64,000 bases of DNA from Arthrobacter sp. Edens01. Lineage in GTDB: Bacteria > Actinomycetota > Actinomycetes > Actinomycetales > Micrococcaceae. The DNA is taken from the NCBI RefSeq assembly GCF_001307035.1, contig NZ_LKIU01000002.1, positions 479,088 through 543,087 on the forward strand, read 5' to 3'. Every line of letters starts with the position of its first letter. Positions within the stretch are counted from its first letter, which is position 1. Of this stretch, positions 1-64,000 are shown piece after piece. The position numbers and the translations under genes were made by a program. The notes beneath the pieces were generated by a model, which saw only the letters and a list, made by a program, of their open reading frames with translations, did not search any database and was not told the DNA's origin.

Positions 1-65
1 ATCGTAGCCCGGCTGTCAGCCTGCTCAGTCCCGCTGCGAAAGCTCCGTCGGAGGGTGCCGCACGC

Positions 66-71
66 CATAAT
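66..71 (+). promoter_or_regulatory. -10 box of a leaderless promoter
   Basis: CATAAT lies six bases before the ATG at 78, so transcription would start at or next to the start codon. The GGAG just before the ATG is too close to act as a normal ribosome binding site. Confidence 0.4.
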
Positions 72-77
72 GGAGCA

Positions 78-890
78 ATGCCGATCCTGAACAAAGACAT
101 GACCCTGTGCATCTCCCTGGCAGCCCGCCCGAGCAACATCGGCACGCGGTTCCACAACTACCTGTACGAACAGCTGGGATTGAACTTTATCTACAAGGCC
201 TTCGCACCCGCAGATCTGGCCCAGGCCGTGGCAGGCATCCGTGGCCTGCCTATCCGCGGAGCCGCCGTCTCGATGCCGTACAAGGAAGACGTCATTGCCT
301 TCGTGGACCGCATGGATCCCTCCGCCGCGGCGATCGATTCAGTGAACACAATCGTCAATGACGACGGCGTCCTCACTGCCTACAACACCGACTACCTCGC
401 GATCGCACGGCTGCTCGCGGACCACGAGGTCTCCCCGGCCGGCTCGGTGCTGCTGCGCGGTTCCGGCGGCATGGCCAAGGCCGTGGCCGCGGCACTGCGC
501 GACGCCGGTTTTGGCGGTGTCACGATCGTGGCGCGCAATGAAGGCACGGGCAGGGCATTGGCGGACCTGTACGGGTTCAACTGGATCCCGGAACCCGGCG
601 ATGCAACCGCGGACCTGCTCATCAACGTCACACCGCTGGGCATGGCAGGAGCCGACGAGGACATTCAGTCCTACGAAAACGAAACCATTGCCGCCGCGCA
701 GACGGTGTTCGACGTCGTCGCCCTTCCCTCGGAGACGCCGCTGATCCGTGCCGCCCGTGCTGCCGGGAAGAAAGTCATTACCGGTGCTGAGGTCATCGCG
801 ATCCAGGCCGAGGAACAGTTTGTGCTTTACACCGGAGTCCGCCCAGCGCCCGAGCAGGTGCGCGAAGCCAGCGAGTTTTCGCGCAGCTAG
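78..890 (+). CDS. Shikimate 5-dehydrogenase family protein (AroE/SdhL-like)
   Basis: This 270-residue protein has the two-domain layout of NADP-dependent shikimate dehydrogenases, which reduce 3-dehydroshikimate in the aromatic amino-acid pathway. The N-terminal substrate half shows SMPYKE (Lys69 in the catalytic lysine position), Asn90 in DSVNTIV and AYNTDYLA (Asp105 in the catalytic aspartate position). A glycine-rich dinucleotide loop, RGSGGMAKAV, follows at about 127-136. The opening SLAARPSNIGT resembles the shikimate-dehydrogenase-like (HI0607/SdhL) branch more than classical AroE, so quinate or another substrate is possible. The ATG at 78 follows a leaderless -10 box. Its stop overlaps the convergent methyltransferase gene by four bases. 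No other shikimate gene is nearby. Confidence 0.85.
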   Translation: MPILNKDMTLCISLAARPSNIGTRFHNYLYEQLGLNFIYKAFAPADLAQAVAGIRGLPIRGAAVSMPYKEDVIAFVDRMDPSAAAIDSVNTIVNDDGVLTAYNTDYLAIARLLADHEVSPAGSVLLRGSGGMAKAVAAALRDAGFGGVTIVARNEGTGRALADLYGFNWIPEPGDATADLLINVTPLGMAGADEDIQSYENETIAAAQTVFDVVALPSETPLIRAARAAGKKVITGAEVIAIQAEEQFVLYTGVRPAPEQVREASEFSRS

Positions 891-2113
891 CTTTCCACGG
901 GGAAGGAAACGGGTTCGACGACGATCGCCACGCGGTCCTCACCAATCCGGGTGAGGACCAGGGTGGCTTTGTTCGGGCCCTTGCCTGAGCCGGTGAGCAG
1001 CTGCTTGCGCAGTTCTTCGGGAGTGACGGCCATACCGCGCTTCTTGATATCCAGGACCCCGATGTCGTTCGCACGGACCCAGGCCTTCAGCGCCTTGACG
1101 TTGTAGGGCCGGACTTCGAGGATCCGGTAGGCACGGGCGAACGGGGTCTCCATCAGTTCCGGTGCGGCAATGTAGGCGATGTGCGGATCCAGCAGGTGCC
1201 CGCCCAGGGAACGCGCGACGTCGGCCACCAGACCCGCGCGGATCACCGCGCCGTCGGGCTCATAAAGATAGCCTTCAGCCGGGCCGGTCCGTACGTCCTG
1301 TGCGCCTGGAACGTAGTCATCGTGCGAGGTCAGCTCCGCGGCACCATTGGGGCCGATGACCAATGCCGCGCGGCGAATGCCAGGACGGCGGAGTTCGTTG
1401 AACCACAGGGTGGCTTCGATGACGTCGCCGCCCACGGATACCCACTGGACTTCGCAGTTCGCCGGGACCGATTCATGCGGAATTCCCGGGCCAAGCTTCA
1501 CTCCAACGGGCATCCCGCGATCGGCGAGGGACTCCACAAAGGACAGGGGAGGGGAGAAGGCCTCCGGGTCAAAGATGCGGGAGGTGCCCGACGTCGACGT
1601 GGTACGCCGTGCGGGATCCAGCCACACGCCGTCGAATCCCGTCAGGTCGAAGGACTCCGCGTCCCCCTGCACTACCTTTGCTTCCGGCCAGGGCATGAGG
1701 TTGATGGTGGCCACGGCGGCAGTGATTTCATCAAGCTCGACGGCGGTGACCTGGCGGTCCAGCGTGGCCAGGGCCAGCGAGTCGGCGCCGATGCCGCAAC
1801 CCAGGTCGGCCACCTTTTCCAGACCCGCTTCCTGGTAGCGCTGGGCATGCAGGGCAGCGACGTTGAGGCGGGTGGCCTGTTCGAGGCCGGCCGGAGTGAA
1901 CAGCATGTGCTCGGCGAAGGGCCCGAACTTGGCGCGGGCCTTCATCCGCAGCTTGGCCTGGGTGAGGACGGCGGCAACGAGCTCGGGTGAGTGCCCGGCC
2001 TTGCGCAGGTCGGTGTTCAGCTTCAGGGACTCGGACTCCAGATACGGGCCGAGCGAGTTGAGCAGGGCCCAGCCTTCGGGGGTCAGGACGTGGGCAAGGG
2101 AAGTGTCGGGCAT
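887..2113 (-). CDS. Class I SAM-dependent methyltransferase with THUMP-like C-terminal domain
   Basis: This 408-residue protein has a Rossmann methyltransferase core: motif I is VADLGCGIGADSLAL (about 101-115), and the acidic end of strand 2 is AVELDE. WLDPARRT follows near 164-171, the usual position of the catalytic motif IV. The C-terminal third, with LKAWVRANDIGVLDIKKRG, matches the THUMP-like domain found on actinobacterial methyltransferases of this type. The family is presumed to modify RNA, but the substrate is unknown. The ATG at 2113 follows a leaderless -10 box. It stands alone as a transcription unit. Confidence 0.8.
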   Translation of the reverse strand: MPDTSLAHVLTPEGWALLNSLGPYLESESLKLNTDLRKAGHSPELVAAVLTQAKLRMKARAKFGPFAEHMLFTPAGLEQATRLNVAALHAQRYQEAGLEKVADLGCGIGADSLALATLDRQVTAVELDEITAAVATINLMPWPEAKVVQGDAESFDLTGFDGVWLDPARRTTSTSGTSRIFDPEAFSPPLSFVESLADRGMPVGVKLGPGIPHESVPANCEVQWVSVGGDVIEATLWFNELRRPGIRRAALVIGPNGAAELTSHDDYVPGAQDVRTGPAEGYLYEPDGAVIRAGLVADVARSLGGHLLDPHIAYIAAPELMETPFARAYRILEVRPYNVKALKAWVRANDIGVLDIKKRGMAVTPEELRKQLLTGSGKGPNKATLVLTRIGEDRVAIVVEPVSFPVES

Positions 2114-2120
2114 GGATACA

Positions 2121-2126
2121 AGCCTA
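2121..2126 (-). promoter_or_regulatory. -10 box of a leaderless promoter for the THUMP-like methyltransferase
   Basis: Read on the minus strand this is TAGGCT, seven bases upstream of the ATG at 2113. No ribosome binding site is visible between them. Confidence 0.5.
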
Positions 2127-2245
2127 GTTCGTTTGGCAGACCGCCCATGAGGGTGCCATGAGGCGTTGATGGGGAGTTCTCCCCATCGCAGTGTTCCTTT
2201 CGTTCCTTTAGAGTCTTAGGGTCCGCGTCTCATCCAGGGGGAAAA

Positions 2246-2593
2246 TTGGCTGTTCCAGGCTATGACATATCCGTAGAAGCGTGCCGGGGGATCCTGAATA
2301 CGGTTGGCACTGATCCCGGACCGGAGGCCGCGCACAGGGAACTGAGCGCTGCGGTCGATCAGGCCTTGGCAGCCATGCCCAGCCCGTCCATCGCCTCTGC
2401 ACTGATGGAACTCTGGAACAGCACCCTCCACGTCCAATGCGAAGCGGCCCAGGCGCGGGTACACAATGCGGTCACCGGTGTCGGGTCAGCCGTGGACGCC
2501 TACATCGCCGGCGATCTGGAGATGGCCGAGGAAGCCCGCAGGGCAGCGACGCAGGCACCGGACCTCGAACTCGACGATGTGAAGAGCATCTGA
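2246..2593 (+). CDS. Small WXG100-like/DUF6507-type helical protein, set 1 gene A
   Basis: This 115-residue protein has no membrane segment or signal peptide and looks like a two-helix hairpin. The second helix carries VDAYIAGDLEMAEEA, the Y-x-x-GD-x-EMA pattern common at the end of actinobacterial WXG100/ESAT-6-like and DUF6507 proteins. Such proteins are usually type VII secretion substrates or partners of larger substrates. The start is a TTG at 2246 preceded closely by AGGGGG. The stop TGA overlaps the next ATG (TGATG), so translation is probably coupled. It is paralogous to the gene at 7023; both share the position of a conserved Trp, Glu-rich helix 2 and the EMA motif. Family assignment is by pattern only. 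Confidence 0.65.
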   Translation: MAVPGYDISVEACRGILNTVGTDPGPEAAHRELSAAVDQALAAMPSPSIASALMELWNSTLHVQCEAAQARVHNAVTGVGSAVDAYIAGDLEMAEEARRAATQAPDLELDDVKSI

Positions 2594-3927
2594 TGCTGGA
2601 CACCACAGGCCTGCAGGGCTGGGCGGAGCCGGAAACCACGCAGGCCGGTGCCGACGCAGTGAAATCTGCGGGGGCAGCCTTCCGGTCCGCGGTCGCCGAC
2701 CAGGCAGCAGCATGGTCCGCGTTGTCCGGCTGCTACAGCGCGCCCGAGCGGGAAGATGTCCTGGCTGTTTTCACAAACATCACGCCGCACGCGGAACTGG
2801 TGGGTTCTGCGAGTGAGGAAGCGGCAGCAGCCCTGGGCAACTTCGCTGAACACGTCGCTGCACTCAAACCGCTGCGGCAGCAGCTCCTGGAACGCGCAGG
2901 CTCGTTCGGTCCGGCGGCCTGCACACCGGAGGACCCGGACGGCAGCATGCAGGAACTGTCCCGGTTAGTGCTGCAAAGCGAAATCGATGGTCTTGCGCGG
3001 CGGTACCAGGAAGCGGAAGAAACGTGTGCGGCCGCCCTGAACAGCGTCACCGGACACGATCCAGGCTGGCTGGGGGCTGTCGCCGGCCCGAATATTGGTC
3101 TTGTGGCAGCAGCAGCGGACAACGTCATGGGGGTCCATACCTTCCAGCGCGTCACGGTTGTCAACGTCCGCGAGGTCCCGATGCCGGTCCTGGAGCGGCG
3201 CTTCACTCCGCTGCTTGGCTCCTATGACCTGCTCACGGGTCCGGAGCAGCAGGGGCACCGTTGGCTGAGGCAGAACGGCCAGTGGATTTCTGTTCATTCT
3301 CCCCTGCACCCCGACGCCGGTATCACCCGGCGCCAGTGGTTTACCCAGGAGGTTTACCGGACGGTGCGTGAATGGCGTCCAGAGGTAAACCGGACCCTGT
3401 ACAACCAGTCCGGGTGGTACCGGACACGGGTGGATGCCAGCCCTGGCCGCTGGCACGTTCCGGATCCGCAGACTCCCCGCTGGGCGGAGACCCCCAACTC
3501 CCTGAAGGCGGTCAAGATCGGGGGTGGTGCACTCACATTAGCGATGGCCGGCATCACTTTCGCGGACAACAGGGCCGAGAACCACAACCAGCTGCTGCGC
3601 GAAAACCCGGACATGAGCGCCGCCGACCGGGAATTCCGGGCCAACGAGATGGCGGCTGTGCAAACCGGTACTTCCGTCGTGATCGACGTCGGAGCAGGTG
3701 CCGCCGGTGCTGCCATCGGCACCATGGTCGGCGGTCCGGTGGGAACAATCGTAGGCTTCGGTATAGGCATGGGCATCTCCTGGCTGACGGATGCCGGAAG
3801 CGACGGCAACAGCTTCAAGGACAAGGCATCCGATATTGCGGTTGATGCTTATGACAAGACGAAAGATCTCATATCTGACGGCTTTGAAGCTGCCGGCGAC
3901 GCCTGGGACAGATTGTGGGGGAAATGA
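2593..3927 (+). CDS. WXG/LXG-type protein with C-terminal glycine zipper, set 1 gene B
   Basis: This 444-residue protein starts with about 110 residues of Ala-rich helix containing AAWSALSGCYSAPE, a Trp-centred turn like those of WXG100/LXG proteins. A second helical stretch and a divergent middle follow. A region containing YNQSGWYRTRVDASPGRW is strongly conserved in its paralogue at 7385. The last 110 residues hold a glycine-zipper stretch (VGAGAAGAAIGTMVGG and onward, about 355-395) that could insert in a membrane, then a charged amphipathic tail ending in DRLWGK. It lacks a Sec signal peptide. It may be a type VII secreted effector or surface protein; pore formation is inference. The ATG at 2593 overlaps the stop of the preceding gene. 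Open reading continues upstream, but that part lies over gene A in another frame. Confidence 0.65.
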   Translation: MLDTTGLQGWAEPETTQAGADAVKSAGAAFRSAVADQAAAWSALSGCYSAPEREDVLAVFTNITPHAELVGSASEEAAAALGNFAEHVAALKPLRQQLLERAGSFGPAACTPEDPDGSMQELSRLVLQSEIDGLARRYQEAEETCAAALNSVTGHDPGWLGAVAGPNIGLVAAAADNVMGVHTFQRVTVVNVREVPMPVLERRFTPLLGSYDLLTGPEQQGHRWLRQNGQWISVHSPLHPDAGITRRQWFTQEVYRTVREWRPEVNRTLYNQSGWYRTRVDASPGRWHVPDPQTPRWAETPNSLKAVKIGGGALTLAMAGITFADNRAENHNQLLRENPDMSAADREFRANEMAAVQTGTSVVIDVGAGAAGAAIGTMVGGPVGTIVGFGIGMGISWLTDAGSDGNSFKDKASDIAVDAYDKTKDLISDGFEAAGDAWDRLWGK

Positions 3928-4003
3928 CCGCCCGATCTAGTGTTGAAGCACCACCGGATCATCTCCCGCCTCGCGGAAACCAGCCAGAGAAGGACGTTGC
4001 ATT

Positions 4004-4408
4004 GTGAGTGATTTACTGGTTTTCGGAATCTTGGGAGGGCTGGGGCTTTTCCTGCTGCTCTGCGGCATTATGGTCCACCTGAAACGGTGGCTGCGGCTCC
4101 TGCTCATGAACGGACTGTTTCCGGGGCAGCCGGCCCTGGCGACGACGTGGCTTGGGTTGTCCTTTTGTCTGCTGGCCCTGGGCGGCCTGGTGGGGACGGA
4201 GAGGTTGCCGGATCCGGTACCGGGTCTCCTGGGGCTGATCTTGTTCCCTGCCATGATTGCGGGCGTGGTTGGAATGTTCTGGTATCCAATGTTCCTCCGG
4301 CCCCGCTGGATGCGCCGTGACGCAGCACTGCAGGCCAGGGGCGAAGACCTCTTCGCCAAACGTTTCCTTCAAGGGCAGGGCAAGCCGTCAGACGGACAGC
4401 AGCCGTGA
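4004..4408 (+). CDS. Three-helix membrane protein, set 1 gene C
   Basis: This 134-residue protein has hydrophobic segments at about 4-25, 45-65 and 72-96, followed by a charged cytosolic tail. The tail motif MFLRPRWMRRDAALQARGED recurs in the set 2 protein at 8711 (KFLQPKWMKEGDKLEARGED), showing that the two are paralogues. The family is not recognised. The GTG start has a purine-rich site (AGAGAAGGA) about nine bases upstream. The stop overlaps the GTG of the next gene (GTGA), which suggests one mRNA with the soluble gene D protein. It may anchor or help export its neighbours. Confidence 0.65.
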   Translation: MSDLLVFGILGGLGLFLLLCGIMVHLKRWLRLLLMNGLFPGQPALATTWLGLSFCLLALGGLVGTERLPDPVPGLLGLILFPAMIAGVVGMFWYPMFLRPRWMRRDAALQARGEDLFAKRFLQGQGKPSDGQQP

Positions 4409-5718
4409 GCGGGGGACTCATCTCGGAAGTGGCCGCAGGGCTTGTGGTACCCCGGCCCGAGGGCTGGGAACAGCTGGACGCCCCGGCGGACAGCGTTGTG
4501 CTGGCCCATCCGCCCGTCCCGGAAGGACACTTCCGCCCGAACCTTGTTCTGCGCCGCAGCGAATCAGATTCTGTTTCGCTGCCCCGGCTCTCAACGGCTG
4601 CGCTCGCGGGCACCCTGGTCCTTCCCGGAACACACATCATCTCCAATGAGCTGTGGCATCAGCAGCTGGACCCCCAAGGGGCTCTGGTCGAAGGCCGCCG
4701 GCAGCGCTTCGTGAGGGTGGCCGAGGGACAGGTTGTGTGCGTGGACCGCTGGCTTTTCAGCGACTGCGGCGGTTCGCTGGAAGCCACGGCAAGTTATGCG
4801 CTCGAACAGCACACCGGAATGCGCCCGCTGTTCGAGGACATGGTCTTCCAGATGCGCCGTGCAGCTCCTGTGGCAGCAGGAGCCCCAGCCAGTCCTGCCG
4901 GTGCCCAGCCCCGACTTGACCCGGCAGCTTCGCGGCTGCTCCAGACAGCTGCTGAGGATCTGGCGCCGCTGCGGGCCGAGCAGCGCCACCGGGTGAGCGG
5001 ACAGGTCATTGGTCCGGAGAGCCTCAGCCTGCTGCTGTCCATGGCAAACCGGGATGCGCTGGGACGGTTTGACGCCGCCGGCGCCAGGGAATCTGCCGCC
5101 CAACTGCAGGCACTGGGGCTGCTGGACGGCCGGCGGCTGACTCCGTCAGGAAGGGAATTCGTGGAGCCGCTGCGTGGGCTCCAGGCGCAGTTCACGGTCA
5201 GTGCCGTCGGCCCTGATGGCTCCACCGGCATGGATGCCTGGCTGGGAGCCGGCTCGGCGCTGGTCGCCGCCGGCCCGTCCGCCTCCGAGATGCAGTCCAC
5301 GGTCATACCTTTCGGCAGCTGCGAGCTGCTCTGCGTTGACGCTGCAGCGCTGCCAGTCTTTCTTGCAAAATGGCTTCCCCTGGTACCAGCCTGGACCGCG
5401 GGCCAGTACCCGCTGCGGCTGTCAGGAGACCTGTTTGAGCACCGCCTCAACGGGGGTTCCGACGTCGAGGCTCCAGCAGGACTGGGTGAAGCCGAAGCGC
5501 GGATGTGGGCCCAGCCCTGGGTGGGCTGGAACGTTGAGCATGTGCACAGCGGCAGAAAGCTGGGCTGGGTCACGGCAGGAGACGCGGGCCCGTTCCTGGC
5601 GACAGCCGATCCGCGGAACGGCGGCGTGGCCCTTGAACCTGAGCCTGCGTCGGCGGTTTGGGACACCCTGGTCGATTTCATCCTTGCGGCAGCCCAAGGA
5701 GCATTCGACCCGCGGTGA
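4405..5718 (+). CDS. Soluble LpqN-like plus EspG-like protein, set 1 gene D
   Basis: The 437-residue product has two parts. Residues 1-150 look like the Mog1/PsbP-type fold of LpqN/LpqT proteins, with GWEQLDAPADSVVLAHPP, HFRPNLVLRR and RQRFVRVAEGQVVCVDRWLF. Residues 170-437 contain LQALGLLDGRRLTPSGREF and a two-stranded pattern that resembles EspG-type ESX chaperones, ending in WDTLVDFILAAA. EspG proteins bind WXG/PE/PPE heterodimers before secretion, which would fit a role for this protein with genes A and B. There is no signal peptide. The paralogue at 9109 keeps the order of both parts. The domain reading is by eye and needs profile searches. Confidence 0.55.
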   Translation: MSGGLISEVAAGLVVPRPEGWEQLDAPADSVVLAHPPVPEGHFRPNLVLRRSESDSVSLPRLSTAALAGTLVLPGTHIISNELWHQQLDPQGALVEGRRQRFVRVAEGQVVCVDRWLFSDCGGSLEATASYALEQHTGMRPLFEDMVFQMRRAAPVAAGAPASPAGAQPRLDPAASRLLQTAAEDLAPLRAEQRHRVSGQVIGPESLSLLLSMANRDALGRFDAAGARESAAQLQALGLLDGRRLTPSGREFVEPLRGLQAQFTVSAVGPDGSTGMDAWLGAGSALVAAGPSASEMQSTVIPFGSCELLCVDAAALPVFLAKWLPLVPAWTAGQYPLRLSGDLFEHRLNGGSDVEAPAGLGEAEARMWAQPWVGWNVEHVHSGRKLGWVTAGDAGPFLATADPRNGGVALEPEPASAVWDTLVDFILAAAQGAFDPR

Positions 5719-5763
5719 GCGGCGGACCCTCCACGGGTACGCGAGCCAAGGCACACGACCGGG

Positions 5764-5769
5764 TATCTT
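5764..5769 (+). promoter_or_regulatory. -10 box of a leaderless promoter
   Basis: TATCTT lies seven bases before the ATG of the C-S lyase gene at 5777. Confidence 0.45.
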
Positions 5770-5776
5770 GGGGGCC

Positions 5777-6925
5777 ATGACTGAGATGGCTGTTGATTCC
5801 CTCGATGTTCTGCGCCGGCGCACCAGTGCCAAATGGCGCACCCATCCGGAGGATGTCCTCCCGCTTTTCGTGGCGGAGATGGACTATCCCCTCGCGACGC
5901 CCGTGGCCCGTGCGATGATCGGGCGGATCGAAGCGTCCGACGTCGGCTACGTTTCCGGACCCGGTCCGGTGGGTCCGGCGTTCGCCGGCTTCGCGCAGCG
6001 GCGCTGGAACTGGGAGGTGGACCCCGAGGATGTACGGACCACCACCGACGTCAGCGTGGCAATCGTGGAGACTCTTCGGCAGGTTCTCGACCCGGGGGAC
6101 GAGGTCATCATCACTCCACCGGTTTATCCGCCGTTCTTCGACCTTCCGCTGGAGGCGGGCGGCAAGATACGTGAGGTGCCGCTGCTGCAGGACGACGCCG
6201 GGTGGTCGCTGGATCTGGGCGGACTCGAGGCGGCCTTCGCCGCGGGTGCCAGGGCATTGCTACTGTGCAACCCGCACAACCCGCTTGGCCTGGTGCACCC
6301 TAAGGAAACGCTCGACGCCGTCGCCCGCCTTGCTGCCAGGTACGGTGCCACCGTGGTCAGCGATGAAATCCATGCGCCGCTGGTCTACTCCCCGGAGGCC
6401 TTTACTCCCTTTCTCTCGGTGTCCGACGAGGCACGCGCCCACGGTGTATGTGTCACTGCGGCCAGCAAGGGGTGGAACATCGCCGGGTCAAAGTGCGCGC
6501 TGATGATTGCCTCAGCCCCCGAAACCCGGCTGCTGCTGGATGAAATGCCGGAGGAAGTTGGCTTCCGGACCTCGATCCTGGGCCTGCACGGCACGGCCGC
6601 CGCGTATGCGGAGGGCGAGGAGTGGCTCGACGGTGTGCTGGTAGTCCTGGCCTCCAATCGGGAACTTTTACGCGAGCTTCTGGCCGCGGAGCTGCCGGGA
6701 GTGGGATACCGGATGCCGGACGCGAGCTATCTCGCGTGGCTGGATCTGCGTGCACTGGGCTGGGGGACGGATCCAGCGGAGTATGCCCTGGAGAAGGCGC
6801 GTGTGGCGCTGGAACCCGGCCTAAAGTTCGGGACAGCCGGGGCAGGCTACGCCCGGTTGAACTTCGGCTGTGCGCCCGAGGTGCTCGAGGAAGCTATCCA
6901 CAGATTGAGCGCAGCCAGAGGTTAA
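5777..6925 (+). CDS. MalY/PatB family PLP-dependent C-S lyase (cystathionine beta-lyase type)
   Basis: This 382-residue fold-type I PLP enzyme opens with the MalY/PatB signature: LRRRTSAKW followed by LPLFVAEMDYP. It also has VIITPPVYPPF, LLLCNPHNPLG for substrate and cofactor contacts, VSDEIHAPLVY, and AASKGWNIAGSKCAL, whose lysine in SKGWN should form the internal aldimine. Family members split cystathionine or cysteine conjugates to a thiol, pyruvate and ammonia. The open frame extends upstream through the gene D region, but the conserved protein starts at ATG 5777, next to a -10 box. It sits alone between the two copies of the four-gene set and has no obvious connection to them. Confidence 0.85.
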   Translation: MTEMAVDSLDVLRRRTSAKWRTHPEDVLPLFVAEMDYPLATPVARAMIGRIEASDVGYVSGPGPVGPAFAGFAQRRWNWEVDPEDVRTTTDVSVAIVETLRQVLDPGDEVIITPPVYPPFFDLPLEAGGKIREVPLLQDDAGWSLDLGGLEAAFAAGARALLLCNPHNPLGLVHPKETLDAVARLAARYGATVVSDEIHAPLVYSPEAFTPFLSVSDEARAHGVCVTAASKGWNIAGSKCALMIASAPETRLLLDEMPEEVGFRTSILGLHGTAAAYAEGEEWLDGVLVVLASNRELLRELLAAELPGVGYRMPDASYLAWLDLRALGWGTDPAEYALEKARVALEPGLKFGTAGAGYARLNFGCAPEVLEEAIHRLSAARG

Positions 6926-7022
6926 CTGCCTGGAAACCCGTACGCTCACCCGAAACGGAGCACAGCGCCGGCGGGGGCAGGGAACCTCCCGGCGCAAACT
7001 ATGGAGGGTTTCAGGAGGGGAC

Positions 7023-7385
7023 ATGCCGTTGAATGGCTACAGCGTCAATCCGGAAGGATGCGCAAGCGTCCTTTCCCAGGTAGAGGAAGACGACGCCAGG
7101 CACGAGGCGGTGTCCGCCCTGCGGAATGGCATGTGCGCAGCAGAGGCAGCGTGTACGGGCGGTTTTGGAATGGTGGCGCAGGCGCTCGCCGAGGTATGGC
7201 AGGACACTATGAGCCTGCAGATAGAGGCCGCGGAGGCACGCATCCGCAACGCGGCTGAGGGCGTCCGGAAAGCCGTCTTTATTCTTGCGGGCGCGGACCA
7301 GGAAATGGCTGAAACAGCGAAGGCCGGCCTCGCGGAGCTTCAGGCCGGATTCTTGCGGGAACCTCAACTGAACAGGGCCAGCTGA
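7023..7385 (+). CDS. Small WXG100-like helical protein, set 2 gene A
   Basis: This 120-residue paralogue of the protein at 2246 has a similar opening (NGYSVNPEGCASVLSQV against PGYDISVEACRGILNTV). It also has a central ALAEVWQDTMSLQIEAAEAR helix and the ending AGADQEMAETA in the place of the YxxGDxEMA motif. A strong ribosome binding site, AGGAGGGG, stands directly upstream of the ATG at 7023. The stop overlaps the next start as TGATG, exactly as in set 1. The protein is predicted to be cytosolic or type VII secreted and probably pairs with the gene B product. Confidence 0.65.
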   Translation: MPLNGYSVNPEGCASVLSQVEEDDARHEAVSALRNGMCAAEAACTGGFGMVAQALAEVWQDTMSLQIEAAEARIRNAAEGVRKAVFILAGADQEMAETAKAGLAELQAGFLREPQLNRAS

Positions 7386-8623
7386 TGCCGATCGAGACAT
7401 CCAGTCTCTTTGGCTGGTGTTCGCCGGATGCGGTGGAGAGCGCGGCACCAGCAGTGAAACGGAGCGGGGATGCGTATCTCCAAAGTGTGGAACAGACCGG
7501 CGACACCTGGAAGCAGCTTGGACCGCACTACGCCGGAGACGGCGCCACCGAAATGATCACTGCGTATCGGAACGTGGCGCCTAACGCCGGGCTGCTCGCG
7601 GACACAGCCAAAGTTGTCAGCAGGGCGCTGACGGAATTCGCCGATGGGATTCGTTTCCTGCAAATCCGGCGGACGGCGCTCCTGGAACGAGTGAAAGCCG
7701 CAAACCTGCGCGCTGCGCAAGAACAAGAGTCCGTCTGCCGCGCAGAGCCGGTATACACGCCACAGCCGGCAGCCACGGCGGACCTGCTCCTGCCTGCCGA
7801 GGTATCTGCACTGGCCGCCCAGTACCGTGCCCTGGAAGAGGAAACTGCTGCAAAACTGCGGTCCGCATCTCACGGAGACGGTGGACTCCTCGATCTGGCA
7901 ACAGGGATCCCGGCGACGATTATCAATGGAATGGTCGCCAAGGGGATAAGCGCCACCACTGCTCGCCAAACTGTTACCAAAGTACCGACACCCGTCCCGG
8001 TGTACCGCCGATACCTAACGGCGGAGGAGCGTATACGGCATATGGCCAGGGGGCGTTGGATCACTGACGGGGAATGGAAACTCACTACCGTCTTCGGTTT
8101 CGATCTTCGGCCTAATGTATTCAGGGGCCTCTATAACCACTCTGGCTGGTACCGCAACCGGGTCAGTGCGAACCCATCAAATTGGGTGCTGCCGGACAAA
8201 TTCAAAGACCTCGGCACAGCAGCCAAAGGGATCAAGATCAGCGGCGGTGTATTCACAGCTGTTACAGCGGGATTCACGATTGCCGGGGAGCGGGAGGACG
8301 CCTACAACGAACTGCTGCAGGCGAACCCGGGATGGAGCCGGGATGAACTCAACGGACGGGCAAACCTCGAGGGCGGGGTCAAGGGCGGTACCAAGGTCGG
8401 CATAGACCTCACGGCTGCGGCCACGGGCGCACTCATTGGTACCGCTATCGGAGGTCCCGCCGGCACCCTGCTTGGTGCCGGAATCGGGATCGGGATTTCC
8501 GTGGTCACGTCAATAGAGTTCGATTTCCTGGGGGGCCGGACCCCGAAGGACTTTGCCGCTGATGGTGTCATGGAGGCCATCGATAACTTCGCCAACGGGT
8601 GGAACAAACTCTTCGGAGAATAG
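7385..8623 (+). CDS. WXG/LXG-type protein with C-terminal glycine zipper, set 2 gene B
   Basis: This 412-residue paralogue of the protein at 2593 has an N-terminal helical region with GDTWKQLGPHYAGDG in the position of the Trp turn. The conserved block YNHSGWYRNRVSANPSNW follows near 245-265. A glycine-zipper segment at about 335-375 (ATGALIGTAIGGPAGTLLGA) precedes the short tail ending NKLFGE. It has no signal peptide or toxin motif that I recognise. The two B proteins diverge most in their middle and are alike around the SGWYR block and zipper, as expected for proteins with a shared structural role rather than a variable toxin tip. Translation is probably coupled to gene A. Confidence 0.65.
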   Translation: MPIETSSLFGWCSPDAVESAAPAVKRSGDAYLQSVEQTGDTWKQLGPHYAGDGATEMITAYRNVAPNAGLLADTAKVVSRALTEFADGIRFLQIRRTALLERVKAANLRAAQEQESVCRAEPVYTPQPAATADLLLPAEVSALAAQYRALEEETAAKLRSASHGDGGLLDLATGIPATIINGMVAKGISATTARQTVTKVPTPVPVYRRYLTAEERIRHMARGRWITDGEWKLTTVFGFDLRPNVFRGLYNHSGWYRNRVSANPSNWVLPDKFKDLGTAAKGIKISGGVFTAVTAGFTIAGEREDAYNELLQANPGWSRDELNGRANLEGGVKGGTKVGIDLTAAATGALIGTAIGGPAGTLLGAGIGIGISVVTSIEFDFLGGRTPKDFAADGVMEAIDNFANGWNKLFGE

Positions 8624-8710
8624 GCTGCTCGCACCACGCGAGGCACGGAAGATCCTGGGATCTGTCGAGCAGGACAGCCATCGGCAACACAACGAAACGT
8701 AAGGCAGGAC

Positions 8711-9112
8711 ATGGAATCTGAAACTAACGAGTGGATGCTCGCAGCGATCTTCTTCTTTCTGGGGATCGTCCCGTTTGTAGGTGGTGTCCTTCTTTATACA
8801 AAGAAGTTCGTTGGGCTGCTGATCCTGGATAGTTTCATGCCCGGGAAACCGTCACTGGCCACCACCTTTTTAGGGGCGTGGCTCCTTCTTATGGCTCCCC
8901 AGCATTTCGTGAATGAAACCGGCATTGATGCACTGATCATGCCCTACAGTGCTCTTCTTCTCGGATGCCTCGCCATCGGACTCATGGGCTGGTTCTGGAT
9001 GCCGAAGTTCCTCCAACCCAAGTGGATGAAAGAGGGAGACAAGTTGGAGGCGCGAGGGGAAGACCGGTTTGTGAGGGACTTCTACGACTCGAACGGGGAA
9101 AAGAAGCAATGA
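8711..9112 (+). CDS. Three-helix membrane protein, set 2 gene C
   Basis: This 133-residue protein has hydrophobic segments at about 8-30, 48-65 and 78-100, with conserved FMPGKPSLATTFLG between the first two (FPGQPALATTWLG in set 1). The tail KFLQPKWMKEGDKLEARGED matches set 1. An AAGGCAGG sequence lies just upstream of the ATG at 8711. The stop overlaps the ATG of gene D (ATGA). The function is not recognised. Confidence 0.65.
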   Translation: MESETNEWMLAAIFFFLGIVPFVGGVLLYTKKFVGLLILDSFMPGKPSLATTFLGAWLLLMAPQHFVNETGIDALIMPYSALLLGCLAIGLMGWFWMPKFLQPKWMKEGDKLEARGEDRFVRDFYDSNGEKKQ

Positions 9113-10530
9113 CTAATGCTGCCGGCTTCAGCTACGAACGCGCAACCGGTATCCGGTTCCCCCGCCCGGATGGCTGGGAGATTGCCGAGAGCTCCGGCAA
9201 CACGATTGCCGTCGCGCATCCACCGGTACCCTCCGGGATTTTTCGGCCCAACATGGTACTGCGCTGGGCACCTGCGAACCGGATCTCACTGGCCCGTTAC
9301 GCAACCGCGGCACTGGCATCGACTATGCAGACAGCGCAGCAGATCCGCATCATTGCCCACGAGGTGTGGACACTCAACGCCGCCCCGGACGGCCCGGTAA
9401 CCGGCCGCAGGCAGCGCTTCGTTCACCAGATAGAACAGCATCCGGTCTGCGTGGACCGCTGGCTGTGGATCGCGGGCAACCGGGTATACGAGGCGACGGC
9501 AAGCTACACCGTTGACCAGCTCGTTGGAATGAAGCTGCTGTTCGAGCAGATGATCATGGATCTTCGGATCGATCCCGGAGACGAAACAGGGAACGGGGCC
9601 GCGGAAGACCAGGAAACCAGCCTGATGGACACCATCGCACCAACAGAACCACGCCTGGATAAAGGGGCAACCCGGCTGGCAGGAGAGGACCGGGAGGATC
9701 TGGACCGTCTCGCAGCATCCCAGCCCTACCAGGAACCGGCCCTCCTGCTGCCCATCCCTGCCCTGGAACTAATGGACAGCATGACGAAGCGGAACCGGCT
9801 GGGAATGTTCCAGCGCAAGGGCTCGGAATTCGCAGCGCTTCGGGACGCAGGTTTCCTTGCCGCAGACGGCTCGCTGACACCGGCAGGCACTGCGTTCGTG
9901 GCACCGTTGCGCAGTCCGGACGCAGCCTTCAGTGTCACAGCTGGCGACGCACACGGCGGGGCAGTTCTCCAGGTATGGACAGGCGGCGGCATCGGCAGGG
10001 TGACCGCGGAACCGTCGCGCTTCTCCACTCCATCCGTGCAGGTACCGGGCCCGGATGACCTGTCCGTTCAGGTGCTTCAAGCCAATGCCGTCCCCAAAGC
10101 CATAGCGGACTGGCTGGGCTTCTCGCCGGCATGGAGCATTGCGCATGAACCGGTGGTCCTGACGAAGGACCAGTACGAGGCCAGAATGAAGTCCGCCCAG
10201 GTCAGCGCCCCGGAAGGCCTGGGTGAGGCTGCCAGACGTATGTGGGAACAACCATGGACTGATTGGGAAATCGTCGATGAGCGGGACGGCGGCTGGTTCG
10301 GTTTCGTCAACGCGGGATCTGCCGGCCAGTACCGGCTGGGGCCGGCCGCAGGGACCGGCTCGGTGATGCTGGAGCCGGTCTCCACGGCGGTTGTCTGGGA
10401 CACCCTGGTGCGGTTTATCCATGCAGCGGTTGAAGGAACCCCGCTCTGGATCCCGGAGCTGACGGGCTTCGACCAGCGGCCGGAAGACGGCACGGCACCG
10501 GAAGGAAAGGTCTGGGCGGACTACGCTTAG
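9109..10530 (+). CDS. Soluble LpqN-like plus EspG-like protein, set 2 gene D
   Basis: This 473-residue paralogue of the protein at 4405 has an N-terminal part sharing PRPDGWEIAESSGN, FRPNMVLRWAP and RRQRFVHQIEQHPVCVDRWL with set 1. The second part has FAALRDAGFLAADGSLTPAG and EAARRMWEQPWTDWEI, and ends with VWDTLVRFIHAAVEG plus a 40-residue extension absent from set 1. An EspG-like chaperone role is inferred from the pattern and from its position after WXG-type genes. The ATG at 9109 overlaps the preceding stop. An open frame upstream of it lies over gene C. The gene ends six bases before a convergent ABC transporter gene. Confidence 0.55.
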   Translation: MTNAAGFSYERATGIRFPRPDGWEIAESSGNTIAVAHPPVPSGIFRPNMVLRWAPANRISLARYATAALASTMQTAQQIRIIAHEVWTLNAAPDGPVTGRRQRFVHQIEQHPVCVDRWLWIAGNRVYEATASYTVDQLVGMKLLFEQMIMDLRIDPGDETGNGAAEDQETSLMDTIAPTEPRLDKGATRLAGEDREDLDRLAASQPYQEPALLLPIPALELMDSMTKRNRLGMFQRKGSEFAALRDAGFLAADGSLTPAGTAFVAPLRSPDAAFSVTAGDAHGGAVLQVWTGGGIGRVTAEPSRFSTPSVQVPGPDDLSVQVLQANAVPKAIADWLGFSPAWSIAHEPVVLTKDQYEARMKSAQVSAPEGLGEAARRMWEQPWTDWEIVDERDGGWFGFVNAGSAGQYRLGPAAGTGSVMLEPVSTAVVWDTLVRFIHAAVEGTPLWIPELTGFDQRPEDGTAPEGKVWADYA

Positions 10531-10536
10531 GCACAG

Positions 10537-11295
10537 CTAGGCGAAGTACACGCCGATCCGGTTGCCCTCGATCTCCTCGATGCGGATGTCGATCTCGTAG
10601 ATGTCCCTCAGGACTTCCGGCTGCATGATCGCTGACGGCGGCCCCTGGTGGAGCAGTTTGCCGTCCGCCATGGCAATGATGTCGTCGGAGTAGCAGGAGG
10701 CAAAGTTGATGTCGTGGATGACCAGGACAACGGTCTTGCCCAGCTCATCGGTAAGCCTGCGGAGCAGGCGCATCATCTCCACGGAGTGCTTCATATCAAG
10801 GTTGTTGAGCGGCTCATCCAGCAGCAGGTAATCGGTGTCCTGTGCCAGCACCATGGCGATGAACGCACGCTGGCGCTGGCCGCCGGAAAGCTCGTCAACG
10901 AAGCGGTCGGCCAGCTCGGTGAGGTCAAGGAAGGCCATGGCCTGTCCGATCTTCTCGCGGCAGACCGACGTCGGGCGTCCGCCGTTGTGCGGGTAGCGGC
11001 CAAAACCGACCAGGTCGCGGACGGTCAGCCGGACGGTCAGGTGGTTGTCCTGCCGCAGGATGGCCATTTTGCGGGCCAGATCCTTGCCGGGGGCGCTGGA
11101 AACGTCCAGGCCGTCCACGGTGACCGAACCGGCGTCGGACTTCAGCAGGCGGCTGATGATCGAAAGCAGTGTGGACTTGCCGGCACCGTTGGGGCCGATG
11201 ATGGAGGTGACGCCGCCTTCCTTGATGTGGCAGCTCACCTCATCAACAACCGTTTTGCCCGCGTACTGCTTGGTGACGCCGGTGACCTGGATCAT
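10537..11295 (-). CDS. Iron-siderophore ABC transporter, ATP-binding protein (YclP/FepC type)
   Basis: This 252-residue ABC ATPase has Walker A IGPNGAGKSTLL, signature LSGGQRQRAFIAMVLAQD, Walker B YLLLDEPLNNLD and the H-loop LVIHDINFA. Length and motifs fit the FecE/FepC/YclP branch that energises siderophore import. It is the last gene of a four-gene minus-strand operon (binding protein, two permeases, ATPase) and overlaps the preceding permease by four bases (ATGA). It should sit on the inner face of the membrane bound to the two permeases. Regulation by iron is inferred from the IdeR-like site upstream of the operon. Confidence 0.93.
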   Translation of the reverse strand: MIQVTGVTKQYAGKTVVDEVSCHIKEGGVTSIIGPNGAGKSTLLSIISRLLKSDAGSVTVDGLDVSSAPGKDLARKMAILRQDNHLTVRLTVRDLVGFGRYPHNGGRPTSVCREKIGQAMAFLDLTELADRFVDELSGGQRQRAFIAMVLAQDTDYLLLDEPLNNLDMKHSVEMMRLLRRLTDELGKTVVLVIHDINFASCYSDDIIAMADGKLLHQGPPSAIMQPEVLRDIYEIDIRIEEIEGNRIGVYFA

Positions 11296-12308
11296 TTGAG
11301 GGAGCCTTTCAGGAGCAGGATCAGGAAGACGATCCCGCCAACGAATTCAATGACAATGCTCAGCGCGGTATCGAAGGCAAAGATGCGTTCGAGGACCAGC
11401 TGGCCGCCGACCAGGGCGATGATGCCCAGCAGGACGGCGATGGGAACCACGGCTTTGTGGGAGAAGTGGGAGCACAGCTGGTAGGCCAGGGAGGCCACCA
11501 GCAGCCCGAAGAACGTAACCGGGCCAACCAGCGCGGTGGAGACGGCAACCAGGACCGAGCAGATCACCAGAACGCCGGTCACCGAGCGCTTGTGGTTCAC
11601 GCCCAGGTTGATCGAGGTTTCCCGGCCAAGGGACATCACATCCAGTGAGTGCCGCATCCGCCAGGCCGGAACGCTGACGATCGCCACTGCAATCAGCGAA
11701 TAACCCAGCAGCGCGCCGTCCACATTATTAAAGGAAGCGAAGAACAGGTCCTGCAGGATGATGAACTCGCTCGGCTCGATCAGCCGCTGCAACAGGGAAG
11801 ACATGCCCCGGAACATGGTGCCGAGGACAATGCCCACCAGCAGCATCAGGTGCAGGGACTTGCCCCCGCCGGTGAAGAGCCAGCGGTAGAGCAGGAAGGA
11901 GAAGGCCACCATCAGGGCGACTTCCATTCCGTAGCGCAGGGGCTCGGACATGGAAAGCACCAGCCCGCCGCCGAAGGTGAAGACCAGGACGGTCTGGATC
12001 AGCACGTACAGGGCGTCGAAGCCCATGATCGACGGCGTGAGGATCCGGTTGGCGGTCACGGTCTGGAAGAGCACGGTGGAGACCCCGACGGCGTAAGCCA
12101 CCAGGATCATGGAGCCCACCTTGATGGCGCGGCGCGGCAGGACGTAGCCGATGTTTCCGCGCAGTTCGATGGTCATAAAAACGGCGACGAGGGCTGCGGC
12201 CACGACGGAGAGTGCAATGATCCAGAACCGGGGGGAGATGTTGCGGACGGGACGGCGGCGCTGCACTGTCAAAGCGGAGGGCAGGACGCTGGTGGGGGAG
12301 CTAGGCAC
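11292..12308 (-). CDS. Iron-siderophore ABC transporter permease (FecCD family, YclO type)
   Basis: This 338-residue protein has about nine hydrophobic segments and the FecCD family layout. Recognisable parts are TANRILTPSIMGFDALYVLI, SLGRETSINLGVNHKR (the loop that contacts the ATPase) and VGPVTFFGLLVASLAYQL. The N-terminal 25 residues are cytosolic and Arg/Pro-rich. The GTG start at 12308 overlaps the stop of the upstream permease by eight bases. It forms the heterodimeric membrane channel with the next gene product. Confidence 0.9.
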   Translation of the reverse strand: MPSSPTSVLPSALTVQRRRPVRNISPRFWIIALSVVAAALVAVFMTIELRGNIGYVLPRRAIKVGSMILVAYAVGVSTVLFQTVTANRILTPSIMGFDALYVLIQTVLVFTFGGGLVLSMSEPLRYGMEVALMVAFSFLLYRWLFTGGGKSLHLMLLVGIVLGTMFRGMSSLLQRLIEPSEFIILQDLFFASFNNVDGALLGYSLIAVAIVSVPAWRMRHSLDVMSLGRETSINLGVNHKRSVTGVLVICSVLVAVSTALVGPVTFFGLLVASLAYQLCSHFSHKAVVPIAVLLGIIALVGGQLVLERIFAFDTALSIVIEFVGGIVFLILLLKGSLK

Positions 12309-13341
12309 GGGCGGAGCGCTTTCGAAGGAGCAGGTAGAGGAACAGGACGCTGCCCACGGCGGAAACGATCACGCCCACGGGGATTTCGTAGGGGTAGCGG
12401 ATGGTCCGGCCGATGATGTCGCAGGCGAGCACAAATCCGGCTCCGAAGATAGCTACCCAGGGAATGGCGCGGCGGACGTTGTCTCCCACCAGGAGGGATA
12501 CGAGGTTCGGGACAATCAGTCCCAGGAACGGCACGGAACCCACACTGACAACCACGACGGCGCTGATCAGGGACACGATGATCAGGCCCAGGGTCATCAC
12601 GCGGTTGTAGTTCAGGCCCAGGTTGGTGGTGAATTCCTGGCCCATGCCGGCAACCGTGAACCGGTCGGCGGCCAGGAATCCGATCAGGGTCAGGGCGCCC
12701 ACGATCCACAGCAGCTCGTAGCGTCCTCGCAGCACGCCGGAGAAGTCGCCGGTCATCCAGGAGTTCAGCGTCTGCAGCAGGTCGAACCGGTAGGCGAAGA
12801 ACGTGGTGACGGCGGCAATGACACCGCCGAGCATGATGCCCACGAGGGGGACGATCAGCGTGTTGCGCAGCGGGATGCGGCGCAGGATCAGCAGGAAGAG
12901 TGCGGTTCCGGCAACTGCGAAGAGGGTTGCCGTGGACATTTTCATAAACAGCGAGGCGCCGGGGATGAGGACTGTCACCACGAGGATGCCCAGGGATGCG
13001 GATTCGATGGTGCCGACGGTGGACGGTTCAACGAACTTGTTCCGTGCCATCAGCTGCATGATCAGCCCGGCCACGCTGAGCGCCATGCCGGCGAGGATGA
13101 TGCTCAGTGTCCGCGGCACGCGGCTGATCCAGAAGATGTTCCAGGCGTGTTCGTCCCCGGCCAGCAGCGAGGACAGGGAGACGTCGCTGACCCCCACGAA
13201 CATGCTCACGATGGCGAGCAGAAGGACGGCGGTGCCGCCCAGGACCAGCATGGCTGCAGGGCCGGGGACCCGCCGTCGTGGTCCGGATGCGGCAGAGGCC
13301 CCGGCGGTGGCCGGAGCTGCGGGGCTGATCTGTGTTGTCAT
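12301..13341 (-). CDS. Iron-siderophore ABC transporter permease (FecCD family, YclN type)
   Basis: This 346-residue polytopic protein has the FecCD pattern: SRVPRTLSIILAGMALSVAG, the YNRVMTLGLIIVS region before the ATPase contact, and VPFLGLIVPNLVSLLVGDN. The start chosen is ATG 13341 with GGGAG about eleven bases upstream. A GTG at 13374 would add eleven residues without a better ribosome binding site. The first 30 residues are Ala/Pro-rich and cytosolic. It lies 84 bases downstream of the binding-protein gene and overlaps the second permease gene. Confidence 0.9.
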   Translation of the reverse strand: MTTQISPAAPATAGASAASGPRRRVPGPAAMLVLGGTAVLLLAIVSMFVGVSDVSLSSLLAGDEHAWNIFWISRVPRTLSIILAGMALSVAGLIMQLMARNKFVEPSTVGTIESASLGILVVTVLIPGASLFMKMSTATLFAVAGTALFLLILRRIPLRNTLIVPLVGIMLGGVIAAVTTFFAYRFDLLQTLNSWMTGDFSGVLRGRYELLWIVGALTLIGFLAADRFTVAGMGQEFTTNLGLNYNRVMTLGLIIVSLISAVVVVSVGSVPFLGLIVPNLVSLLVGDNVRRAIPWVAIFGAGFVLACDIIGRTIRYPYEIPVGVIVSAVGSVLFLYLLLRKRSARA

Positions 13342-13425
13342 GAGGGTTCCGTCTCCCTCGCTGGCCGGGGCCACCCGAAGGCGGTCCCGGCCAGCGAGGA
13401 TCTAGCAGGTAAGGGGACGGGGTGG

Positions 13426-14379
13426 TTAGGAGATGCCGTCCTGGACAGCGCTGACCATGGCGTCAACGTTGTTCAGGCCGTAGCCCACGAGGTACCAGCT
13501 GGAGGAATCGAGCATGGTGATGCGGTCGTTCTTGGCAGCCTTGGTGCCCATGACAAGCTCGTTGTCCAGCACCGCGGAGGCTACTTCACCGGCGTTGCCG
13601 ACTGCGACGTCGCGGTCGATGACGAACAGGTTGTCCGGGTTGATCTCGGCGACATATTCGAAGGACACGGATTCGCCGTGCTGGGCTTCGGACTTGATGT
13701 CAGCAGCCGTGGCAACACCAAGGACGTCGTGGATCAGGCCAAAGCGCGAGCCTGCGCCGTAAGCAGTCATTTCGCCGCCGCTGGTCATGATGATCAGGCC
13801 GTTGCCGGCGTCGGCTGCGGTTGCCTTGGTGTCTTCGACCTTGGAGTCGAGCGCGGCGAGCTTGTCTTCGACTTCGGCTTCCTTGCCGAAGATCTCACCG
13901 ATGATCTCGGTGTTCTCGATGAAGGAGTTCCAGGGATCCGCAGCGTCAGTGCTGAGGTTGATCGTGGGGGCGATCTTGGAGAACTCTTCGTAGGAGTCGG
14001 CGGTGCGGCCGGACATGATGATCAGGTCCGGAGCGCCGGCGCTGATTGCCTCGAAGTCCGGTTCCTTCATGCTGCCGATCTTGGCGTAGTCATCCGAGCC
14101 GTACTTGGAGAGGCTTTCGGGGAAGTTTGCTGCCGGGACGCCGTCCACCTCGATGCCCAGGGCATCCAGGGTGTCCAGGGCGCCCAAATCGAAGGTGTAG
14201 ACAACCTCCGGGTTCACGGGGACTTCGGTGGTGCCCTGCGTGTGCTCCACAGTGATCGTGCCCGCTTCGGTGGCAGCGGGTTCGGCGGCGGCATCTGTTT
14301 CCTGGCCGCACGCGCTGACGGCAAGCAGGGAAACGAGGGCGGTTCCGGCCAGCAGCCGGGACTTCATTGTCGTCTTCAC
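13426..14379 (-). CDS. Siderophore-binding lipoprotein (FatB/CeuE/YclQ type)
   Basis: This 317-residue protein has a type II signal peptide: the hydrophobic run LLAGTALVSLLAVSAC ends in a lipobox whose Cys would be lipidated. The mature part starts with Ala/Glu/Thr linker residues, then GTITVEHTQGTTEVPVNPE and YTFDLGALDTLDALGIEV, which are characteristic of the FatB/CeuE/YclQ family. Known members of that family bind catecholate siderophores such as petrobactin. Later, APDLIIMSGR and YEEFSKIAPTI are typical of helical-backbone class III binding proteins. The GTG at 14379 has GGAG eight bases upstream; an ATG at 14367 lacks a site. It is the first gene of the operon. Confidence 0.9.
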   Translation of the reverse strand: MKTTMKSRLLAGTALVSLLAVSACGQETDAAAEPAATEAGTITVEHTQGTTEVPVNPEVVYTFDLGALDTLDALGIEVDGVPAANFPESLSKYGSDDYAKIGSMKEPDFEAISAGAPDLIIMSGRTADSYEEFSKIAPTINLSTDAADPWNSFIENTEIIGEIFGKEAEVEDKLAALDSKVEDTKATAADAGNGLIIMTSGGEMTAYGAGSRFGLIHDVLGVATAADIKSEAQHGESVSFEYVAEINPDNLFVIDRDVAVGNAGEVASAVLDNELVMGTKAAKNDRITMLDSSSWYLVGYGLNNVDAMVSAVQDGIS

Positions 14380-14487
14380 GAAGGGTGCTCCAGTATTTCT
14401 CTTGGATTGTGGCCCGGCTGCCAGGGGGATCGGCATTAGGGTATAAAATTGTTTGCTAATTTTTGCGCGCCCTTGAAAGTTATCTTG

Positions 14488-14506
14488 TTAGGCAAGGCTA
14501 AGCAAC
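14488..14506. promoter_or_regulatory. Candidate IdeR/DtxR iron box
   Basis: TTAGGCAAGGCTAAGCAAC agrees at about 14 of 19 positions with the DtxR/IdeR consensus TTAGGTTAGGCTAACCTAA. It lies about 110 bases upstream of the siderophore-binding lipoprotein start, where an iron-dependent repressor would be expected to act. The match was counted by eye. Confidence 0.6.
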
Positions 14507-14600
14507 TTTGGGACAGGTGAAGCGGCCGTCCGTGTAACGGAACGTAGAAATGCCTCGGCGCACCAACCAGGTACCCCTGCAGTGCCCGTTTGAATCTTTG

Positions 14601-14627
14601 TTGGCACTCACCTTGACCGAGTGCTAA
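14601..14627. promoter_or_regulatory. CIRCE operator 1 (HrcA binding site)
   Basis: The inverted repeat TTGGCACTC-N9-GAGTGCTAA differs from the CIRCE consensus TTAGCACTC-N9-GAGTGCTAA at one base. It overlaps the -35 element of the groES promoter, so bound HrcA would block RNA polymerase. Confidence 0.93.
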
Positions 14628-14641
14628 CCGTTGCATAAAGT
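14613..14641 (+). promoter_or_regulatory. groES-groL promoter
   Basis: TTGACC (14613-14618) and TAAAGT (14636-14641) are separated by 17 bases, a good housekeeping sigma-factor spacing. The -35 lies inside the first CIRCE and the second CIRCE follows the -10. Confidence 0.75.
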
Positions 14642-14646
14642 CGGAG

Positions 14647-14673
14647 CTAGCACTCCCCTAGTGAGGGTGCTAA
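14647..14673. promoter_or_regulatory. CIRCE operator 2 (HrcA binding site)
   Basis: CTAGCACTC-N9-GGGTGCTAA is a second CIRCE just downstream of the -10 element. It has one mismatch in the left arm and two in the right. Two tandem operators give the groES promoter tight HrcA control. Confidence 0.88.
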
Positions 14674-14767
14674 TTCCTGAGGGAAGCGCCCACCGGCACC
14701 CGCGACGACGGCAAGCGCCTACCGACGGTCCACAAACCCGTTAGTAACTAAGCAAAGGAGAGCCCGA

Positions 14768-15064
14768 GTGTCGGTCTCTATTAAGCCCCTTGAGGATCGC
14801 ATCGTTGTTCGCCCGCTCGAAGCTGAGCAGACCACGGCCTCCGGCCTGGTCATCCCGGACACCGCTAAGGAAAAGCCCCAGGAAGGTGAAGTCGTAGCAG
14901 TCGGCCCCGGCCGCGTTGACGACAACGGCAACCGTGTGCCGATCGATGTTGCCGAAGGCGACGTCGTCATCTACTCCAAGTACGGCGGAACCGAGGTCAA
15001 GCAGGGCGGCCAGGAATACCTGGTGCTCTCCGCACGCGACGTGCTGGCCATCGTCGTCAAGTAA
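14768..15064 (+). CDS. groES: Co-chaperonin GroES
   Basis: This 98-residue protein has the whole GroES sequence: [20 protein letters not shown] at the start, the mobile loop [19 protein letters not shown], and the ending [13 protein letters not shown]. It forms the seven-membered lid of the GroEL folding chamber in the cytosol. The GTG start at 14768 has AAAGGAG seven bases upstream. It is first in an operon with groL, 69 bases apart, and is under two CIRCE operators. Confidence 0.98.
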
Positions 15065-15071
15065 GTCTTCG

Positions 15072-15101
15072 AAGACCCCGGCCAGATTCGGCCGGGGTCT
15101 T
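15072..15101 (+). terminator. Hairpin between groES and groL
   Basis: AAGACCCCGGCC and its exact complement form a 12-base-pair stem with a six-base loop (AGATTC), followed by TCTTTGT. It looks like an intrinsic terminator or attenuator inside the operon, only 30 bases before the groL start. It could lower groL relative to groES or protect the groES mRNA end. Confidence 0.7.
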
Positions 15102-15121
15102 CTTTGTAGATGTAGTTCTGA

Positions 15122-16744
<1,623 letters not shown>

Positions 16745-16763
16745 CACCGGCTAACCATTTGGG

Positions 16764-16805
16764 CCCCGTCCGGCACGGTTTTCTCCGTACCGGGCGGGGT
16801 CCTTT
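16764..16805 (+). terminator. Terminator after groL
   Basis: CCCCGTCCGGCACGG pairs with CCGTACCGGGCGGGG around a TTTTCT loop, and TCCTTTT follows. It closes the groES-groL unit. Confidence 0.75.
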
Positions 16806-16916
16806 TGCGTCCCCGGTCTTTGCGGAGCAGACCCGTTGGAAAGCCGGGATGCAGCTGCCCGGAGCGATCACCGGTAAACTCTTGCGGTATTTGCCCCGGA
16901 GAAAGGACACCTGCGA

Positions 16917-19007
16917 GTGTCAGCACCCAAGCAGCACGCTGCCGCTCTGCACCCCGTGAATCAGGGGGCGCCCCCAACTGCCGAACGCCGTTACCGGCCC
17001 GAAGTCCAGGGCCTTCGCGCCCTGGCCGTGGTGCTGGTGGTTGTTTACCATGTGTGGCTTGGCAGGGTGTCCGGGGGAGTGGATGTCTTCCTGCTCATCT
17101 CCGCGTTCCTGCTCACCGGGTCCTTTGTCCGCAAGGCCGAAGCTGGCCGCGCGCTTGCGCTGGGCCGCTACTGGCTGCACATGTTCAAGCGGCTGCTGCC
17201 TGCAGTTGCCGTTGTGCTCCTGGCCGTACTGGCCGCAGCCGCGGTCCTGCTGCCTGCCAGCGTGCGCCAGGACCTCATCGGACAAACCTGGGCGTCCCTG
17301 TTCTATGTCCAGAACTGGGCCCTGGCGAACAACGCCGTCGACTACCTCGCAGCGGACCACAGCGCCGCCAGCCCGCTGCAGCACTTCTGGTCCCTGTCGA
17401 TCCAGGGACAGGTCTTTATTCTCTGGCCCCTGATCTTCGCCGCGGCTGTGCTGCTGGCACGGCTCACGGGGAAAAGCTGCCGGTTGATCCTGGCCGCCAT
17501 CTTCACCACGGTGTTCGCGGCCTCGCTGACGTTCTCCGTCTGGGAGACCGGTGCCAACCAGGCCTATGCCTATTTCGACACCCGGACCCGGCTCTGGGAG
17601 TTTGCCCTTGGCTCGCTGCTGGCCCTGGCGCTTCCGTATCTTCGCCTGGGCAGGCGGGCCCGGATCCTGCTTGGCTGGGCGGGTGTGATTGCCATGCTCA
17701 GCTGCGGAATCATCCTGCAGGTCCAGCAGCAGTTCCCCGGCTACCTGGCGCTGTGGCCCACACTCGCGGCAGCAGCGGTCATCGCCGCCGGAGACACGGG
17801 AACCCGGGCCGGTGCGGACCACTGGCTCAAAGCCAAACCGCTGGTGATGCTGGGCAACAATTCCTACGCCTTGTACCTGTGGCACTGGCCCGTCCTGGTG
17901 TTCTGGCTCATCGCTTCCAAACAGGAGAACGCCGGCATCGTCGACGGCGCCGTCGTTGTTGCCGTCTCCCTGCTGCTGGCCGTCCTGACCACCAAACTGG
18001 TGGAAGTGCCGCTGCGCGAATGGGCCTGGCCCCAGACAGCCCCCTGGCGTTCCGCCATGGTCCTGGCCGCATCCTTCGCCCTGGTTGCCGCCCCGCTGGC
18101 CGGCTGGCAGGCCCGGGTGGATGCCCAGGCGGAGGCCGTTCGCCTGCAGTCGATCGCAGACAACCCGGGTGCGCTTTCCCTGGACCCGGACTTTGAAATG
18201 GCTTCGGCTACCCAGGCGCTGGTGAAGCCCGCACCGTCGGACATGGACCAGGAATGGGCACAGCTGGACGAGCCCTGCGAAGAGGGAGTTGCCCCCGCGG
18301 CCGGAAACTTGCTGGAGAAACACTGCAAACAGATTGGCAGTGCAGACGGCGCAGCGAAAACCCTCGTGGTCCTGGGCGACTCCCACGCCATGCAGTGGAC
18401 CGCTGCGCTGGGTCCGGTCGCCCTTGCCAATGACTGGCACGTTGTTACGGTCCTGAAGATGGGCTGCCGGTACGGGGCAGAAGACCCCGACCGGTCCGAG
18501 GGCTGCAACGAGTTCAACCAGGCTGCCGGTGACTACGTTATGGACCTGATGCCGGACGCTGTCTTTACGGTGGCGTCGGTGACCCGGGAATCGGTTCCGG
18601 ACGAAACACTCGCCGGAGGCTACGACGACGGCGTCCGCGGCTTTGCCGAAGCCGGCATCCAGGTCCTGGCCATGCGGGACAACCCGCGCTTTGAGTTCGA
18701 CATGTTCAAATGCCTGGAGTCCAATGACTTCAACGCGCAGGCGTGCCACGTGCCGCGCAGCCAGCTGCTGACCGAAACGTCCCCGCTGGAGGGCCTCGAG
18801 GCGCGGATTCCCGGAGTCCGGGTGCTGGATATGAGTGACCAGTTCTGTTTCGAAGACGCCTGCCCGGGAATCATCGGCAACGTGATTGTCTACAAGGATC
18901 ACGACCACCTGAACCGCACCTATCTGGAAACCACCTCGCACGTGCTGGCCGAACGTATCCTGGCCGTCACCGGGTGGGAGGGCGTGACCGTGCCGGGAAC
19001 CACATAA
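16917..19007 (+). CDS. Membrane acyltransferase 3 family protein with SGNH domain (OafA type)
   Basis: This 696-residue protein has a membrane-embedded acyltransferase-3 domain (about 20-400, roughly ten helices). Its family signature is YRPEVQGLRALAVVLVVVYH, where the final His is in the catalytic position. A soluble SGNH-like domain follows (about 480-690) with LVVLGDSHAMQW carrying the nucleophile Ser and DHDHLNRTYL near the end as the Asp/His block. Such proteins move acetyl or other acyl groups onto cell-surface glycans, peptidoglycan or glycolipids. The target here is unknown. The GTG start at 16917 has GGAGAAAGG ten bases upstream. It is flanked by the groL terminator and guaB and is probably a single-gene unit. 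Confidence 0.9.
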   Translation: MSAPKQHAAALHPVNQGAPPTAERRYRPEVQGLRALAVVLVVVYHVWLGRVSGGVDVFLLISAFLLTGSFVRKAEAGRALALGRYWLHMFKRLLPAVAVVLLAVLAAAAVLLPASVRQDLIGQTWASLFYVQNWALANNAVDYLAADHSAASPLQHFWSLSIQGQVFILWPLIFAAAVLLARLTGKSCRLILAAIFTTVFAASLTFSVWETGANQAYAYFDTRTRLWEFALGSLLALALPYLRLGRRARILLGWAGVIAMLSCGIILQVQQQFPGYLALWPTLAAAAVIAAGDTGTRAGADHWLKAKPLVMLGNNSYALYLWHWPVLVFWLIASKQENAGIVDGAVVVAVSLLLAVLTTKLVEVPLREWAWPQTAPWRSAMVLAASFALVAAPLAGWQARVDAQAEAVRLQSIADNPGALSLDPDFEMASATQALVKPAPSDMDQEWAQLDEPCEEGVAPAAGNLLEKHCKQIGSADGAAKTLVVLGDSHAMQWTAALGPVALANDWHVVTVLKMGCRYGAEDPDRSEGCNEFNQAAGDYVMDLMPDAVFTVASVTRESVPDETLAGGYDDGVRGFAEAGIQVLAMRDNPRFEFDMFKCLESNDFNAQACHVPRSQLLTETSPLEGLEARIPGVRVLDMSDQFCFEDACPGIIGNVIVYKDHDHLNRTYLETTSHVLAERILAVTGWEGVTVPGTT

Positions 19008-19100
19008 CGGATCTTCCGGCGGAATAGTGGGGCCCGCAGATTTCGTTCTACGATTGAGTGAATAACACTTGGAAGAAATCCTGGATAGATCCGGCCGTGA

Positions 19101-20666
<1,566 letters not shown>

Positions 20667-20680
20667 GCCCTCATAAGCAG

Positions 20681-20721
20681 GCAGGCACCGTTCCCGGCCG
20701 GGAACGGTGCCTGCTTCTTTT
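20681..20721 (+). terminator. Terminator between guaB and guaB3
   Basis: A perfect 34-base palindrome (half-site GCAGGCACCGTTCCCGG) is followed by TTCTTTT. It is a very strong intrinsic terminator. Confidence 0.88.
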
Positions 20722-20732
20722 AAGGACTGGGA

Positions 20733-20738
20733 TAACCT
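20733..20738 (+). promoter_or_regulatory. -10 box of a leaderless promoter for guaB3
   Basis: TAACCT lies six bases before the GTG at 20745, immediately after the guaB terminator. This gives guaB3 its own promoter. Confidence 0.6.
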
Positions 20739-20744
20739 AGAGCA

Positions 20745-21884
20745 GTGACTAACGAGATAGAGATTGGCCGTGGCAAGCGTGGGCGCAGAGCCTACTCCCT
20801 GGATGACGTAGCGATTGTGCCTTCCCGGCGCACCCGTGATCCGCAGGATGTCTCGATCAACTGGCAGATAGACGCCTACCAGTTCGAGATGCCGGTTATC
20901 GGCGCTCCCATGGACTCGGTGATGTCTCCTGCAACTGCCATCGCGCTGGGCCGCCTGGGCGGGCTGGGAGTGCTGAACCTCGAGGGCCTGTGGACCCGCT
21001 ACGAGGACCCGCAGCCGATCCTGGACGAAATTGCCGTCCTCAGCGAAGAAAACTTCAACCCCTCGGCCACCCGCCGGCTGCAGGAAATCTATGCTGCGCC
21101 GATCCGGGCCGAGCTGATCACCTCCCGCCTGGCGGAGGTACGCGAAGCCGGCGTCACAGTCGCCGGGTCCCTGACACCGCAGCGCACCCAGGAGTTCTAC
21201 AAGACTGTCCTGGCCGCCGGCGTCGACATTTTCGTGATCCGCGGCACCACAGTCTCCGCAGAACACGTCTCCAAGAACGTTGAACCGCTGAACCTCAAGC
21301 AGTTCATCTACGAACTCGACGTACCCGTCATTGTCGGCGGAGCCGCCGGCTACACCCCGGCCCTGCACCTGATGCGTACCGGTGCTGCCGGCGTCCTGGT
21401 CGGTTTCGGCGGGGGAGCAACGACGACGACGCGGCGCGCCCTTGGCATTCACGCCCCCATGGCAACTGCCATCTCTGACATCGCCGAAGCCCGGCGCGAC
21501 TACATGGACGAGTCCGGCGGACGGTACGTCCACGTGATCGCCGACGGCGGCATGGGCACCAGCGGCGACATCATCAAGGCCATCGCCATGGGAGCCGACG
21601 CCGTCATGCTCGGCTCCGCGCTGGCACGTGCCGAGGAAGCCCCGGGCCGCGGCTGGCACTGGGGACAGGAAGCACACCACAGCGAGCTGCCCCGCGGAGA
21701 CAGGGTCCACCTGGACACAGTCGCCCCGCTGAAGGAAGTTCTATGGGGTCCCTCACACCACACGAACGGAACCTCCAATTTGATGGGGGCTCTGCGGCGG
21801 GCAATGGCAACCACCGGATACTCTGACCTGAAGGCGTTCCAGCGGATCGACGTGCTGGTATCGCCATACCTTTACAACAACTGA
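20745..21884 (+). CDS. guaB3: GuaB3 family IMP dehydrogenase-related protein
   Basis: This 379-residue protein has the IMP dehydrogenase barrel without CBS domains. It opens with GRGKRGRRAYSLDDVAIVPS, typical of the actinobacterial GuaB3 group, and has APMDSVMSPATAIALGRLGG. The barrel loop that carries the catalytic Cys in GuaB reads VGFGGGATTTTRRALG here, so no Cys is present at that position. In the literature GuaB3 has been linked to GMP reductase-like or related activity; the reaction of this copy cannot be told from sequence. The GTG start at 20745 has no ribosome binding site and sits next to a -10 box. Confidence 0.9.
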   Translation: MTNEIEIGRGKRGRRAYSLDDVAIVPSRRTRDPQDVSINWQIDAYQFEMPVIGAPMDSVMSPATAIALGRLGGLGVLNLEGLWTRYEDPQPILDEIAVLSEENFNPSATRRLQEIYAAPIRAELITSRLAEVREAGVTVAGSLTPQRTQEFYKTVLAAGVDIFVIRGTTVSAEHVSKNVEPLNLKQFIYELDVPVIVGGAAGYTPALHLMRTGAAGVLVGFGGGATTTTRRALGIHAPMATAISDIAEARRDYMDESGGRYVHVIADGGMGTSGDIIKAIAMGADAVMLGSALARAEEAPGRGWHWGQEAHHSELPRGDRVHLDTVAPLKEVLWGPSHHTNGTSNLMGALRRAMATTGYSDLKAFQRIDVLVSPYLYNN

Positions 21885-21936
21885 GCTTTTCCAACCCCAC
21901 CACCCCCGGGGCACGCTTCAGAGAGGAATCTTGACC

Positions 21937-23658
21937 ATGGCAACAGATGCACTCAGTCCGGAATACCGCGAAGCAGCCCTTGAGAGACTGCGGGCCACAG
22001 CTGAACCGGGGGGACAGCTTGATGTCCTCATCGTCGGCGGCGGCGTAGTTGGAGCCGGTGCGGCACTGGACGCCGTCACCCGAGGCCTCAAGGTGGGCAT
22101 GGTTGAAGCACGGGACTGGGCCTCCGGCACGTCCTCGCGCTCCTCCAAGCTGATTCACGGCGGCCTGCGCTACCTCGAGATGCTCGATTTCGCGCTGGTC
22201 CAGGAAGCATTGAAGGAACGCGGCCTGCTGCTGCAGCGCATCGCACCGCACCTGGTCAAGCCGGTGCCGTTCCTGTACCCGCTGACCAAGCGCTTCGTGG
22301 AACGTCCCTACGTGGGTGCGGGCATCTTCCTGTACGACACCCTGGGCATGACCTCCGGAAACTCCCGCGGAGTTCCCATGCAGAAGCACCTCAGCCGCCG
22401 GGGCACCCTGCGGGCTGCGCCCAGCCTCAAGGATGACGCCATGATTGGTTCCATCCGCTACTACGACGGCCAGGTGGACGACGCCCGCTATGTGGCGAAC
22501 ATGGTCCGCACGGCCGTGCACTACGGCGCGGCCGCCGTGAACCGCCTTTCCGTGGTGGACTTCCTCCGCGAAGGGGAACGGGTAGTCGGCGCCCGGGTAC
22601 GTGACCAGGAGACGGGCGAGGAATTCGACATCGCGGCCAGCCAGGTGGTCAACGCCACAGGTGTCTGGACCGACGAGACCCAGGCAATGGTTACCGACCG
22701 CGGACAGCTGAAGGTCCGGGCATCCAAGGGCATCCACCTGGTGGTTCCCCGGGACCGCATCCAGTCCACCGTCGGCATGATCCTGCGCACCGAAAAGTCC
22801 GTGCTCTTTGTGATCCCCTGGGGACGGCACTGGATTATCGGCACTACGGACACCGACTGGAACCTGGACAAGGCCCATCCGGCGGCCACCTCGGCGGACA
22901 TCGACTACCTCCTTGAGCATGTGAACCGCGTCCTGAAGCGCCCGCTCACCCGGGAGGACGTTGAAGGCGTCTACGCCGGGCTTCGTCCGCTGCTGGCCGG
23001 CGAGAATGACTCAACTGCAAAACTCTCCCGCGAACACGTCGTCGCGCATCCTGTGCCGGGACTGGTGGTGGTGGCCGGCGGCAAGTGGACCACCTACCGC
23101 GTCATGGCAAAGGACGCAGTGGACGAGGCCGCACGCGCCCTGGATGAAAAGGTGCCCGAATCCTGCACCCAGACCATCCCGCTGCTCGGCGCCGTCGGCT
23201 ACAAGGCGGCCTGGAACCGGCGCCACCGCACCGCTGAGGAGTACGGAATCCACGTTGTCCGGGTGGAGCACCTGCTCAACCGCTACGGAGCCCTGGCCGG
23301 TGAGGTCCTGGACCTTATCGCTGCCGACCAGACCCTCGGCGAACCGCTCCCTGGAGCTGATGACTACCTCGGCGCTGAAGTCGTGTACGCAACCACCCAT
23401 GAAGGCGCCCGGCACATCGAAGATGTGCTGGCACGCCGTACCCGGATCTCGATTGAGTCCTGGGACCGCGGTGTCTCGGCGGCGCCTGTGGTGGCGGGCC
23501 TGATGGCGCCGATCCTGGGCTGGGACGAGGCACGGGTGGAGGAAGAAGTCCGCCACTACCGCGCCAGGGTCGAAGCCGAGCGGCTCAGCCAGGAGCAGCC
23601 GGACGATATTTCCGCCGACGCTGCCCGGCTGGCAGTCCAGGACATTGCACCGCGCTGA
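21937..23658 (+). CDS. glpD: Glycerol-3-phosphate dehydrogenase (FAD)
   Basis: This 573-residue FAD enzyme oxidises sn-glycerol-3-phosphate to dihydroxyacetone phosphate and passes electrons to the respiratory quinone at the inner membrane. The N-terminal dinucleotide fold is LDVLIVGGGVVGAGAALDAV, followed by SSRSSKLIHGGLRYLE, a family signature. Later landmarks are PWGRHWIIGTTDTDWN and GLRPLL, then the all-helical C-terminal domain. ATG 21937 is preferred, with GAGAGGA nine bases upstream; a TTG at 21931 is too close to that site. A PTS IIA gene follows 17 bases later. Confidence 0.95.
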   Translation: MATDALSPEYREAALERLRATAEPGGQLDVLIVGGGVVGAGAALDAVTRGLKVGMVEARDWASGTSSRSSKLIHGGLRYLEMLDFALVQEALKERGLLLQRIAPHLVKPVPFLYPLTKRFVERPYVGAGIFLYDTLGMTSGNSRGVPMQKHLSRRGTLRAAPSLKDDAMIGSIRYYDGQVDDARYVANMVRTAVHYGAAAVNRLSVVDFLREGERVVGARVRDQETGEEFDIAASQVVNATGVWTDETQAMVTDRGQLKVRASKGIHLVVPRDRIQSTVGMILRTEKSVLFVIPWGRHWIIGTTDTDWNLDKAHPAATSADIDYLLEHVNRVLKRPLTREDVEGVYAGLRPLLAGENDSTAKLSREHVVAHPVPGLVVVAGGKWTTYRVMAKDAVDEAARALDEKVPESCTQTIPLLGAVGYKAAWNRRHRTAEEYGIHVVRVEHLLNRYGALAGEVLDLIAADQTLGEPLPGADDYLGAEVVYATTHEGARHIEDVLARRTRISIESWDRGVSAAPVVAGLMAPILGWDEARVEEEVRHYRARVEAERLSQEQPDDISADAARLAVQDIAPR

Positions 23659-23675
23659 ACCAGGAGCCCAACGGC

Positions 23676-24167
23676 ATGAGTGATCTCAGTCTGAATGCGT
23701 CCGGCGCCGTCCTGACCGATCCTGAAATGGTCATCCTGGAGATGGAGGCCAAGGACCGGGACGACGCCGCGGCGCAGCTGGCCGAACGGATGTACCGGCA
23801 GGGGCGGCTCAAGGACCTGGACGGGTTCCTGAAGGATGTCACCGCCAGGGAACACCAGATGGCAACCGGGCTGCCCGGCGGTATTGGCCTGCCCCACGCC
23901 CGCAGCGTGTATACGGTCAAGACATCCATTGCCGTTGGGATCTGCAAGTACGGGCACAGCGTGGACTTCGGCGCTTCCGATGGCCCGGCTACGGTGGTGC
24001 TTCTGATCGCCACCCCGGCCGCGGCCTACTCGGAACACCTGGAGGTGCTGGCCACGCTGGCCCGGTCCCTGTTCCGGCCGTCGTTCCGGGAATCCCTGCG
24101 CCGTGCGCAGGACCCGGAAGTCATCGCTGAACTGATCAACTCCTCGCTCGTGTTCTTTGACCACTGA
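23676..24167 (+). CDS. PTS fructose/mannitol-type IIA domain protein
   Basis: This 163-residue single-domain protein of the EIIA-2 (fructose/mannitol/Ntr) family has the phosphorylation site GLPGGIGLPHARS, where His74 should accept phosphate from HPr. It is a cytosolic phosphocarrier. No EIIB or EIIC partner lies nearby, so it may serve a sugar permease elsewhere or act as a regulator, and its position after glpD suggests a link to glycerol catabolism. It is probably cotranscribed with glpD; AGGAG stands nine bases before the ATG. Confidence 0.85.
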   Translation: MSDLSLNASGAVLTDPEMVILEMEAKDRDDAAAQLAERMYRQGRLKDLDGFLKDVTAREHQMATGLPGGIGLPHARSVYTVKTSIAVGICKYGHSVDFGASDGPATVVLLIATPAAAYSEHLEVLATLARSLFRPSFRESLRRAQDPEVIAELINSSLVFFDH

Positions 24168-24210
24168 GGCCCCCTGGAGGCGGCATTGGGTTTTCTACAC
24201 GACTACGAAG

Positions 24211-24216
24211 TACCGT
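24211..24216 (+). promoter_or_regulatory. -10 box of a leaderless promoter
   Basis: TACCGT lies six bases before the GTG of the SURF1-type gene at 24223. Confidence 0.45.
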
Positions 24217-24222
24217 TAAGCC

Positions 24223-25050
24223 GTGCTTAAGACTGCCCTGCAACCGCGCTGGATCGCCGGACTCCTGTTTGCCCTGGCCATATCCACCGTGTTCGTGCTG
24301 CTCTCCGAATGGCAGTTCTCGGCAGCGGAAAGCGAGGGGCCGCCGCCCGCAGAGGACACTGAGGTTGTCCGTCCGCTGACGGAGGTCTTCACACCCGGTG
24401 TGCCGCTCTACGGAACCCAGGCGGACCAGATGGTCACGTTTACCGGGTCCTTCCAGCCCGAGGACCAGGTCCTGATCGGGAACCGGCTGCTGGACGGCGA
24501 AGAAGGTTACTGGGTGGTGACCTCCTTCGACGTCGACGGTGCCCCGCAGGATGCATCGATCCCCGTCGTGCGGGGCTGGACTGAAGACCCAGGCAATGCC
24601 GGAACGGCCCCCGACGGCGATGTCACCATCACCGGCCGGCTGCTGCCACCTGAGGCCCCGATCGCGGGTCCCGTCCCCGACGGCACGATCGCTGCCCTCT
24701 CCAGCGCGGAGCTCGGCAACATCTGGGACGAGCCGCTGTATTCGGCGTTCGTTACCGCCCACGAGACACTGGTGGACGGAGTTCCGGCCGAATCGGGCTT
24801 GGAGACCGTGACGGTCGCCCCGCAGCCGCAGGAAACCACGATCAACTGGCTGAACATCTTCTACGCCGTTGAATGGGTCGTGTTCGCAGGCTTTGCCGTG
24901 TTCCTCTGGTGGCGGCTGCTTGCCGACTCCTACCAGCGCAGCCTTGAAGAAGACGAATACGAAGATGACGACGAATTCGAAGATGACGACGAATATGCCG
25001 ACGGGCAGGGCGAAGGCACCGGCCCAACTACCAGTGAGGTAAAGAAGTGA
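24223..25050 (+). CDS. SURF1 family cytochrome oxidase assembly protein
   Basis: This 275-residue membrane protein has one helix near residues 6-26 and another at about 208-228 flanking an extracytoplasmic domain. That domain contains VTFTGSFQPEDQVLIGNR, SIPVVRGW (the SURF1 PVxRGW motif) and VTITGRLLPPE. SURF1 proteins help place haem a in the aa3-type terminal oxidase. The C-terminal 40 residues are unusually acidic, with repeats of EDDDEFEDDDEY, and cytosolic. The GTG start at 24223 is leaderless. The stop overlaps the next gene (GTGA). Confidence 0.88.
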   Translation: MLKTALQPRWIAGLLFALAISTVFVLLSEWQFSAAESEGPPPAEDTEVVRPLTEVFTPGVPLYGTQADQMVTFTGSFQPEDQVLIGNRLLDGEEGYWVVTSFDVDGAPQDASIPVVRGWTEDPGNAGTAPDGDVTITGRLLPPEAPIAGPVPDGTIAALSSAELGNIWDEPLYSAFVTAHETLVDGVPAESGLETVTVAPQPQETTINWLNIFYAVEWVVFAGFAVFLWWRLLADSYQRSLEEDEYEDDDEFEDDDEYADGQGEGTGPTTSEVKK

Positions 25051-25469
25051 GCGACCCCGCAGTCACCAAGAAGCCGCGGCCCAGGAAGAAGAAGCGGCGC
25101 TTCGGAGGCACACACGCGCAGATCCGGACAGCGCTGGCTTTCTACAAGGTCTCCTCGTGGGTGACCGGCATCTTCCTGCTGCTCCTCGTAGCCGAGATGA
25201 TCATGAAGTACGTGCTGGACATTCCGCCGGTAATCGTCGGCGGGCTGAACCTTTACACGGCAGTGCTCATCGCCCATGGCTGGCTATACGTGGTCTACCT
25301 CTTCGCCGACTTCCGCCTGTGGCAGCTGATGCGGTGGCCGTTCTCCAAGTTCATCGTGATTGCCCTCGGCGGCGTGGTGCCGTTCCTCTCCTTCATCGTG
25401 GAAGCCCGCACCCACAAGCAGGTGCTGGCTGAGCTGGAAGCCCACCCCGAGGCAGCCAAGAGATACTAG
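25047..25469 (+). CDS. DUF3817 family membrane protein
   Basis: This 140-residue protein has a very basic N-terminus ([14 protein letters not shown]) and three hydrophobic segments (about 35-53, 63-84, 98-115). The DUF3817 pattern [20 protein letters not shown] and [15 protein letters not shown] is present. The family is often found near cytochrome oxidase assembly or guaA genes in actinobacteria, and its role is unknown. The GTG overlaps the SURF1 gene stop, which suggests cotranscription and possibly a joint role in oxidase assembly. Confidence 0.85.
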
Positions 25470-25512
25470 CCACCTTCTCCGGCGCGATGTGCGGGAGAAG
25501 TCCTGCGGCGAC

Positions 25513-25518
25513 TATCCT
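25513..25518 (+). promoter_or_regulatory. -10 box of a leaderless promoter for guaA
   Basis: TATCCT lies seven bases before the GTG at 25526. Confidence 0.55.
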
Positions 25519-25525
25519 TGGAACC

Positions 25526-27115
25526 GTGACTAATCCCGCGACTCCTCCCATTGAAGAGCGCCCCGTCCTCGTAGTGGATTACGGTGCCCAGTACGCGCAG
25601 CTTATTGCCCGGCGCGTACGTGAAGCCGATGTCTACTCTGAGGTCGTGCCGCACACCTACAGCACCGAAGACCTTCTGGCCAAGAACCCGGCAGCGATCA
25701 TCCTGTCCGGCGGCCCCTCCAGTGTTTACGCTGAAGGCGCCCCCAAGGTGGACCCCGAACTGTTCGAATCCGGTGTTCCGGTCTTCGGCATTTGCTACGG
25801 ATTCCAGGCGATGGCTGCCGCCCTTGGCGGCAAGGTCGCGGAAACCGGCCTGCGCGAATACGGGTCCACGGATGCGTCAGCACTTGGTGCCCCGCGCTCC
25901 ATCCTCGAAGGAACGCCCGAGCACCAGAACACCTGGATGAGCCACGGCGACAGTGTCCAGGAAGCACCCGAGGGCTTCGAAGTCCTGGCCAGCACCGCCG
26001 GAGCTCCGGTGGCAGCTTTCGCCAACGAGGAAAAGAAGCTCTACGGCGTGCAGTGGCACCCTGAGGTCAAGCACTCGGCCCACGGCCAGCAGGTCCTGGA
26101 GAACTTCCTGTTCAAGGGTGCAAGGCTGGACCGCAGCTGGACCACCGGCAATATTGTCGAAGAGCAGGTGGAACGGATCCGTGAACAGATCGGTTCAGCC
26201 CGTGTGATCTGCGGCCTTTCCGGCGGTGTGGACTCCGCCGTAGCCGCTGCCCTCGTGCAGCGTGCCGTGGGGGATCAGCTCACCTGCGTTTTCGTTGACC
26301 ATGGACTGCTGCGCGAAGGCGAAGCAGAACAGGTTGAACGTGACTTCGTTGCTGCCACCGGCGTCAACCTTTACGTCGCCAATGAGCAGGAGCGTTTCCT
26401 GAACGCGCTGGCCGGGGTCACTGATCCCGAGACGAAGCGCAAGATCATCGGCCGTGAATTCATCCGCGCGTTCGAAGAAGCCGAGCGCGCCATCATGGCC
26501 GAGGCCAAGGCATCCGGGGAACCGATCCGCTTCCTGGTGCAGGGAACCCTGTACCCCGACGTCGTCGAATCCGGCGGCGGCGAGGGCGCAGCCAACATCA
26601 AGAGCCACCACAACGTGGGCGGGCTGCCCGAAGACATGCAGTTCGAGCTCGTGGAGCCGCTGCGGCTGCTGTTCAAGGACGAGGTCCGTGCCGTTGGCCG
26701 TGAGCTCGGCCTGCCGGCGGAAATCGTCGGACGCCAGCCGTTCCCCGGCCCCGGACTCGGAATCCGCATCATCGGCGAAGTCACCAGGGAACGCCTGGAC
26801 CTGCTGCGCCGCGCTGATGCCATTGCGCGTGCAGAACTGACTGCCGCGGGCCTGGATGACGACGTATGGCAGATGCCGGTTGTGCTGCTGGCTGATGTCC
26901 GCAGCGTCGGTGTGCAGGGCGACGGCCGGACCTACGGCCACCCCATTGTCCTGCGCCCGGTCTCCAGCGAAGACGCGATGACGGCGGACTGGTCCCGCCT
27001 GCCGTACGACCTCCTGGCCCGGATCTCCAACCGGATTACCAACGAGGTGGACGGCGTGAACCGGGTGGTGCTGGACGTTACCAGCAAGCCGCCGGGAACG
27101 ATCGAGTGGGAGTAG
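25526..27115 (+). CDS. guaA: GMP synthase (glutamine-hydrolysing)
   Basis: This 529-residue enzyme converts XMP to GMP using glutamine and ATP. The class I glutamine amidotransferase domain (about 10-200) has [12 protein letters not shown] with the nucleophile Cys, and YGVQWHPEV with the catalytic His. The ATP-pyrophosphatase P-loop is [15 protein letters not shown]. The dimerisation domain ends [17 protein letters not shown], the usual GuaA terminus. GTG 25526 gives a normal N-terminus ([19 protein letters not shown]) and lies next to a -10 box; an ATG 39 bases upstream is not supported. It works downstream of guaB in the same window. Confidence 0.97.
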
Positions 27116-27125
27116 CATCATAGAG

Positions 27126-27157
27126 CGCGGGGGACGGCTGAACAGCCGTCCCCCGCG
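27126..27157 (+). terminator. Terminator hairpin after guaA
   Basis: CGCGGGGGACGGCTG and its exact complement form a 15-base-pair stem around a two-base centre. No long T tract follows, only TTGCTAT. Confidence 0.65.
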
Positions 27158-27253
27158 TTGCTATCCGGAGCTATGAGGTCAATTGACGATAGCTTGGAAG
27201 GTATGCCAGTTTGGTCGAGATCGTCGCGCGGAAGTGCAGGAAAGAGGGCATCA

Positions 27254-30200
27254 GTGTCTGAGCAGAATCCCGGGGACAGCGCCTCGGACTTCCTGCTGCC
27301 GTGGCTGGCCGGACTCGGCCAGCACGCCGGTTCGGACACGCTGCTGCATTTCACGGTCAGCCCGGAAAGCAGCATCGACCTGACCCATGCGCATCCTTCC
27401 GGACTCGCACAGCTGCTGGCCGGCAGGCGGACCCGGCTTTCCACCCTCCTGCGCGATGCCGACCATTACCGCGTGGCCATGCGCGCGGCCCGGGCGCTGC
27501 GCGCCAAGATCTATGAGCTGGGCTCTGACCGGGGGCTCGACGTCGGTTACCTGGCCGCCGGAACCGCGTCCTGGCGCTATGCCTCCGATGAGGCACTGCG
27601 CCCGGAGTCCCTCACCGCTCCTGTGCTCCTGACCGCAGTCAGCCTCACGGTCCATGCATCCCAGGACGACTACGAGCTCCAGCTCACCGGCAAAGCTGAA
27701 CTGAACCCCGCGTTCATCCGCCACCTCCAGTCGCAGCAGGGGCTCGACGTCGACTCTGACGCGCTGGCCCGTCTCGCCTACGGAACTGCCCGCTTCGATC
27801 CCCACCCGGTCCTGGACCGCCTGCGCGCCCTCACAGAGGGTGTGCGCGGCATGAACATCGAGCACCGTCTGCTGGTTTCGACCTTTGCCGACCTTCCGGA
27901 CCTGGCCGAAGACACCGCACTGGACCCCTCCCATCCGATCCTCCGTGCGCTGATGGATGCCGCCGTTGATGGCAGTTCAACTCCCGCCGAGCCCGCCGAC
28001 CCCGGACTGCCTCCGCTCGATGACCGTGCGCCGGCCGATGAGCTCCTGGTCCTGGACGCGGACAAGGAACAGCAGGAAGTCCTGGACCTGGCCGGAGCCG
28101 GCGTATCCCTGGTAGTTTCCGCACCCCCCGGAACGGGGCAAACCCAGACCGCCGTCAACGCAGCCGCCTCTCTTGTGCACGCCGGCAAATCCGTGCTGGT
28201 GGTGGCTGAGCGCCGCGGAACGCTGAACGAATTCGTTTCCGCCCTGGACAGCCTGAACCTGGGATCGATGGTGCTGCAGCTCGGCGCAGGGCTGAGCGAG
28301 GAAGCGCTGCGGGACCGGCTGGTCCGGGCAATTGTCCGCAGCGAGAAGGCAACCGAACCGAACCTGGGCAACCTGCATAAGGTGCTGCAGGAGAGCCGGC
28401 ATCAGCTGCGGGACCATGTGAAGTCCCTGCACAACGTCCGGCAGCGCTGGGGGTGCTCGCCCTACCAGGCCATGCAGTCCCTCGCGGAGCTGACTTCCAT
28501 GACGCCGGCCCCTGCAACCACGGTCCGCCTGAAGCGCAGCGTCCTGGACAGCATCACCGACCGCACCGAGCTCACCGGCCGGCTCCGCCGCGCCGCAGAG
28601 CTGGGCAGCTTCTCCCGGGCGGCGGTCTCCAGCCCGTGGTTCGGGGCCAAGCTCCTAAACCGCAAGGAGACCGAAGCAGCCCACAAGCTGACTGAGGAGC
28701 TGGCCGAGGCGCTGCCGCAGCTGCGCGCCCGCGTGCAGGAAGTCGCCGAACACTCCCAAATCCGGCTGGGGGAGACTTTTGCCCAGTGGGGTGAGCAGCT
28801 GGAACTGCTCGTTGCTGTCCGGGAAAGCCTGGACAAGTTCACCCCGGACATCTTCGACCGCCCAGTCACCGATCTGATCTCCGCCACAGCCTCTTCCTCC
28901 TGGCGCCGCGAACACGGCGTGGACATGAGCTCCATGACCAGGTCCCGCCTGCGCCGGGTCGCCAAGGAGTACATCCGCCCGGGCGTGCATATCTCCGACC
29001 TGCACACCTCTCTGGTACAGGTCCAGCAGCAGCGCCTGGTCTGGGCCCGGTACGCTACCACCCAGCGCCACCCCTCGGTCCCCACCGGACTTGCCGACCT
29101 GAACCGCACCTACCTTGAGGTCAAGGAGCAGCTGGACACCCTGACCCGCATCCTCGCAGGGACACCCGACAAACCGGACCTTGCTGCCCAGTCGCTGGAC
29201 GACCTGGAGAAGAAACTGAGGGCCCTCGCCGGGGACAAGGAGACACTGGAAACGCTTCCCGAGCGCACGCTGCTGGTGGACGAAATGCGGGGGCAGGGCC
29301 TCGGTGAGCTGCTGGACGACCTCGAAGCACGCGAAGTCACGCCCCGCCAGGTTGGCTATGAACTTGAGCTGGCCTGGTGGCAGTCTGCCCTGGAAGCCAT
29401 GATCAGCGGCGACGACTACCTGGCCATGTCCGACGGAGACAGCCTGCGCAGGCTCGAGGCCGAGTACCGGCTGGCGGACAACGCGCACATTGCCTCCGGT
29501 GCCTCCAGGCTGCGCTGGGGACTGGCCCGCCGTTGGAGCGAGGGGATCAAGTCCCAGGCCAAGGACGCAGCCCGGCTCAAGGAAACCATCAAGACCGGAC
29601 CGCTGACCGTGGACTCGCTGTCCAGCCAGTCCGACGAACTCGTTACCTCCCTGCTGCCTGTATGGGCCGCCAGCCCGCTGCTGCTGCCCATGATGCTGCC
29701 GGGGACACGGCGCTTCGATGCGCTGATCATCCTGGACGCCGAGTCAATGAGCCTGCAGGCCGCGGTTCCGGCAATCGCCCGGGCCGGACAGGTCATCGCC
29801 TTCGGCGACGGAAACCTGGATGGCCCGAAGCCATTCAGCATCAACGTCCAGCGACAGGAGTCCGGGGCCGCTGATGAACTGCCCAGTGCCTTCGATGCAC
29901 TGTGCCGTATCCTCCCGTCCCGTACCCTCTCCACCGTTTACCGCGGCACCGACAAGCACCTGCTGAAGCAGCTGAGTGATGAGTTCTACGCCGGACGGCT
30001 GTCATGGGTTCCCCGCGGCGATGAGGTTGCCACTGGCGAACGGCCCCTCACCGTGGAGTACCTCGCTGATGGCACGGGCATGCCCAGCGCGGACCAGGAA
30101 GGCGTGGAAAGCGTCTCCGCCGAAGTGAACCGGGTTGTCGACCTGGTCTTCGAACACGTCCGGCGGCGGCCGAGCCAGTCCCTGGCCGTCATTACCGCCA

Positions 30201-31129
30201 GCCCACGCCACGCGGTACGCGTGGCTGAAGCAATCCGGGTGCAGATGGCCAACTTCCCCTGGGCATCGGACTTTTTCGCTCCGGGCGCCGAATCGTTCCG
30301 TGTTGTCCCGGCAGACCGTGCCGCCGGGCTGGTCCGCGATGCAGTGATTTTCTCCCTCGGCTTCGGCCGTACCCCGCACGGACGGGCGCTGCACAACTTC
30401 GGTCTGCTCTCCGAACCCGGAGGACGGGGCCGGTTCGTGAATGCGATGACCCGTGCCCGCCACCGCCTGCATGTGCTGACATGCTTCCAGCCCTCTGACC
30501 TTGATGAGTCAAGGCTTGGCCATGGTGCCAAGGACTTCTACCAGCTGCTGGTGCGGGAGCTTGACGGCAGCCCGGTTGCCGCGGCATCCAGGGAACGCTC
30601 CGCAGGGAACTCGATCATGTCCGACGATCCGCTGGTGGCGGACCTCGTTGGCCGCCTCCGCTCACGCGGGGCGGAAGTTTGGGACCACTACGACGACGCC
30701 ATCGACATTGTTGCTACGGTCCGGCGGTCTGCGGATTCTGATCCGGCGGTTCCCATGGCCATCGAGTCCGACGGGACATCCAGGTACCGCAGCATGAGCG
30801 TCCGCGAAAGAAGCCGGCTGCGCCCCCAGTTGCTGGAACGGCTCGGCTGGCGGTACATGCCGCTCTGGACCATTGAAGTGTTCACCGATCCGGCAGCGTG
30901 CGCGGATCTTGTTGGACGTTATTTGGGACTGTCCGCCCCCGCCCCGGAACCGGAACCTATCCGTGAAGCGCACACGGCAGCTGCACCGGTGAAAGTAGTA
31001 CCGCATGGCAGCACCAGAATCCGGCCCAGGTCGGAAGAACAACCCAACCCGGCTATCCGGGCCGCGGCAGCAGCTGCGGCTGCGGCCGGCGGAATCGACA
31101 AAGCGAATGAGCCAAGAACCGAGAAATGA
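27254..31129 (+). CDS. Helicase-like protein with altered Walker motifs and Vsr-like nuclease tail
   Basis: The roughly 1,291-residue protein has the layout of UPF1/SF1 helicase-nuclease fusions. The P-loop reads SAPPGTGQTQ, with Gln296 where the ATP-binding Lys should be. Motif II is ILDAESMSL (DAES, about 828-831, not DEAS) and motif III is FGDGNLDGP instead of GDxxQLPP. Two long helical spacers lie between. The C-terminal end (about 1160-1245) has DDAIDIVATV, MAIESDGTSRYRS, RPQLLERLGWRYMPLW and a DP ending, as in Vsr-like (REase_MTES) nucleases. The changes suggest weak or no ATP hydrolysis, or a lineage variant. The GTG at 27254 has AAAGAGG six bases upstream; an ATG at 27203 is possible. 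It overlaps the next gene by 23 bases. Confidence 0.7.
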   Translation: MSEQNPGDSASDFLLPWLAGLGQHAGSDTLLHFTVSPESSIDLTHAHPSGLAQLLAGRRTRLSTLLRDADHYRVAMRAARALRAKIYELGSDRGLDVGYLAAGTASWRYASDEALRPESLTAPVLLTAVSLTVHASQDDYELQLTGKAELNPAFIRHLQSQQGLDVDSDALARLAYGTARFDPHPVLDRLRALTEGVRGMNIEHRLLVSTFADLPDLAEDTALDPSHPILRALMDAAVDGSSTPAEPADPGLPPLDDRAPADELLVLDADKEQQEVLDLAGAGVSLVVSAPPGTGQTQTAVNAAASLVHAGKSVLVVAERRGTLNEFVSALDSLNLGSMVLQLGAGLSEEALRDRLVRAIVRSEKATEPNLGNLHKVLQESRHQLRDHVKSLHNVRQRWGCSPYQAMQSLAELTSMTPAPATTVRLKRSVLDSITDRTELTGRLRRAAELGSFSRAAVSSPWFGAKLLNRKETEAAHKLTEELAEALPQLRARVQEVAEHSQIRLGETFAQWGEQLELLVAVRESLDKFTPDIFDRPVTDLISATASSSWRREHGVDMSSMTRSRLRRVAKEYIRPGVHISDLHTSLVQVQQQRLVWARYATTQRHPSVPTGLADLNRTYLEVKEQLDTLTRILAGTPDKPDLAAQSLDDLEKKLRALAGDKETLETLPERTLLVDEMRGQGLGELLDDLEAREVTPRQVGYELELAWWQSALEAMISGDDYLAMSDGDSLRRLEAEYRLADNAHIASGASRLRWGLARRWSEGIKSQAKDAARLKETIKTGPLTVDSLSSQSDELVTSLLPVWAASPLLLPMMLPGTRRFDALIILDAESMSLQAAVPAIARAGQVIAFGDGNLDGPKPFSINVQRQESGAADELPSAFDALCRILPSRTLSTVYRGTDKHLLKQLSDEFYAGRLSWVPRGDEVATGERPLTVEYLADGTGMPSADQEGVESVSAEVNRVVDLVFEHVRRRPSQSLAVITASPRHAVRVAEAIRVQMANFPWASDFFAPGAESFRVVPADRAAGLVRDAVIFSLGFGRTPHGRALHNFGLLSEPGGRGRFVNAMTRARHRLHVLTCFQPSDLDESRLGHGAKDFYQLLVRELDGSPVAAASRERSAGNSIMSDDPLVADLVGRLRSRGAEVWDHYDDAIDIVATVRRSADSDPAVPMAIESDGTSRYRSMSVRERSRLRPQLLERLGWRYMPLWTIEVFTDPAACADLVGRYLGLSAPAPEPEPIREAHTAAAPVKVVPHGSTRIRPRSEEQPNPAIRAAAAAAAAAGGIDKANEPRTEK

Positions 31130-31505
31130 TCCCGCAGCGGAAACATCCGGCGCGAATGCTGAGTCCTCGCTGACCAGTCCCGCTGCGGACAAAGGTTTAC
31201 CCGGGGCACAAGCACCGGCGCGCAGGCGTGTCCCGCGCCGAAGCACGTCTGCGCCTACAACCCTGAAGCAGGCAGCAGCGCTGCTGCACACCGCACCGGC
31301 TTCCGCATCGGAGCCGGCCGGGTCCCGGTCTGAGGGTGCTGAGTCAGGCCCGCCCGAAAGCGGCGGGCGGGGGCGCAGGCCCGGCACTGCCGGTCCGGGC
31401 CTTATTCCCAAGAAGGCGGCCGAAGACGACCCGCGTGCCTGGGGCGACCGGCCCGATGATGTGGCCGCCTGGCTGAAGGAACAGCGCCCTCCGCACTGGG
31501 GCTGA
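31107..31505 (+). CDS. Small disordered protein overlapping the helicase gene end
   Basis: This 132-residue product is rich in Ala, Pro, Ser, Arg and Gly, and mostly low-complexity. Only the ends look structured: RRSTSAPTTLKQAAALLHTA in the middle and a conserved-looking finish, RAWGDRPDDVAAWLKEQRPP. The ATG at 31107 lies inside the end of the helicase-like gene, a 23-base overlap that suggests translational coupling. It has no recognised family. It may be a partner of the helicase-like protein, but this rests on position alone. Confidence 0.6.
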   Translation: MSQEPRNDPAAETSGANAESSLTSPAADKGLPGAQAPARRRVPRRSTSAPTTLKQAAALLHTAPASASEPAGSRSEGAESGPPESGGRGRRPGTAGPGLIPKKAAEDDPRAWGDRPDDVAAWLKEQRPPHWG

Positions 31506-31559
31506 GGCCCGGGAAGCGTCTGCGCAAACGCCCCTGATGAGCTGCCCGGTAACTCAGGC

Positions 31560-32309
31560 CTACCCGCCGTTCGGAACAAGATAGAGCTGGCTCTGCGCTG
31601 AGGCTACCGCGAGGCGGGCAGCGTCGGCGGCCGGCGCTGCTACCACAACCAGAGGGCCCTCATCGGGGCCGGACCACGGCCCGGGGCCGCTGTCTGCCGC
31701 CGTAATCCAGAGCACCGGAACAGCTGAAGCCAGAACATCCAAAGGGCCCGCGCCGTCGAATCCTGTCTCCGAAGCCGCCACCACGTCTACAAGAACTCCG
31801 GGGGAGAGGAGCGCCGCGGCTGCTGGATCTGCCGGGCGCAGCGGAACAGCGGACGAGCCTTCGGCCGCTCCTGCGAGCATGCCGTCTCCTATCAGGAACG
31901 AGTCATTAATGACTGTGCCTTTGCGCAGCGGCACCGCCAGCTGCTGTCCTGCGGCCTGGCCTGGATCCGCGAACGCCCCGGCGGGGACCGCTCCGGGCGG
32001 AAGCTGCACCAGCCGCAGATCCCGGGAGGCAAGCACATGCCCTGAAGGCAGGTCTCCGGCGGCAGCCGCAACGGCAACCGTTCTGGGTTCCTGGGGAAGC
32101 AGGGACTGGACCGCCAGTCCGCATGCGGCAGCAGCCAGTACGCCGGCGAGCAGGCGGCGCCGCCTAACCAGGAAGCGGTGGAATTTTCCCCGCCCAGATT
32201 GCGGTCCGGACCGCCCGGTCTCCGGCTGCCGGGCTGCCCGGACACCGGAGCGGGCAGGTTTCCGGCGACGTGCACGGGAGGATGAACCGCGTCTGGATCT
32301 AATCAACAT
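31560..32309 (-). CDS. SAF domain protein (CpaB/RcpC-like)
   Basis: The 249-residue protein has a basic N-terminus (RRRKPARSGVRAARQ and RFLVRRRRLLAG), one membrane anchor at about 50-68, and an extracytoplasmic part. That part starts with AVAAAAGDLPSGHVLASRDL, a SAF domain as in the Flp pilus assembly protein CpaB/RcpC. The rest (LSPGVLVDVVAASE) resembles the RcpC domain. No other tad/flp pilus gene is close, so it may serve a locus elsewhere. The ATG at 32309 follows a leaderless -10 box. Confidence 0.72.
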   Translation of the reverse strand: MLIRSRRGSSSRARRRKPARSGVRAARQPETGRSGPQSGRGKFHRFLVRRRRLLAGVLAAAACGLAVQSLLPQEPRTVAVAAAAGDLPSGHVLASRDLRLVQLPPGAVPAGAFADPGQAAGQQLAVPLRKGTVINDSFLIGDGMLAGAAEGSSAVPLRPADPAAAALLSPGVLVDVVAASETGFDGAGPLDVLASAVPVLWITAADSGPGPWSGPDEGPLVVVAAPAADAARLAVASAQSQLYLVPNGG

Positions 32310-32315
32310 GCGCCC

Positions 32316-32321
32316 ACGCTA
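32316..32321 (-). promoter_or_regulatory. -10 box of a leaderless promoter for the SAF-domain gene
   Basis: Read on the minus strand this is TAGCGT, six bases before the ATG at 32309. Confidence 0.5.
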
Positions 32322-32368
32322 GGCGCGCAGGCCGAAGAGACTCCGGCACAGCAGGGAAAAACGGGCAT

Positions 32369-32408
32369 AAAAAAGGCGCCCCGGTTTCCTGTGGAGGAGG
32401 GGCGCCTT
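32369..32408 (-). terminator. Terminator of the zinc-ribbon chaperone gene
   Basis: On the minus strand GGCGCCCC and GGGGCGCC pair around a 16-base loop and are followed by TTTTTT. It ends the cyclo-ligase/zinc-ribbon unit before the SAF-domain gene. Confidence 0.8.
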
Positions 32409-32447
32409 CGGATCAGGTCCGGGAACCGGATCCGATCATACGTCTGG

Positions 32448-32744
32448 CTAGCTTGCAGATGCCGCCGGAGCAGGCGAAGCGGCAGGTGTGGGAGCCGGTG
32501 CGGATTTGGCTGCAGACTCCTTTGCGCCGGTGTCCTTGGAAGGTGCCGCCGGGACCGTCGAGGCGGCATCCCGCGAGTCGGTGCGGTAGAAACCGGAGCC
32601 CTTGAAGACCACGCCTACGCTGTTGAACTTCTTGCGCAGGTTTCCGCCGCACTCCGGGCACACGGTCAGGCTGTCATCGGTGAAGGACTGCTGGATGTCG
32701 AACGCGTGGCCGCAATCCTTGCAGGCATATGCATACGTGGGCAC
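32448..32744 (-). CDS. FmdB-type zinc ribbon protein, probable Ruc redox-regulated chaperone homologue
   Basis: This 98-residue protein has a zinc ribbon with Cys8-x2-Cys11 and Cys29-x2-Cys32 (YACKDCGHAF and LTVCPECGGN). FNSVGVVFKGSGFYRTDSR, the FmdB family core, follows. The last 40 residues are a disordered Ala/Pro/Ser tail. Mycobacterium tuberculosis Rv0991c (Ruc) has this layout and is an HrcA-regulated, oxidation-activated chaperone beside the cyclo-ligase gene. The same gene order and a CIRCE element 66-92 bases upstream are seen here. The GTG at 32744 has AGGAGG seven bases upstream; longer frames run over the CIRCE. Function as Ruc is inferred from these parallels. Confidence 0.85.
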   Translation of the reverse strand: MPTYAYACKDCGHAFDIQQSFTDDSLTVCPECGGNLRKKFNSVGVVFKGSGFYRTDSRDAASTVPAAPSKDTGAKESAAKSAPAPTPAASPAPAASAS

Positions 32745-32809
32745 TCTTACTCCTCCTGAAGGGCGAAAGGAAGGCCTCAGCAGTGCCGGCGCCCGCCTTG
32801 GGCGGCTGA

Positions 32810-32836
32810 CTGGCACTCTGTGGCCTAGAGTGCTAA
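32810..32836. promoter_or_regulatory. Third CIRCE operator, upstream of the Ruc-like gene
   Basis: CTGGCACTC-N9-GAGTGCTAA has a perfect right arm and two mismatches in the left arm, with the standard nine-base spacer. It lies at the end of the cyclo-ligase gene, 66 bases before the minus-strand zinc-ribbon start. Just upstream on the minus strand is TATACT (32836-32841), a good -10 box, so HrcA could control an internal promoter here. Confidence 0.87.
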
Positions 32837-33441
32837 GTATACACCTCCCGGCCGTCTGCACGGGTATAGCCGGACGGGGTGAGGATGCCGTCTACGGGGA
32901 CGTCCAGGGCATCGGCAGGCAGTCCGCCGGCCGGAACGAACTCGTGATCGTGAACCAGTGCCACTACGGGTGCCGTGCCGCCCCGGGCACGGAACGCGGT
33001 AAGGAACCTGTCGTAGTAGCCCCCGCCCTTGCCCATGCGAACGCCGTCGGACGCGGCTGCGAGGGCCGGTATCAGCAGCAGGTCGAGTCCCAGCACCCGG
33101 GTGAGGTCCAGGCGCGGACCAGCGGGTTCAGGTATTCCGGGGAACAGGCCCGGAACCAGCTCGGTGTCCGGTGTCCAGACGCACCATGAAAGCTGATGAT
33201 CGGGTTCGCAGACGGGCACAACCACTGTGTGGCCGGCCAGCGTGATGGCCTGAAGGAGGTCCGTAGTGTCGGGCTCCTTTCCGGCTGAAAGGTAGCAGCT
33301 CACCAGTGAACCGGGTTTCAGCGGCTGCAGCAGGGGAGCAGCGGCGGTTCGGAGTTCCTGTGCCGTTGACACGGTTTCAGGCAGGTCCCGCCGGAGCTTC
33401 TTGAACCGGGAACGGACCTGTTCTTTCATTTCGGCGCTCAT
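32833..33441 (-). CDS. 5-formyltetrahydrofolate cyclo-ligase
   Basis: This 202-residue cytosolic enzyme converts 5-formyl-THF with ATP to 5,10-methenyl-THF. It has the family landmarks VRSRFKKLRRDLP near the start, SCYLSAGKEPDTTDLL, and the nucleotide-binding LLIPALAAASDGVRMGKGGG followed by YYDRFLTAF. ATG 33441 is preferred; an ATG at 33483 would add residues of no family likeness. It is divergent from galU and is followed by the zinc-ribbon gene on the same strand. Confidence 0.92.
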   Translation of the reverse strand: MSAEMKEQVRSRFKKLRRDLPETVSTAQELRTAAAPLLQPLKPGSLVSCYLSAGKEPDTTDLLQAITLAGHTVVVPVCEPDHQLSWCVWTPDTELVPGLFPGIPEPAGPRLDLTRVLGLDLLLIPALAAASDGVRMGKGGGYYDRFLTAFRARGGTAPVVALVHDHEFVPAGGLPADALDVPVDGILTPSGYTRADGREVYT

Positions 33442-33496
33442 GGGCCCATTCTGCCTGTTTGGGCGGGGCATTTGGCGTGCCACGTGATCGTTTAGG

Positions 33497-33502
33497 TACT
33501 CT
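33497..33502 (+). promoter_or_regulatory. -10 box of a leaderless promoter for galU
   Basis: TACTCT lies seven bases before the ATG at 33510. Confidence 0.5.
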
Positions 33503-33509
33503 TACCGTC

Positions 33510-34412
33510 ATGACCTCACGCCCAAAGATCACCAAAGCCGTAATTCCCGCCGCCGGTTTGGGGACGCGTTTCCTTCCTGCCACCAAGGCAATGCCGAAGG
33601 AAATGCTTCCGGTCGTGGACAAGCCGGCCATCCAGTACGTTGTCGAAGAAGCAGTCAACGCGGGCATGCCGGACATCCTGATGATCACCGGCCGTAACAA
33701 GCGCTCCCTCGAAGACCACTTCGACCGGGTTCCCTTCATCGAGCAGACGCTCAAGGACAAGGGCGACGACGAGAAGCTCGCGCTGGTCCGTGAGTCCTCC
33801 GAACTGGGGGAGATCCACTATCTGCGCCAGGGCGATCCCAAGGGCCTGGGCCATGCTGTCCTGCGCGCCAAACTGCACATCGGTGACGATCCCTTCGCCG
33901 TGCTGCTCGGTGATGACCTCATTGATGCGCGCGACCCGCTGCTTGAGACCATGGTGGAGGTCCAGGCGAAGACCGGCGGTTCCGTCGTTGCGCTGATCGA
34001 GGTTGAGCCTGACCAGATCAGTTCTTACGGCTGCGCCGATATCTCCGTGATTGAGGGCGAGGACTACGTCCGCGTCAACAAGCTCGTGGAGAAGCCCGAC
34101 GCCGCAGACGCGCCGTCGAACCTGGCCGTCATCGGCCGGTACGTGCTGCACCCCTCCGTCTTCGATGTCCTTGAAGAAACCGGCCCCGGCCGCGGCGGGG
34201 AAATCCAGCTGACCGACGCCCTGCAGACCCTTGCATCCGCTGAGGGCGAGGGCTCCGGCGTTTACGGCGTCGTCTTCCGCGGCCGCCGCTATGACACCGG
34301 TGACAAGCTCAGCTACCTCAAGGCCGTCGTCACCCTCGCATCCGAGCGCGAAGACCTTGGCCCGGATCTGCGTGCGTGGCTGAAGGATTTCAACAGCTCT
34401 ATCGAAGACTAG
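33510..34412 (+). CDS. galU: UTP-glucose-1-phosphate uridylyltransferase
   Basis: This 300-residue enzyme makes UDP-glucose from UTP and glucose 1-phosphate for cell-wall glycans and trehalose. The nucleotidyltransferase signature is KAVIPAAGLGTRFLPATKAM, and the lysine of MPKEMLPVVDKP is the expected phosphate contact. AVLLGDDLIDA is the metal-binding motif, with VNKLVEKP and GRYVLHPSVFDVLE later. ATG 33510 gives the normal family start. The gene is followed four bases later by a GNAT gene, as in mycobacteria. Confidence 0.96.
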   Translation: MTSRPKITKAVIPAAGLGTRFLPATKAMPKEMLPVVDKPAIQYVVEEAVNAGMPDILMITGRNKRSLEDHFDRVPFIEQTLKDKGDDEKLALVRESSELGEIHYLRQGDPKGLGHAVLRAKLHIGDDPFAVLLGDDLIDARDPLLETMVEVQAKTGGSVVALIEVEPDQISSYGCADISVIEGEDYVRVNKLVEKPDAADAPSNLAVIGRYVLHPSVFDVLEETGPGRGGEIQLTDALQTLASAEGEGSGVYGVVFRGRRYDTGDKLSYLKAVVTLASEREDLGPDLRAWLKDFNSSIED

Positions 34413-34416
34413 CCCC

Positions 34417-35034
34417 GTGCTGGGGTCGGCCATCTGGCCGGTGACGCTGGAGAACGGCGACCTCATCCTCAGGCCAATCCGCTACCGGGACCGCACCGAA
34501 TGGAACTCGGTGCGGTCCCGGAATGCGCAGTGGATCGGCCCGTGGGAAGCGACCAACCCGTTGCCGGGCACCGACCTGCCGACGTACGCCGGCATGGTCC
34601 GCAGCCTCAACCAGCAGGCGCGGCAGGACACAGCCCTCCCATTTGTGATCACCGAACGCCAGGGCAGCCTGCGCACCCCGCCGCCGATCGTGGGACAGCT
34701 GACGGTGTCCTCGATCATCTGGGGATCAGCCCGGATGGCGACGCTGGGCTATTGGGTGGACCAGGCGCACGCGGGCCGGGGGATTGCACCCACGGCCGTG
34801 GCGATGGCCACCGACCACTGCTTCCGGGTGCTGGGTCTGCACCGAATGGAGATCAATATCCGTCCGGAGAACCGGCCAAGCCTCCGCGTAGTGCAAAAGC
34901 TGGGTTTCCGGGAAGAGGGACTGCGGAAGCGCTACCTGCACATCGCCGGTTCCTGGGCAGACCATCTCAGCTTCGCAATCACCGCCGAAGAAGTACCCGA
35001 AGGGCTGCTGGCACGGCTGGCATCAACGCGCTGA
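34417..35034 (+). CDS. GNAT family N-acetyltransferase (RimJ type)
   Basis: This 205-residue GNAT protein has LRPIRYRDRTEWNSVRSRNA at the start, ATLGYWVDQAHAGRGIAPTA for acetyl-CoA binding, and LHRMEINIRPENRPSLRVVQ with KLGFREEGLRKRYLHIAGSW after it. These are hallmarks of RimJ/RimL ribosomal-protein N-terminal acetyltransferases. Order after galU matches the mycobacterial cluster. The GTG at 34417 lies four bases after galU, so the two are probably cotranscribed. The natural substrate is not known. Confidence 0.88.
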   Translation: MLGSAIWPVTLENGDLILRPIRYRDRTEWNSVRSRNAQWIGPWEATNPLPGTDLPTYAGMVRSLNQQARQDTALPFVITERQGSLRTPPPIVGQLTVSSIIWGSARMATLGYWVDQAHAGRGIAPTAVAMATDHCFRVLGLHRMEINIRPENRPSLRVVQKLGFREEGLRKRYLHIAGSWADHLSFAITAEEVPEGLLARLASTR

Positions 35035-35115
35035 CTTCGGGTTTTGGGTCAACAGGTTTTTCCGAAGTGACTCGACACACCCCCGGTAATGCCGGAGGAG
35101 ATGACTGTTTTCTTC

Positions 35116-35121
35116 TACGGT
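35116..35121 (+). promoter_or_regulatory. -10 box of a leaderless promoter
   Basis: TACGGT lies seven bases before the GTG at 35129. Confidence 0.45.
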
Positions 35122-35128
35122 CATAGAT

Positions 35129-36088
35129 GTGGACTTCCCTCTTAACAGCTCCCTGGTCCTGGCAGCCGCCGTCGGGCTCTGGCTGCTGTGGGTCGCCCCT
35201 CAGTACCTGCATGGAAAACAGGTGCCGGCCCCCTCCCAGGGGCGTGCCGGCACCGCAGTCCGCGCAGCCAGCAGTGCCGTCACCGAACCGGACCCAAGCT
35301 CTCAGGGGAAGACCATGCACAACACCAGCACTGGCGTTCAGCACACGCCGCTCCCGCAGGGAGGCTCCGGGCACGGATCCGGATCGCCGGCGGGCCAGGC
35401 TACCCCGGCAAACGCTTCCCGGTCGCTGCAGGTGCGCTATGGCCGGCTGACGCTGGCCGTCCTCGGACTGCTCTTTATCCTGACTTTCCTCGCCGGAGGA
35501 ACCGTTGCACTGTTCGGACCCCTTTCCGGCTGGATTCCCGCCGGTGCCGCGCTGGGCACCGTTGCAGTTTTCGCCTCGCTGCGAAGCCTCGCTGTCCGTG
35601 ACCTGCGTGCACGCCGTGCGCGCCAGGCAGCAGCAGCGGCCCGCAGGAAGGACTCGGTGCCTCCTGCTGCTCCTGCGCCCCACAATCCACGCGCAGACAA
35701 GGTGTTCGACGCCGTTGGCGAAGACGCTGCCCGAAAGGCTGCATCCCCTGCAGCAGCAGAGCCGACCCGCCCTGAGGCACCGCAGCCCAAGCCTGTGCCC
35801 CGCCTGACCGCGCAGGAACTGCGCGCAGCGGCCCTGGCCGAAGCTGCAAAGAGTGCGGAAGCATCGTCCTGGCAGCCGGTCGCAGTGCCGAAGCCGACGT
35901 ATGTCGATGCGCCCGTGGCGCAGCGCCCGGCGCCTGCGCCGCTGGCCGCGCCTGCCTCACCCAGGCCTGTCCTGAAGACTCCCATCCGTCCCGTGGCCAC
36001 TCCCGCGGCCGGAAGCACGGCCATTGAACCGCGGCCCGCCACCGGGATCCTCAACCTGGACGACGTTCTCCAGCGACGGCGCGCCTAA
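35129..36088 (+). CDS. Membrane protein with long Ala/Pro-rich tail (Rv0996-like position)
   Basis: This 319-residue protein has one helix at about 7-25 (LVLAAAVGLWLLWVAPQYL), a low-complexity loop, two more helices (about 105-130 and 134-150), and a 170-residue Ala/Pro/Arg-rich tail. The tail ends with a short conserved-looking motif, ATGILNLDDVLQRRRA. The family is not recognised beyond its position: a membrane protein also follows the RimJ-type gene in mycobacteria. The GTG start at 35129 is leaderless. Confidence 0.7.
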   Translation: MDFPLNSSLVLAAAVGLWLLWVAPQYLHGKQVPAPSQGRAGTAVRAASSAVTEPDPSSQGKTMHNTSTGVQHTPLPQGGSGHGSGSPAGQATPANASRSLQVRYGRLTLAVLGLLFILTFLAGGTVALFGPLSGWIPAGAALGTVAVFASLRSLAVRDLRARRARQAAAAARRKDSVPPAAPAPHNPRADKVFDAVGEDAARKAASPAAAEPTRPEAPQPKPVPRLTAQELRAAALAEAAKSAEASSWQPVAVPKPTYVDAPVAQRPAPAPLAAPASPRPVLKTPIRPVATPAAGSTAIEPRPATGILNLDDVLQRRRA

Positions 36089-36096
36089 CCGAAGGC

Positions 36097-37368
36097 GTGG
36101 TTCCTCCTCCCCGCAGCCGGTCCGGAGCCGGCCGCAGCGGGGCCCAGCGCGGCAGGCTCCGGTCCGCTGAGGACCGGGGACTGCTTGAGAGCCGGGCCAT
36201 GGCAGTCCCGCTCGCGGAACTGCTGACCGCCGGTGGACTGGTTCTGCATTCGTTCAACCATGAGCGCACCTTCGACCGTCCCGGCGCCGGAGTCACCGTT
36301 CTCTTCCGGATCCAGGCAGTGGACCAGGACGGCGCGGAGATAACCGTCTACGCCGGTGCCACGACCTCGCCCGCGGCAGCCCGGGGCCCTGCCCTGCGCA
36401 CCTCCCTTTCAGGAACGCAGCTGTTCCTCTGGCTGCACCCCCGTGATCCGCTTCTTCCGGACCTGGCCTGGGCCCTGTCTCCCGAGGATCTGGCCCGCGA
36501 TGTGTTCGCACCCGGCACCAGCCCCGCAGGCGTCGGCGTGCGGGTCACCGGTTACCGGCCGCTGCGCCGCGCCGTGGTGCACGCTTCCTCAGGTCTCGAC
36601 GGTGTGTACCTCAAAGTGGTCCTGCCCGGCCAAGCTGAGGAACTGCGCCACAGGCACCGGCTCCTCGCGGCATCCGCAGTACCCGCGGCCGCGCTTCGTC
36701 CGGGACCTGCCCACCGCAGTGCCGTCGTGCTTGAACAGCTAACGGGTACCCCCCTTCTGCGAGGACTGGCAGCCGGCTCGCACGGACTTTCCGCAGGGGA
36801 CCTGACCGGTTTGCTGGATGAACTGCCCGCAGCTGCCCTGGACCTCCGGCGCCGGCCTGCCTGGGCGGAGCGTTCGCGTGCCTACGGCCAGGCGGCCGCA
36901 GCCCTCCTGCCTGGCCAGCGCATGCGGGTTCAGGCCCTTGCAGCAGGGGTGGAGTCGCTGGTTGCTGAACTGGACCCGGGACCCGTTGTTCCTGTCCATG
37001 GGGACTTCTATGAAGGAAACCTCCTGGCCGCGGCGGGACGGATCACCGGGGTGCTGGATGTTGACGGGCTGGGTCCCGGGCACCGGGTGGACGACCTCGC
37101 GTGTTTCATCGGACATCTGGCGGTATTGGCCAGGCTCTCGCCTGACTCAGCCCTGCCCGGCGAACTCGCAGCGTTCCAGGCCGGGTTCGAATCCGCGGCA
37201 GCAGCTGCCGGCAGTTCCCCGGCGGCACTGAACGCACGGGCTGCCGGAGTTGCCCTCAGCCTGGTCCCCGGCGCCCGCGCCGGGAGGCTGGACCGGGAGT
37301 CCAATGCCCTGGCCCGGCTGGAAGCGGCTGAGCACCTGCTGGAGCAGGCACAGGGCCGCGCCGCCTGA
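36097..37368 (+). CDS. Aminoglycoside phosphotransferase (APH) family protein
   Basis: The product is up to 423 residues. Its C-terminal half has the APH/choline-kinase catalytic pair: VVPVHGDFYEGNLL (HGDxxxxN, about 297-310) and GVLDVDGLGPGHRVDDLA (metal-binding DxD). The N-terminal half has a degraded kinase-like lobe with VYLKVVLPG in the place of the ATP-binding Lys strand. Such proteins phosphorylate small molecules; the substrate here is unknown and drug resistance should not be assumed. The start is uncertain: GTG 36097 lies eight bases after the previous stop, and ATG 36199 is a good alternative. Confidence 0.7.
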   Translation: MVPPPRSRSGAGRSGAQRGRLRSAEDRGLLESRAMAVPLAELLTAGGLVLHSFNHERTFDRPGAGVTVLFRIQAVDQDGAEITVYAGATTSPAAARGPALRTSLSGTQLFLWLHPRDPLLPDLAWALSPEDLARDVFAPGTSPAGVGVRVTGYRPLRRAVVHASSGLDGVYLKVVLPGQAEELRHRHRLLAASAVPAAALRPGPAHRSAVVLEQLTGTPLLRGLAAGSHGLSAGDLTGLLDELPAAALDLRRRPAWAERSRAYGQAAAALLPGQRMRVQALAAGVESLVAELDPGPVVPVHGDFYEGNLLAAAGRITGVLDVDGLGPGHRVDDLACFIGHLAVLARLSPDSALPGELAAFQAGFESAAAAAGSSPAALNARAAGVALSLVPGARAGRLDRESNALARLEAAEHLLEQAQGRAA

Positions 37369-37426
37369 TTGCGGTGCGGCGGCGGGCAAAAACCGTCGCA
37401 ATATCCGGTCCGCCGTCCCGCCTGCG

Positions 37427-37432
37427 TAGGCT
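37427..37432 (+). promoter_or_regulatory. -10 box of a leaderless promoter
   Basis: TAGGCT lies six bases before the ATG of the BadF-type kinase gene at 37439. Confidence 0.5.
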
Positions 37433-37438
37433 AAAGGA

Positions 37439-38353
37439 ATGCAATCAAGCACCAGCGCACCACATCCGGACCCGTTCACTGCCATCGGTCTGGACATAGG
37501 CGGCAGCAAGACCCACGGCATACGCCTCGAGGGGCAGACCGTCGCAGCGGAGGCGGTCACGGGCAGCGCGAACGTGCAGAACGTCACCACGGAGCAGGCA
37601 CGCCACAATCTTGCGGAGATCTTCGCAGCCCTGGGCACCGACGGCGTCTCGCGGGTTGTTGCCGGCTCCGGGGGAGTGGACACTGCCCAGGACGCTGCAG
37701 CGCTGCAATCGCTGATCCTTGAACACGTGCCCACAGCTGAAGTAACCGTTGTGCATGACACCCGGCTGATCCTTGCGGCCGGCGAAGCGCCCTCCGGCAT
37801 CGGCCTGATCGCCGGTACCGGTTCGGTGGCCTGGGGGATGGACCAGACAGGGGCCCAGGCCCGTTCCGGCGGATGGGGCTACCTGCTGGGTGATGAGGGA
37901 AGCGCCTACTGGATCGGCCGTGAAGCAGTCCGCCACGCGCTGCGGCTGCATGACACGGGCCAGCAGCCGGACCGGCTTTCAGCGGAGCTGCTGCTCGCCG
38001 TCGGCATTGAGTCCCCCGACGCGCTGATCGCACGTTTCCACGGCGGAACCGGCCGCCGGTACTGGGCCTCGATGGCGAGGGTAGTGTTCGACGCCGCGCA
38101 GGAAGGGCACGCACCCAGCCGCAGCATCATTGCTACGGCGGCCCGCGACCTGGCTTCCCTGGTTGCCGACGTCGCGGCGCAGCTGGGCATCAGCGGCCCA
38201 GTGGTAGTCGGCGGCGGAATCGGGGTGCACCAGCCGCTGCTCCAGGAGCTGCTGACCGCCGGGCTGTCCGCCCGCGGCCTGGGAGACATCCGTTTCCTCA
38301 CCCAGGACCCGGTCTTCGGCGTCCGCTACCTCCTGCAGGACTCCGCCGCATGA
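37439..38353 (+). CDS. BadF/BadG/BcrA/BcrD ATPase family sugar kinase (GlcNAc kinase-like)
   Basis: This 304-residue protein of the actin/hexokinase-type ATPase fold has TAIGLDIGGSKTHGIRL as the phosphate-1 motif, VVHDTRLILAAG, GIGLIAGTGSVAWG as the phosphate-2 motif, and GGWGYLLGDEGSAYWIGRE. The last block is typical of N-acetylglucosamine kinases in the BadF/BadG superfamily. It probably phosphorylates GlcNAc or a similar amino sugar recovered from cell wall or chitin. The ATG at 37439 is leaderless. The stop overlaps the Nudix gene. Confidence 0.85.
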   Translation: MQSSTSAPHPDPFTAIGLDIGGSKTHGIRLEGQTVAAEAVTGSANVQNVTTEQARHNLAEIFAALGTDGVSRVVAGSGGVDTAQDAAALQSLILEHVPTAEVTVVHDTRLILAAGEAPSGIGLIAGTGSVAWGMDQTGAQARSGGWGYLLGDEGSAYWIGREAVRHALRLHDTGQQPDRLSAELLLAVGIESPDALIARFHGGTGRRYWASMARVVFDAAQEGHAPSRSIIATAARDLASLVADVAAQLGISGPVVVGGGIGVHQPLLQELLTAGLSARGLGDIRFLTQDPVFGVRYLLQDSAA

Positions 38354-38808
38354 GCCGGGACTTTGACGTGCGTGTTGGCGCCTATGCCGTGGTGGTCAGG
38401 GACGGGAAAATCCTGCTCGCCCACTGGAACCAGCACGGCAACTCGGCCTGGACCCTGCCGGGCGGTGGACTCGAGTTTGGTGAGGATGCCCCCACCGCCG
38501 CCGTGCGGGAGGTGCAGGAGGAAACAGGCTTCCGCGTCGAACTGCAGGACCTGCTGGGAGTGGACAGCCACTTCGTGCCCCCTGAACGCCGGATGCGCGG
38601 AGAGGGACGGATGCTCCATGCACTGCGGGTGATCTACCGCGCCCGGGTCACGGGCGGCTCACTGGTCAACGAAGCGTCCGGAAGCACGGATGAAGCCGCC
38701 TGGTTCCCGCTGGATGATGTGGAGGGCCTTGAACGCGTGGGGCTGGTCGACGTGGCCCTCAAACTCCTCGCCGCTGCTCCCGGCAGTGGTCCTGCACCTA
38801 TTCGCTAG
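38350..38808 (+). CDS. Nudix hydrolase
   Basis: This 152-residue protein has the Nudix box GGGLEFGEDAPTAAVREVQE, which continues with ETGF and fits Gx5Ex7REUxEExGU. The family cleaves nucleoside diphosphates linked to another group. Substrate is unknown. The ATG overlaps the sugar-kinase stop (ATGA), so the two are one operon. Confidence 0.9.
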   Translation: MSRDFDVRVGAYAVVVRDGKILLAHWNQHGNSAWTLPGGGLEFGEDAPTAAVREVQEETGFRVELQDLLGVDSHFVPPERRMRGEGRMLHALRVIYRARVTGGSLVNEASGSTDEAAWFPLDDVEGLERVGLVDVALKLLAAAPGSGPAPIR

Positions 38809-38935
38809 CCGCGTAACCGGGCTTTCCGCTGGACTCGGGGGCACGGAAACACATAGCTTAAACCCACGGCTTGTAAGCATGCTGCCGTTTAATAGAGCGT
38901 ATGCGAGCCTGTCGCACCCAACCACGGAGGCAGCC

Positions 38936-40105
38936 ATGTCCATGCCGGAATCCTCAGCATCCCCTTCGGACACAGCCGAGCCCATGATCCGTTTCCGGGA
39001 CGTCACCAAGTCCTATCCCGGCTCGGACTCCCCGGCCGTGGACAATCTGTCGATGGACATCGCCAAGGGAGCCATTACCGTTTTCGTGGGCCCCTCGGGC
39101 TGCGGAAAAACCACCTCCCTTCGGATGATCAACCGGATGGTTGAACCCACCTCCGGAACAATCCACGTAGACGGCATGGATGCTTCGAAGGTCGCTCCCT
39201 CGGCGCTGCGCCGTTCAATGGGCTACGTTATGCAGTCCTCCGGGCTCCTTCCACACCGCACGGTGCTGGACAACATCGCCACCGTCCCGCGCCTTAACGG
39301 GGTTCCGCGCCGTCAGGCGAGGGCCCGCGCTGCGGAACTGCTCGACGTCGTGGGCCTGGACCCGGGGATGGCCAAGCGTTACCCGGGACAGCTCTCCGGA
39401 GGGCAGCAACAGCGGGTAGGTGTCGCCCGTGCACTCGCCGCTGACCCGCCCGTGCTGCTGATGGACGAGCCGTTCAGCGCCGTCGACCCCGTGGTGCGCA
39501 GCGAACTGCAGCAGGAACTGCTGCGCCTGCAGCGGGAACTTGCCAAGACGATCGTGTTTGTCACCCACGACATCGACGAGGCGACGGTACTCGGCGACAA
39601 GGTGGCCGTCTTCGCCGTTGGCGGCAGGCTTGCCCAGTTTGACACCCCCGAGGGCATCCTGCGTGCCCCCGTGGATGACTTCGTAGCGGGCTTCGTGGGC
39701 AGGGACCGCGGCTTCCGGCACCTGGGATTCCAGCCCGGCAAGGAAGTACCCGTGTATCCGGTGCAGACACTGGACCCCGATCAGCTTGCGGACCGCAGCG
39801 TGCCGGTCCGGGATGGCTGGGCGCTGGCCGTCGACCATGGCAGCCGCCCGCTGGGCTGGGTGCCGGCGTCAAGCCGGGACTCCGTGACCTCCTCCGAACA
39901 CGTGGTTCCGGGCGGGTCCCTCCACCGGCTCGGTGAGAGCCTCCGCAGCGCCCTGGACGCCGCACTTTCTTCGCCTTCCGGGCTGGGCGTCGTGGTGGAC
40001 GCCGATGGCCGGGCTGCGGGAATCGTCCGTGCCGGTGAGATCTTCGAACTGATTGAAGCCGCCCGGCTGCGGCGCGGCAGGGCACTGCACGGTTCGGAGG
40101 TCTGA
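38936..40105 (+). CDS. Glycine betaine/osmoprotectant ABC transporter, ATP-binding protein (OpuCA/ProV type)
   Basis: This 389-residue ATPase has Walker A VGPSGCGKTTSL, the Q-loop VMQSSGLLPHRTV, signature LSGGQQQRVGVARAL, Walker B VLLMDEPFSAVD and H-loop FVTHDIDEA. The C-terminal 120 residues hold a CBS-like region (VVVDADGRAAGIV), as in OpuCA, where it senses ionic strength. ATG 38936 has GGAGG five bases upstream. It is the first of four genes encoding a compatible-solute importer. Confidence 0.92.
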   Translation: MSMPESSASPSDTAEPMIRFRDVTKSYPGSDSPAVDNLSMDIAKGAITVFVGPSGCGKTTSLRMINRMVEPTSGTIHVDGMDASKVAPSALRRSMGYVMQSSGLLPHRTVLDNIATVPRLNGVPRRQARARAAELLDVVGLDPGMAKRYPGQLSGGQQQRVGVARALAADPPVLLMDEPFSAVDPVVRSELQQELLRLQRELAKTIVFVTHDIDEATVLGDKVAVFAVGGRLAQFDTPEGILRAPVDDFVAGFVGRDRGFRHLGFQPGKEVPVYPVQTLDPDQLADRSVPVRDGWALAVDHGSRPLGWVPASSRDSVTSSEHVVPGGSLHRLGESLRSALDAALSSPSGLGVVVDADGRAAGIVRAGEIFELIEAARLRRGRALHGSEV

Positions 40106-40107
40106 GC

Positions 40108-40800
40108 ATGGACTGGTTCCTCTCCAACACGGAGATGATCTCCCGGCTGACCGCCCTGCACCTCTTCCAGGCTGTGGTTCCGCTGATCCTTGGCCTGCTG
40201 ATCGCGCTGCCGCTGGCGCAGTTCGCCCGGCTGCACCGCCTCGCCGGAGGTGCCATCCTGGGAACATCGGCCATCCTCTACACGATTCCGTCGCTGGCAC
40301 TGTTCGTCCTGCTGCCGGTAATTCTCGGGACAAAGGTCCTGGACATCACCAACGTGGTGGTTGCCCTGACGATCTACGCCGTGGCTCTCCTGGTCCGCTC
40401 CACCGTTGATGCCTTGAATTCAGTGGACGACGACGTCCGGCAGGCCGCCACGGCCATGGGCTACAAGCCGCTGCGCCGTTTCCTCGCCGTCGACCTTCCG
40501 CTTTCCCTGCCCGTGCTGTTCGCAGGACTGCGGGTGATCTCGGTGTCCAACATGTCTCTGGTGAGCGTGGGCGCGCTGCTCGGCATCGACAGCCTGGGCC
40601 GGCTGTTCATGGACGGTCTGTACCGGAACTTCCTCACCGAAATCGTGATCGGCATCGGCCTGATCCTCCTTCTGGCGCTTGTGCTGGACCTGGTGCTGGT
40701 CCTGGCGCAGAGGCTGCTTACTCCGTGGACACGTGCCGTGCGGAGCACCAAGCCAAAGCTGCCGCTGAACACGGTTGAAGCGCGGACGGCGGCACGCTGA
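40108..40800 (+). CDS. Osmoprotectant ABC transporter permease (OpuCB type)
   Basis: This 230-residue permease has about five to six membrane segments. Its EAA loop, RQAATAMGYKPLRRF, contacts the ATPase. YTIPSLALFVLLPVILG is typical of OpuC-type permeases. It starts three bases after the ATPase gene and overlaps the next start (TGATG). Confidence 0.92.
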   Translation: MDWFLSNTEMISRLTALHLFQAVVPLILGLLIALPLAQFARLHRLAGGAILGTSAILYTIPSLALFVLLPVILGTKVLDITNVVVALTIYAVALLVRSTVDALNSVDDDVRQAATAMGYKPLRRFLAVDLPLSLPVLFAGLRVISVSNMSLVSVGALLGIDSLGRLFMDGLYRNFLTEIVIGIGLILLLALVLDLVLVLAQRLLTPWTRAVRSTKPKLPLNTVEARTAAR

Positions 40801-41552
40801 TGAATTACTCAAGCGACAACGTCCTGGTCCAGATGTTCGAATGGCTCACTGCGCCATCATCGTGGGAAGGCAGCCGGGGAATCTTCGCACGCATCCTGGA
40901 GCACCTTGGCTACACCGCGCTCGCAGTGGGCATCGCAGCCCTGATCGCTGTACCGCTGGGCCTGTACATCGGGCACACCGGCCGCGGCCGCGTCGTCGTC
41001 GTCTCCGGGGTCGGAATCCTGCGTGCCCTGCCCACGCTGGGTCTCGTGTTCCTCTTTGTACTCCTCGCCGGGGTCGGCCTGATGCCGCCCATCTGGGCGC
41101 TCGTGCTGCTGGCAATTCCGCCGCTGCTCGCGGGTGTCTACGCCGGAATATCGTCCGTGGACCGCACCGTCGTGGACGCGGCCAGGGCCATGGGGATGAG
41201 CGAAACACAGATCCTGTTCAAGGTTGAGCTGCCCAACGGCCTGAAGGTTGTCTTCGGGGGCGTGCGGGCCGCGGTGCTCCAGGTCCTGGCCACTGTTTCA
41301 GTGGTGGCCTTCATCTCGCTGGGCGGATTGGGTGTTTACCTGACCGAAGGGACACAGCTGCGCGACAATGGGCGGCTCTTCGGCGGCGCGCTGCTGATCG
41401 CGCTGCTGGCCCTTGCCGTTGATTTGGTGCTGGCGGCCGTCCAGCGCCTCGTACTTTCGCCGGGACTGCGCAGCAGCAGCTCCCGGAAACCGGCCACACA
41501 CCGCAGCCGGCAGGTATCTCCTGCAGGCGTCCAAGGAGGAAGAACAGCATGA
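40800..41552 (+). CDS. Osmoprotectant ABC transporter permease (OpuCD type)
   Basis: This 250-residue permease has six hydrophobic segments, GILRALPTLGLVFLFVLLAG, and the EAA loop VDAARAMGMSETQILFKVEL. It partners the preceding permease to form the channel. The gene overlaps both neighbours, which indicates tight translational coupling. Confidence 0.92.
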   Translation: MNYSSDNVLVQMFEWLTAPSSWEGSRGIFARILEHLGYTALAVGIAALIAVPLGLYIGHTGRGRVVVVSGVGILRALPTLGLVFLFVLLAGVGLMPPIWALVLLAIPPLLAGVYAGISSVDRTVVDAARAMGMSETQILFKVELPNGLKVVFGGVRAAVLQVLATVSVVAFISLGGLGVYLTEGTQLRDNGRLFGGALLIALLALAVDLVLAAVQRLVLSPGLRSSSSRKPATHRSRQVSPAGVQGGRTA

Positions 41553-42517
41553 AAACAATTACGCGCCAGGGCAAAAGGAAGGCCCTTACCGGTGCCGCTG
41601 GCCTCGCCGCGGTCGCAATGCTCGCGGCCTGCGGGGCGAACTCGGATCCGCAGAGCGTGGAGTCATCGACGGCTCCCACCGGCGTGGAAGACTCCTCCAC
41701 GGTGGTTGTGGGTTCCGCAGATTTCCCTGAATCCCAGATCATTGCGGAGATCTATGCCGGAGCGCTGAATGCCAAGGGCATCCAGGCAACCACCCAGCCC
41801 GGCATCGGCTCCCGCGAAATCTACTACCGGGCGCTGGAAGACGGCTCCGTGCAGATCATTCCGGACTACAGCGGCAACCTGCTGCTCTTCGCCGACACAG
41901 AGGCCACCGCCCAGTCGGCCGAGGAAATCATGGACGCCCTTCCGGCGGCCCTGGAAGAGGAGTCCCCGGACATGAACATTGCCGTCCTGGAGCCCGCCGA
42001 AGCTGAGAGCAAGGACGCGCTGGTTGTTACCCAGGCGACCGCGGAAAAGTATGGACTCACCTCGCTCGAGGATCTGGCGGAGGTGTGCGGTGAAATCACC
42101 ATTGCTGCTCCCACCACGTTCCAGGAGCGGGCCTACGGGCTGCCCGGCCTGAAGGATAAGTACGGCTGTGAGCCGGCCGGTTTTGAAGCCATCAATGACG
42201 GCGGCGGCGAAGCCACGCTCCAGGCCCTGCTGACGGACAAGGTGCAGGCGGCGGACATCTACACGACCACCCCCTCCATTGAGGAGAACTCACTGGTGGT
42301 CCTGGAAGACCCGAAGAACAACTTCATTGCCCAGCAGGTGGTTCCCCTGGTGAACATGGATGCGGTCAACCAGGAAGCACAGGACGTGCTCAACAGTGTG
42401 TCTGCGATCCTGACAACCGAGGACCTCATCGCCCTCAACCAGGCAGTCTCCGGGGACCAGAAGCAGGATCCGCGGGATGCAGCCCGGGCATGGCTCGAGG
42501 AAAAGGGACTGGCCTAG
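41549..42517 (+). CDS. Osmoprotectant-binding lipoprotein (OpuCC type)
   Basis: This 322-residue protein has a lipoprotein signal peptide (GAAGLAAVAMLAACG, lipobox LAAC). The binding domain starts VVVGSADFPESQIIAEIYA and has GSREIYYRALEDGSVQIIPD, which fits the OpuAC/OpuCC family for quaternary-ammonium solutes. The product would be anchored on the outer face of the membrane and feed the two permeases. The ATG overlaps the preceding stop. A long palindrome follows the gene. Confidence 0.92.
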   Translation: MKTITRQGKRKALTGAAGLAAVAMLAACGANSDPQSVESSTAPTGVEDSSTVVVGSADFPESQIIAEIYAGALNAKGIQATTQPGIGSREIYYRALEDGSVQIIPDYSGNLLLFADTEATAQSAEEIMDALPAALEEESPDMNIAVLEPAEAESKDALVVTQATAEKYGLTSLEDLAEVCGEITIAAPTTFQERAYGLPGLKDKYGCEPAGFEAINDGGGEATLQALLTDKVQAADIYTTTPSIEENSLVVLEDPKNNFIAQQVVPLVNMDAVNQEAQDVLNSVSAILTTEDLIALNQAVSGDQKQDPRDAARAWLEEKGLA

Positions 42518-42543
42518 TCCGCAACAGCCGCACTTCCCCTTAA

Positions 42544-42599
42544 CGAGATAGCAGAAACTGCCCTTTTCGCTCGCGAAACGGGCAGTTTCTGCTATCTCG
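42544..42599. repeat. 56-base near-perfect palindrome after the osmoprotectant operon
   Basis: A 20-base arm beginning CGAGATAGCAG pairs exactly with its complement at 42580-42599. The centre is itself nearly self-complementary (TTTCGC-TC-GCGAAA). It could be a terminator for the operon, but it is longer than needed and lacks a T tract, so it may be a REP/MITE-like repeat. Confidence 0.75.
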
Positions 42600-42645
42600 C
42601 GTCTTCAGTGGGGAGGGGATGAACCGGTTATGGCATTCTGTGTAG

Positions 42646-43863
42646 ATGGCAGAATTCACCCAGTCTCAGAAGCTCCACAACGTCCTCTATGACATCCGCG
42701 GGCCGCTCCTTGAGCATGCCCAGCGCATGGAGGCGGCGGGGCAGCGGATCCTCAAGCTGAACATCGGCAACCCGGCGCCGTTCGGGTTTGAGGCACCTGA
42801 GGCGATTCTGGTGGACATGATCCGCCACCTGCCTACAGCCCAGGGTTACAGCGACTCCCGCGGCATCTTCTCCGCCCGGACCGCTGTTGTGCAGTACTAC
42901 CAGAGCCGCGGCATCCACAACATTGATGTTGACGACGTCTACCTCGGCAACGGCGTCAGCGAACTAATCACCATGTCCCTGCAGGCGCTGCTGGACACCG
43001 GCGACGAGATCCTGGTGCCCACCCCTGACTACCCGCTCTGGACGGCATCGGTCTCGTTGGCGGGCGGCACAGCCGTCCACTACCTCTGCGACGAGGACAA
43101 CCACTGGTGGCCCGATGTCGAGGACATGGAAGAGCGGATCACGCCCCGGACCAAGGGCATTGTGCTGATCAACCCCAACAACCCCACGGGCGCCGTGTAC
43201 CCGGAGTATGTGCTCCGCCAGATCGTGGACCTGGCCCGGAAGCACGACCTGATCATCTTCGCCGACGAGATCTACGAAAAGATCCTGTACGACGGCGCCG
43301 TGCACATCAACGCTGCGACCCTCACCGGCGACGACGTTCTGTGCCTGACCTTCAGCGGCCTGTCCAAGGCCTACCGGATTGCCGGTTTCCGCAGCGGCTG
43401 GATGACAATTTCCGGTCCCAAGCGTGCCGCGGCAGACTACATCGAGGGCATCAACCTGCTGGCCAATATGCGCCTCTGCGCCAATGTTCCGGCCCAGCAC
43501 GCCATCCAGACTGCGCTCGGCGGCTACCAGAGCATCAACGACCTGATCCTTCCCGGCGGCCGGTTGAAGGCGCAGCGCGACCTTGCCTACAAGATGCTCA
43601 ATGACATCCCGGGTGTGAGCGTGGAGAACGCTGAAGGAGCCCTGTACCTCTTCCCCAAGCTGGATCCGGAGGCCTATCCGATCCAGTCCGACGAATTGTT
43701 CGCACTGGACCTGCTGAAGCAGCAGAAGATCCTGGTCTCCCACGGCACGGCGTTCAACTGGATCCGGCCCGACCACTTCCGCATGGTGACGCTTCCGGCG
43801 CTGGAGGACATTGAAGACGCCATCTCGCGGCTCGCCGAGTTCCTCAGCACCTACAAGCCGTAG
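42646..43863 (+). CDS. alaA: PLP-dependent aminotransferase, alanine-synthesising AlaA type
   Basis: This 405-residue fold-type I aminotransferase has the order of landmarks of AlaA/AlaT: KLNIGNPAPFGFEAP near the start, YSDSRGIFSARTAVVQYYQ, VYLGNGVSELITM, VPTPDYPLWTA, LINPNNPTGAVY and FADEIYEKILYDG. The PLP lysine is in SGLSKAYRIAGFRSGW. It should transfer amino groups between glutamate and pyruvate or 2-oxobutyrate. CATTCT lies six bases before the ATG, a possible leaderless -10. It is monocistronic and convergent with xseA-xseB. Confidence 0.9.
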   Translation: MAEFTQSQKLHNVLYDIRGPLLEHAQRMEAAGQRILKLNIGNPAPFGFEAPEAILVDMIRHLPTAQGYSDSRGIFSARTAVVQYYQSRGIHNIDVDDVYLGNGVSELITMSLQALLDTGDEILVPTPDYPLWTASVSLAGGTAVHYLCDEDNHWWPDVEDMEERITPRTKGIVLINPNNPTGAVYPEYVLRQIVDLARKHDLIIFADEIYEKILYDGAVHINAATLTGDDVLCLTFSGLSKAYRIAGFRSGWMTISGPKRAAADYIEGINLLANMRLCANVPAQHAIQTALGGYQSINDLILPGGRLKAQRDLAYKMLNDIPGVSVENAEGALYLFPKLDPEAYPIQSDELFALDLLKQQKILVSHGTAFNWIRPDHFRMVTLPALEDIEDAISRLAEFLSTYKP

Positions 43864-43878
43864 CGGGAGGCCGGGCAG

Positions 43879-44109
43879 CTACTCGGAGGTTTCACGGGCT
43901 GCGCGTGCAGCTTCCAGACGCTGCCGCGCGCCCTCCAGCCAGGACTCGCAGCGCGTCGCCAGCGCCTCGCCGCGCTCCCAAAGGGAGAGGGATTCCTCAA
44001 GACTGGCGCCGCCCGCCTCCAGACGGCTCACGACGGCCACCAGTTCATCCCTGGCCTGCTCGTAGCTCATCGCTTCAATGTCTGCAGGCAGTGCTGCTGC
44101 TTCGTTCAT
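43879..44109 (-). CDS. xseB: Exodeoxyribonuclease VII small subunit
   Basis: This 76-residue helical protein has the XseB pattern [20 protein letters not shown], then [20 protein letters not shown]. It binds the large subunit to form the single-strand-specific DNA exonuclease VII. The ATG has AAGGAG seven bases upstream. It lies 45 bases after xseA on the same strand. Confidence 0.95.
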
Positions 44110-44154
44110 GGTGTTCTCCTTGGTTCTGGAAAGATCTGAAAAGTAGGGGAAGCG

Positions 44155-45426
44155 CTAGCGGTGCCCGGTGGCTACGGCGTCGAGCTGGCCCGCCGCGACC
44201 CGGATGCGCAGCTGCGCCTCCGTCTCCACGGCGGCCGCATCGCGGACCACGGAACCGTCCGCCAGCTGCACGACGGCGTAGCCCCGGTCCAGGGTTTTCT
44301 GCGGTGAGAGGGAGCGGACCTGGGCACGCAGGTAGCTGATCCGGTCTGTGTCCCGCCGTACCTCTGAACGCATGGCCGAGAAAGCACGGTCCCTCAGCCT
44401 GCCGATGTCTTCGCTGCGGCTGGCAAACATTGTTTCGGGAGCCGAGAGGACCGGGCGGGTCCGGATGTGCGCCAGCCGGTCGGCTTCACGGCTGAGCATA
44501 AGCTCCATGATGCGCCGAAGCTGTGAGCGGGCCGTGCCGATCCGGGAGAGCTCCTCGCCGACGTCCGGCACAATCCGCTTAGCGGCATCCGTCGGCGTGG
44601 AGGCGCGGAGGTCGGCAACTTCGTCGAGCAGCGGCCGGTCAGCCTCATGGCCGATGGCGCTGACAACCGGTGTCTGTGCGGCTGATACCGCCCGGACAAG
44701 ATCTTCGTGGCTGAAGGGCAGGAGGTCCTCCATGGACCCGCCGCCGCGGGCAATGACAATCACGTCAACTTCGGGCAGGGCGTCCAGCTCGGACAGTGCC
44801 CGGGTCACTTCGGCGACCGCGTTCACGCCCTGCACTGCCACCTCGCGGACTTCGAACTGCACCGCGGGCCAGCGCAGCGACGCGTTCCGCATAACGTCCT
44901 TCATGGCATCGGAGTTGCGTCCGGTGATGAGTCCAATTCGGTTCGGCAGCAGCGGCAGCCGTTTCTTCCGGGAAGCCGCAAAGAGCCCTTCGGCAGCCAG
45001 CGCCTGCCGCAGCCGCTCAATCCGCGCCAGCAGGTCCCCGAGGCCGACGGGACGGATGTCCCGGGTCTGCATGGACAGCCGGCCGGTTTTGACCCAGAAG
45101 TCCGGCTTGATCAGGGCCACCACGCGGGCACCGCGCTCCAGCGGCAGTTCGAGCCGGTTCATGACCGTGCTCCAGACCGTCAGGGAAAGCGAAACTTCGG
45201 CGTCGACGTCGCGCAGCGTGATGAAGGATGCGTTGGAACGGCGGTTTAGCTCAATGACCTGGCCTTCAACCCAGGCGGCCGGTGCGCGGTCAATGTACGC
45301 CTTCAGATTCTTGGACAGGAGGGCCAGGGGCCAGGGATTCTCAGGGGACGTCAGGGCTGCCGTGGGCGCAAGCGTATTCCCCGCATCTGCGTGGCCGGGT
45401 TCCTGCGCTTCTGCGTCATTCTGCAT
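44155..45426 (-). CDS. xseA: Exodeoxyribonuclease VII large subunit
   Basis: This 423-residue protein has an N-terminal OB-fold (VEGQVIELNRRSNASFITLR) and the catalytic domain with GLITGRNSDAMKDVMRNA and VIVIARGGGSMEDLLPFSHE. The sequence VVSAIGHEADRPLLDEVADL and a long coiled-coil region follow. It cuts single-stranded DNA processively to short oligonucleotides. The ATG at 45426 has AGGAG about ten bases upstream. It is divergent from the membrane protein gene at 45556. Confidence 0.95.
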   Translation of the reverse strand: MQNDAEAQEPGHADAGNTLAPTAALTSPENPWPLALLSKNLKAYIDRAPAAWVEGQVIELNRRSNASFITLRDVDAEVSLSLTVWSTVMNRLELPLERGARVVALIKPDFWVKTGRLSMQTRDIRPVGLGDLLARIERLRQALAAEGLFAASRKKRLPLLPNRIGLITGRNSDAMKDVMRNASLRWPAVQFEVREVAVQGVNAVAEVTRALSELDALPEVDVIVIARGGGSMEDLLPFSHEDLVRAVSAAQTPVVSAIGHEADRPLLDEVADLRASTPTDAAKRIVPDVGEELSRIGTARSQLRRIMELMLSREADRLAHIRTRPVLSAPETMFASRSEDIGRLRDRAFSAMRSEVRRDTDRISYLRAQVRSLSPQKTLDRGYAVVQLADGSVVRDAAAVETEAQLRIRVAAGQLDAVATGHR

Positions 45427-45555
45427 TCTGTGAAACTCCTGTTACTCCAGCGGCAGGCCGGTGCCTTGGCGGTGACGGTCCTAAGGCTATTGTCTATCAG
45501 GTGGCCCGGACACATTGCGTCCCGGTCCCCGGAGCCGTGGAAAACGGTTCCACTC

Positions 45556-46434
45556 ATGAGTGATGAAATACCGCCGGTTGATCCGGCGCCACAGCTGGAA
45601 TGGGGAACTATGCGCACATTCGGATCGGCGGTCCTGGTACTGGCAGCGCTGCTGCTCGCCGGAGCCGCGGTATGCGGCGCCTGGTTGTCGCAAAACGCCG
45701 TCTCGGCACAGGGGTTCTCCCAGCTGGCCGAGCCGCTGGGGGAGGACGAAGCGTTCCAGTCCGAGCTTTCCTCCGCGGTCGCGTCGCAGGCCAGCGCATC
45801 CCTCAGTGAAGGACTGCCCGCAGGACTGGCCGCGCTGGTTGAGCCGGTTATTGAGAACGTCGTGTCAGGGTTCCAGCAGGCACCGGGCTATCCGGAGGCG
45901 TGGACACAGACGCTTGAACGCTCCCATGCGGCAACCTTCGATTCCGGAACGCCTTCCCTGGACCTCGGTCCGCTCCTGAACCTTGTGAGTTCGGAGGTGG
46001 CCGGCGAGATCGGTACCGAACCGGCCGACGCCGGACAGCGGCTGCTCACGGTTTCCAGTGCGGAGTACAGCAGGGAACTCGAAACGCTGGTGCGCTTTTC
46101 GGATTCATGGCCCCTGTTCGCCGCTGCCGGTGTCCTGGCTGCCCTGCTGGGGCTGCTTGCGGCCCGACGCCGTTCCACCACCGTTGCGCTGATCGGTGCA
46201 GGTACGGCCGGGATGGCCGGTGCCCTGTGGCTGGCCTCCGGTGCCGCCGCGTCGATCGTGGAGAGACAGACCCCGGCCAACCCGGTGGCATCTGCGTTCA
46301 CGGCAGGCTTTGTCCCGCTCGCCGAATCCAGCTTCCACTCCTGGCTGGTTGTGATGCTGATTGCCGCAGCTGTGCTCTTTGTCCTGGGGCTGGTGTTCCG
46401 AGTCGCGGCCGGAAACCGGCGGACTGTGCGCTGA
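45556..46434 (+). CDS. Membrane protein of unknown function
   Basis: This 292-residue protein has an N-terminal membrane helix (about 23-45, VLVLAALLLAGAAVCGAWLS), an extracytoplasmic domain of about 150 residues, and three C-terminal hydrophobic segments (about 190-207, 214-235, 262-283). I do not recognise the family; the domain order resembles actinobacterial integral membrane proteins of unknown role. The conserved part starts at ATG 45556, though an ATG at 45610 is possible. Confidence 0.7.
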   Translation: MSDEIPPVDPAPQLEWGTMRTFGSAVLVLAALLLAGAAVCGAWLSQNAVSAQGFSQLAEPLGEDEAFQSELSSAVASQASASLSEGLPAGLAALVEPVIENVVSGFQQAPGYPEAWTQTLERSHAATFDSGTPSLDLGPLLNLVSSEVAGEIGTEPADAGQRLLTVSSAEYSRELETLVRFSDSWPLFAAAGVLAALLGLLAARRRSTTVALIGAGTAGMAGALWLASGAAASIVERQTPANPVASAFTAGFVPLAESSFHSWLVVMLIAAAVLFVLGLVFRVAAGNRRTVR

Positions 46435-46480
46435 CAGCGGACGTACCCGCCCCGGCTCGGGGTCCGTCCGGCCTACCGGC

Positions 46481-46486
46481 TAGCAT
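46481..46486 (+). promoter_or_regulatory. -10 box of a leaderless promoter for ispH
   Basis: TAGCAT lies six bases before the ATG at 46493. Confidence 0.5.
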
Positions 46487-46492
46487 GGAGTC

Positions 46493-47566
46493 ATGACCAG
46501 CACAGCCGTTTCCGTGCCGATGCCCACCGTGCCACGCCGCCGCCGCAGCCCTGAAGAGGTCGCTGCCGCTGCTCCGGTGTCCGGAGCGCGCCGGGTCCTG
46601 CTCGCCGCTCCGCGCGGCTACTGCGCCGGCGTCGACCGTGCGGTGATCGCCGTCGAAAAGGCGCTGGAGCACTACGGCCCGCCCGTTTATGTGCGCAAGC
46701 AGATCGTGCACAACCTGCACGTCGTCAGCACGCTGGAAGAGCGCGGCGCCATCTTCGTCGATGAGACGGACGAAGTTCCGGAAGGCTCCCTGCTGATCTT
46801 CTCCGCCCACGGAGTCTCTCCCGCCGTCGTCCAGTCTGCTGAAGACCGCGGCCTGCGCACCATCGACGCCACCTGCCCGCTGGTCACTAAGGTCCACCGC
46901 GAAGCCGTGCGCTTCGCCCGCGACGACTTCGACATCCTGCTCATCGGACACGAGGGGCATGAGGAAGTCGAAGGCACCTACGGCGAGGCGCCGGAGCACA
47001 TGCAGATCGTCAACGGACCCGAAGACGTGGACAAGATCCAGGTCCGGGATCCGGACAAGCTCATTTGGCTTTCCCAGACCACCCTGTCCGTGGACGAGAC
47101 CATGACCACGGTGAAGCTGCTGCGGGAGAAGTTCCCGAACCTGCAGGATCCGCCCAGCGATGACATTTGCTACGCCACCTCCAACCGCCAGGCGGCGATC
47201 AAGAAGATCGCTCCGGACACGGACCTGGTGATTGTGGTCGGCTCGGCGAACTCCTCGAACTCCGTGCGGCTGGTCGAGGTTGCCCTTGAATACGGCGCCA
47301 AGGCGTCCTACCGGGTGGACTTCGCCAATGAGGTGGACGAGTCCTGGTTCGAAGGTGTCTCGACCGTGGGCGTGACCTCCGGTGCATCGGTTCCGGAGAA
47401 CCTGGTCCAGGACGTTCTCAACCTGCTGGCCGAGTACGGCTACGGGGACGTCGAGGAAGTCGTGACGGCGGAAGAGGACATCATCTTCTCCCTGCCCAAG
47501 GAAATCCGCGCCACGCTCAAGGCCATGGGGGATTCCTCCCGAGGACTTGGCGGCCGCCGCTCCTAG
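46493..47566 (+). CDS. ispH: 4-hydroxy-3-methylbut-2-enyl diphosphate reductase
   Basis: This 357-residue iron-sulfur enzyme performs the last step of the MEP isoprenoid pathway. The three cluster cysteines are in [25 protein letters not shown] and [22 protein letters not shown] and [16 protein letters not shown] are family landmarks. The N-terminal 30 residues are Pro/Arg-rich and extra. The ATG follows a leaderless -10 box. A hairpin separates it from ychF. Confidence 0.96.
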
Positions 47567-47573
47567 CCCGTTT

Positions 47574-47593
47574 CCCGGCACCGCGGTGCCGGG
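47574..47593 (+). terminator. Hairpin between ispH and ychF
   Basis: CCCGGCACCGCGGTGCCGGG is a perfect 20-base palindrome seven bases after the ispH stop. It lacks a T tract, so the role as a terminator is likely but not sure. Confidence 0.5.
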
Positions 47594-47617
47594 TTCGGCT
47601 CTGACGGCCTGCCCCGG

Positions 47618-47623
47618 TAACAT
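47618..47623 (+). promoter_or_regulatory. -10 box of the ychF promoter
   Basis: TAACAT lies eight bases before the GTG at 47632, and no ribosome binding site is present. Confidence 0.5.
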
Positions 47624-47631
47624 TTACTAAC

Positions 47632-48717
47632 GTGGCTCTTACTATTGGCATCGTCGGCCTGCCCAACGTCGGCAAATCAACCCTGTTCAATGCGCTGACC
47701 CGCAACAACGTGCTGGCGGCGAACTATCCGTTCGCCACGATCGAGCCGAATGTCGGCGTCGTATCCCTTCCGGATCCGCGCCTGGCAAAGCTCGCCGAGA
47801 TCTTCGGTTCGGCCCGCATCCTGCCCGCAACCGTGTCCTTCGTGGACATTGCCGGCATTGTGAAGGGCGCGTCGGAGGGCGAAGGCCTGGGCAACCAGTT
47901 CCTCGCCAACATCCGCGAAGCCGAGGCTATTGCCCAGGTTATCCGCGTCTTCGACGACCCCGATGTGGTCCACGTGGACGGCAAGGTCGATCCGCGCTCG
48001 GACATGGAGACCATCAACACCGAACTGATCCTCGCGGACCTCCAGACCCTGGAGAAGGCCATTCCGCGCGTGGAGAAGGAAGTGAAGATCAAGAAGCGCG
48101 ACGCCGCGCAGCTGGCTGCCATGCAGGCCGCCCAGGCTGTGCTGGAGCGCGGGGATACGATCTTCTCCTCCATCGCCAGCGACAAGCTGGACATGGAGCA
48201 CCTGCGTGAACTGAGCCTGCTCACCGCCAAGCCCTTTATCTACGTCTTCAACGTTGATGACGCCGTCCTGGGCAACCCGGACCGCCAGGCTGAGCTGCGT
48301 GAACTCGTGGCTCCGGCCGATGCCATCTTCCTCGATGCCAAGCTCGAAGCCGACCTCGTGGAGCTGGACGAGGAAGAAGCCCGCGAGATGCTGGAGATGA
48401 GCGGCCAGGAGGAGTCCGGCCTGGACAAGCTGGCCCGCGTTGGCTTCCACACCCTGGGCCTGCAGACCTACCTCACTGCCGGTCCCAAGGAAACCCGTGC
48501 CTGGACCATCCGCAAGGGCGACACCGCGCCCCAGGCTGCCGGCGTCATCCACAGCGATTTCCAGCGCGGCTTCATCAAGGCCGAAGTTGTCTCCTTCGAC
48601 GACCTGGTCGAAGCCGGTTCCATGGCTGAGGCCAAGGCGCACGGCAAGGTCCGGATTGAAGGCAAGGACTACGTTATGGCCGACGGCGATGTGGTGGAGT
48701 TTAGGTTTAACGTTTAG
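47632..48717 (+). CDS. ychF: Redox-regulated ATPase YchF (Obg family)
   Basis: This 361-residue P-loop protein has G1 GIVGLPNVGKSTLFNAL, G3 FVDIAGIVKGASEGEGLG, and the NVDD motif YVFNVDDAVL in place of NKxD, as expected for the ATP-preferring YchF/OLA1 branch. The C-terminal TGS domain is intact (TWTIRKGDTAPQAAG, then MADGDVVEFRFNV). The last nine codons are also the core of a repeat found three more times downstream, so this gene end is the apparent insertion site of the island. Start is GTG 47632. Confidence 0.96.
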   Translation: MALTIGIVGLPNVGKSTLFNALTRNNVLAANYPFATIEPNVGVVSLPDPRLAKLAEIFGSARILPATVSFVDIAGIVKGASEGEGLGNQFLANIREAEAIAQVIRVFDDPDVVHVDGKVDPRSDMETINTELILADLQTLEKAIPRVEKEVKIKKRDAAQLAAMQAAQAVLERGDTIFSSIASDKLDMEHLRELSLLTAKPFIYVFNVDDAVLGNPDRQAELRELVAPADAIFLDAKLEADLVELDEEEAREMLEMSGQEESGLDKLARVGFHTLGLQTYLTAGPKETRAWTIRKGDTAPQAAGVIHSDFQRGFIKAEVVSFDDLVEAGSMAEAKAHGKVRIEGKDYVMADGDVVEFRFNV

Positions 48718-48720
48718 TTC
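48691..48720 (+). repeat. ychF-end repeat copy 1 (attachment-site-like)
   Basis: This copy is the functional ychF end and codes for VVEFRFNV-stop (GTGGTGGAGTTTAGGTTT and onward). Copies 2-4 at 52591, 53757 and 59732 match it except for synonymous changes. Unlike them it is preceded by ychF sequence (GACGGCGAT), so the crossover is probably at or after its GTGGTGGA. Confidence 0.85.
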
Positions 48721-48740
48721 CTGATCAGTGGGACTCGTGA

Positions 48741-48772
48741 GGGCCGCTGAGAACACGTGTTCTCAGCGGCCC
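48741..48772 (+). terminator. Hairpin after repeat copy 1
   Basis: GGGCCGCTGAGAACA pairs with TGTTCTCAGCGGCCC around a two-base centre. It serves as the ychF terminator now and is closely similar to the hairpin after copy 4. Confidence 0.75.
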
Positions 48773-48805
48773 CATTGCTTCCTTGCTCATTGTCGAGTTG
48801 AACCG

Positions 48806-49045
48806 ATGAAGCAGACCATGGCGGAGTTGTTCTCCTAGAATGTTGATGATCGTCCGCGCGAGCCGCGCCGACAGCAGTGGCCGGACTCGCATGGGCCACC
48901 AGGCGCGCACTTGAGGACTCCGGACCTCGGGAGGATCCCCGCTGCCAGAACCTGTTATGGACTGCGATTCCATGGTGCGGGATAGCCCAAGACAATCTCG
49001 ACCTCTAAGAACTTCCACCCCCGACACCTTGAGAAGGACTTCCAG
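48806..49045 (+). pseudogene. Decayed fragment of the gene found intact at 59845
   Basis: The first ten codons read MKQTMAELFS, as in the intact gene, but a TAG follows at 48836. Nucleotide likeness to the intact gene continues with gaps and frame changes, for example CTTGAGGACTCC, CCTCGGGAGGATCCCCG and TATGGACTGCGATTCC, and fades near 49045. It is a 5' part only, left behind or brought in when the island formed. The end point is approximate. Confidence 0.75.
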
Positions 49046-49192
49046 CCAAGTGTGACGCGTTTCGTATTGCCTCCTCATTTAGGGGTAGAAACCATAATTC
49101 TCAATGGCAACTTTTTCTTCGACAGGTCGACCGGTGTCATCCGCGACGACACTGTGGCACAGGCCTATTCAAGGATGCTAAGCGTCATGTGC

Positions 49193-50617
49193 CTAAGGGT
49201 GTTGACGCCCACCATTGTCGGCGGGGCCCTCGGCAGGGATGAACTCTTCAAATTTCACTAGGGTGGGCAAACTAGTGGGCGCGAGCGCCCGCTGAACGAC
49301 GGCGTCGGGTCCGCGGAATTCGTGGACCGCCACGAACATCTCTTCCCACACATGGAAGTGGTACTCAGCTCGCGCCTCGCCCTCCCACCCGAAGCTGGCG
49401 ATCACTTCGAATCCTCGGCGGTCTCGGTCGGTTTCATCGGGAACAATCGTCAACCCTGCATTCGCCAAGAGTTTTTCCATCCAGCCCGAGTTGTAAGTCG
49501 CTGCGATGACAAGTCGGTTGCGCAAAATGTCGCGGACGGCTCGCTGAGGGACCTCCCACAAGTAGAACGGCAGCACTCTGGAACTGTAAGTGTCTTGGTC
49601 GTTATCCGGGATCATTGACAGAGTAATACTGTTTCGATCACCTATTTCTTCGTGCAGCAGGCCTCTGACATCGTGGTTCAGCGAGGTCGATAGGATATCT
49701 TCTGAAGAGACCCCGTCGCTGTTGTAGATGAGGGAGTATCCGACAAAGCCTCCGAGTTCAAAGTACGCATTTCCGTCACGTCTGGCCTGCCTAATCGCGC
49801 GTCGCAGTTCTTTCCAGTGGGGCTTCTGTTCTTCCGGAAGTGAGATCGGGAAGACGTGCTGGTTTCCGATTTTGGTGGACTTGTGGAGTGGGGCATTCTT
49901 GCTCGCAGTCGCAATTTCCATCCGCGCGAGCTGCCGCTCAATGCGACGATCAGCGCGTCGCCGACGGGTGGTATTCGGCGTATGGTCCGGGTTGCTGTGT
50001 GGAGGATCCGTGACGTAGGAAGGAAACGGTTCTGTGCTGATCGCAGTGATGCCTAAAGTGACGGTGGTCTTTCCTCCCTCGATTTCGCGTTCGTCTAGCC
50101 GTGAAGTTTTGAGTTCAATCGTTCGGTAGTCTGCTTCAGCGGCCAGGCCTGTCGGCCGCATAAAGGTAAGATCGCCGATGCGAAGCACATTGGTAATGTC
50201 GTGCACTATGGGAATTCCCCACTCGGAACTCGTCATCGAGCGGGCGAATTGGAAGGCACCGCGGTGCCCTTCTGACCACGATGAAGGGACTGGCACAGGA
50301 TCATTTTCGGCAAGCGCATATATGACCTGCCGGTTCAATAGCAGTGCCTGCCACGCAATAGCGTCTCCTAAGCGTCGAGACTGCCAACGGACCCAACGTA
50401 ACTTGTTTAGGTAGTCTAGGACCTCCGCGTTTTTTGGCCCTCTTCTTTTGGCCTCCGCGATTGCGGTCTGAACCTCGACTTGGAGTTCGAACAACTGCTC
50501 CTGCAAATCGAGATAGGCGTCCAGGCCCTCATCGAACAGCTTTCCTCCGCTGACCCGTTGGGCCCTTTTCTCCAACTTCACGAGAATCCCGAGAAGAACT
50601 TTCTCGTCTCCGCTCAT
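49193..50617 (-). CDS. Unknown protein with possible PD-(D/E)XK nuclease core, element 1
   Basis: The 474-residue protein has a helical N-terminal 100 residues (LDLQEQLFELQVEVQTAIAE), then LRIGDLTFMRPTG and DYRTIELKTSRLDE. Asp149 and the pair Glu168/Lys170 in GD-x18-E-x-K spacing resemble the PD-(D/E)XK nuclease active site, but the match is loose. A basic stretch TRRRRADRRIERQLARME follows near 215-235, and the C-terminal half has no familiar motif. It is soluble. The ATG at 50617 has a weak GAGA site. It is divergent from the PIN-domain gene by 528 bases; the two may act together as a defence or toxin pair, but I cannot show that. Confidence 0.6.
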   Translation of the reverse strand: MSGDEKVLLGILVKLEKRAQRVSGGKLFDEGLDAYLDLQEQLFELQVEVQTAIAEAKRRGPKNAEVLDYLNKLRWVRWQSRRLGDAIAWQALLLNRQVIYALAENDPVPVPSSWSEGHRGAFQFARSMTSSEWGIPIVHDITNVLRIGDLTFMRPTGLAAEADYRTIELKTSRLDEREIEGGKTTVTLGITAISTEPFPSYVTDPPHSNPDHTPNTTRRRRADRRIERQLARMEIATASKNAPLHKSTKIGNQHVFPISLPEEQKPHWKELRRAIRQARRDGNAYFELGGFVGYSLIYNSDGVSSEDILSTSLNHDVRGLLHEEIGDRNSITLSMIPDNDQDTYSSRVLPFYLWEVPQRAVRDILRNRLVIAATYNSGWMEKLLANAGLTIVPDETDRDRRGFEVIASFGWEGEARAEYHFHVWEEMFVAVHEFRGPDAVVQRALAPTSLPTLVKFEEFIPAEGPADNGGRQHP

Positions 50618-51145
50618 GACTGCTTATCTCTCATGACCGAATGGTACTGGACAGGCGGACTCTACCCGGCGGCGACGGCTGCTCGTGGAGTGCCGGCCAT
50701 GGCGACGGCGCCGCTATGATTGCACAGACATACTCAGAGGTTCTCTCGTTACTGACTTCCGCACTCATTACAGGTTCGAGTTAGTTTCCGTAGGGCCCAT
50801 CGGCGGCCACGGAATGTGGTGCAGCGTTAGGTGGTGTTCAACCTCTAGCATTCTCGACGAGCGGACATCGTTGTGCTTTCGAGTGAGCCACCGAAATTGT
50901 GAAGTGACGCCGGTGCCAAGCTCCTGGTCTTCCATCCCGTCCTCGGTCATGTCGGTTAGGCGGTACACGTCTGCGACGTGAAGTGGTGGGGGTGGATGCC
51001 TGCCCCCTTGTTTGCAGCTGCATCGTGTTAGTCGAACCGCCGTGTGCGGGAGAGTGAAGCTATTGCGTACTCGGGTCGCTCAATTGCACTCGGCTCGCCG
51101 GGCGAGTGACCCTCTGTTGTTGGAGATGTTTGTTACGGTCTGCAC
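50618..51145. other. 528-base divergent intergenic region in element 1
   Basis: It holds the promoters of two divergent genes. A minus-strand frame at 50768-50968 (MYRLTDMTEDGMEDQELG and onward, 66 codons) reads like protein and may be a remnant of an older gene, but it has no ribosome binding site or recognisable family. Nothing else was identified. Confidence 0.4.
51134..51139 (+). promoter_or_regulatory. -10 box of a leaderless promoter for the PIN-domain gene
   Basis: TACGGT lies six bases before the ATG at 51146. Confidence 0.45.
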
Positions 51146-52417
51146 ATGGGGAAAAGCTTGTGGGACGGTCACCAATATCGAGCGAGCGAGCAGAGGGCTG
51201 ACCTTCTAAACGCCCTTGATGAGGCACTGGTTGTGGTCGACACCAATGTCCTGCTCGATTTGTACCGATACGTTTCCTCGCCACGCGAGGCGCTCCTTGA
51301 CGCGCTGCGTTCGCTGGGTGACCGTATTTTCATTCCATATCAGGTCAGCGTCGAATTCTGGCGCGGTCGTGAAGGCGCCCTGAATGATTCGGCGATCCGA
51401 AGGCCGAAGGCCCTTGAAGACTTGAGTGCAGCTCAAGACTCGGCGGTGCAGGTGTTTAACGAATGGGCAAACCGAGTTGCTCTCGACGAAGGAACCCGGC
51501 GGGATGCGCATGGTGCACTCGCAAAGGCGTTTGAGCAAGTCACCAAGACGATTGAAGGGTTAGTCGGTCCTGAGCGTGCGATGCGGGTGGTGGATACGAA
51601 CAGCGACTCGATCCTTGGGGAGATCATCGATCTTTGCGACGGCAAAGTTGGCCTCCCCCCAGAACTCCCAGTGATTGAAACGCGAACAAAAGAAGGCATG
51701 AGGCGGGCGGCCGCAGGTGAACCTCCCGGATACAAGGACAAGAAGAAGGAACCTGCTCGAGTAGTCGGAGACTACTTGCTGTGGTGCGAGGCGATCGACA
51801 CAGCGGCTGAACGCGGAGCTGATCTCGTTCTAGTCACCCGCGATACGAAGGAAGACTGGTGGAAGATCGTTGGCGGTGAACCTGTTGGCCCGCGGGTTGA
51901 GCTTCTCGAAGAGTTTTGGGTTAAAAGTGCGGGCAAACGCGCGTACTTCTTGAGGCCCTCACAGTTCGTCTCAATGGTTGCTGAGAAGGCCGGACAACCG
52001 ACATCGGAGACCGTCGGCCAGCTGGCCCGCGCTGAGCGCTCACAAACTGGAGGGGCATGGAACTTTGCAACGGCATCCGAGTTGATTTCGGCTCTTCGTG
52101 AGTGGTATCCACCCCAGTACGAAGCTATGAAGTACGCCGCTCTGCACTCTGGTCGTATACCTAGGGAAAAAATCTACGAGCTAAGCGGCTACCAGAATGA
52201 CCGCACCCTGCGGGGGTTCGGGCGGCCCGTAAACCGTTTAGCCCGTAGCATCTACGACCCTACTGACGCCATGGAAGACTTTCCCCCTGTTTTCGATTCC
52301 TACTATGACCCAGCCGTTTCGTGGGTCCAGGCAGCAGGCTTCGAAGTGGACGGGGACCTAGCGTCGGCAATGCGAGCAGTGCTCTCGCCCGCAGACAATC
52401 CGGCTAAAGACGATTAG
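51146..52417 (+). CDS. PIN-like domain protein (PIN_8/DUF4935 type), element 1
   Basis: The N-terminal 260 residues of this 423-residue protein form a PIN-type ribonuclease domain. EALVVVDTNVLLDLYRY carries the first catalytic Asp, IPYQVSVEFWRGRE the conserved Glu, and VVGDYLLWCEAIDTA plus LVLVTRDTKEDWW the remaining acidic residues. Such PIN_8 proteins occur in defence-type gene clusters and are presumed to cut RNA. The last 150 residues include WNFATASELISALREWYPPQ and a helical tail of unknown role. No small antitoxin gene lies next to it. The start is leaderless. Confidence 0.75.
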   Translation: MGKSLWDGHQYRASEQRADLLNALDEALVVVDTNVLLDLYRYVSSPREALLDALRSLGDRIFIPYQVSVEFWRGREGALNDSAIRRPKALEDLSAAQDSAVQVFNEWANRVALDEGTRRDAHGALAKAFEQVTKTIEGLVGPERAMRVVDTNSDSILGEIIDLCDGKVGLPPELPVIETRTKEGMRRAAAGEPPGYKDKKKEPARVVGDYLLWCEAIDTAAERGADLVLVTRDTKEDWWKIVGGEPVGPRVELLEEFWVKSAGKRAYFLRPSQFVSMVAEKAGQPTSETVGQLARAERSQTGGAWNFATASELISALREWYPPQYEAMKYAALHSGRIPREKIYELSGYQNDRTLRGFGRPVNRLARSIYDPTDAMEDFPPVFDSYYDPAVSWVQAAGFEVDGDLASAMRAVLSPADNPAKDD

Positions 52418-52590
52418 GGCGAGTCCGGGAGAGGGACGCAGTCGAGAGGATCGTTTCGCTCTTTAACCTCAACGTAGAGCAACCTAGAAAGCGGTCTGTA
52501 AAACCTGATATCTGTGTACTTCTCCGCCCAGCCAGCGCACGGTGGCTGTATAGCCACCCTTCCGTACAATAGGTTATTCGGCTACGGAAC
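52418..52590. other. Right end of element 1
   Basis: This AT-richer, gene-free stretch contains the short inverted repeat GGTGGCTGTATAGCCACC (52545-52562). It ends in TAGGTTATTCGGCTACGGAAC, which is shared with the right ends of elements 2 and 3. It may hold recombinase binding sites. Confidence 0.4.
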
Positions 52591-52617
52591 GTGGTGGAGT
52601 TTAGATTTAATGTATAA
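52591..52617 (+). repeat. ychF-end repeat copy 2
   Basis: The copy again codes for VVEFRFNV-stop, but uses AGA, AAT, GTA and TAA in place of AGG, AAC, GTT and TAG. All four differences from copy 1 are silent. It is preceded by GGCTACGGAAC. Confidence 0.8.
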
Positions 52618-52636
52618 AATCTTCGCCTGAATCAAT

Positions 52637-52679
52637 AGAAATGCCGCCCTCCCTGAAAACGTATGAGGGCGGCATTTCT
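52637..52679 (+). terminator. Hairpin after repeat copy 2
   Basis: AGAAATGCCGCCCT pairs perfectly with AGGGCGGCATTTCT around a 15-base loop, followed by TG and TTT. It belongs to the same sequence class as the hairpin after copy 3 and differs from those after copies 1 and 4. Confidence 0.75.
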
Positions 52680-52924
52680 TGTTTACGGATCGAGCGTTGT
52701 ATCGTCACCAGCCTTCGTGGAGCTCGTGCGGCACCGCCACCGGTCCTTTGAAGAGGAATAGCCAACACGGGTCACGACTAGTTCGCCTTCGGGGGCCCCG
52801 ATCCCAGTGGACATTTCCGATCGGGACCTCTAGCTTTGAGCGAACCATTTACTGAAGGCAGGTCGAATGCGATGCTCGGAACCAACGACTGTTCTCCGTC
52901 CGGCCGACAAATGAAGGAGTCACT

Positions 52925-53536
52925 ATGTGGGGAATAGGGCTTAAACGGCGGGCTGTTTGGCCAAAGGAAATGACCATCCGGATTGATGACCACGCGCAGA
53001 ACCTGAAGATGCTTCTCTTCATCCGACAGGCATGGATGATCGCCCAGGACATCGCAATTCCGGAACTCAGCCCTGTGCCTGCGACGGGTGCATCGAAGAT
53101 CCCGGCGTCAGCAAGCCGTGAGGTATGGGATGAACGCTGGAAGCAGCAATGGGACCGCAGCTGGGACTGGTTCAACGTAAGCACAGTTCAAAACGAACCG
53201 ATCTCACAGGAAGAGATGCAAAAACTCTCGAGCCCTGGTCAGGTACTCCACCCGATTGTGCCACCGTTCTGGCCCGTCGAATACGGCGAGGACGGGGTAG
53301 ATCTGGTGGCCTTCAATACGTGGGATAAAGAGACAACGCCGAACTTTCCTTCCCGGTCCGAACAAGATAGCCTTCCGGCGCTGGTTAAGGCATGGCAAGA
53401 CGGGCTCACGACGATCGTCGTACTGCCCTATTTGGGGTACTTTGCGCAGCGTCTAAACGGCAGTCATCTTGCCATCTCAGCTGAAACCAGGAACGACCCG
53501 AAACTCTACACTGCGGCACTCCAAACAAGTCGCTGA
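52925..53536 (+). CDS. Unknown tryptophan-rich protein, element 2
   Basis: This 203-residue soluble protein has no recognised family. A tryptophan- and charge-rich region, EVWDERWKQQWDRSWDWFNV, lies near 65-85, and PIVPPFWPVEYGEDGVDLVA follows later. Gene 59845 also ends in a domain containing LNTW, whereas this protein has FNTW, but the likeness is slight. The ATG at 52925 has a clear AAGGAG six bases upstream. It is the only gene in element 2, so whatever the element does must rest on this product or on the DNA itself. Confidence 0.6.
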   Translation: MWGIGLKRRAVWPKEMTIRIDDHAQNLKMLLFIRQAWMIAQDIAIPELSPVPATGASKIPASASREVWDERWKQQWDRSWDWFNVSTVQNEPISQEEMQKLSSPGQVLHPIVPPFWPVEYGEDGVDLVAFNTWDKETTPNFPSRSEQDSLPALVKAWQDGLTTIVVLPYLGYFAQRLNGSHLAISAETRNDPKLYTAALQTSR

Positions 53537-53756
53537 TACCAAGAAGCGCCCAGATGGCAAAGGACGGCGGCGCCGTTGGCAGGGGCCGGTGCCCCGCGCC
53601 GGCGGCAGGACCTCCGGCGCGGGAGCGGGGTTCCGTCAGCGGCCCATGCTGCCGCCGCCGGGGGCATTCCTCAGATCAACCGGGACGTAGCGCTCGGCTT
53701 CCCCTACCTCGAAGGTAATCTGACTGCGAATGTTAGGGGTTGTTTGGCTACGGAAC
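53537..53756. other. GC-rich right end of element 2
   Basis: No gene was identified. It holds a very GC-rich stretch (about 53565-53690) unlike the AT-richer cargo on either side, and ends in TTTGGCTACGGAAC before the next repeat. Confidence 0.4.
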
Positions 53757-53783
53757 GTGGTGGAATTTAGGTTTAACGTTTAG
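53757..53783 (+). repeat. ychF-end repeat copy 3
   Basis: Codes for VVEFRFNV-stop with GAA instead of GAG for Glu, otherwise the same as copy 1. It is preceded by GGCTACGGAAC. Confidence 0.82.
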
Positions 53784-53805
53784 TCTCTTTGACCGAATGC
53801 ATTAG

Positions 53806-53843
53806 AAATGCCGCCTTCTGCAAAGCGTAGGGGGTGGCATTTT
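53806..53843 (+). terminator. Hairpin after repeat copy 3
   Basis: AAATGCCGCC pairs with GGTGGCATTT with one G-T pair and is followed by TTTTGC. It is the second member of the hairpin class seen after copy 2. Confidence 0.7.
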
Positions 53844-54083
53844 TGCATAATGATGTGGGGATCGCATCAAACAAACGGTGCGGGCGCGTATTTATGAATC
53901 GTCAGAGTAGTGCAATCCGATCAGGAGGTGATCTTTCCGGATCGTCAGTCAAGGCACGCCCTGTAGCTGCGCGCTCAGATTCGGCCACGACCATTCGTAG
54001 ATTTTTGGGAATGCGCGTGGCGCATACGAGCGGTAAGCAAACTAGGTATAAACTCGCAGGATGCATGAAACATTGGTGCCTCG
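53844..54083. other. Gene-free start of element 3
   Basis: No convincing gene. TATAAA at 54047-54052 is a possible -10 element for the gene at 54084, about 30 bases away, with no clear -35. Confidence 0.3.
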
Positions 54084-55013
54084 GTGAGGGCCTTTTTCGG
54101 TAAGTTCTCAAAAGTTGACTGGATATCGTTTGCTTCCTGTGCGACTCTCTTTGCTCTGACTCTGATCCCGGTGTTCTTTGATGTCAATACGACTGGCGGG
54201 TGGTTGCGCACAGCCCTTATCTCGTTTGTAGCTCTTATAATCTCAACTGTCGTGCTCGCCCAGATTGGTGCGCGCGAGTCTGACAAGGAACTGGCACGGA
54301 ACGTGGAGACACTTCAGTCTCTCGTTGAGAGTGCGGTGGACCAGAATGCGGTTCATGAGATTCCAGCGGGTCACATACGTCGCGTTCTCGATGAGATGCT
54401 TGGTTCCTCAAAGGAGTGGTACTTTCGCGGCGGCTCCGCACGATGGCAACGAGAACATGTCCTTCCGGCTCTCGCGCGAGTGACGGACAGGCCAGTCCAA
54501 TATAAGGTGCAAGTGATCTCACCGTTTGATAGTGAGTTGTGTGCCAAGTATGCAGCGTACAGGCGTAAAAGTCGCCCAGATGATGAGCGCGCAGATCCGC
54601 AGAGGATCCAGATGGAACTCCTAGCCTTTATATATGGGGCGGTCGTTTGGACCTCGCGATCAAAAATTGTGTCGCACATCACTCTGCTTCATAGATTCTC
54701 ACCATTCCGTTTAGACGGGAATTCAGAAAGCATCGTTATCACTGTTGCCGATCCCCACCGCAACGGCCTTCGCACTAGGGTGGGAAACTGGTACCACGCG
54801 GCGCTCCTGGATGAGTTCGAGTTTGAAGCGGGCTATGCGACGCCTTTGATATTGCCAGCGGAAGCATCAGATGCTGAGGGCATCCCAGACGTAAAGCGAT
54901 TCTTCATGCGGGTTCGAGAGTTGAACCAGGAAGCTACGGCGAATTGGAACGAGGATTACACGGATGAAGAATGGGGAAAGATCTTTGAGTTCGCTGGGAC
55001 GACCAATGCTTAG
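54084..55013 (+). CDS. Two-helix membrane protein with cytosolic C-terminal domain, element 3
   Basis: The 309-residue protein has two membrane helices at about 14-33 (ISFASCATLFALTLIPVFF) and 43-61. A cytosolic part follows with EWYFRGGSARWQREHVLPAL near 110-130 and VTDRPVQYKVQVISPFDSEL. I do not recognise the family with certainty. Membrane helices in front of a ligand-sensing or nuclease-like domain are common in membrane-disrupting defence effectors, so it may be the effector of this element; that is inference. The GTG start at 54084 lacks a good ribosome binding site. The stop overlaps the next gene by eight bases. Confidence 0.65.
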   Translation: MRAFFGKFSKVDWISFASCATLFALTLIPVFFDVNTTGGWLRTALISFVALIISTVVLAQIGARESDKELARNVETLQSLVESAVDQNAVHEIPAGHIRRVLDEMLGSSKEWYFRGGSARWQREHVLPALARVTDRPVQYKVQVISPFDSELCAKYAAYRRKSRPDDERADPQRIQMELLAFIYGAVVWTSRSKIVSHITLLHRFSPFRLDGNSESIVITVADPHRNGLRTRVGNWYHAALLDEFEFEAGYATPLILPAEASDAEGIPDVKRFFMRVRELNQEATANWNEDYTDEEWGKIFEFAGTTNA

Positions 55014-55680
55014 TATGCGCGATATTTATGAATCCTATGTGGCTAACGAATTCACAAACATCTCAATTAGCAGTGTTTTTAGAGCAATGATTTTGGAAGC
55101 AGACAGAGTGGATGTATGGAAGCATCCACTTGGATTCAACCATGCAGAACTGACACCTCTCGTGGATGCGCCTGCTGGCGAACGGTTTCGGCTGCACTTT
55201 TGGTTGGATGATCGCGGAGTCGTCGATGAACTCGGTGACCTTCATGAACACACCTGGGATCTCACTAGTCTCGTGCTAGCGGGTTGCGTTGTTGATTCGA
55301 ATCTCGCTGCCTCATCTTCGAGGGGAGGCGAATACTTAGGGTCAAGGATCACTTATGGTGCAAAGAATATAGCCGAGGAAGTGGGAAGGTTCGATCTGAA
55401 GGTTACGAACGTGCGTACAATCCGGATGGGATCGGCTTATCAGATTCCAAGCCGAACAGTTCACCTGAATGAAGTCGGCACTATCCCTACAGTGACGCTC
55501 GTACGCTCAGTGGAAGATGGCCGGGGAGACGGCCCTTTGGTACTGACGAAGTACGCTAAAGGTCAAGGCCTCGCTACAGAAATGCGAGCCAAGTTGCCGG
55601 CATCGGAAGCGCTTGATCGATTGGCAAAGGCATTATTGGAATCCGAACCGGCCGTGGCTCTGTCGCCGTGTGAACGCTAG
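55006..55680 (+). CDS. Cupin-like protein, element 3
   Basis: The 224-residue protein has a probable metal-binding beta barrel: RLHFWLDDRGVVDELGDLHE, then HTWDLTSLVLAGCVVDS, giving an HEHTWD motif. YQIPSRTVHLNE is in the place of the second His strand. The layout resembles cysteine-dioxygenase-like or other cupins; the reaction is unknown. The gene starts inside the end of the membrane protein gene (ATG 55006, or 55015), which indicates translational coupling, so the two products probably work together. Confidence 0.65.
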   Translation: MLSMRDIYESYVANEFTNISISSVFRAMILEADRVDVWKHPLGFNHAELTPLVDAPAGERFRLHFWLDDRGVVDELGDLHEHTWDLTSLVLAGCVVDSNLAASSSRGGEYLGSRITYGAKNIAEEVGRFDLKVTNVRTIRMGSAYQIPSRTVHLNEVGTIPTVTLVRSVEDGRGDGPLVLTKYAKGQGLATEMRAKLPASEALDRLAKALLESEPAVALSPCER

Positions 55681-55964
55681 GGGAGACGGGACTGTCGCAC
55701 TATAGCGCTCGTTGACGACCCGGAACAGTCAGCTTGGGGCAGTGCACTTACTGTCACACAGTCATGAATGTCGGTCCGGACCATTTGTCCTACGCGAACC
55801 CCAACAATAGTGGGGCTGGCGGATCAGGGTTCCAAAGACCGTGAACCTTGGTCGGGAAGCCCCAACATTGAGTTCAGCTACGTACCTGTCGACTCATGCA
55901 CGCGTGAATCAGGCATCCCTCCGGCCCAGGGCGGATAGACACTGCCAGTGCTCAGCTGACTAGT
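55681..55964. other. Intergenic region before the large element 3 gene
   Basis: 284 bases with no gene seen. The inverted pattern GTGCACTTACTGTCACAC near 55741 is too weak to call. If the large gene starts at 56106, the gap is 425 bases. Confidence 0.3.
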
Positions 55965-58900
55965 GTGGTGAAACCTATGCTCCCCACTAGAGTGGGCAAG
56001 GAGTGCACCATTCGGATTGGCTTTTTCGAGCTGGTGGAGCGATGCGCAAAAAGTTCGCGCCTTTCTCTGACCAGTCCCAGTCCGCGACCCGAGCAGCACA
56101 AGCCCATGAAGACTATGCGGCAGTATGAGGGGAAGGCAGAGTTGAGCAAGGCCGACGAATTCGTCTGTTCGCAGCGTGCCATCGCCGAATGGCTCGAGGA
56201 GCAGAGGCCCGAGCTTGGGCATACCTACCGGGGGGCGCGGGAACTGTTAAACGCGACACCTGATCCAGGCCAGGAAAGAACTCGAGTTCTTCTGATCTGC
56301 CACTCCATGAGGGAAGTGATAAATCGGTTGCCTACCGCAGTGATGCTGGGGCGAGGAAGCATCTACCATAGTGCCGAAGCGAACCACAAGACGTCATCCG
56401 AATTGGTGCGCGGCCTTCCTAGTTTCCGCGTCGACTACCCGGAAATGGATTTGTCGCTTGAAGTCGAAAACGTGCCAGTTCCGCACGGCGTGGCGGTCGC
56501 TCTCAACCGACTGATAGATGCTGCGGTGCACGAAAACCAGAGGCGCTTGAGCGATATTGCGACGTTTCTGACCGATGATGCCAATCCCAAGCATCCTGCG
56601 GTGCGTGATTGGCGCGGCTTGAGTGAGTACTTTACGAGATGGGCTCACCTAAGCGACAAACCAGAGCAATCCATTCCTACGGACCAGCAGCTAGCCGCCA
56701 AGATCCGTATCTTCGAGGAACATGTTGACGCGATTCGTCTCGCCTTCTTCGAAAGCAAGAGCGTTGTTGAGGGCCTGCTTGCAGCAGCGAACGCCCTCAT
56801 TGAGGAGGGTCAGTACAGTGTTCCGGCGAGGATTGACGTCGAGGCCGCTGCTCGAAGGCTCACCAGCTATCAGCTACGCAGGCTCTTCTATGAGGGTTTG
56901 AAGAATCCGCACTGGGTAAAGCCCCTTGCCGACTTGGGTGTCTTTATTGACCCCCCGGAGCCGGAGCCCGTAGGGGATGGCAACATCCGCGACGTGTTCT
57001 GGCCGGAGGTCAGCTACCTGACTAACGTGTGTACGGAGGTTCCTGGCGATGTCGTTGACATATTGCTCAGCCTAGAGGCGTCGTCCAACTCTTGGGTTCG
57101 GCGAGCCGCTTTCGTGATTGGCTCCCAAGTGCCAGCTGTAGAAGCGGTACGCCTGAAACCGTTGCTCAAAGTTTGGGCGAAGTCGGGCGGATTTGGATGG
57201 CGAACAGATCCGCGCGATATGGTCGCGTTCGCAATCAATCTGCTGACGGGAGGGCAGACGAAGTATGGAGTGTCATTCGCGAACCTACTCTTCAGGCCCC
57301 GGGAAACGCCTGGGGACGGCCGCAATTCGGTAGTCGAACTCGAGAACTATTGGTATGTAGAAGAGATGCCCCGTCTCCTGGAGGCTCTAGGAGATACCGC
57401 ACTGAAGACTGTTCTCCCTTGGCTCGTCGAGAACGAACGGATCAAAAAGACGGTCACGGACGACTTTGACCACAGCGGCTTCGCACGTTCTTCAGTTGGG
57501 CAGCAGCTCAACGAGCGACACGACATTGGGGATACGCTCATTGATGCGGTGCGGGCGTGCGCCATCACTGGTTTCGGCAGCGACGCGGCCTCTACGTGGT
57601 CCCTGTTTAGCCGTAAGCCCATCCTTATCACCGAACGCATCGCCATGCACTCTCTCGCCCAAGTTCTCGGTTCACTGAGTGATTCAGAGGCGCCCCTGCT
57701 CGTAGAGATCGGTAAAGAGTTGCTATGCCGGCCTAAGTGCCGAGATGAAGGTGCACTGTTAGAGTTCGTGGCCCTTGCGCGCGCCCTCGCGCAGCGATGC
57801 GAACGAGAGGCGCTTGAGCGTATCGTCGCACAAGGACACTTCACGGACGAAGACCGCGACCGTATTCGCAGGAACATGGCAGCAAGCGGAGAACCCTTAA
57901 ACGAAATCGAATCCTCCATAGAACGCTGGGAGGATCACTGGCAGCACCGAGTGCTGAGCGGAATCGGACGCGAACTGTTATCCGATGGCCTCGTCTCCGA
58001 ACTGGACCGGCTAGAAACAATGCACGGAGTTTTGGAGGACCCGCTCCGCCCTTCGTTCCAACTGACTTCATGGGAAGGGCCCAATAGTCCAGTCGAGCAA
58101 GCAGAGATGGCGGCGATGAGCCCTTCCGAACTAGTGGCCCAGCTTGAGAGTTGGCATATGACTGACGAGCGGTTTGGGCCGAGTCCGTCTCACGAAGGTC
58201 AATCGCGTGTGCTCGTCGCCGTCCTGACCGCCAACCCGCGTGCTTTGGGCGAGGTTACAGGTTTGGTCAGAAGGCTAAGGCCCACGTATATCCGAGCTGC
58301 GTTCTCGGGGTGGGAAGCGGCGTTTAAGGCCGGCTTGGACTTGGACTGGGTCGTTGTTATCGACGCCCTGGCTGATGCTGTCAAGCACGGCAGAGAGTCA
58401 TCTTTTCCGGCTGAAGGCCGTCAATACGATGACGATGCAGACTTCACCTCCGCGAAGAAAGCCGCCGTTGGACTCCTCGAAGAGCTCTCTAAGCCGAAGA
58501 ATGCAGAAACTATTGGCTCGGAATGGCTGGTACCCGTCGCGGACCTGATCGTTGAAGTATCCGGCGATGAGGCAGCTTGGACTGACTATGCGCGATCTGA
58601 TGCGTCGTCCTCAGCAATGGACCCCTTGACTGTTTCACTCAACTGGCAATGGCCTATTCTCATCCGTGCACTCGTGAATCTGGTCGCACACGGATCGGAA
58701 GCCCAATGGCATGAGGTGGCTGAGTCAGTTCTTCGCAGGGAACTCGCCCGCGATGATCCCCGAGGTGCCTCTCACGCTGTGCTGGGCGAAGGCCTAGGTC
58801 GACTGCATGACGGTGCCTCCGAATGGCTGAGAGAAAATCTAGCTTTGTACTTCGGATCGGCAGGCGTACTAACACGGCACCAGCAGATCGCGTTGACGAC

Positions 58901-59639
58901 AGCGATTGCCATGTACCACTACCACCCAGCTTTGTACCGCCTTCTGAGCGGATCGATGATTGCCGCCCTGCAGGAGCACGACATAGCGGTTGGATGGGGA
59001 GACCCTGGAAACCCAAAGGGGCGCATCGGGCAGTGGGTGGTGCAGGCAATCATCCGTGGGCATATCTCTGATGACGACGAGTTGCGTCAGGCGTTCTATC
59101 AAATTGCAGCACCCGAAGTACGAGGCGATGCGATCGGCCACATCGCCTGGAGCTTCATGCACGCCGATGTCGTTGATGCATCGATCCGAGACCGCCTCGG
59201 TAGCCTATGGGACGAACGCGTGCGGCACGTTGAATTTCACCCAGCACACAATGCAGAGCTCAAGGACTTCTATTGGTTTGTCCGGTGCGGCAAGTTCAGT
59301 GCTAGTTGGTGGCTACCACGCTTGACGCAGGCCGTCCAACGCTATCCCGAGCTTAGTACACATGGAATGATCGGTGGACAGCTCGCGAAGGCTGCATCGA
59401 CTATGCCTGCTGACGCGCTTGCTGCGCTGACTGCGCTCCTGAAGCCTGAAGACACCGAAAGTCTCAATAACTGGGATCTTCGGCGTGAAGCTTTGGCCCC
59501 AGTGATCGCGTCGGCGCTGGAATCCGGGGACCCGCAGCTGGGGCAGGAAGCCATGGACCTTATGAATGCTATGGGCGCCCGGGGGGAGATAGACCTCGAT
59601 CGCCGTGTTGCAGAACTTAGGGAGAAGCCCGGAGGGTAG
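55965..59639 (+). CDS. Large helical-repeat protein of unknown function, element 3
   Basis: The product is up to 1,224 residues, soluble and almost wholly helical. From about residue 350 to the end it reads like a solenoid of HEAT-type repeats, for example NSWVRRAAFVIGSQVPAVEA, EVRGDAIGHIAWSFMHADVV and WLPRLTQAVQRYPELSTHG. Such solenoids are typical of the sensor half of STAND/Avs-type defence proteins, but no P-loop or nuclease motif is seen in this one. It may be a scaffold or sensor for the two genes before it. The start is unsure: GTG 55965 is the first, while ATG 56106 (MKTMRQYEGKAELSKADEF) fits the start of protein-like sequence better. Confidence 0.65.
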   Translation: MVKPMLPTRVGKECTIRIGFFELVERCAKSSRLSLTSPSPRPEQHKPMKTMRQYEGKAELSKADEFVCSQRAIAEWLEEQRPELGHTYRGARELLNATPDPGQERTRVLLICHSMREVINRLPTAVMLGRGSIYHSAEANHKTSSELVRGLPSFRVDYPEMDLSLEVENVPVPHGVAVALNRLIDAAVHENQRRLSDIATFLTDDANPKHPAVRDWRGLSEYFTRWAHLSDKPEQSIPTDQQLAAKIRIFEEHVDAIRLAFFESKSVVEGLLAAANALIEEGQYSVPARIDVEAAARRLTSYQLRRLFYEGLKNPHWVKPLADLGVFIDPPEPEPVGDGNIRDVFWPEVSYLTNVCTEVPGDVVDILLSLEASSNSWVRRAAFVIGSQVPAVEAVRLKPLLKVWAKSGGFGWRTDPRDMVAFAINLLTGGQTKYGVSFANLLFRPRETPGDGRNSVVELENYWYVEEMPRLLEALGDTALKTVLPWLVENERIKKTVTDDFDHSGFARSSVGQQLNERHDIGDTLIDAVRACAITGFGSDAASTWSLFSRKPILITERIAMHSLAQVLGSLSDSEAPLLVEIGKELLCRPKCRDEGALLEFVALARALAQRCEREALERIVAQGHFTDEDRDRIRRNMAASGEPLNEIESSIERWEDHWQHRVLSGIGRELLSDGLVSELDRLETMHGVLEDPLRPSFQLTSWEGPNSPVEQAEMAAMSPSELVAQLESWHMTDERFGPSPSHEGQSRVLVAVLTANPRALGEVTGLVRRLRPTYIRAAFSGWEAAFKAGLDLDWVVVIDALADAVKHGRESSFPAEGRQYDDDADFTSAKKAAVGLLEELSKPKNAETIGSEWLVPVADLIVEVSGDEAAWTDYARSDASSSAMDPLTVSLNWQWPILIRALVNLVAHGSEAQWHEVAESVLRRELARDDPRGASHAVLGEGLGRLHDGASEWLRENLALYFGSAGVLTRHQQIALTTAIAMYHYHPALYRLLSGSMIAALQEHDIAVGWGDPGNPKGRIGQWVVQAIIRGHISDDDELRQAFYQIAAPEVRGDAIGHIAWSFMHADVVDASIRDRLGSLWDERVRHVEFHPAHNAELKDFYWFVRCGKFSASWWLPRLTQAVQRYPELSTHGMIGGQLAKAASTMPADALAALTALLKPEDTESLNNWDLRREALAPVIASALESGDPQLGQEAMDLMNAMGARGEIDLDRRVAELREKPGG

Positions 59640-59731
59640 GGGAACGCGGGAAGTATTAGCCGACACAATGGCAGAGGAATTACAGGATGCCGTCTCGCAT
59701 GATTTGCATAGAGATTATTCGGTTACGGAAC

Positions 59732-59761
59732 GTGGTGGAGTTTAGGTTTAACGTCTAGTTC
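59732..59761 (+). repeat. ychF-end repeat copy 4 (right boundary of the island)
   Basis: Codes for VVEFRFNV-stop with GTC instead of GTT for the last Val. It is preceded by ATTCGGTTACGGAAC, as in copies 2 and 3. It is followed by TTCCTGAT, the same bases as after copy 1. Confidence 0.83.
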
Positions 59762-59778
59762 CTGATGAACAGACTCGG

Positions 59779-59816
59779 AAGGGGTCGCTGAGAACAAATG
59801 TTCTCAGCGACCCCTT
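59779..59816 (+). terminator. Hairpin after repeat copy 4
   Basis: AAGGGGTCGCTGAGAACA pairs with TGTTCTCAGCGACCCCTT. It is nearly the same as the hairpin after copy 1 and is probably the original ychF terminator of this chromosome. Confidence 0.75.
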
Positions 59817-59832
59817 CCTGCATGTCCCTTGA

Positions 59833-59838
59833 TAGCTT
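59833..59838 (+). promoter_or_regulatory. -10 box of a leaderless promoter
   Basis: TAGCTT lies six bases before the ATG at 59845. In the decayed copy at 48806 the same position reads TCGAGT, so the promoter there is lost. Confidence 0.45.
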
Positions 59839-59844
59839 GAACCG

Positions 59845-60645
59845 ATGAAGCAAACGATGGCCGAGTTGTTCTCGAAAGACGACGAGTACGCGTACATCAT
59901 GCTGGTATGGGCAAGCCGTGCGGAAACACCGGAAGAAGTCGCGGGACGAGCATGGGCAACGATGTGCGCTCTCGAGGATTCCGTGCCTCGGGATGATCCC
60001 CGATACCAGGACCCGTCATGGACTGGGATTCCTTGGAGTGCCACACCCGAAGAGAATCCCGAGCTCTATGATCTTCCCGCACCCGGAAGCCTGCTAGAGC
60101 TTGAAACCGAGATGCGGCATCGGGCCGAGGTTGGGTCGGACGGCACTCTGACGGCTGGCCTGCCCATTGGTGCTGACCTGACCTGTGCCAGGTCCAACGG
60201 CGCCAGTATGGCCTCATATTCAGGGAATGTAGGTTCGGGCGTGGCCTCACTGGAAAACACAGTAACCATTCGTTTTGCACCGCTGTTTCCGACAGGGGAC
60301 AAGAGGGATCTAACGGCCCTTTTCCGTCGGATCGTTAGCATCTGGCAGCCGGACTGGGCTCTCCTGGATACGCTCCAGACGAGCAGGGAAGTCCAGGGAG
60401 CACAGGAATCGTACGCCGACTATCTGATCTGGCTTTCAGAAGCTGAGTCCGGTCCCGCCCCTGCACTGCAGGCTGCGACTACTGGACCTTTCGGGGACGG
60501 GACCCTGATCACGCTGAACACCTGGAGCATTGACGGAGTCCGGGCCCTGCATCAGGAGCTGCTGAGCGCTGGGATCCCTCCAGTGAACATCAGGCGGCCT
60601 CTGGACCTGCAAATAGTGCCCCAGTTTCCTGCCGTGGACCTTTAA
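59845..60645 (+). CDS. Unknown protein, possible Imm52-type immunity protein
   Basis: The 266-residue soluble protein has no sure family. MLVWASRAETPEEVAGRAWA opens it, IRFAPLFPTGDKRD and SIWQPDWALLDTLQTSREV come later, and YADYLIWLSEA is near residue 190. The short beta strands and the WQPDW/WLS pattern recall polymorphic-toxin immunity proteins of the Imm52 kind, which is a guess. It is the gene that follows ychF without the island. A decayed copy of its start lies at 48806. No matching toxin gene is close. Confidence 0.6.
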   Translation: MKQTMAELFSKDDEYAYIMLVWASRAETPEEVAGRAWATMCALEDSVPRDDPRYQDPSWTGIPWSATPEENPELYDLPAPGSLLELETEMRHRAEVGSDGTLTAGLPIGADLTCARSNGASMASYSGNVGSGVASLENTVTIRFAPLFPTGDKRDLTALFRRIVSIWQPDWALLDTLQTSREVQGAQESYADYLIWLSEAESGPAPALQAATTGPFGDGTLITLNTWSIDGVRALHQELLSAGIPPVNIRRPLDLQIVPQFPAVDL

Positions 60646-60682
60646 AGCGGCTATACGATGCCCGTTCCTGTAGCGGGTATCT

Positions 60683-61327
60683 TTAGTGCCCGACGGTAAA
60701 CCTCTGACGCGGGTGTGCACGGTTTTCGATCTCGTCGACGAAGGCCAGCGCGTAGTCGGTACCGGAGATCTCCGAGGAACCGTCATCCTTGGTCACCAGG
60801 ACGTCGCCGCCGGTCCGGTAGGAACCGGTGGCTTCGCCGGGAGCGAAGACACCGAAGAGAGCTGCCGGGCTGACATAGAACCAGTCGAGGTCCTCGGGTG
60901 CCTGCCGCAGTGCCTCGAGGACCTCGGCGTGCGCCAGGGCTTCGGGCTTCCAGTCGTCGTGGAAGTCCGGGGTATCGACCAGGCGCGGACCTCCTTCCTT
61001 GACTAGTGAAGAGCCTGCCCCGCCAACGATGGCAAGACGCGCGGCGCTGGTGCGCGCGGCTTCGATCAGCGCCGGCACATACGTAGAGAGCGGTGCGCCG
61101 TCAACGTCGGCTCCGTGCACCGCCACAACGAGGACATCGGCGTCGGCGGCAGCCGCGGCGGGCACTTCCGGGGAGGCCAGCGAACCCGTGCGGTATTCGA
61201 CTCCGTGCAGCGGCTGTTCCGGTGCATTACGGGAGTAGGAGATCACGTCGTGCCCGCGTGAAGCTGCCTCGCGGGCAATGTGTCCGCCCGCGTAGCCGGT
61301 TCCGCCGAAGATAACTACTCGTGCCAT
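60683..61327 (-). CDS. NAD(P)-binding oxidoreductase (NmrA/atypical SDR type)
   Basis: The 214-residue protein starts with ARVVIFGGTGYAGGHIARE, a Rossmann NAD(P) loop with GGTGYAGG, as in atypical short-chain dehydrogenases such as YwnB. RLAIVGGAGSSL and DWFYVSPAALFGVF follow. The catalytic Tyr-x3-Lys is not evident, as in other NmrA-like sensors or reductases. ATG 61327 has AAGGAG nine bases upstream. It is convergent with the gene at 59845. Confidence 0.82.
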   Translation of the reverse strand: MARVVIFGGTGYAGGHIAREAASRGHDVISYSRNAPEQPLHGVEYRTGSLASPEVPAAAAADADVLVVAVHGADVDGAPLSTYVPALIEAARTSAARLAIVGGAGSSLVKEGGPRLVDTPDFHDDWKPEALAHAEVLEALRQAPEDLDWFYVSPAALFGVFAPGEATGSYRTGGDVLVTKDDGSSEISGTDYALAFVDEIENRAHPRQRFTVGH

Positions 61328-61639
61328 GTGCGTTCTCTCCTTGGAGTAGGGAGCCGGCAATTCCCCGGCGAAGATGGAACCCGCCGCCGAGTCCACCTAT
61401 TCCCTCCCGGAAGCTCGTCATCGGGTGGGAATCAGGAGGAACAACCGGTGGCTTCCGCACAGGGGCAGAGTTATCCTCTTGCCGGTGGCCCTGCCACCGA
61501 ATGCGCTTCCACGTGAAGACCACGTGAATCATCGCGGAGAGGCCTGGCTTCCCAGGACACGTCCCGATGGAGTGCGGCGCACTAATGCGCCAGCTTCATT
61601 GCACCGATGCCGCGGCATCGGCTGTCGAAAGGACGCGAA
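61328..61639. other. Gene-free stretch
   Basis: 312 bases between divergent genes. Several open frames run through it, but none has a ribosome binding site and protein-like composition. No clear repeat or operator was seen. Confidence 0.3.
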
Positions 61640-61993
61640 ATGTCATCGAAAGACGAGAAAAACCTGGCCCAGGTCGTGGATAAGATCGCGGGCATGCATG
61701 AGCCGCAGCGCGGACTAATGCAGCAGGTCCATAACGTCATCATGGGCGCGGCGCCGGGGCTCAAACCGCGCATCTGGTACGGCATGCCCGCGTATGCCAC
61801 ATCCGCGGGCTCCCCGGCGATGCTGACCCTGCGCAACGATGAACGCCTCAACCTGGCGGTCACCGAGAAAGCACGGTTCCGCCCGGCCGGCGGCCCGGAC
61901 GGCACGCTTATGCCTGCCGCCTGGTACTTCGAAACCATCGACGCCGAGACGGAGAAGCGCATCGCTGGGATCGTCCGCTCAGTTCACGACTAA
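61640..61993 (+). CDS. DUF1801-type protein
   Basis: This 117-residue protein has KPRIWYGMPAYATSAGSPAM and LRNDERLNLAVTEKARF, matching the DUF1801/YdhG-like fold. Function is unknown; related proteins are small cytosolic binding folds. ATG 61640 has AAAGGA six bases upstream. Confidence 0.78.
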   Translation: MSSKDEKNLAQVVDKIAGMHEPQRGLMQQVHNVIMGAAPGLKPRIWYGMPAYATSAGSPAMLTLRNDERLNLAVTEKARFRPAGGPDGTLMPAAWYFETIDAETEKRIAGIVRSVHD

Positions 61994-62150
61994 GCCGGGT
62001 AACGCCCTCCGCCGGCGGCGTCACGGAATGGAACACCGTCGGCGGTGGGCTGACCCCTCCACCCACATATGAGAGGCCTTTGCGCCGCGCCTGGAACGGC
62101 TGATTCCTAAACGGATTGCACCCGTGAGCCGGCCGCCGGAGAATCACCCT

Positions 62151-62708
62151 ATGGGCTCCCTGACATTCAGCTACAACGTCACCTTGGATGGCTGCGTGGA
62201 CCATCAGGAGGGGATCGCCGACGACGAGACCCACACGCACTACACCCGGCTTCTGCACGAATCCGGTGCGATGCTGTGGGGGCGAACCACATATGAGCTG
62301 ATGGAGACTTACTGGCCGCTCGTTGCCCGCGGCGAGGTCGAGGCGCCTGCGGCGATCCGCGATTGGGCGCTCACGCTGGAGGACAAACCCAAGTACGTAG
62401 TGTCCGCAACGCGCAGCGATTTCCCGTGGAACAACAGCCACCGCCTCGAAGGCGATCTGCGCACCGCGGTGCAGCACCTCAAGGACCAGACTCCCGACGG
62501 TGTTCTGCTCGGCAGCGGCAAACTCGCGTCGACGCTGGACCGGCTGGACCTCATCGACGAGTACCGGTTCCTGGTCCACCCGATGATCACCGGGCATGGC
62601 CCCACCCTCTACGGAGGTCTGCTCGACAGCGCTCGCCGCCTGGAGCTGATTTCAGCCGAGCCAATGAGCAACGGCGCAATCTCCGTGCACTACCGCCGGG
62701 CAGGCTGA
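62151..62708 (+). CDS. Dihydrofolate reductase-like protein (RibD C-terminal domain family)
   Basis: This 185-residue protein has TFSYNVTLDGCVDHQEG at the start, MLWGRTTYELMETYWPL, KYVVSATRSDF and LLGSGKLASTLDRLDLIDEY, the usual order in RibD C-terminal/DHFR-like reductases. It should bind NADPH; its substrate is unknown. ATG 62151 has GGAG about nine bases upstream and is preferred to GTG 62124. Confidence 0.85.
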   Translation: MGSLTFSYNVTLDGCVDHQEGIADDETHTHYTRLLHESGAMLWGRTTYELMETYWPLVARGEVEAPAAIRDWALTLEDKPKYVVSATRSDFPWNNSHRLEGDLRTAVQHLKDQTPDGVLLGSGKLASTLDRLDLIDEYRFLVHPMITGHGPTLYGGLLDSARRLELISAEPMSNGAISVHYRRAG

Positions 62709-62784
62709 GCAGCGTCAGCTATTTGACGCGTGCCGCGGCGCCCGGCAAGGATCAGGGGATGGGGAAACAACCAGCGCCGGCATT

Positions 62785-63492
62785 ATGAGCATCTACTCCT
62801 TCCACCTCGCCGCTCTGCCGCCGCTCGCTGCCGCGGGTGCTCTGCTGCGGCCGCTCAAAGCCCCCGGCCTGGTTCACGCCGAAGTGTTCGCAGGAATGGA
62901 GCTGGGAGCACCGATAGTGTCACCGCGCAGGATGCAGCTGAAGCGCACGGCCGTGTTCGCGCACTGGGAAGACGAACGGTCGCTGACGGACTTCCTCACC
63001 GGGCATCCGTTTGGCAGGAAACTGGACCAGGGCTGGCACGTCCGGCTGCAGTTCCTGCGCCGCTGGGGGAGTGTCAGCGAGTTCTCCGGGCTGCCGGAAT
63101 CCGCAGAATCAGCCAACCCGCACGAGCCGGTGGTGGCCGTGACCCTGGCCCGCCTGCGCCTGCCGGAACTGCCCCGCTTCATCCGGTGGGGCCGTCCCGT
63201 GGAAACCCAGATCCGGGACCACCCCGAGGCGACACTGGCCATGGCCGGCATCCGCCTGCCCCGAACAGTTTCAACCTTCTCCATCTGGACCAGCACCCGG
63301 GCGATGACCGGCATGGTTTCCGGGAGGGACGCCGGGGAAACCGGACGCCGCCATACCGAAGCGATGACCGAGCGGGAACGCCGGGACTTCCACCACGAAT
63401 TCACGACGCTGCGCTTTCGGCCGCTCTCCGAACACGGCTCCTGGCAAAGCCGGAGCGATTACATCCCATGGCCTGCCCCATCCAGCCGCTGA
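62785..63492 (+). CDS. Spheroidene monooxygenase (CrtA)-like protein
   Basis: The 235-residue protein follows the CrtA layout: an opening hydrophobic strand, RTAVFAHWEDERSLTDFL in the middle, EPVVAVTLARLRLPELPRFI, and TVSTFSIWTSTRAMTGMV with MTERERRDFHHEFTTLRFRP near the end. In purple bacteria CrtA is a haem-dependent carotenoid oxygenase. No carotenoid gene is nearby, so the substrate here may differ. The assignment is from the strand pattern and short motifs. Confidence 0.65.
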   Translation: MSIYSFHLAALPPLAAAGALLRPLKAPGLVHAEVFAGMELGAPIVSPRRMQLKRTAVFAHWEDERSLTDFLTGHPFGRKLDQGWHVRLQFLRRWGSVSEFSGLPESAESANPHEPVVAVTLARLRLPELPRFIRWGRPVETQIRDHPEATLAMAGIRLPRTVSTFSIWTSTRAMTGMVSGRDAGETGRRHTEAMTERERRDFHHEFTTLRFRPLSEHGSWQSRSDYIPWPAPSSR

Positions 63493-63525
63493 CACCGCGC
63501 CCTCGCCGGACCTACTACATAAGAC

Positions 63526-63564
63526 AGCAGCAGGCCGGACCCGCAGTGGGTTCGGCCTGCTGCT
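63526..63564. terminator. Bidirectional terminator hairpin
   Basis: AGCAGCAGGCCG pairs with CGGCCTGCTGCT around a 15-base centre. It lies between the CrtA-like gene and the convergent CBS-domain gene and could end both. Confidence 0.65.
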
Positions 63565-63581
63565 CGCTAACGACGGCGGGA

Positions 63582-64000
63582 CTACGCCGGAGTGCGGACG
63601 TCGGCCTCACTGCGTGAACGCAGGTAGGTGGCAATCGCCAGCCGGTTGATAGCAGACCGGCTCACGATGCCAATGGGACGGGAATCTTCGCCCTTAACCA
63701 CCGGCACCTTTTTGAGCCGCGCGTCCGACAGCGCAGCCACAGCGTCACTGACCGATGCGCCGGCGTCGAGCGTGACGACGTCGTGCGTTGCGAGACGCAT
63801 TACGTTCAGGTTCGCGAGATCAGACATTGCCTGTTCCAGGTCGTCCGCAGCACCGATCGCATAGGAGTAGATCGACGTCGAGGACGGATGGGTCGCGGAG
63901 AGGTAGCGCAGCACATCGCCGTCGGACAGGAAACCTGCCAGCGTGCCGTCCGCGTTGAGGACCGGTGCACCCGAGATGCCGCGCTCGGCGAAGGTCTGCA
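63582..64000 (-). CDS. CBS domain protein, 5' end beyond the window
   Basis: The visible 139 codons hold the end of one CBS motif (RGISGAPVLNADGTLAGFLS followed by DGDVLRYL) and a second complete one (VSDAVAALSDARLKKVPVVK and RPIGIVSRSAINRLAI). A pair of CBS motifs binds adenine nucleotides and regulates an attached domain or stands alone. The start and any further domain lie past base 64000, so the full protein type is unknown. The frame continues open to the window edge. Confidence 0.85.
   Translation of the reverse strand, partial: QTFAERGISGAPVLNADGTLAGFLSDGDVLRYLSATHPSSTSIYSYAIGAADDLEQAMSDLANLNVMRLATHDVVTLDAGASVSDAVAALSDARLKKVPVVKGEDSRPIGIVSRSAINRLAIATYLRSRSEADVRTPA

Follow-up and report, generated by a model that had tools for sequence, protein, structure and literature searches.

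What placed four copies of the end of ychF, one behind the other, in the genome of Arthrobacter sp. Edens01? We analysed a window of 64,000 nt from this strain (NZ_LKIU01000002.1, positions 479,088–543,087, forward strand), to which all coordinates below refer. A repeat search of the window returned four direct repeats, at 48668, 52568, 53734 and 59709, which therefore set the cores at 48691, 52591, 53757 and 59732; a first-pass annotation of the sequence had named these same positions as copies of the ychF end. Each repeat consists of the last ychF codons, and the three segments between copies span 3900, 1166 and 5975 bp, matching the earlier estimates of about 3.9, 1.2 and 6.0 kb. The segments are AT-richer than their target, as had been claimed, with G+C of 0.57, 0.57 and 0.56 against 0.64 in the ychF end. 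Ahead of the core the three right ends read, in order, GGCTACGGAAC, GGCTACGGAAC and GGTTACGGAAC, which bears out the common right-end sequence that had been described. The reported lack of an integrase also held: a Pfam scan of the six cargo ORFs found no integrase domain and no transfer domain, and matched one of the six, through PIN domains. The stretch 48717–49016 resembles the flank past the last repeat (69% identity over 323 nt).

We propose, at a probability of roughly 0.8, that the array is a tandem row of cassettes lacking a large serine recombinase (LSR), which LSR-driven site-specific recombination would have built up at the ychF 3' end; this reading includes the carrier model set out below. 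Written as half-sites, attB would be the ychF end, B.GTGGTGGA.B', and the LSR attP would be P.GTGGTGGA.P', with P and P' as inverted repeats. The GT at the centre of GTGGTGGA is the probable crossover dinucleotide. A cassette would then be bordered by an attB-type site on its left and an attR-type site (P.B') on its right. The features of the window are as follows.

47632..48717, + strand: ychF (GTPase), the target gene, its last codons serving as attachment site; Pfam YchF-GTPase_C 2.3e-39, MMR_HSR1 5.2e-22
48684..48717, + strand: site 1, intact attB-type (B.B') at the ychF end, core GTGGTGGA at 48691–48698; from sequence and repeats
48691..52590, + strand: cassette 1, 3900 bp, two genes; left end holds a hairpin plus a distal-flank copy that has diverged
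48741..48773, + strand: hairpin at the left end of cassette 1, 88% like the hairpin past the last repeat; repeat search
49193..50617, − strand: 474-aa protein; no Pfam, PADLOC, NCBIfam or PHROG match
51146..52417, + strand: 423-aa PIN_8 protein, putative nuclease; Pfam PIN_8 1.7e-52
52567..52617, + strand: site 2, attR-type (P.B'), P arm 52567–52590, core 52591–52598
52591..53756, + strand: cassette 2, 1166 bp, common edge to edge to seven further species
52637..52680, + strand: terminator-like hairpin GAAATGCCGCCCTC..GAGGGCGGCATTTC, frequent at cassette left ends
52925..53536, + strand: 203-aa protein of an unnamed family; matches in 21 of 295 family genomes, its own included
53733..53783, + strand: site 3, attR-type (P.B'), core 53757–53764
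53757..59731, + strand: cassette 3, 5975 bp
53804..53844, + strand: terminator-like hairpin at the left end of cassette 3
54084..55013, + strand: 309-aa protein, hydrophobic N-terminus by eye; 83% homologue in genome G004, whose array has one cassette, within that array
54964..55680, + strand: 238-aa partner of the 309-aa protein; 82% homologue alongside the 309-aa homologue in G004
55965..59639, + strand: 1224-aa protein; weak PADLOC Dsr1 match, E 1.5e-4, residues 698–995
59708..59758, + strand: site 4, attR-type (P.B'), end of the array, core 59732–59739
59777..59818, + strand: distal-flank hairpin; repeat search
59845..60645, + strand: 266-aa gene past the array, resident flank or older cassette; weak PADLOC PDC-M17B match, 5.6e-5

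Judged by sequence matches, the cargo is accessory, with defence-type genes among it in relatives. The 474-aa protein is present in this genome only, among 29 ychF stretches from the genus. The PIN_8 protein also matches phrog_9788 (function not known, 1.6e-45), the sole PHROG match in the cargo, and a structural model of the 203-aa protein is mixed helix/strand and confident (mean pLDDT 86.1). The 1224-aa protein gave no Pfam or PHROG match, and a PDB search returned none at E 0.01. Some cassettes elsewhere match GmrSD, type IV restriction and other PADLOC systems (among the matches listed, which cover the first 25 families out of 207 and out of 107); the proteins surveyed may include resident chromosomal genes. 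The suggestion that the array holds defence genes is thus upheld in part: PADLOC matches in the cassettes of relatives favour it, whereas the window itself offers only the PIN_8 protein and the weak Dsr1 match.

The right-end sequence is specific to the array. Allowing up to 3 mismatches, TACGGAACGTGGTGGARTTYMG matches three times in the whole 3.64-Mb genome, at the three array right ends, and its reversed control not at all. Matches in other genomes of the genus rule out a strain-private feature. ychF is present in 29 of 29 genus genomes; 1–4 segments follow it in 20 of the 28 tallied (G011 excluded), and none above the score cut in eight, a class that takes in G006, despite a 3-mismatch match about 1 kb behind ychF, and G014, despite a weak match 3.5 kb behind it. 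Genomes with zero, one and several segments, the comparison proposed in the first-pass annotation, all exist. In four of 24 positive genomes (G018, G023, G024 and G026) the pattern matched away from ychF. Beyond the genus, the exact 40-base pattern also occurs in Kocuria, Brevibacterium, Brachybacterium, Demequina, Gulosibacter and Acidipropionibacterium. In a separate search, the right-end pattern was found in 96 of 395 family genomes, with positions relative to ychF checked in fetched stretches only; the reversed control matched 11 genomes, once each, so part of the 96 are chance. Certain matches sit off ychF or on other contigs, which counts against the LSR reading; in its favour, ychF and the P site have the same order and strand wherever both can be placed. 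The segment list also holds 16 hand-picked family genomes, 14 chosen for pattern matches and G172 and G220 for their LSR, which therefore carry no information on frequency; G234, a fifteenth genome with a pattern match, was omitted because its stretch held no ychF. Across this list 67 of 82 segments measure 0.6–6 kb, and several cassettes have just one end in common.

If the recombinase acted from outside the array, it should be sought in longer elements with the same ends, and serine recombinases were indeed found at ychF in relatives. Within the genus, Pfam Recombinase occurs in eight of 29 genomes and at ychF in G002 and G011 only (PF00239 at 1.1e-27 and 8.2e-29; PF07508 at 6.8e-14 and 2.2e-13, respectively), the two genus genomes with a B.P' ychF end. 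No other PF07508 match lies at ychF in the genus, and the 39 genus segments that are not part of the G002 element therefore have none. A G002-like LSR is present in 20 of 395 family genomes. Nineteen of these were fetched (all but G228), with ychF inside the stretch in 13 and outside it in six, and in 13 of 13 the LSR lies at most 15 kb downstream of ychF. An order-level search at E 1e-100 found the LSR in seven of 396 genomes, four of them beyond the family. In Kocuria soli ychF is 11.5 kb upstream of the LSR. Both elements examined for a relaxase (PF03432) were positive, G002 at 3.9e-12 and G172, whose relaxase is NikA-like, at 6.5e-10, and in G172 the LSR element is followed by six cassettes. 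One site in Brevibacterium casei has a P arm of the cassette type, with an intact LSR beginning 38 nt away from its core, and four other genomes keep about 62 LSR codons at that position; such remnants were seen in Brevibacterium, Acidipropionibacterium and Kocuria loci only. Against the LSR reading, the G220 match spans residues 1–250 only, and at E 1e-70 no LSR of the G002 type was found in the window genome, which has a different LSR elsewhere (C2:151594).

Other vehicles and enzymes fared less well. Among 72,556 plasmid and 50,697 phage records, from which records near the window genome were possibly excluded, no such LSR was found at E 1e-60, and IMG/VR held no exact match of the P half or of an attP-like pattern; a phage or plasmid vehicle was rejected on these grounds, and the same negatives also count against the LSR reading. 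A pipolin-like nature of the G002 element was left aside, its 993-aa protein, polymerase-looking by eye, having no Pfam match. Insertion by a tyrosine recombinase or a Tn7-like system was set aside because LSR half-sites would explain both ends.

Comparison across genomes shows the two site types, their polarity and their association with an LSR at ychF. A B.P' ychF end occurs in 12 of the 13 genomes whose stretch holds both ychF and the LSR, as the LSR reading would have it, and in 0 of 41 without an LSR at ychF (27 from the genus, 14 from the family). In all 27 of those genus genomes, 19 of which carry segments, the left site is B.B'. One exception goes against the LSR reading: G332 has an LSR 0.1 kb from ychF, yet an intact B.B' end. 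Two features of LSR attachment sites are found here, namely an LSR gene within the element at ychF and, in three of four elements, an attP that is an imperfect inverted repeat about a short core, with hybrid attL and attR. The deduced attP halves pair at 22/24 positions in G002, 17/24 in G172 and 15/24 in G220, scores equalled by 0 of 5000 random 24-mers; the right ends of G172 and G220 were taken as the first P site past the LSR. The G011 ends, contrary to the LSR reading, form no inverted repeat (9/24, equalled by 678 of 5000). In the three elements with an inverted repeat, its left arm matches the cassette right ends, and the cassettes would therefore be units without an LSR, flanked by attB (ychF) to the left and attR to the right. 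The cassette P-arm consensus agrees with P' at 19–21 of 24 positions in seven of 13 LSR-linked ychF ends and at 6–17 in the other six. Also against the LSR reading, the fetched stretch held no cassette-type P site above the cut in 10 of 13 LSR genomes, so most LSR right ends have diverged or lie farther away.

Cassette 2 recurs edge to edge, at 1165–1168 bp, in eight species with differing right-hand neighbours. In support of LSR insertion, its copies exceed ychF in similarity in 26 of 28 species pairs, and they exceed ispH in nine of the 10 pairs (of 28) computable for ispH. Two other shared cassettes point the other way, being less alike than ychF (92.0 versus 96.1 and 90.1 versus 97.0). The comparison shows horizontal spread of at least one cassette, as read from these identities. 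Homologous exchange, by which cassettes would spread through conserved ychF and the repeated ends without a recombinase, is a quite improbable route. Seven of the eight copies adjoin ychF, making co-transfer with it possible, and the cassettes with only one end in common also fit exchange; the window copy, however, stands second in its row, and it is 95–97% identical to the other seven where ychF is 90% identical. On the left the window copy has a P arm and the seven others have ychF, with divergence starting at the core. The right-hand P arm is common, and the sequence past the core differs. Exchange would also leave the P arm and its match to LSR elements unexplained.

Each segment could instead be the immobile remnant of its own LSR element, its LSR deleted, and the array a graveyard of independent decay. 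We regard this as unlikely, even though it would account for the LSR remnants of about 62 codons at P ends in four genomes, for the two shared cassettes no more similar than the backbone, and for how uncommon G002-like LSRs are (20/395). A P-end module with the same truncated LSR is common to Brevibacterium, Acidipropionibacterium and Kocuria at 91–99% nucleotide identity, and decay would not predict the 1166-bp cassette in eight species beside varied right neighbours, nor its excess similarity over ychF. A search of the final 1.8 kb of each of the 82 segments found no LSR remnant at E 1e-3 and recovered both of two positive controls. A decayed element would be expected to retain B.P' on its left, where the cassettes have B.B'. 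That the repeats are by-products of local chromosomal duplication is the remotest of these accounts. The diverged copy of the distal flank at 48717–49016 is in its favour, but the three segments code for different proteins, eight of 28 genus genomes have no segment, and the first 131 nt of the window's post-array flank sit directly behind ychF in G026 (87% identity). The segment-free genomes and the G026 flank contradict duplication.

Genome comparison thus supports the central proposal of the first-pass annotation, repeated insertion at one gene end by a recombinase outside the array, through the variation in segment number, the 1166-bp cassette in eight species and the LSRs in longer elements with matching ends. 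On the LSR reading, from which we infer that the cassettes are mobile, a relaxase-bearing LSR element, a putative integrative mobilizable element, would insert at ychF ahead of the cassettes, and its attL could recombine with any attR downstream. Using the nearest attR, the element would exit alone and restore an intact attB ahead of the cassettes; using a farther one, it would leave with cassettes on its circle and deliver them to the next host. The window strain would represent the state after the carrier's departure. Recombinase-free cassettes whose ends match those of LSR elements suggest an integron-like collecting of accessory, possibly defence, genes. More tentatively, and with some doubt, the system may be Actinomycetes-wide and integron-like, with an LSR and relaxase shuttle carrying strings of cassettes, growth at the ychF side, and ychF a permanently open landing site because the cassettes rebuild attB ahead of themselves.

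Such a mechanism could bring numerous small accessory genes together at a single fixed place in the chromosome, with no recombinase kept there, and since this place is a conserved gene, it can be examined in one genome after another. The 3' flanks of ychF are a place to seek new actinobacterial defence genes, one-way growth and hitch-hiking are predictions open to direct test, and genome integration is a possible use for the LSR family and its deduced sites. A literature search on ychF as an integration or defence site, not exhaustive, returned Streptococcus pneumoniae papers only (PMC10383233, PMC8637289).

The array resembles several known systems. Integrons hold small, varied cassettes in order at one site and grow at one end, by means of IntI and attC. 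The ychF arrays likewise order small varied cassettes at one site, with one-ended growth expected, but serine-recombinase half-sites take the place of IntI and attC, and no resident integrase is seen next to the array. CIMEs have lost integration and transfer genes but retain their att sites, and an incoming element can mobilize them along with itself (PMC5704250, which cites Pavlovic 2004 and Bellanger 2011). They are bounded by attL and attR, whereas the ychF cassettes have an attB-type site on the left, which leaves ychF open to the next insertion, and attR on the right. SCC and ECC elements at rlmH use the CcrAB large serine recombinases (PMC6222049); the ychF arrays differ in target, in hosts and in consisting mostly of small recombinase-less units. 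Similar in layout are the Dehalococcoides ssrA islands. These form tandem rows downstream of a single gene end, copies of which mark their borders, with a conserved motif adjoining the repeat and a serine integrase, DsiB, in some; 15 of 31 have no integration module, accretion has been proposed, the cargo is largely catabolic (reductive dehalogenases), and the vcr islands measure about 12 kb (PMC3146451). The ychF array shares the tandem order, the end repeats, an LSR in some elements and a motif by the repeat. In contrast, it targets a protein gene, the final codons of which are resupplied each time, where they target the RNA gene ssrA; its segments are mostly 0.6–6 kb, and its hosts span several actinobacterial genera and families. 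The ychF array is a known accretion principle in a new form.

The array is anchored on one gene:

47632–48717: ychF, the source of the repeated last codons

As the first-pass annotation had described, these codons recur as direct repeats bounding three segments: a repeat search of the window found them again at 52591, 53757 and 59732, at spacings of 3900, 1166 and 5975 bp. The three downstream copies share the upstream arm GGYTACGGAAC, which ychF itself lacks. Across the whole genome, arm plus core (the short stretch at the ychF 3′ end common to all site types) occurred three times, always at these repeats, and the reversed control pattern was absent. The reported absence of an integrase was likewise borne out, with such a domain in 0/6 scanned cargo ORFs. 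The flank that follows the array has a diverged counterpart (69%) at window 48717–49016, which takes in the start of the 266-aa gene.

The arm-plus-core pattern was present in 24/29 genus genomes (≤3 mismatches; control 0). Twenty of these have it downstream of ychF in the same orientation, and four (comparison genomes G018, G023, G024 and G026) have it elsewhere. We retrieved the ychF 3′ flank for the 28 other genus genomes and called segments with a position-weight scan. In the 28-genome tally, from which G011 was left out, 20 genomes held 40 segments, one being the large serine recombinase (LSR) element of G002, and eight had none above the cut. With 16 further family genomes, chosen for a pattern match or an LSR, the list reached 82 segments (median 1.86 kb; 67/82 of 0.6–6 kb), three of which contain an LSR (G002, G172, G220). 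Family-wide, the pattern occurred in 96/395 genomes and 15/32 genera (≤2 mismatches; reversed control in 11 genomes). Exact matches to a 40-base IUPAC pattern fell in 22 named stretches, from Kocuria, Nesterenkonia, Brevibacterium, Arthrobacter, Brachybacterium, Demequina, Acidipropionibacterium and Gulosibacter. ychF lay within the same stretch as the exact-match P site (P arm plus core) in five (L159, L160, L161, L176, L179); among 13 genomes searched by locus, it was on the P-site contig in seven and on another contig in six. Wherever the two shared a stretch or contig, the P site was downstream on the same strand, and the order also held in G327, G035 and G172.

Empty-site genomes, which the annotation had proposed looking for, do exist. 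In G013 and G006, ychF is directly followed by a terminator like the one after the last repeat in G004, G009, G016 and G017 (G006 has an additional weak 3-mismatch pattern match 1 kb further on), and in G026 by the flank that follows the third element in the window (131 nt, 87%). Array-distal sequence directly behind ychF in zero-element genomes shows that elements insert exactly at the end of the gene.

The search for a serine recombinase linked to a longer element succeeded in relatives. Among the 29 genus genomes, an LSR with Resolvase and Recombinase domains lies behind ychF in G002 and G011 only, and a Recombinase-domain protein occurs anywhere in the genome in 8/29. In G002 and G011, ychF ends in VVEFRHGITSA-QGKK, not VVEFRFNV. 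G002-like LSRs were found in 20/395 family genomes (E 1e-70) and in 7/396 genomes at order level (E 1e-100). Surroundings were retrieved for 19 of the 20 family genomes; 13 of these stretches also held ychF, 0.07–14.4 kb upstream of the LSR. The alternative half-site ends ychF in 12/13, and a VVEFRF-type end is kept in 41/41 comparison genomes that lack this kind of LSR (27 genus, 14 family). The exception, G332 (stretch L141), has its LSR 0.1 kb behind ychF despite an intact ychF end. The G002 and G172 elements carry a relaxase (PF03432), and the right end of the G011 element was located 37.3 kb on by its ychF-like tail, VVEFRFDV. A 993-aa protein of the G002 element (L062:5735–8713, + strand) has motifs that by eye look like those of a B-family DNA polymerase, but it had no Pfam match. 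In G133, G246 and G305 (L132, L131, L133), a P′-like half-site identified by eye immediately precedes the LSR gene and is several kb distant from attL at ychF, which is how cargo inserted between attL and the LSR would look.

Read directly, the left junction is B.core.P′ (attL type) and the right P.core.B′ (attR type). P and P′ match as inverted repeats at 22/24 positions in G002, 17 in G172 and 15 in G220, each beyond 5000 random draws (for G172 and G220, the nearest P site downstream of the LSR served as the right end); G011 scored 9/24, within chance in this test. The symmetry centre is GT at core positions 4–5, and positions 4, 5 and 1 are each identical in 81/82 sites. By analogy with how LSRs work, GT is the putative crossover dinucleotide. 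The reverse-complemented cassette right-end consensus matches P′ at 19–21/24 in 7/13 LSR-linked ychF ends; the remaining six score 17, 16, 14, 13, 12 and 6 of 24. The first six of the 24 positions, GTTCCG, are found in host-type ychF ends too. At the sequence level, the consensus resembles the P arm of LSR elements. Brevibacterium casei CIP 102111 has an intact LSR whose start lies 14 nt past a cassette-type P arm and 38 nt from the core; at the same place, Acidipropionibacterium jensenii, A. thoenii, Kocuria soli and Brevibacterium sp. 68QC2CO have about the first 62 LSR codons, then other DNA. Degenerate P arms were seen by eye near the LSR start of G172, G220, G123 and G214. At cassette left ends (e.g., window 52599–52680), the ychF end is often recoded as TTTAGRTTTAATGTATAG (host-like, TTCCGCTTCAACGTCTAG) with the peptide kept, and many share a terminator-like hairpin.

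Eight species share the 1166-bp cassette from edge to edge. In seven it is the first cassette after ychF, whereas in the window strain it is the second; the sequence switches from cassette to neighbour at the core. Its identity exceeds that of ychF in 26/28 species pairs and that of ispH in 9/10 pairs with ispH available; between the window strain and the other seven species, the cassette is 94.9–96.9% identical, ychF 89.8–90.5% and ispH 83.0–83.5% (four pairs). As a counter-case, two other shared cassettes have lower identity than ychF. A P-end module of ~3 kb, comprising an MCRA-family gene (Pfam 3.3e-209) and a TetR gene, is shared at 91–99% nucleotide identity by the four genomes with a truncated LSR (Brevibacterium, Acidipropionibacterium, Kocuria), whose adjoining LSR gene is truncated at the same place (L165, L169, L170, L175). 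No site could be recognised at the left edge of the module, which therefore seems to represent the terminal portion of larger elements.

Our cargo survey covered 121 of 250 clusters, with one protein of ≥130 aa per cluster, from segments <12 kb. Among the first 25 families listed, GmrSD_N and the SspE model matched three times each, the HEC-05, HEC-06, Orf5 and mREase_IV models twice each, and KAP NTPase, kinase and many metabolic families once. Defence models among such mixed families argue that defence is one part of the cargo, not all. The earlier suggestion of possible defence genes is partly supported by some survey matches; the window itself encodes one PIN_8 protein plus five others that match no Pfam family, among them one with a weak Dsr1 match. 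Homologues of the 309/238-aa pair (83%, 82% identity) fill an entire 2.1-kb cassette in G004. The protein at window 52925–53536 (~200-aa family, L192–L207) had no Pfam, PADLOC, NCBIfam or PHROG match; its G179 homologue lies on a different contig from the P site. In the first segments of G007 and G008 (L067, L068), a ~195-aa gene is present in three or more tandem copies (~0.7-kb repeat), and parts of this repeat turn up in cassettes from three further species (G009, G010, G018).

We consider it probable, at roughly 0.8, that LSR site-specific recombination at the ychF 3′ end made this tandem array of LSR-less cassettes; we go no higher, since just 3/13 genomes (G002, G172, G220) have a recognisable cassette-type P site downstream of the LSR. 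The proposed steps are standard LSR reactions. An element with an LSR and a relaxase would insert at the ychF attB, ahead of the cassettes; G172, whose LSR element has six cassettes behind it, represents this inserted state. Recombination of attL with the nearest attR would release the element alone, leaving B.B′-cassette-P.B′, and in this model the window array is the state so left. Using a farther attR, element and cassettes would leave on one circle, able to insert elsewhere. Such entry and exit predict that arrays lengthen on the side next to ychF. In this model, the steps of excision, transfer and attR choice are inferred. The first cassettes may have arisen through deletions inside such elements and uptake of DNA flanking ychF, as hinted at by the truncated LSR genes and by the flank copy at 48717–49016.

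A literature search with ychF as a term found no description of a ychF cassette array. ECC and SCC involve LSRs acting at rlmH (PMC6222049), and a review covers CIMEs and accretion (PMC5704250). The nearest known system is the Dehalococcoides ssrA islands, which are tandem, have a serine integrase, lack an integration module in 15/31 islands and have been proposed to arise by accretion (PMC3146451). What is new is the ychF target, the hosts and the small unit size; a further new feature is that ychF cassettes are bounded by attB and attR rather than by attL and attR.
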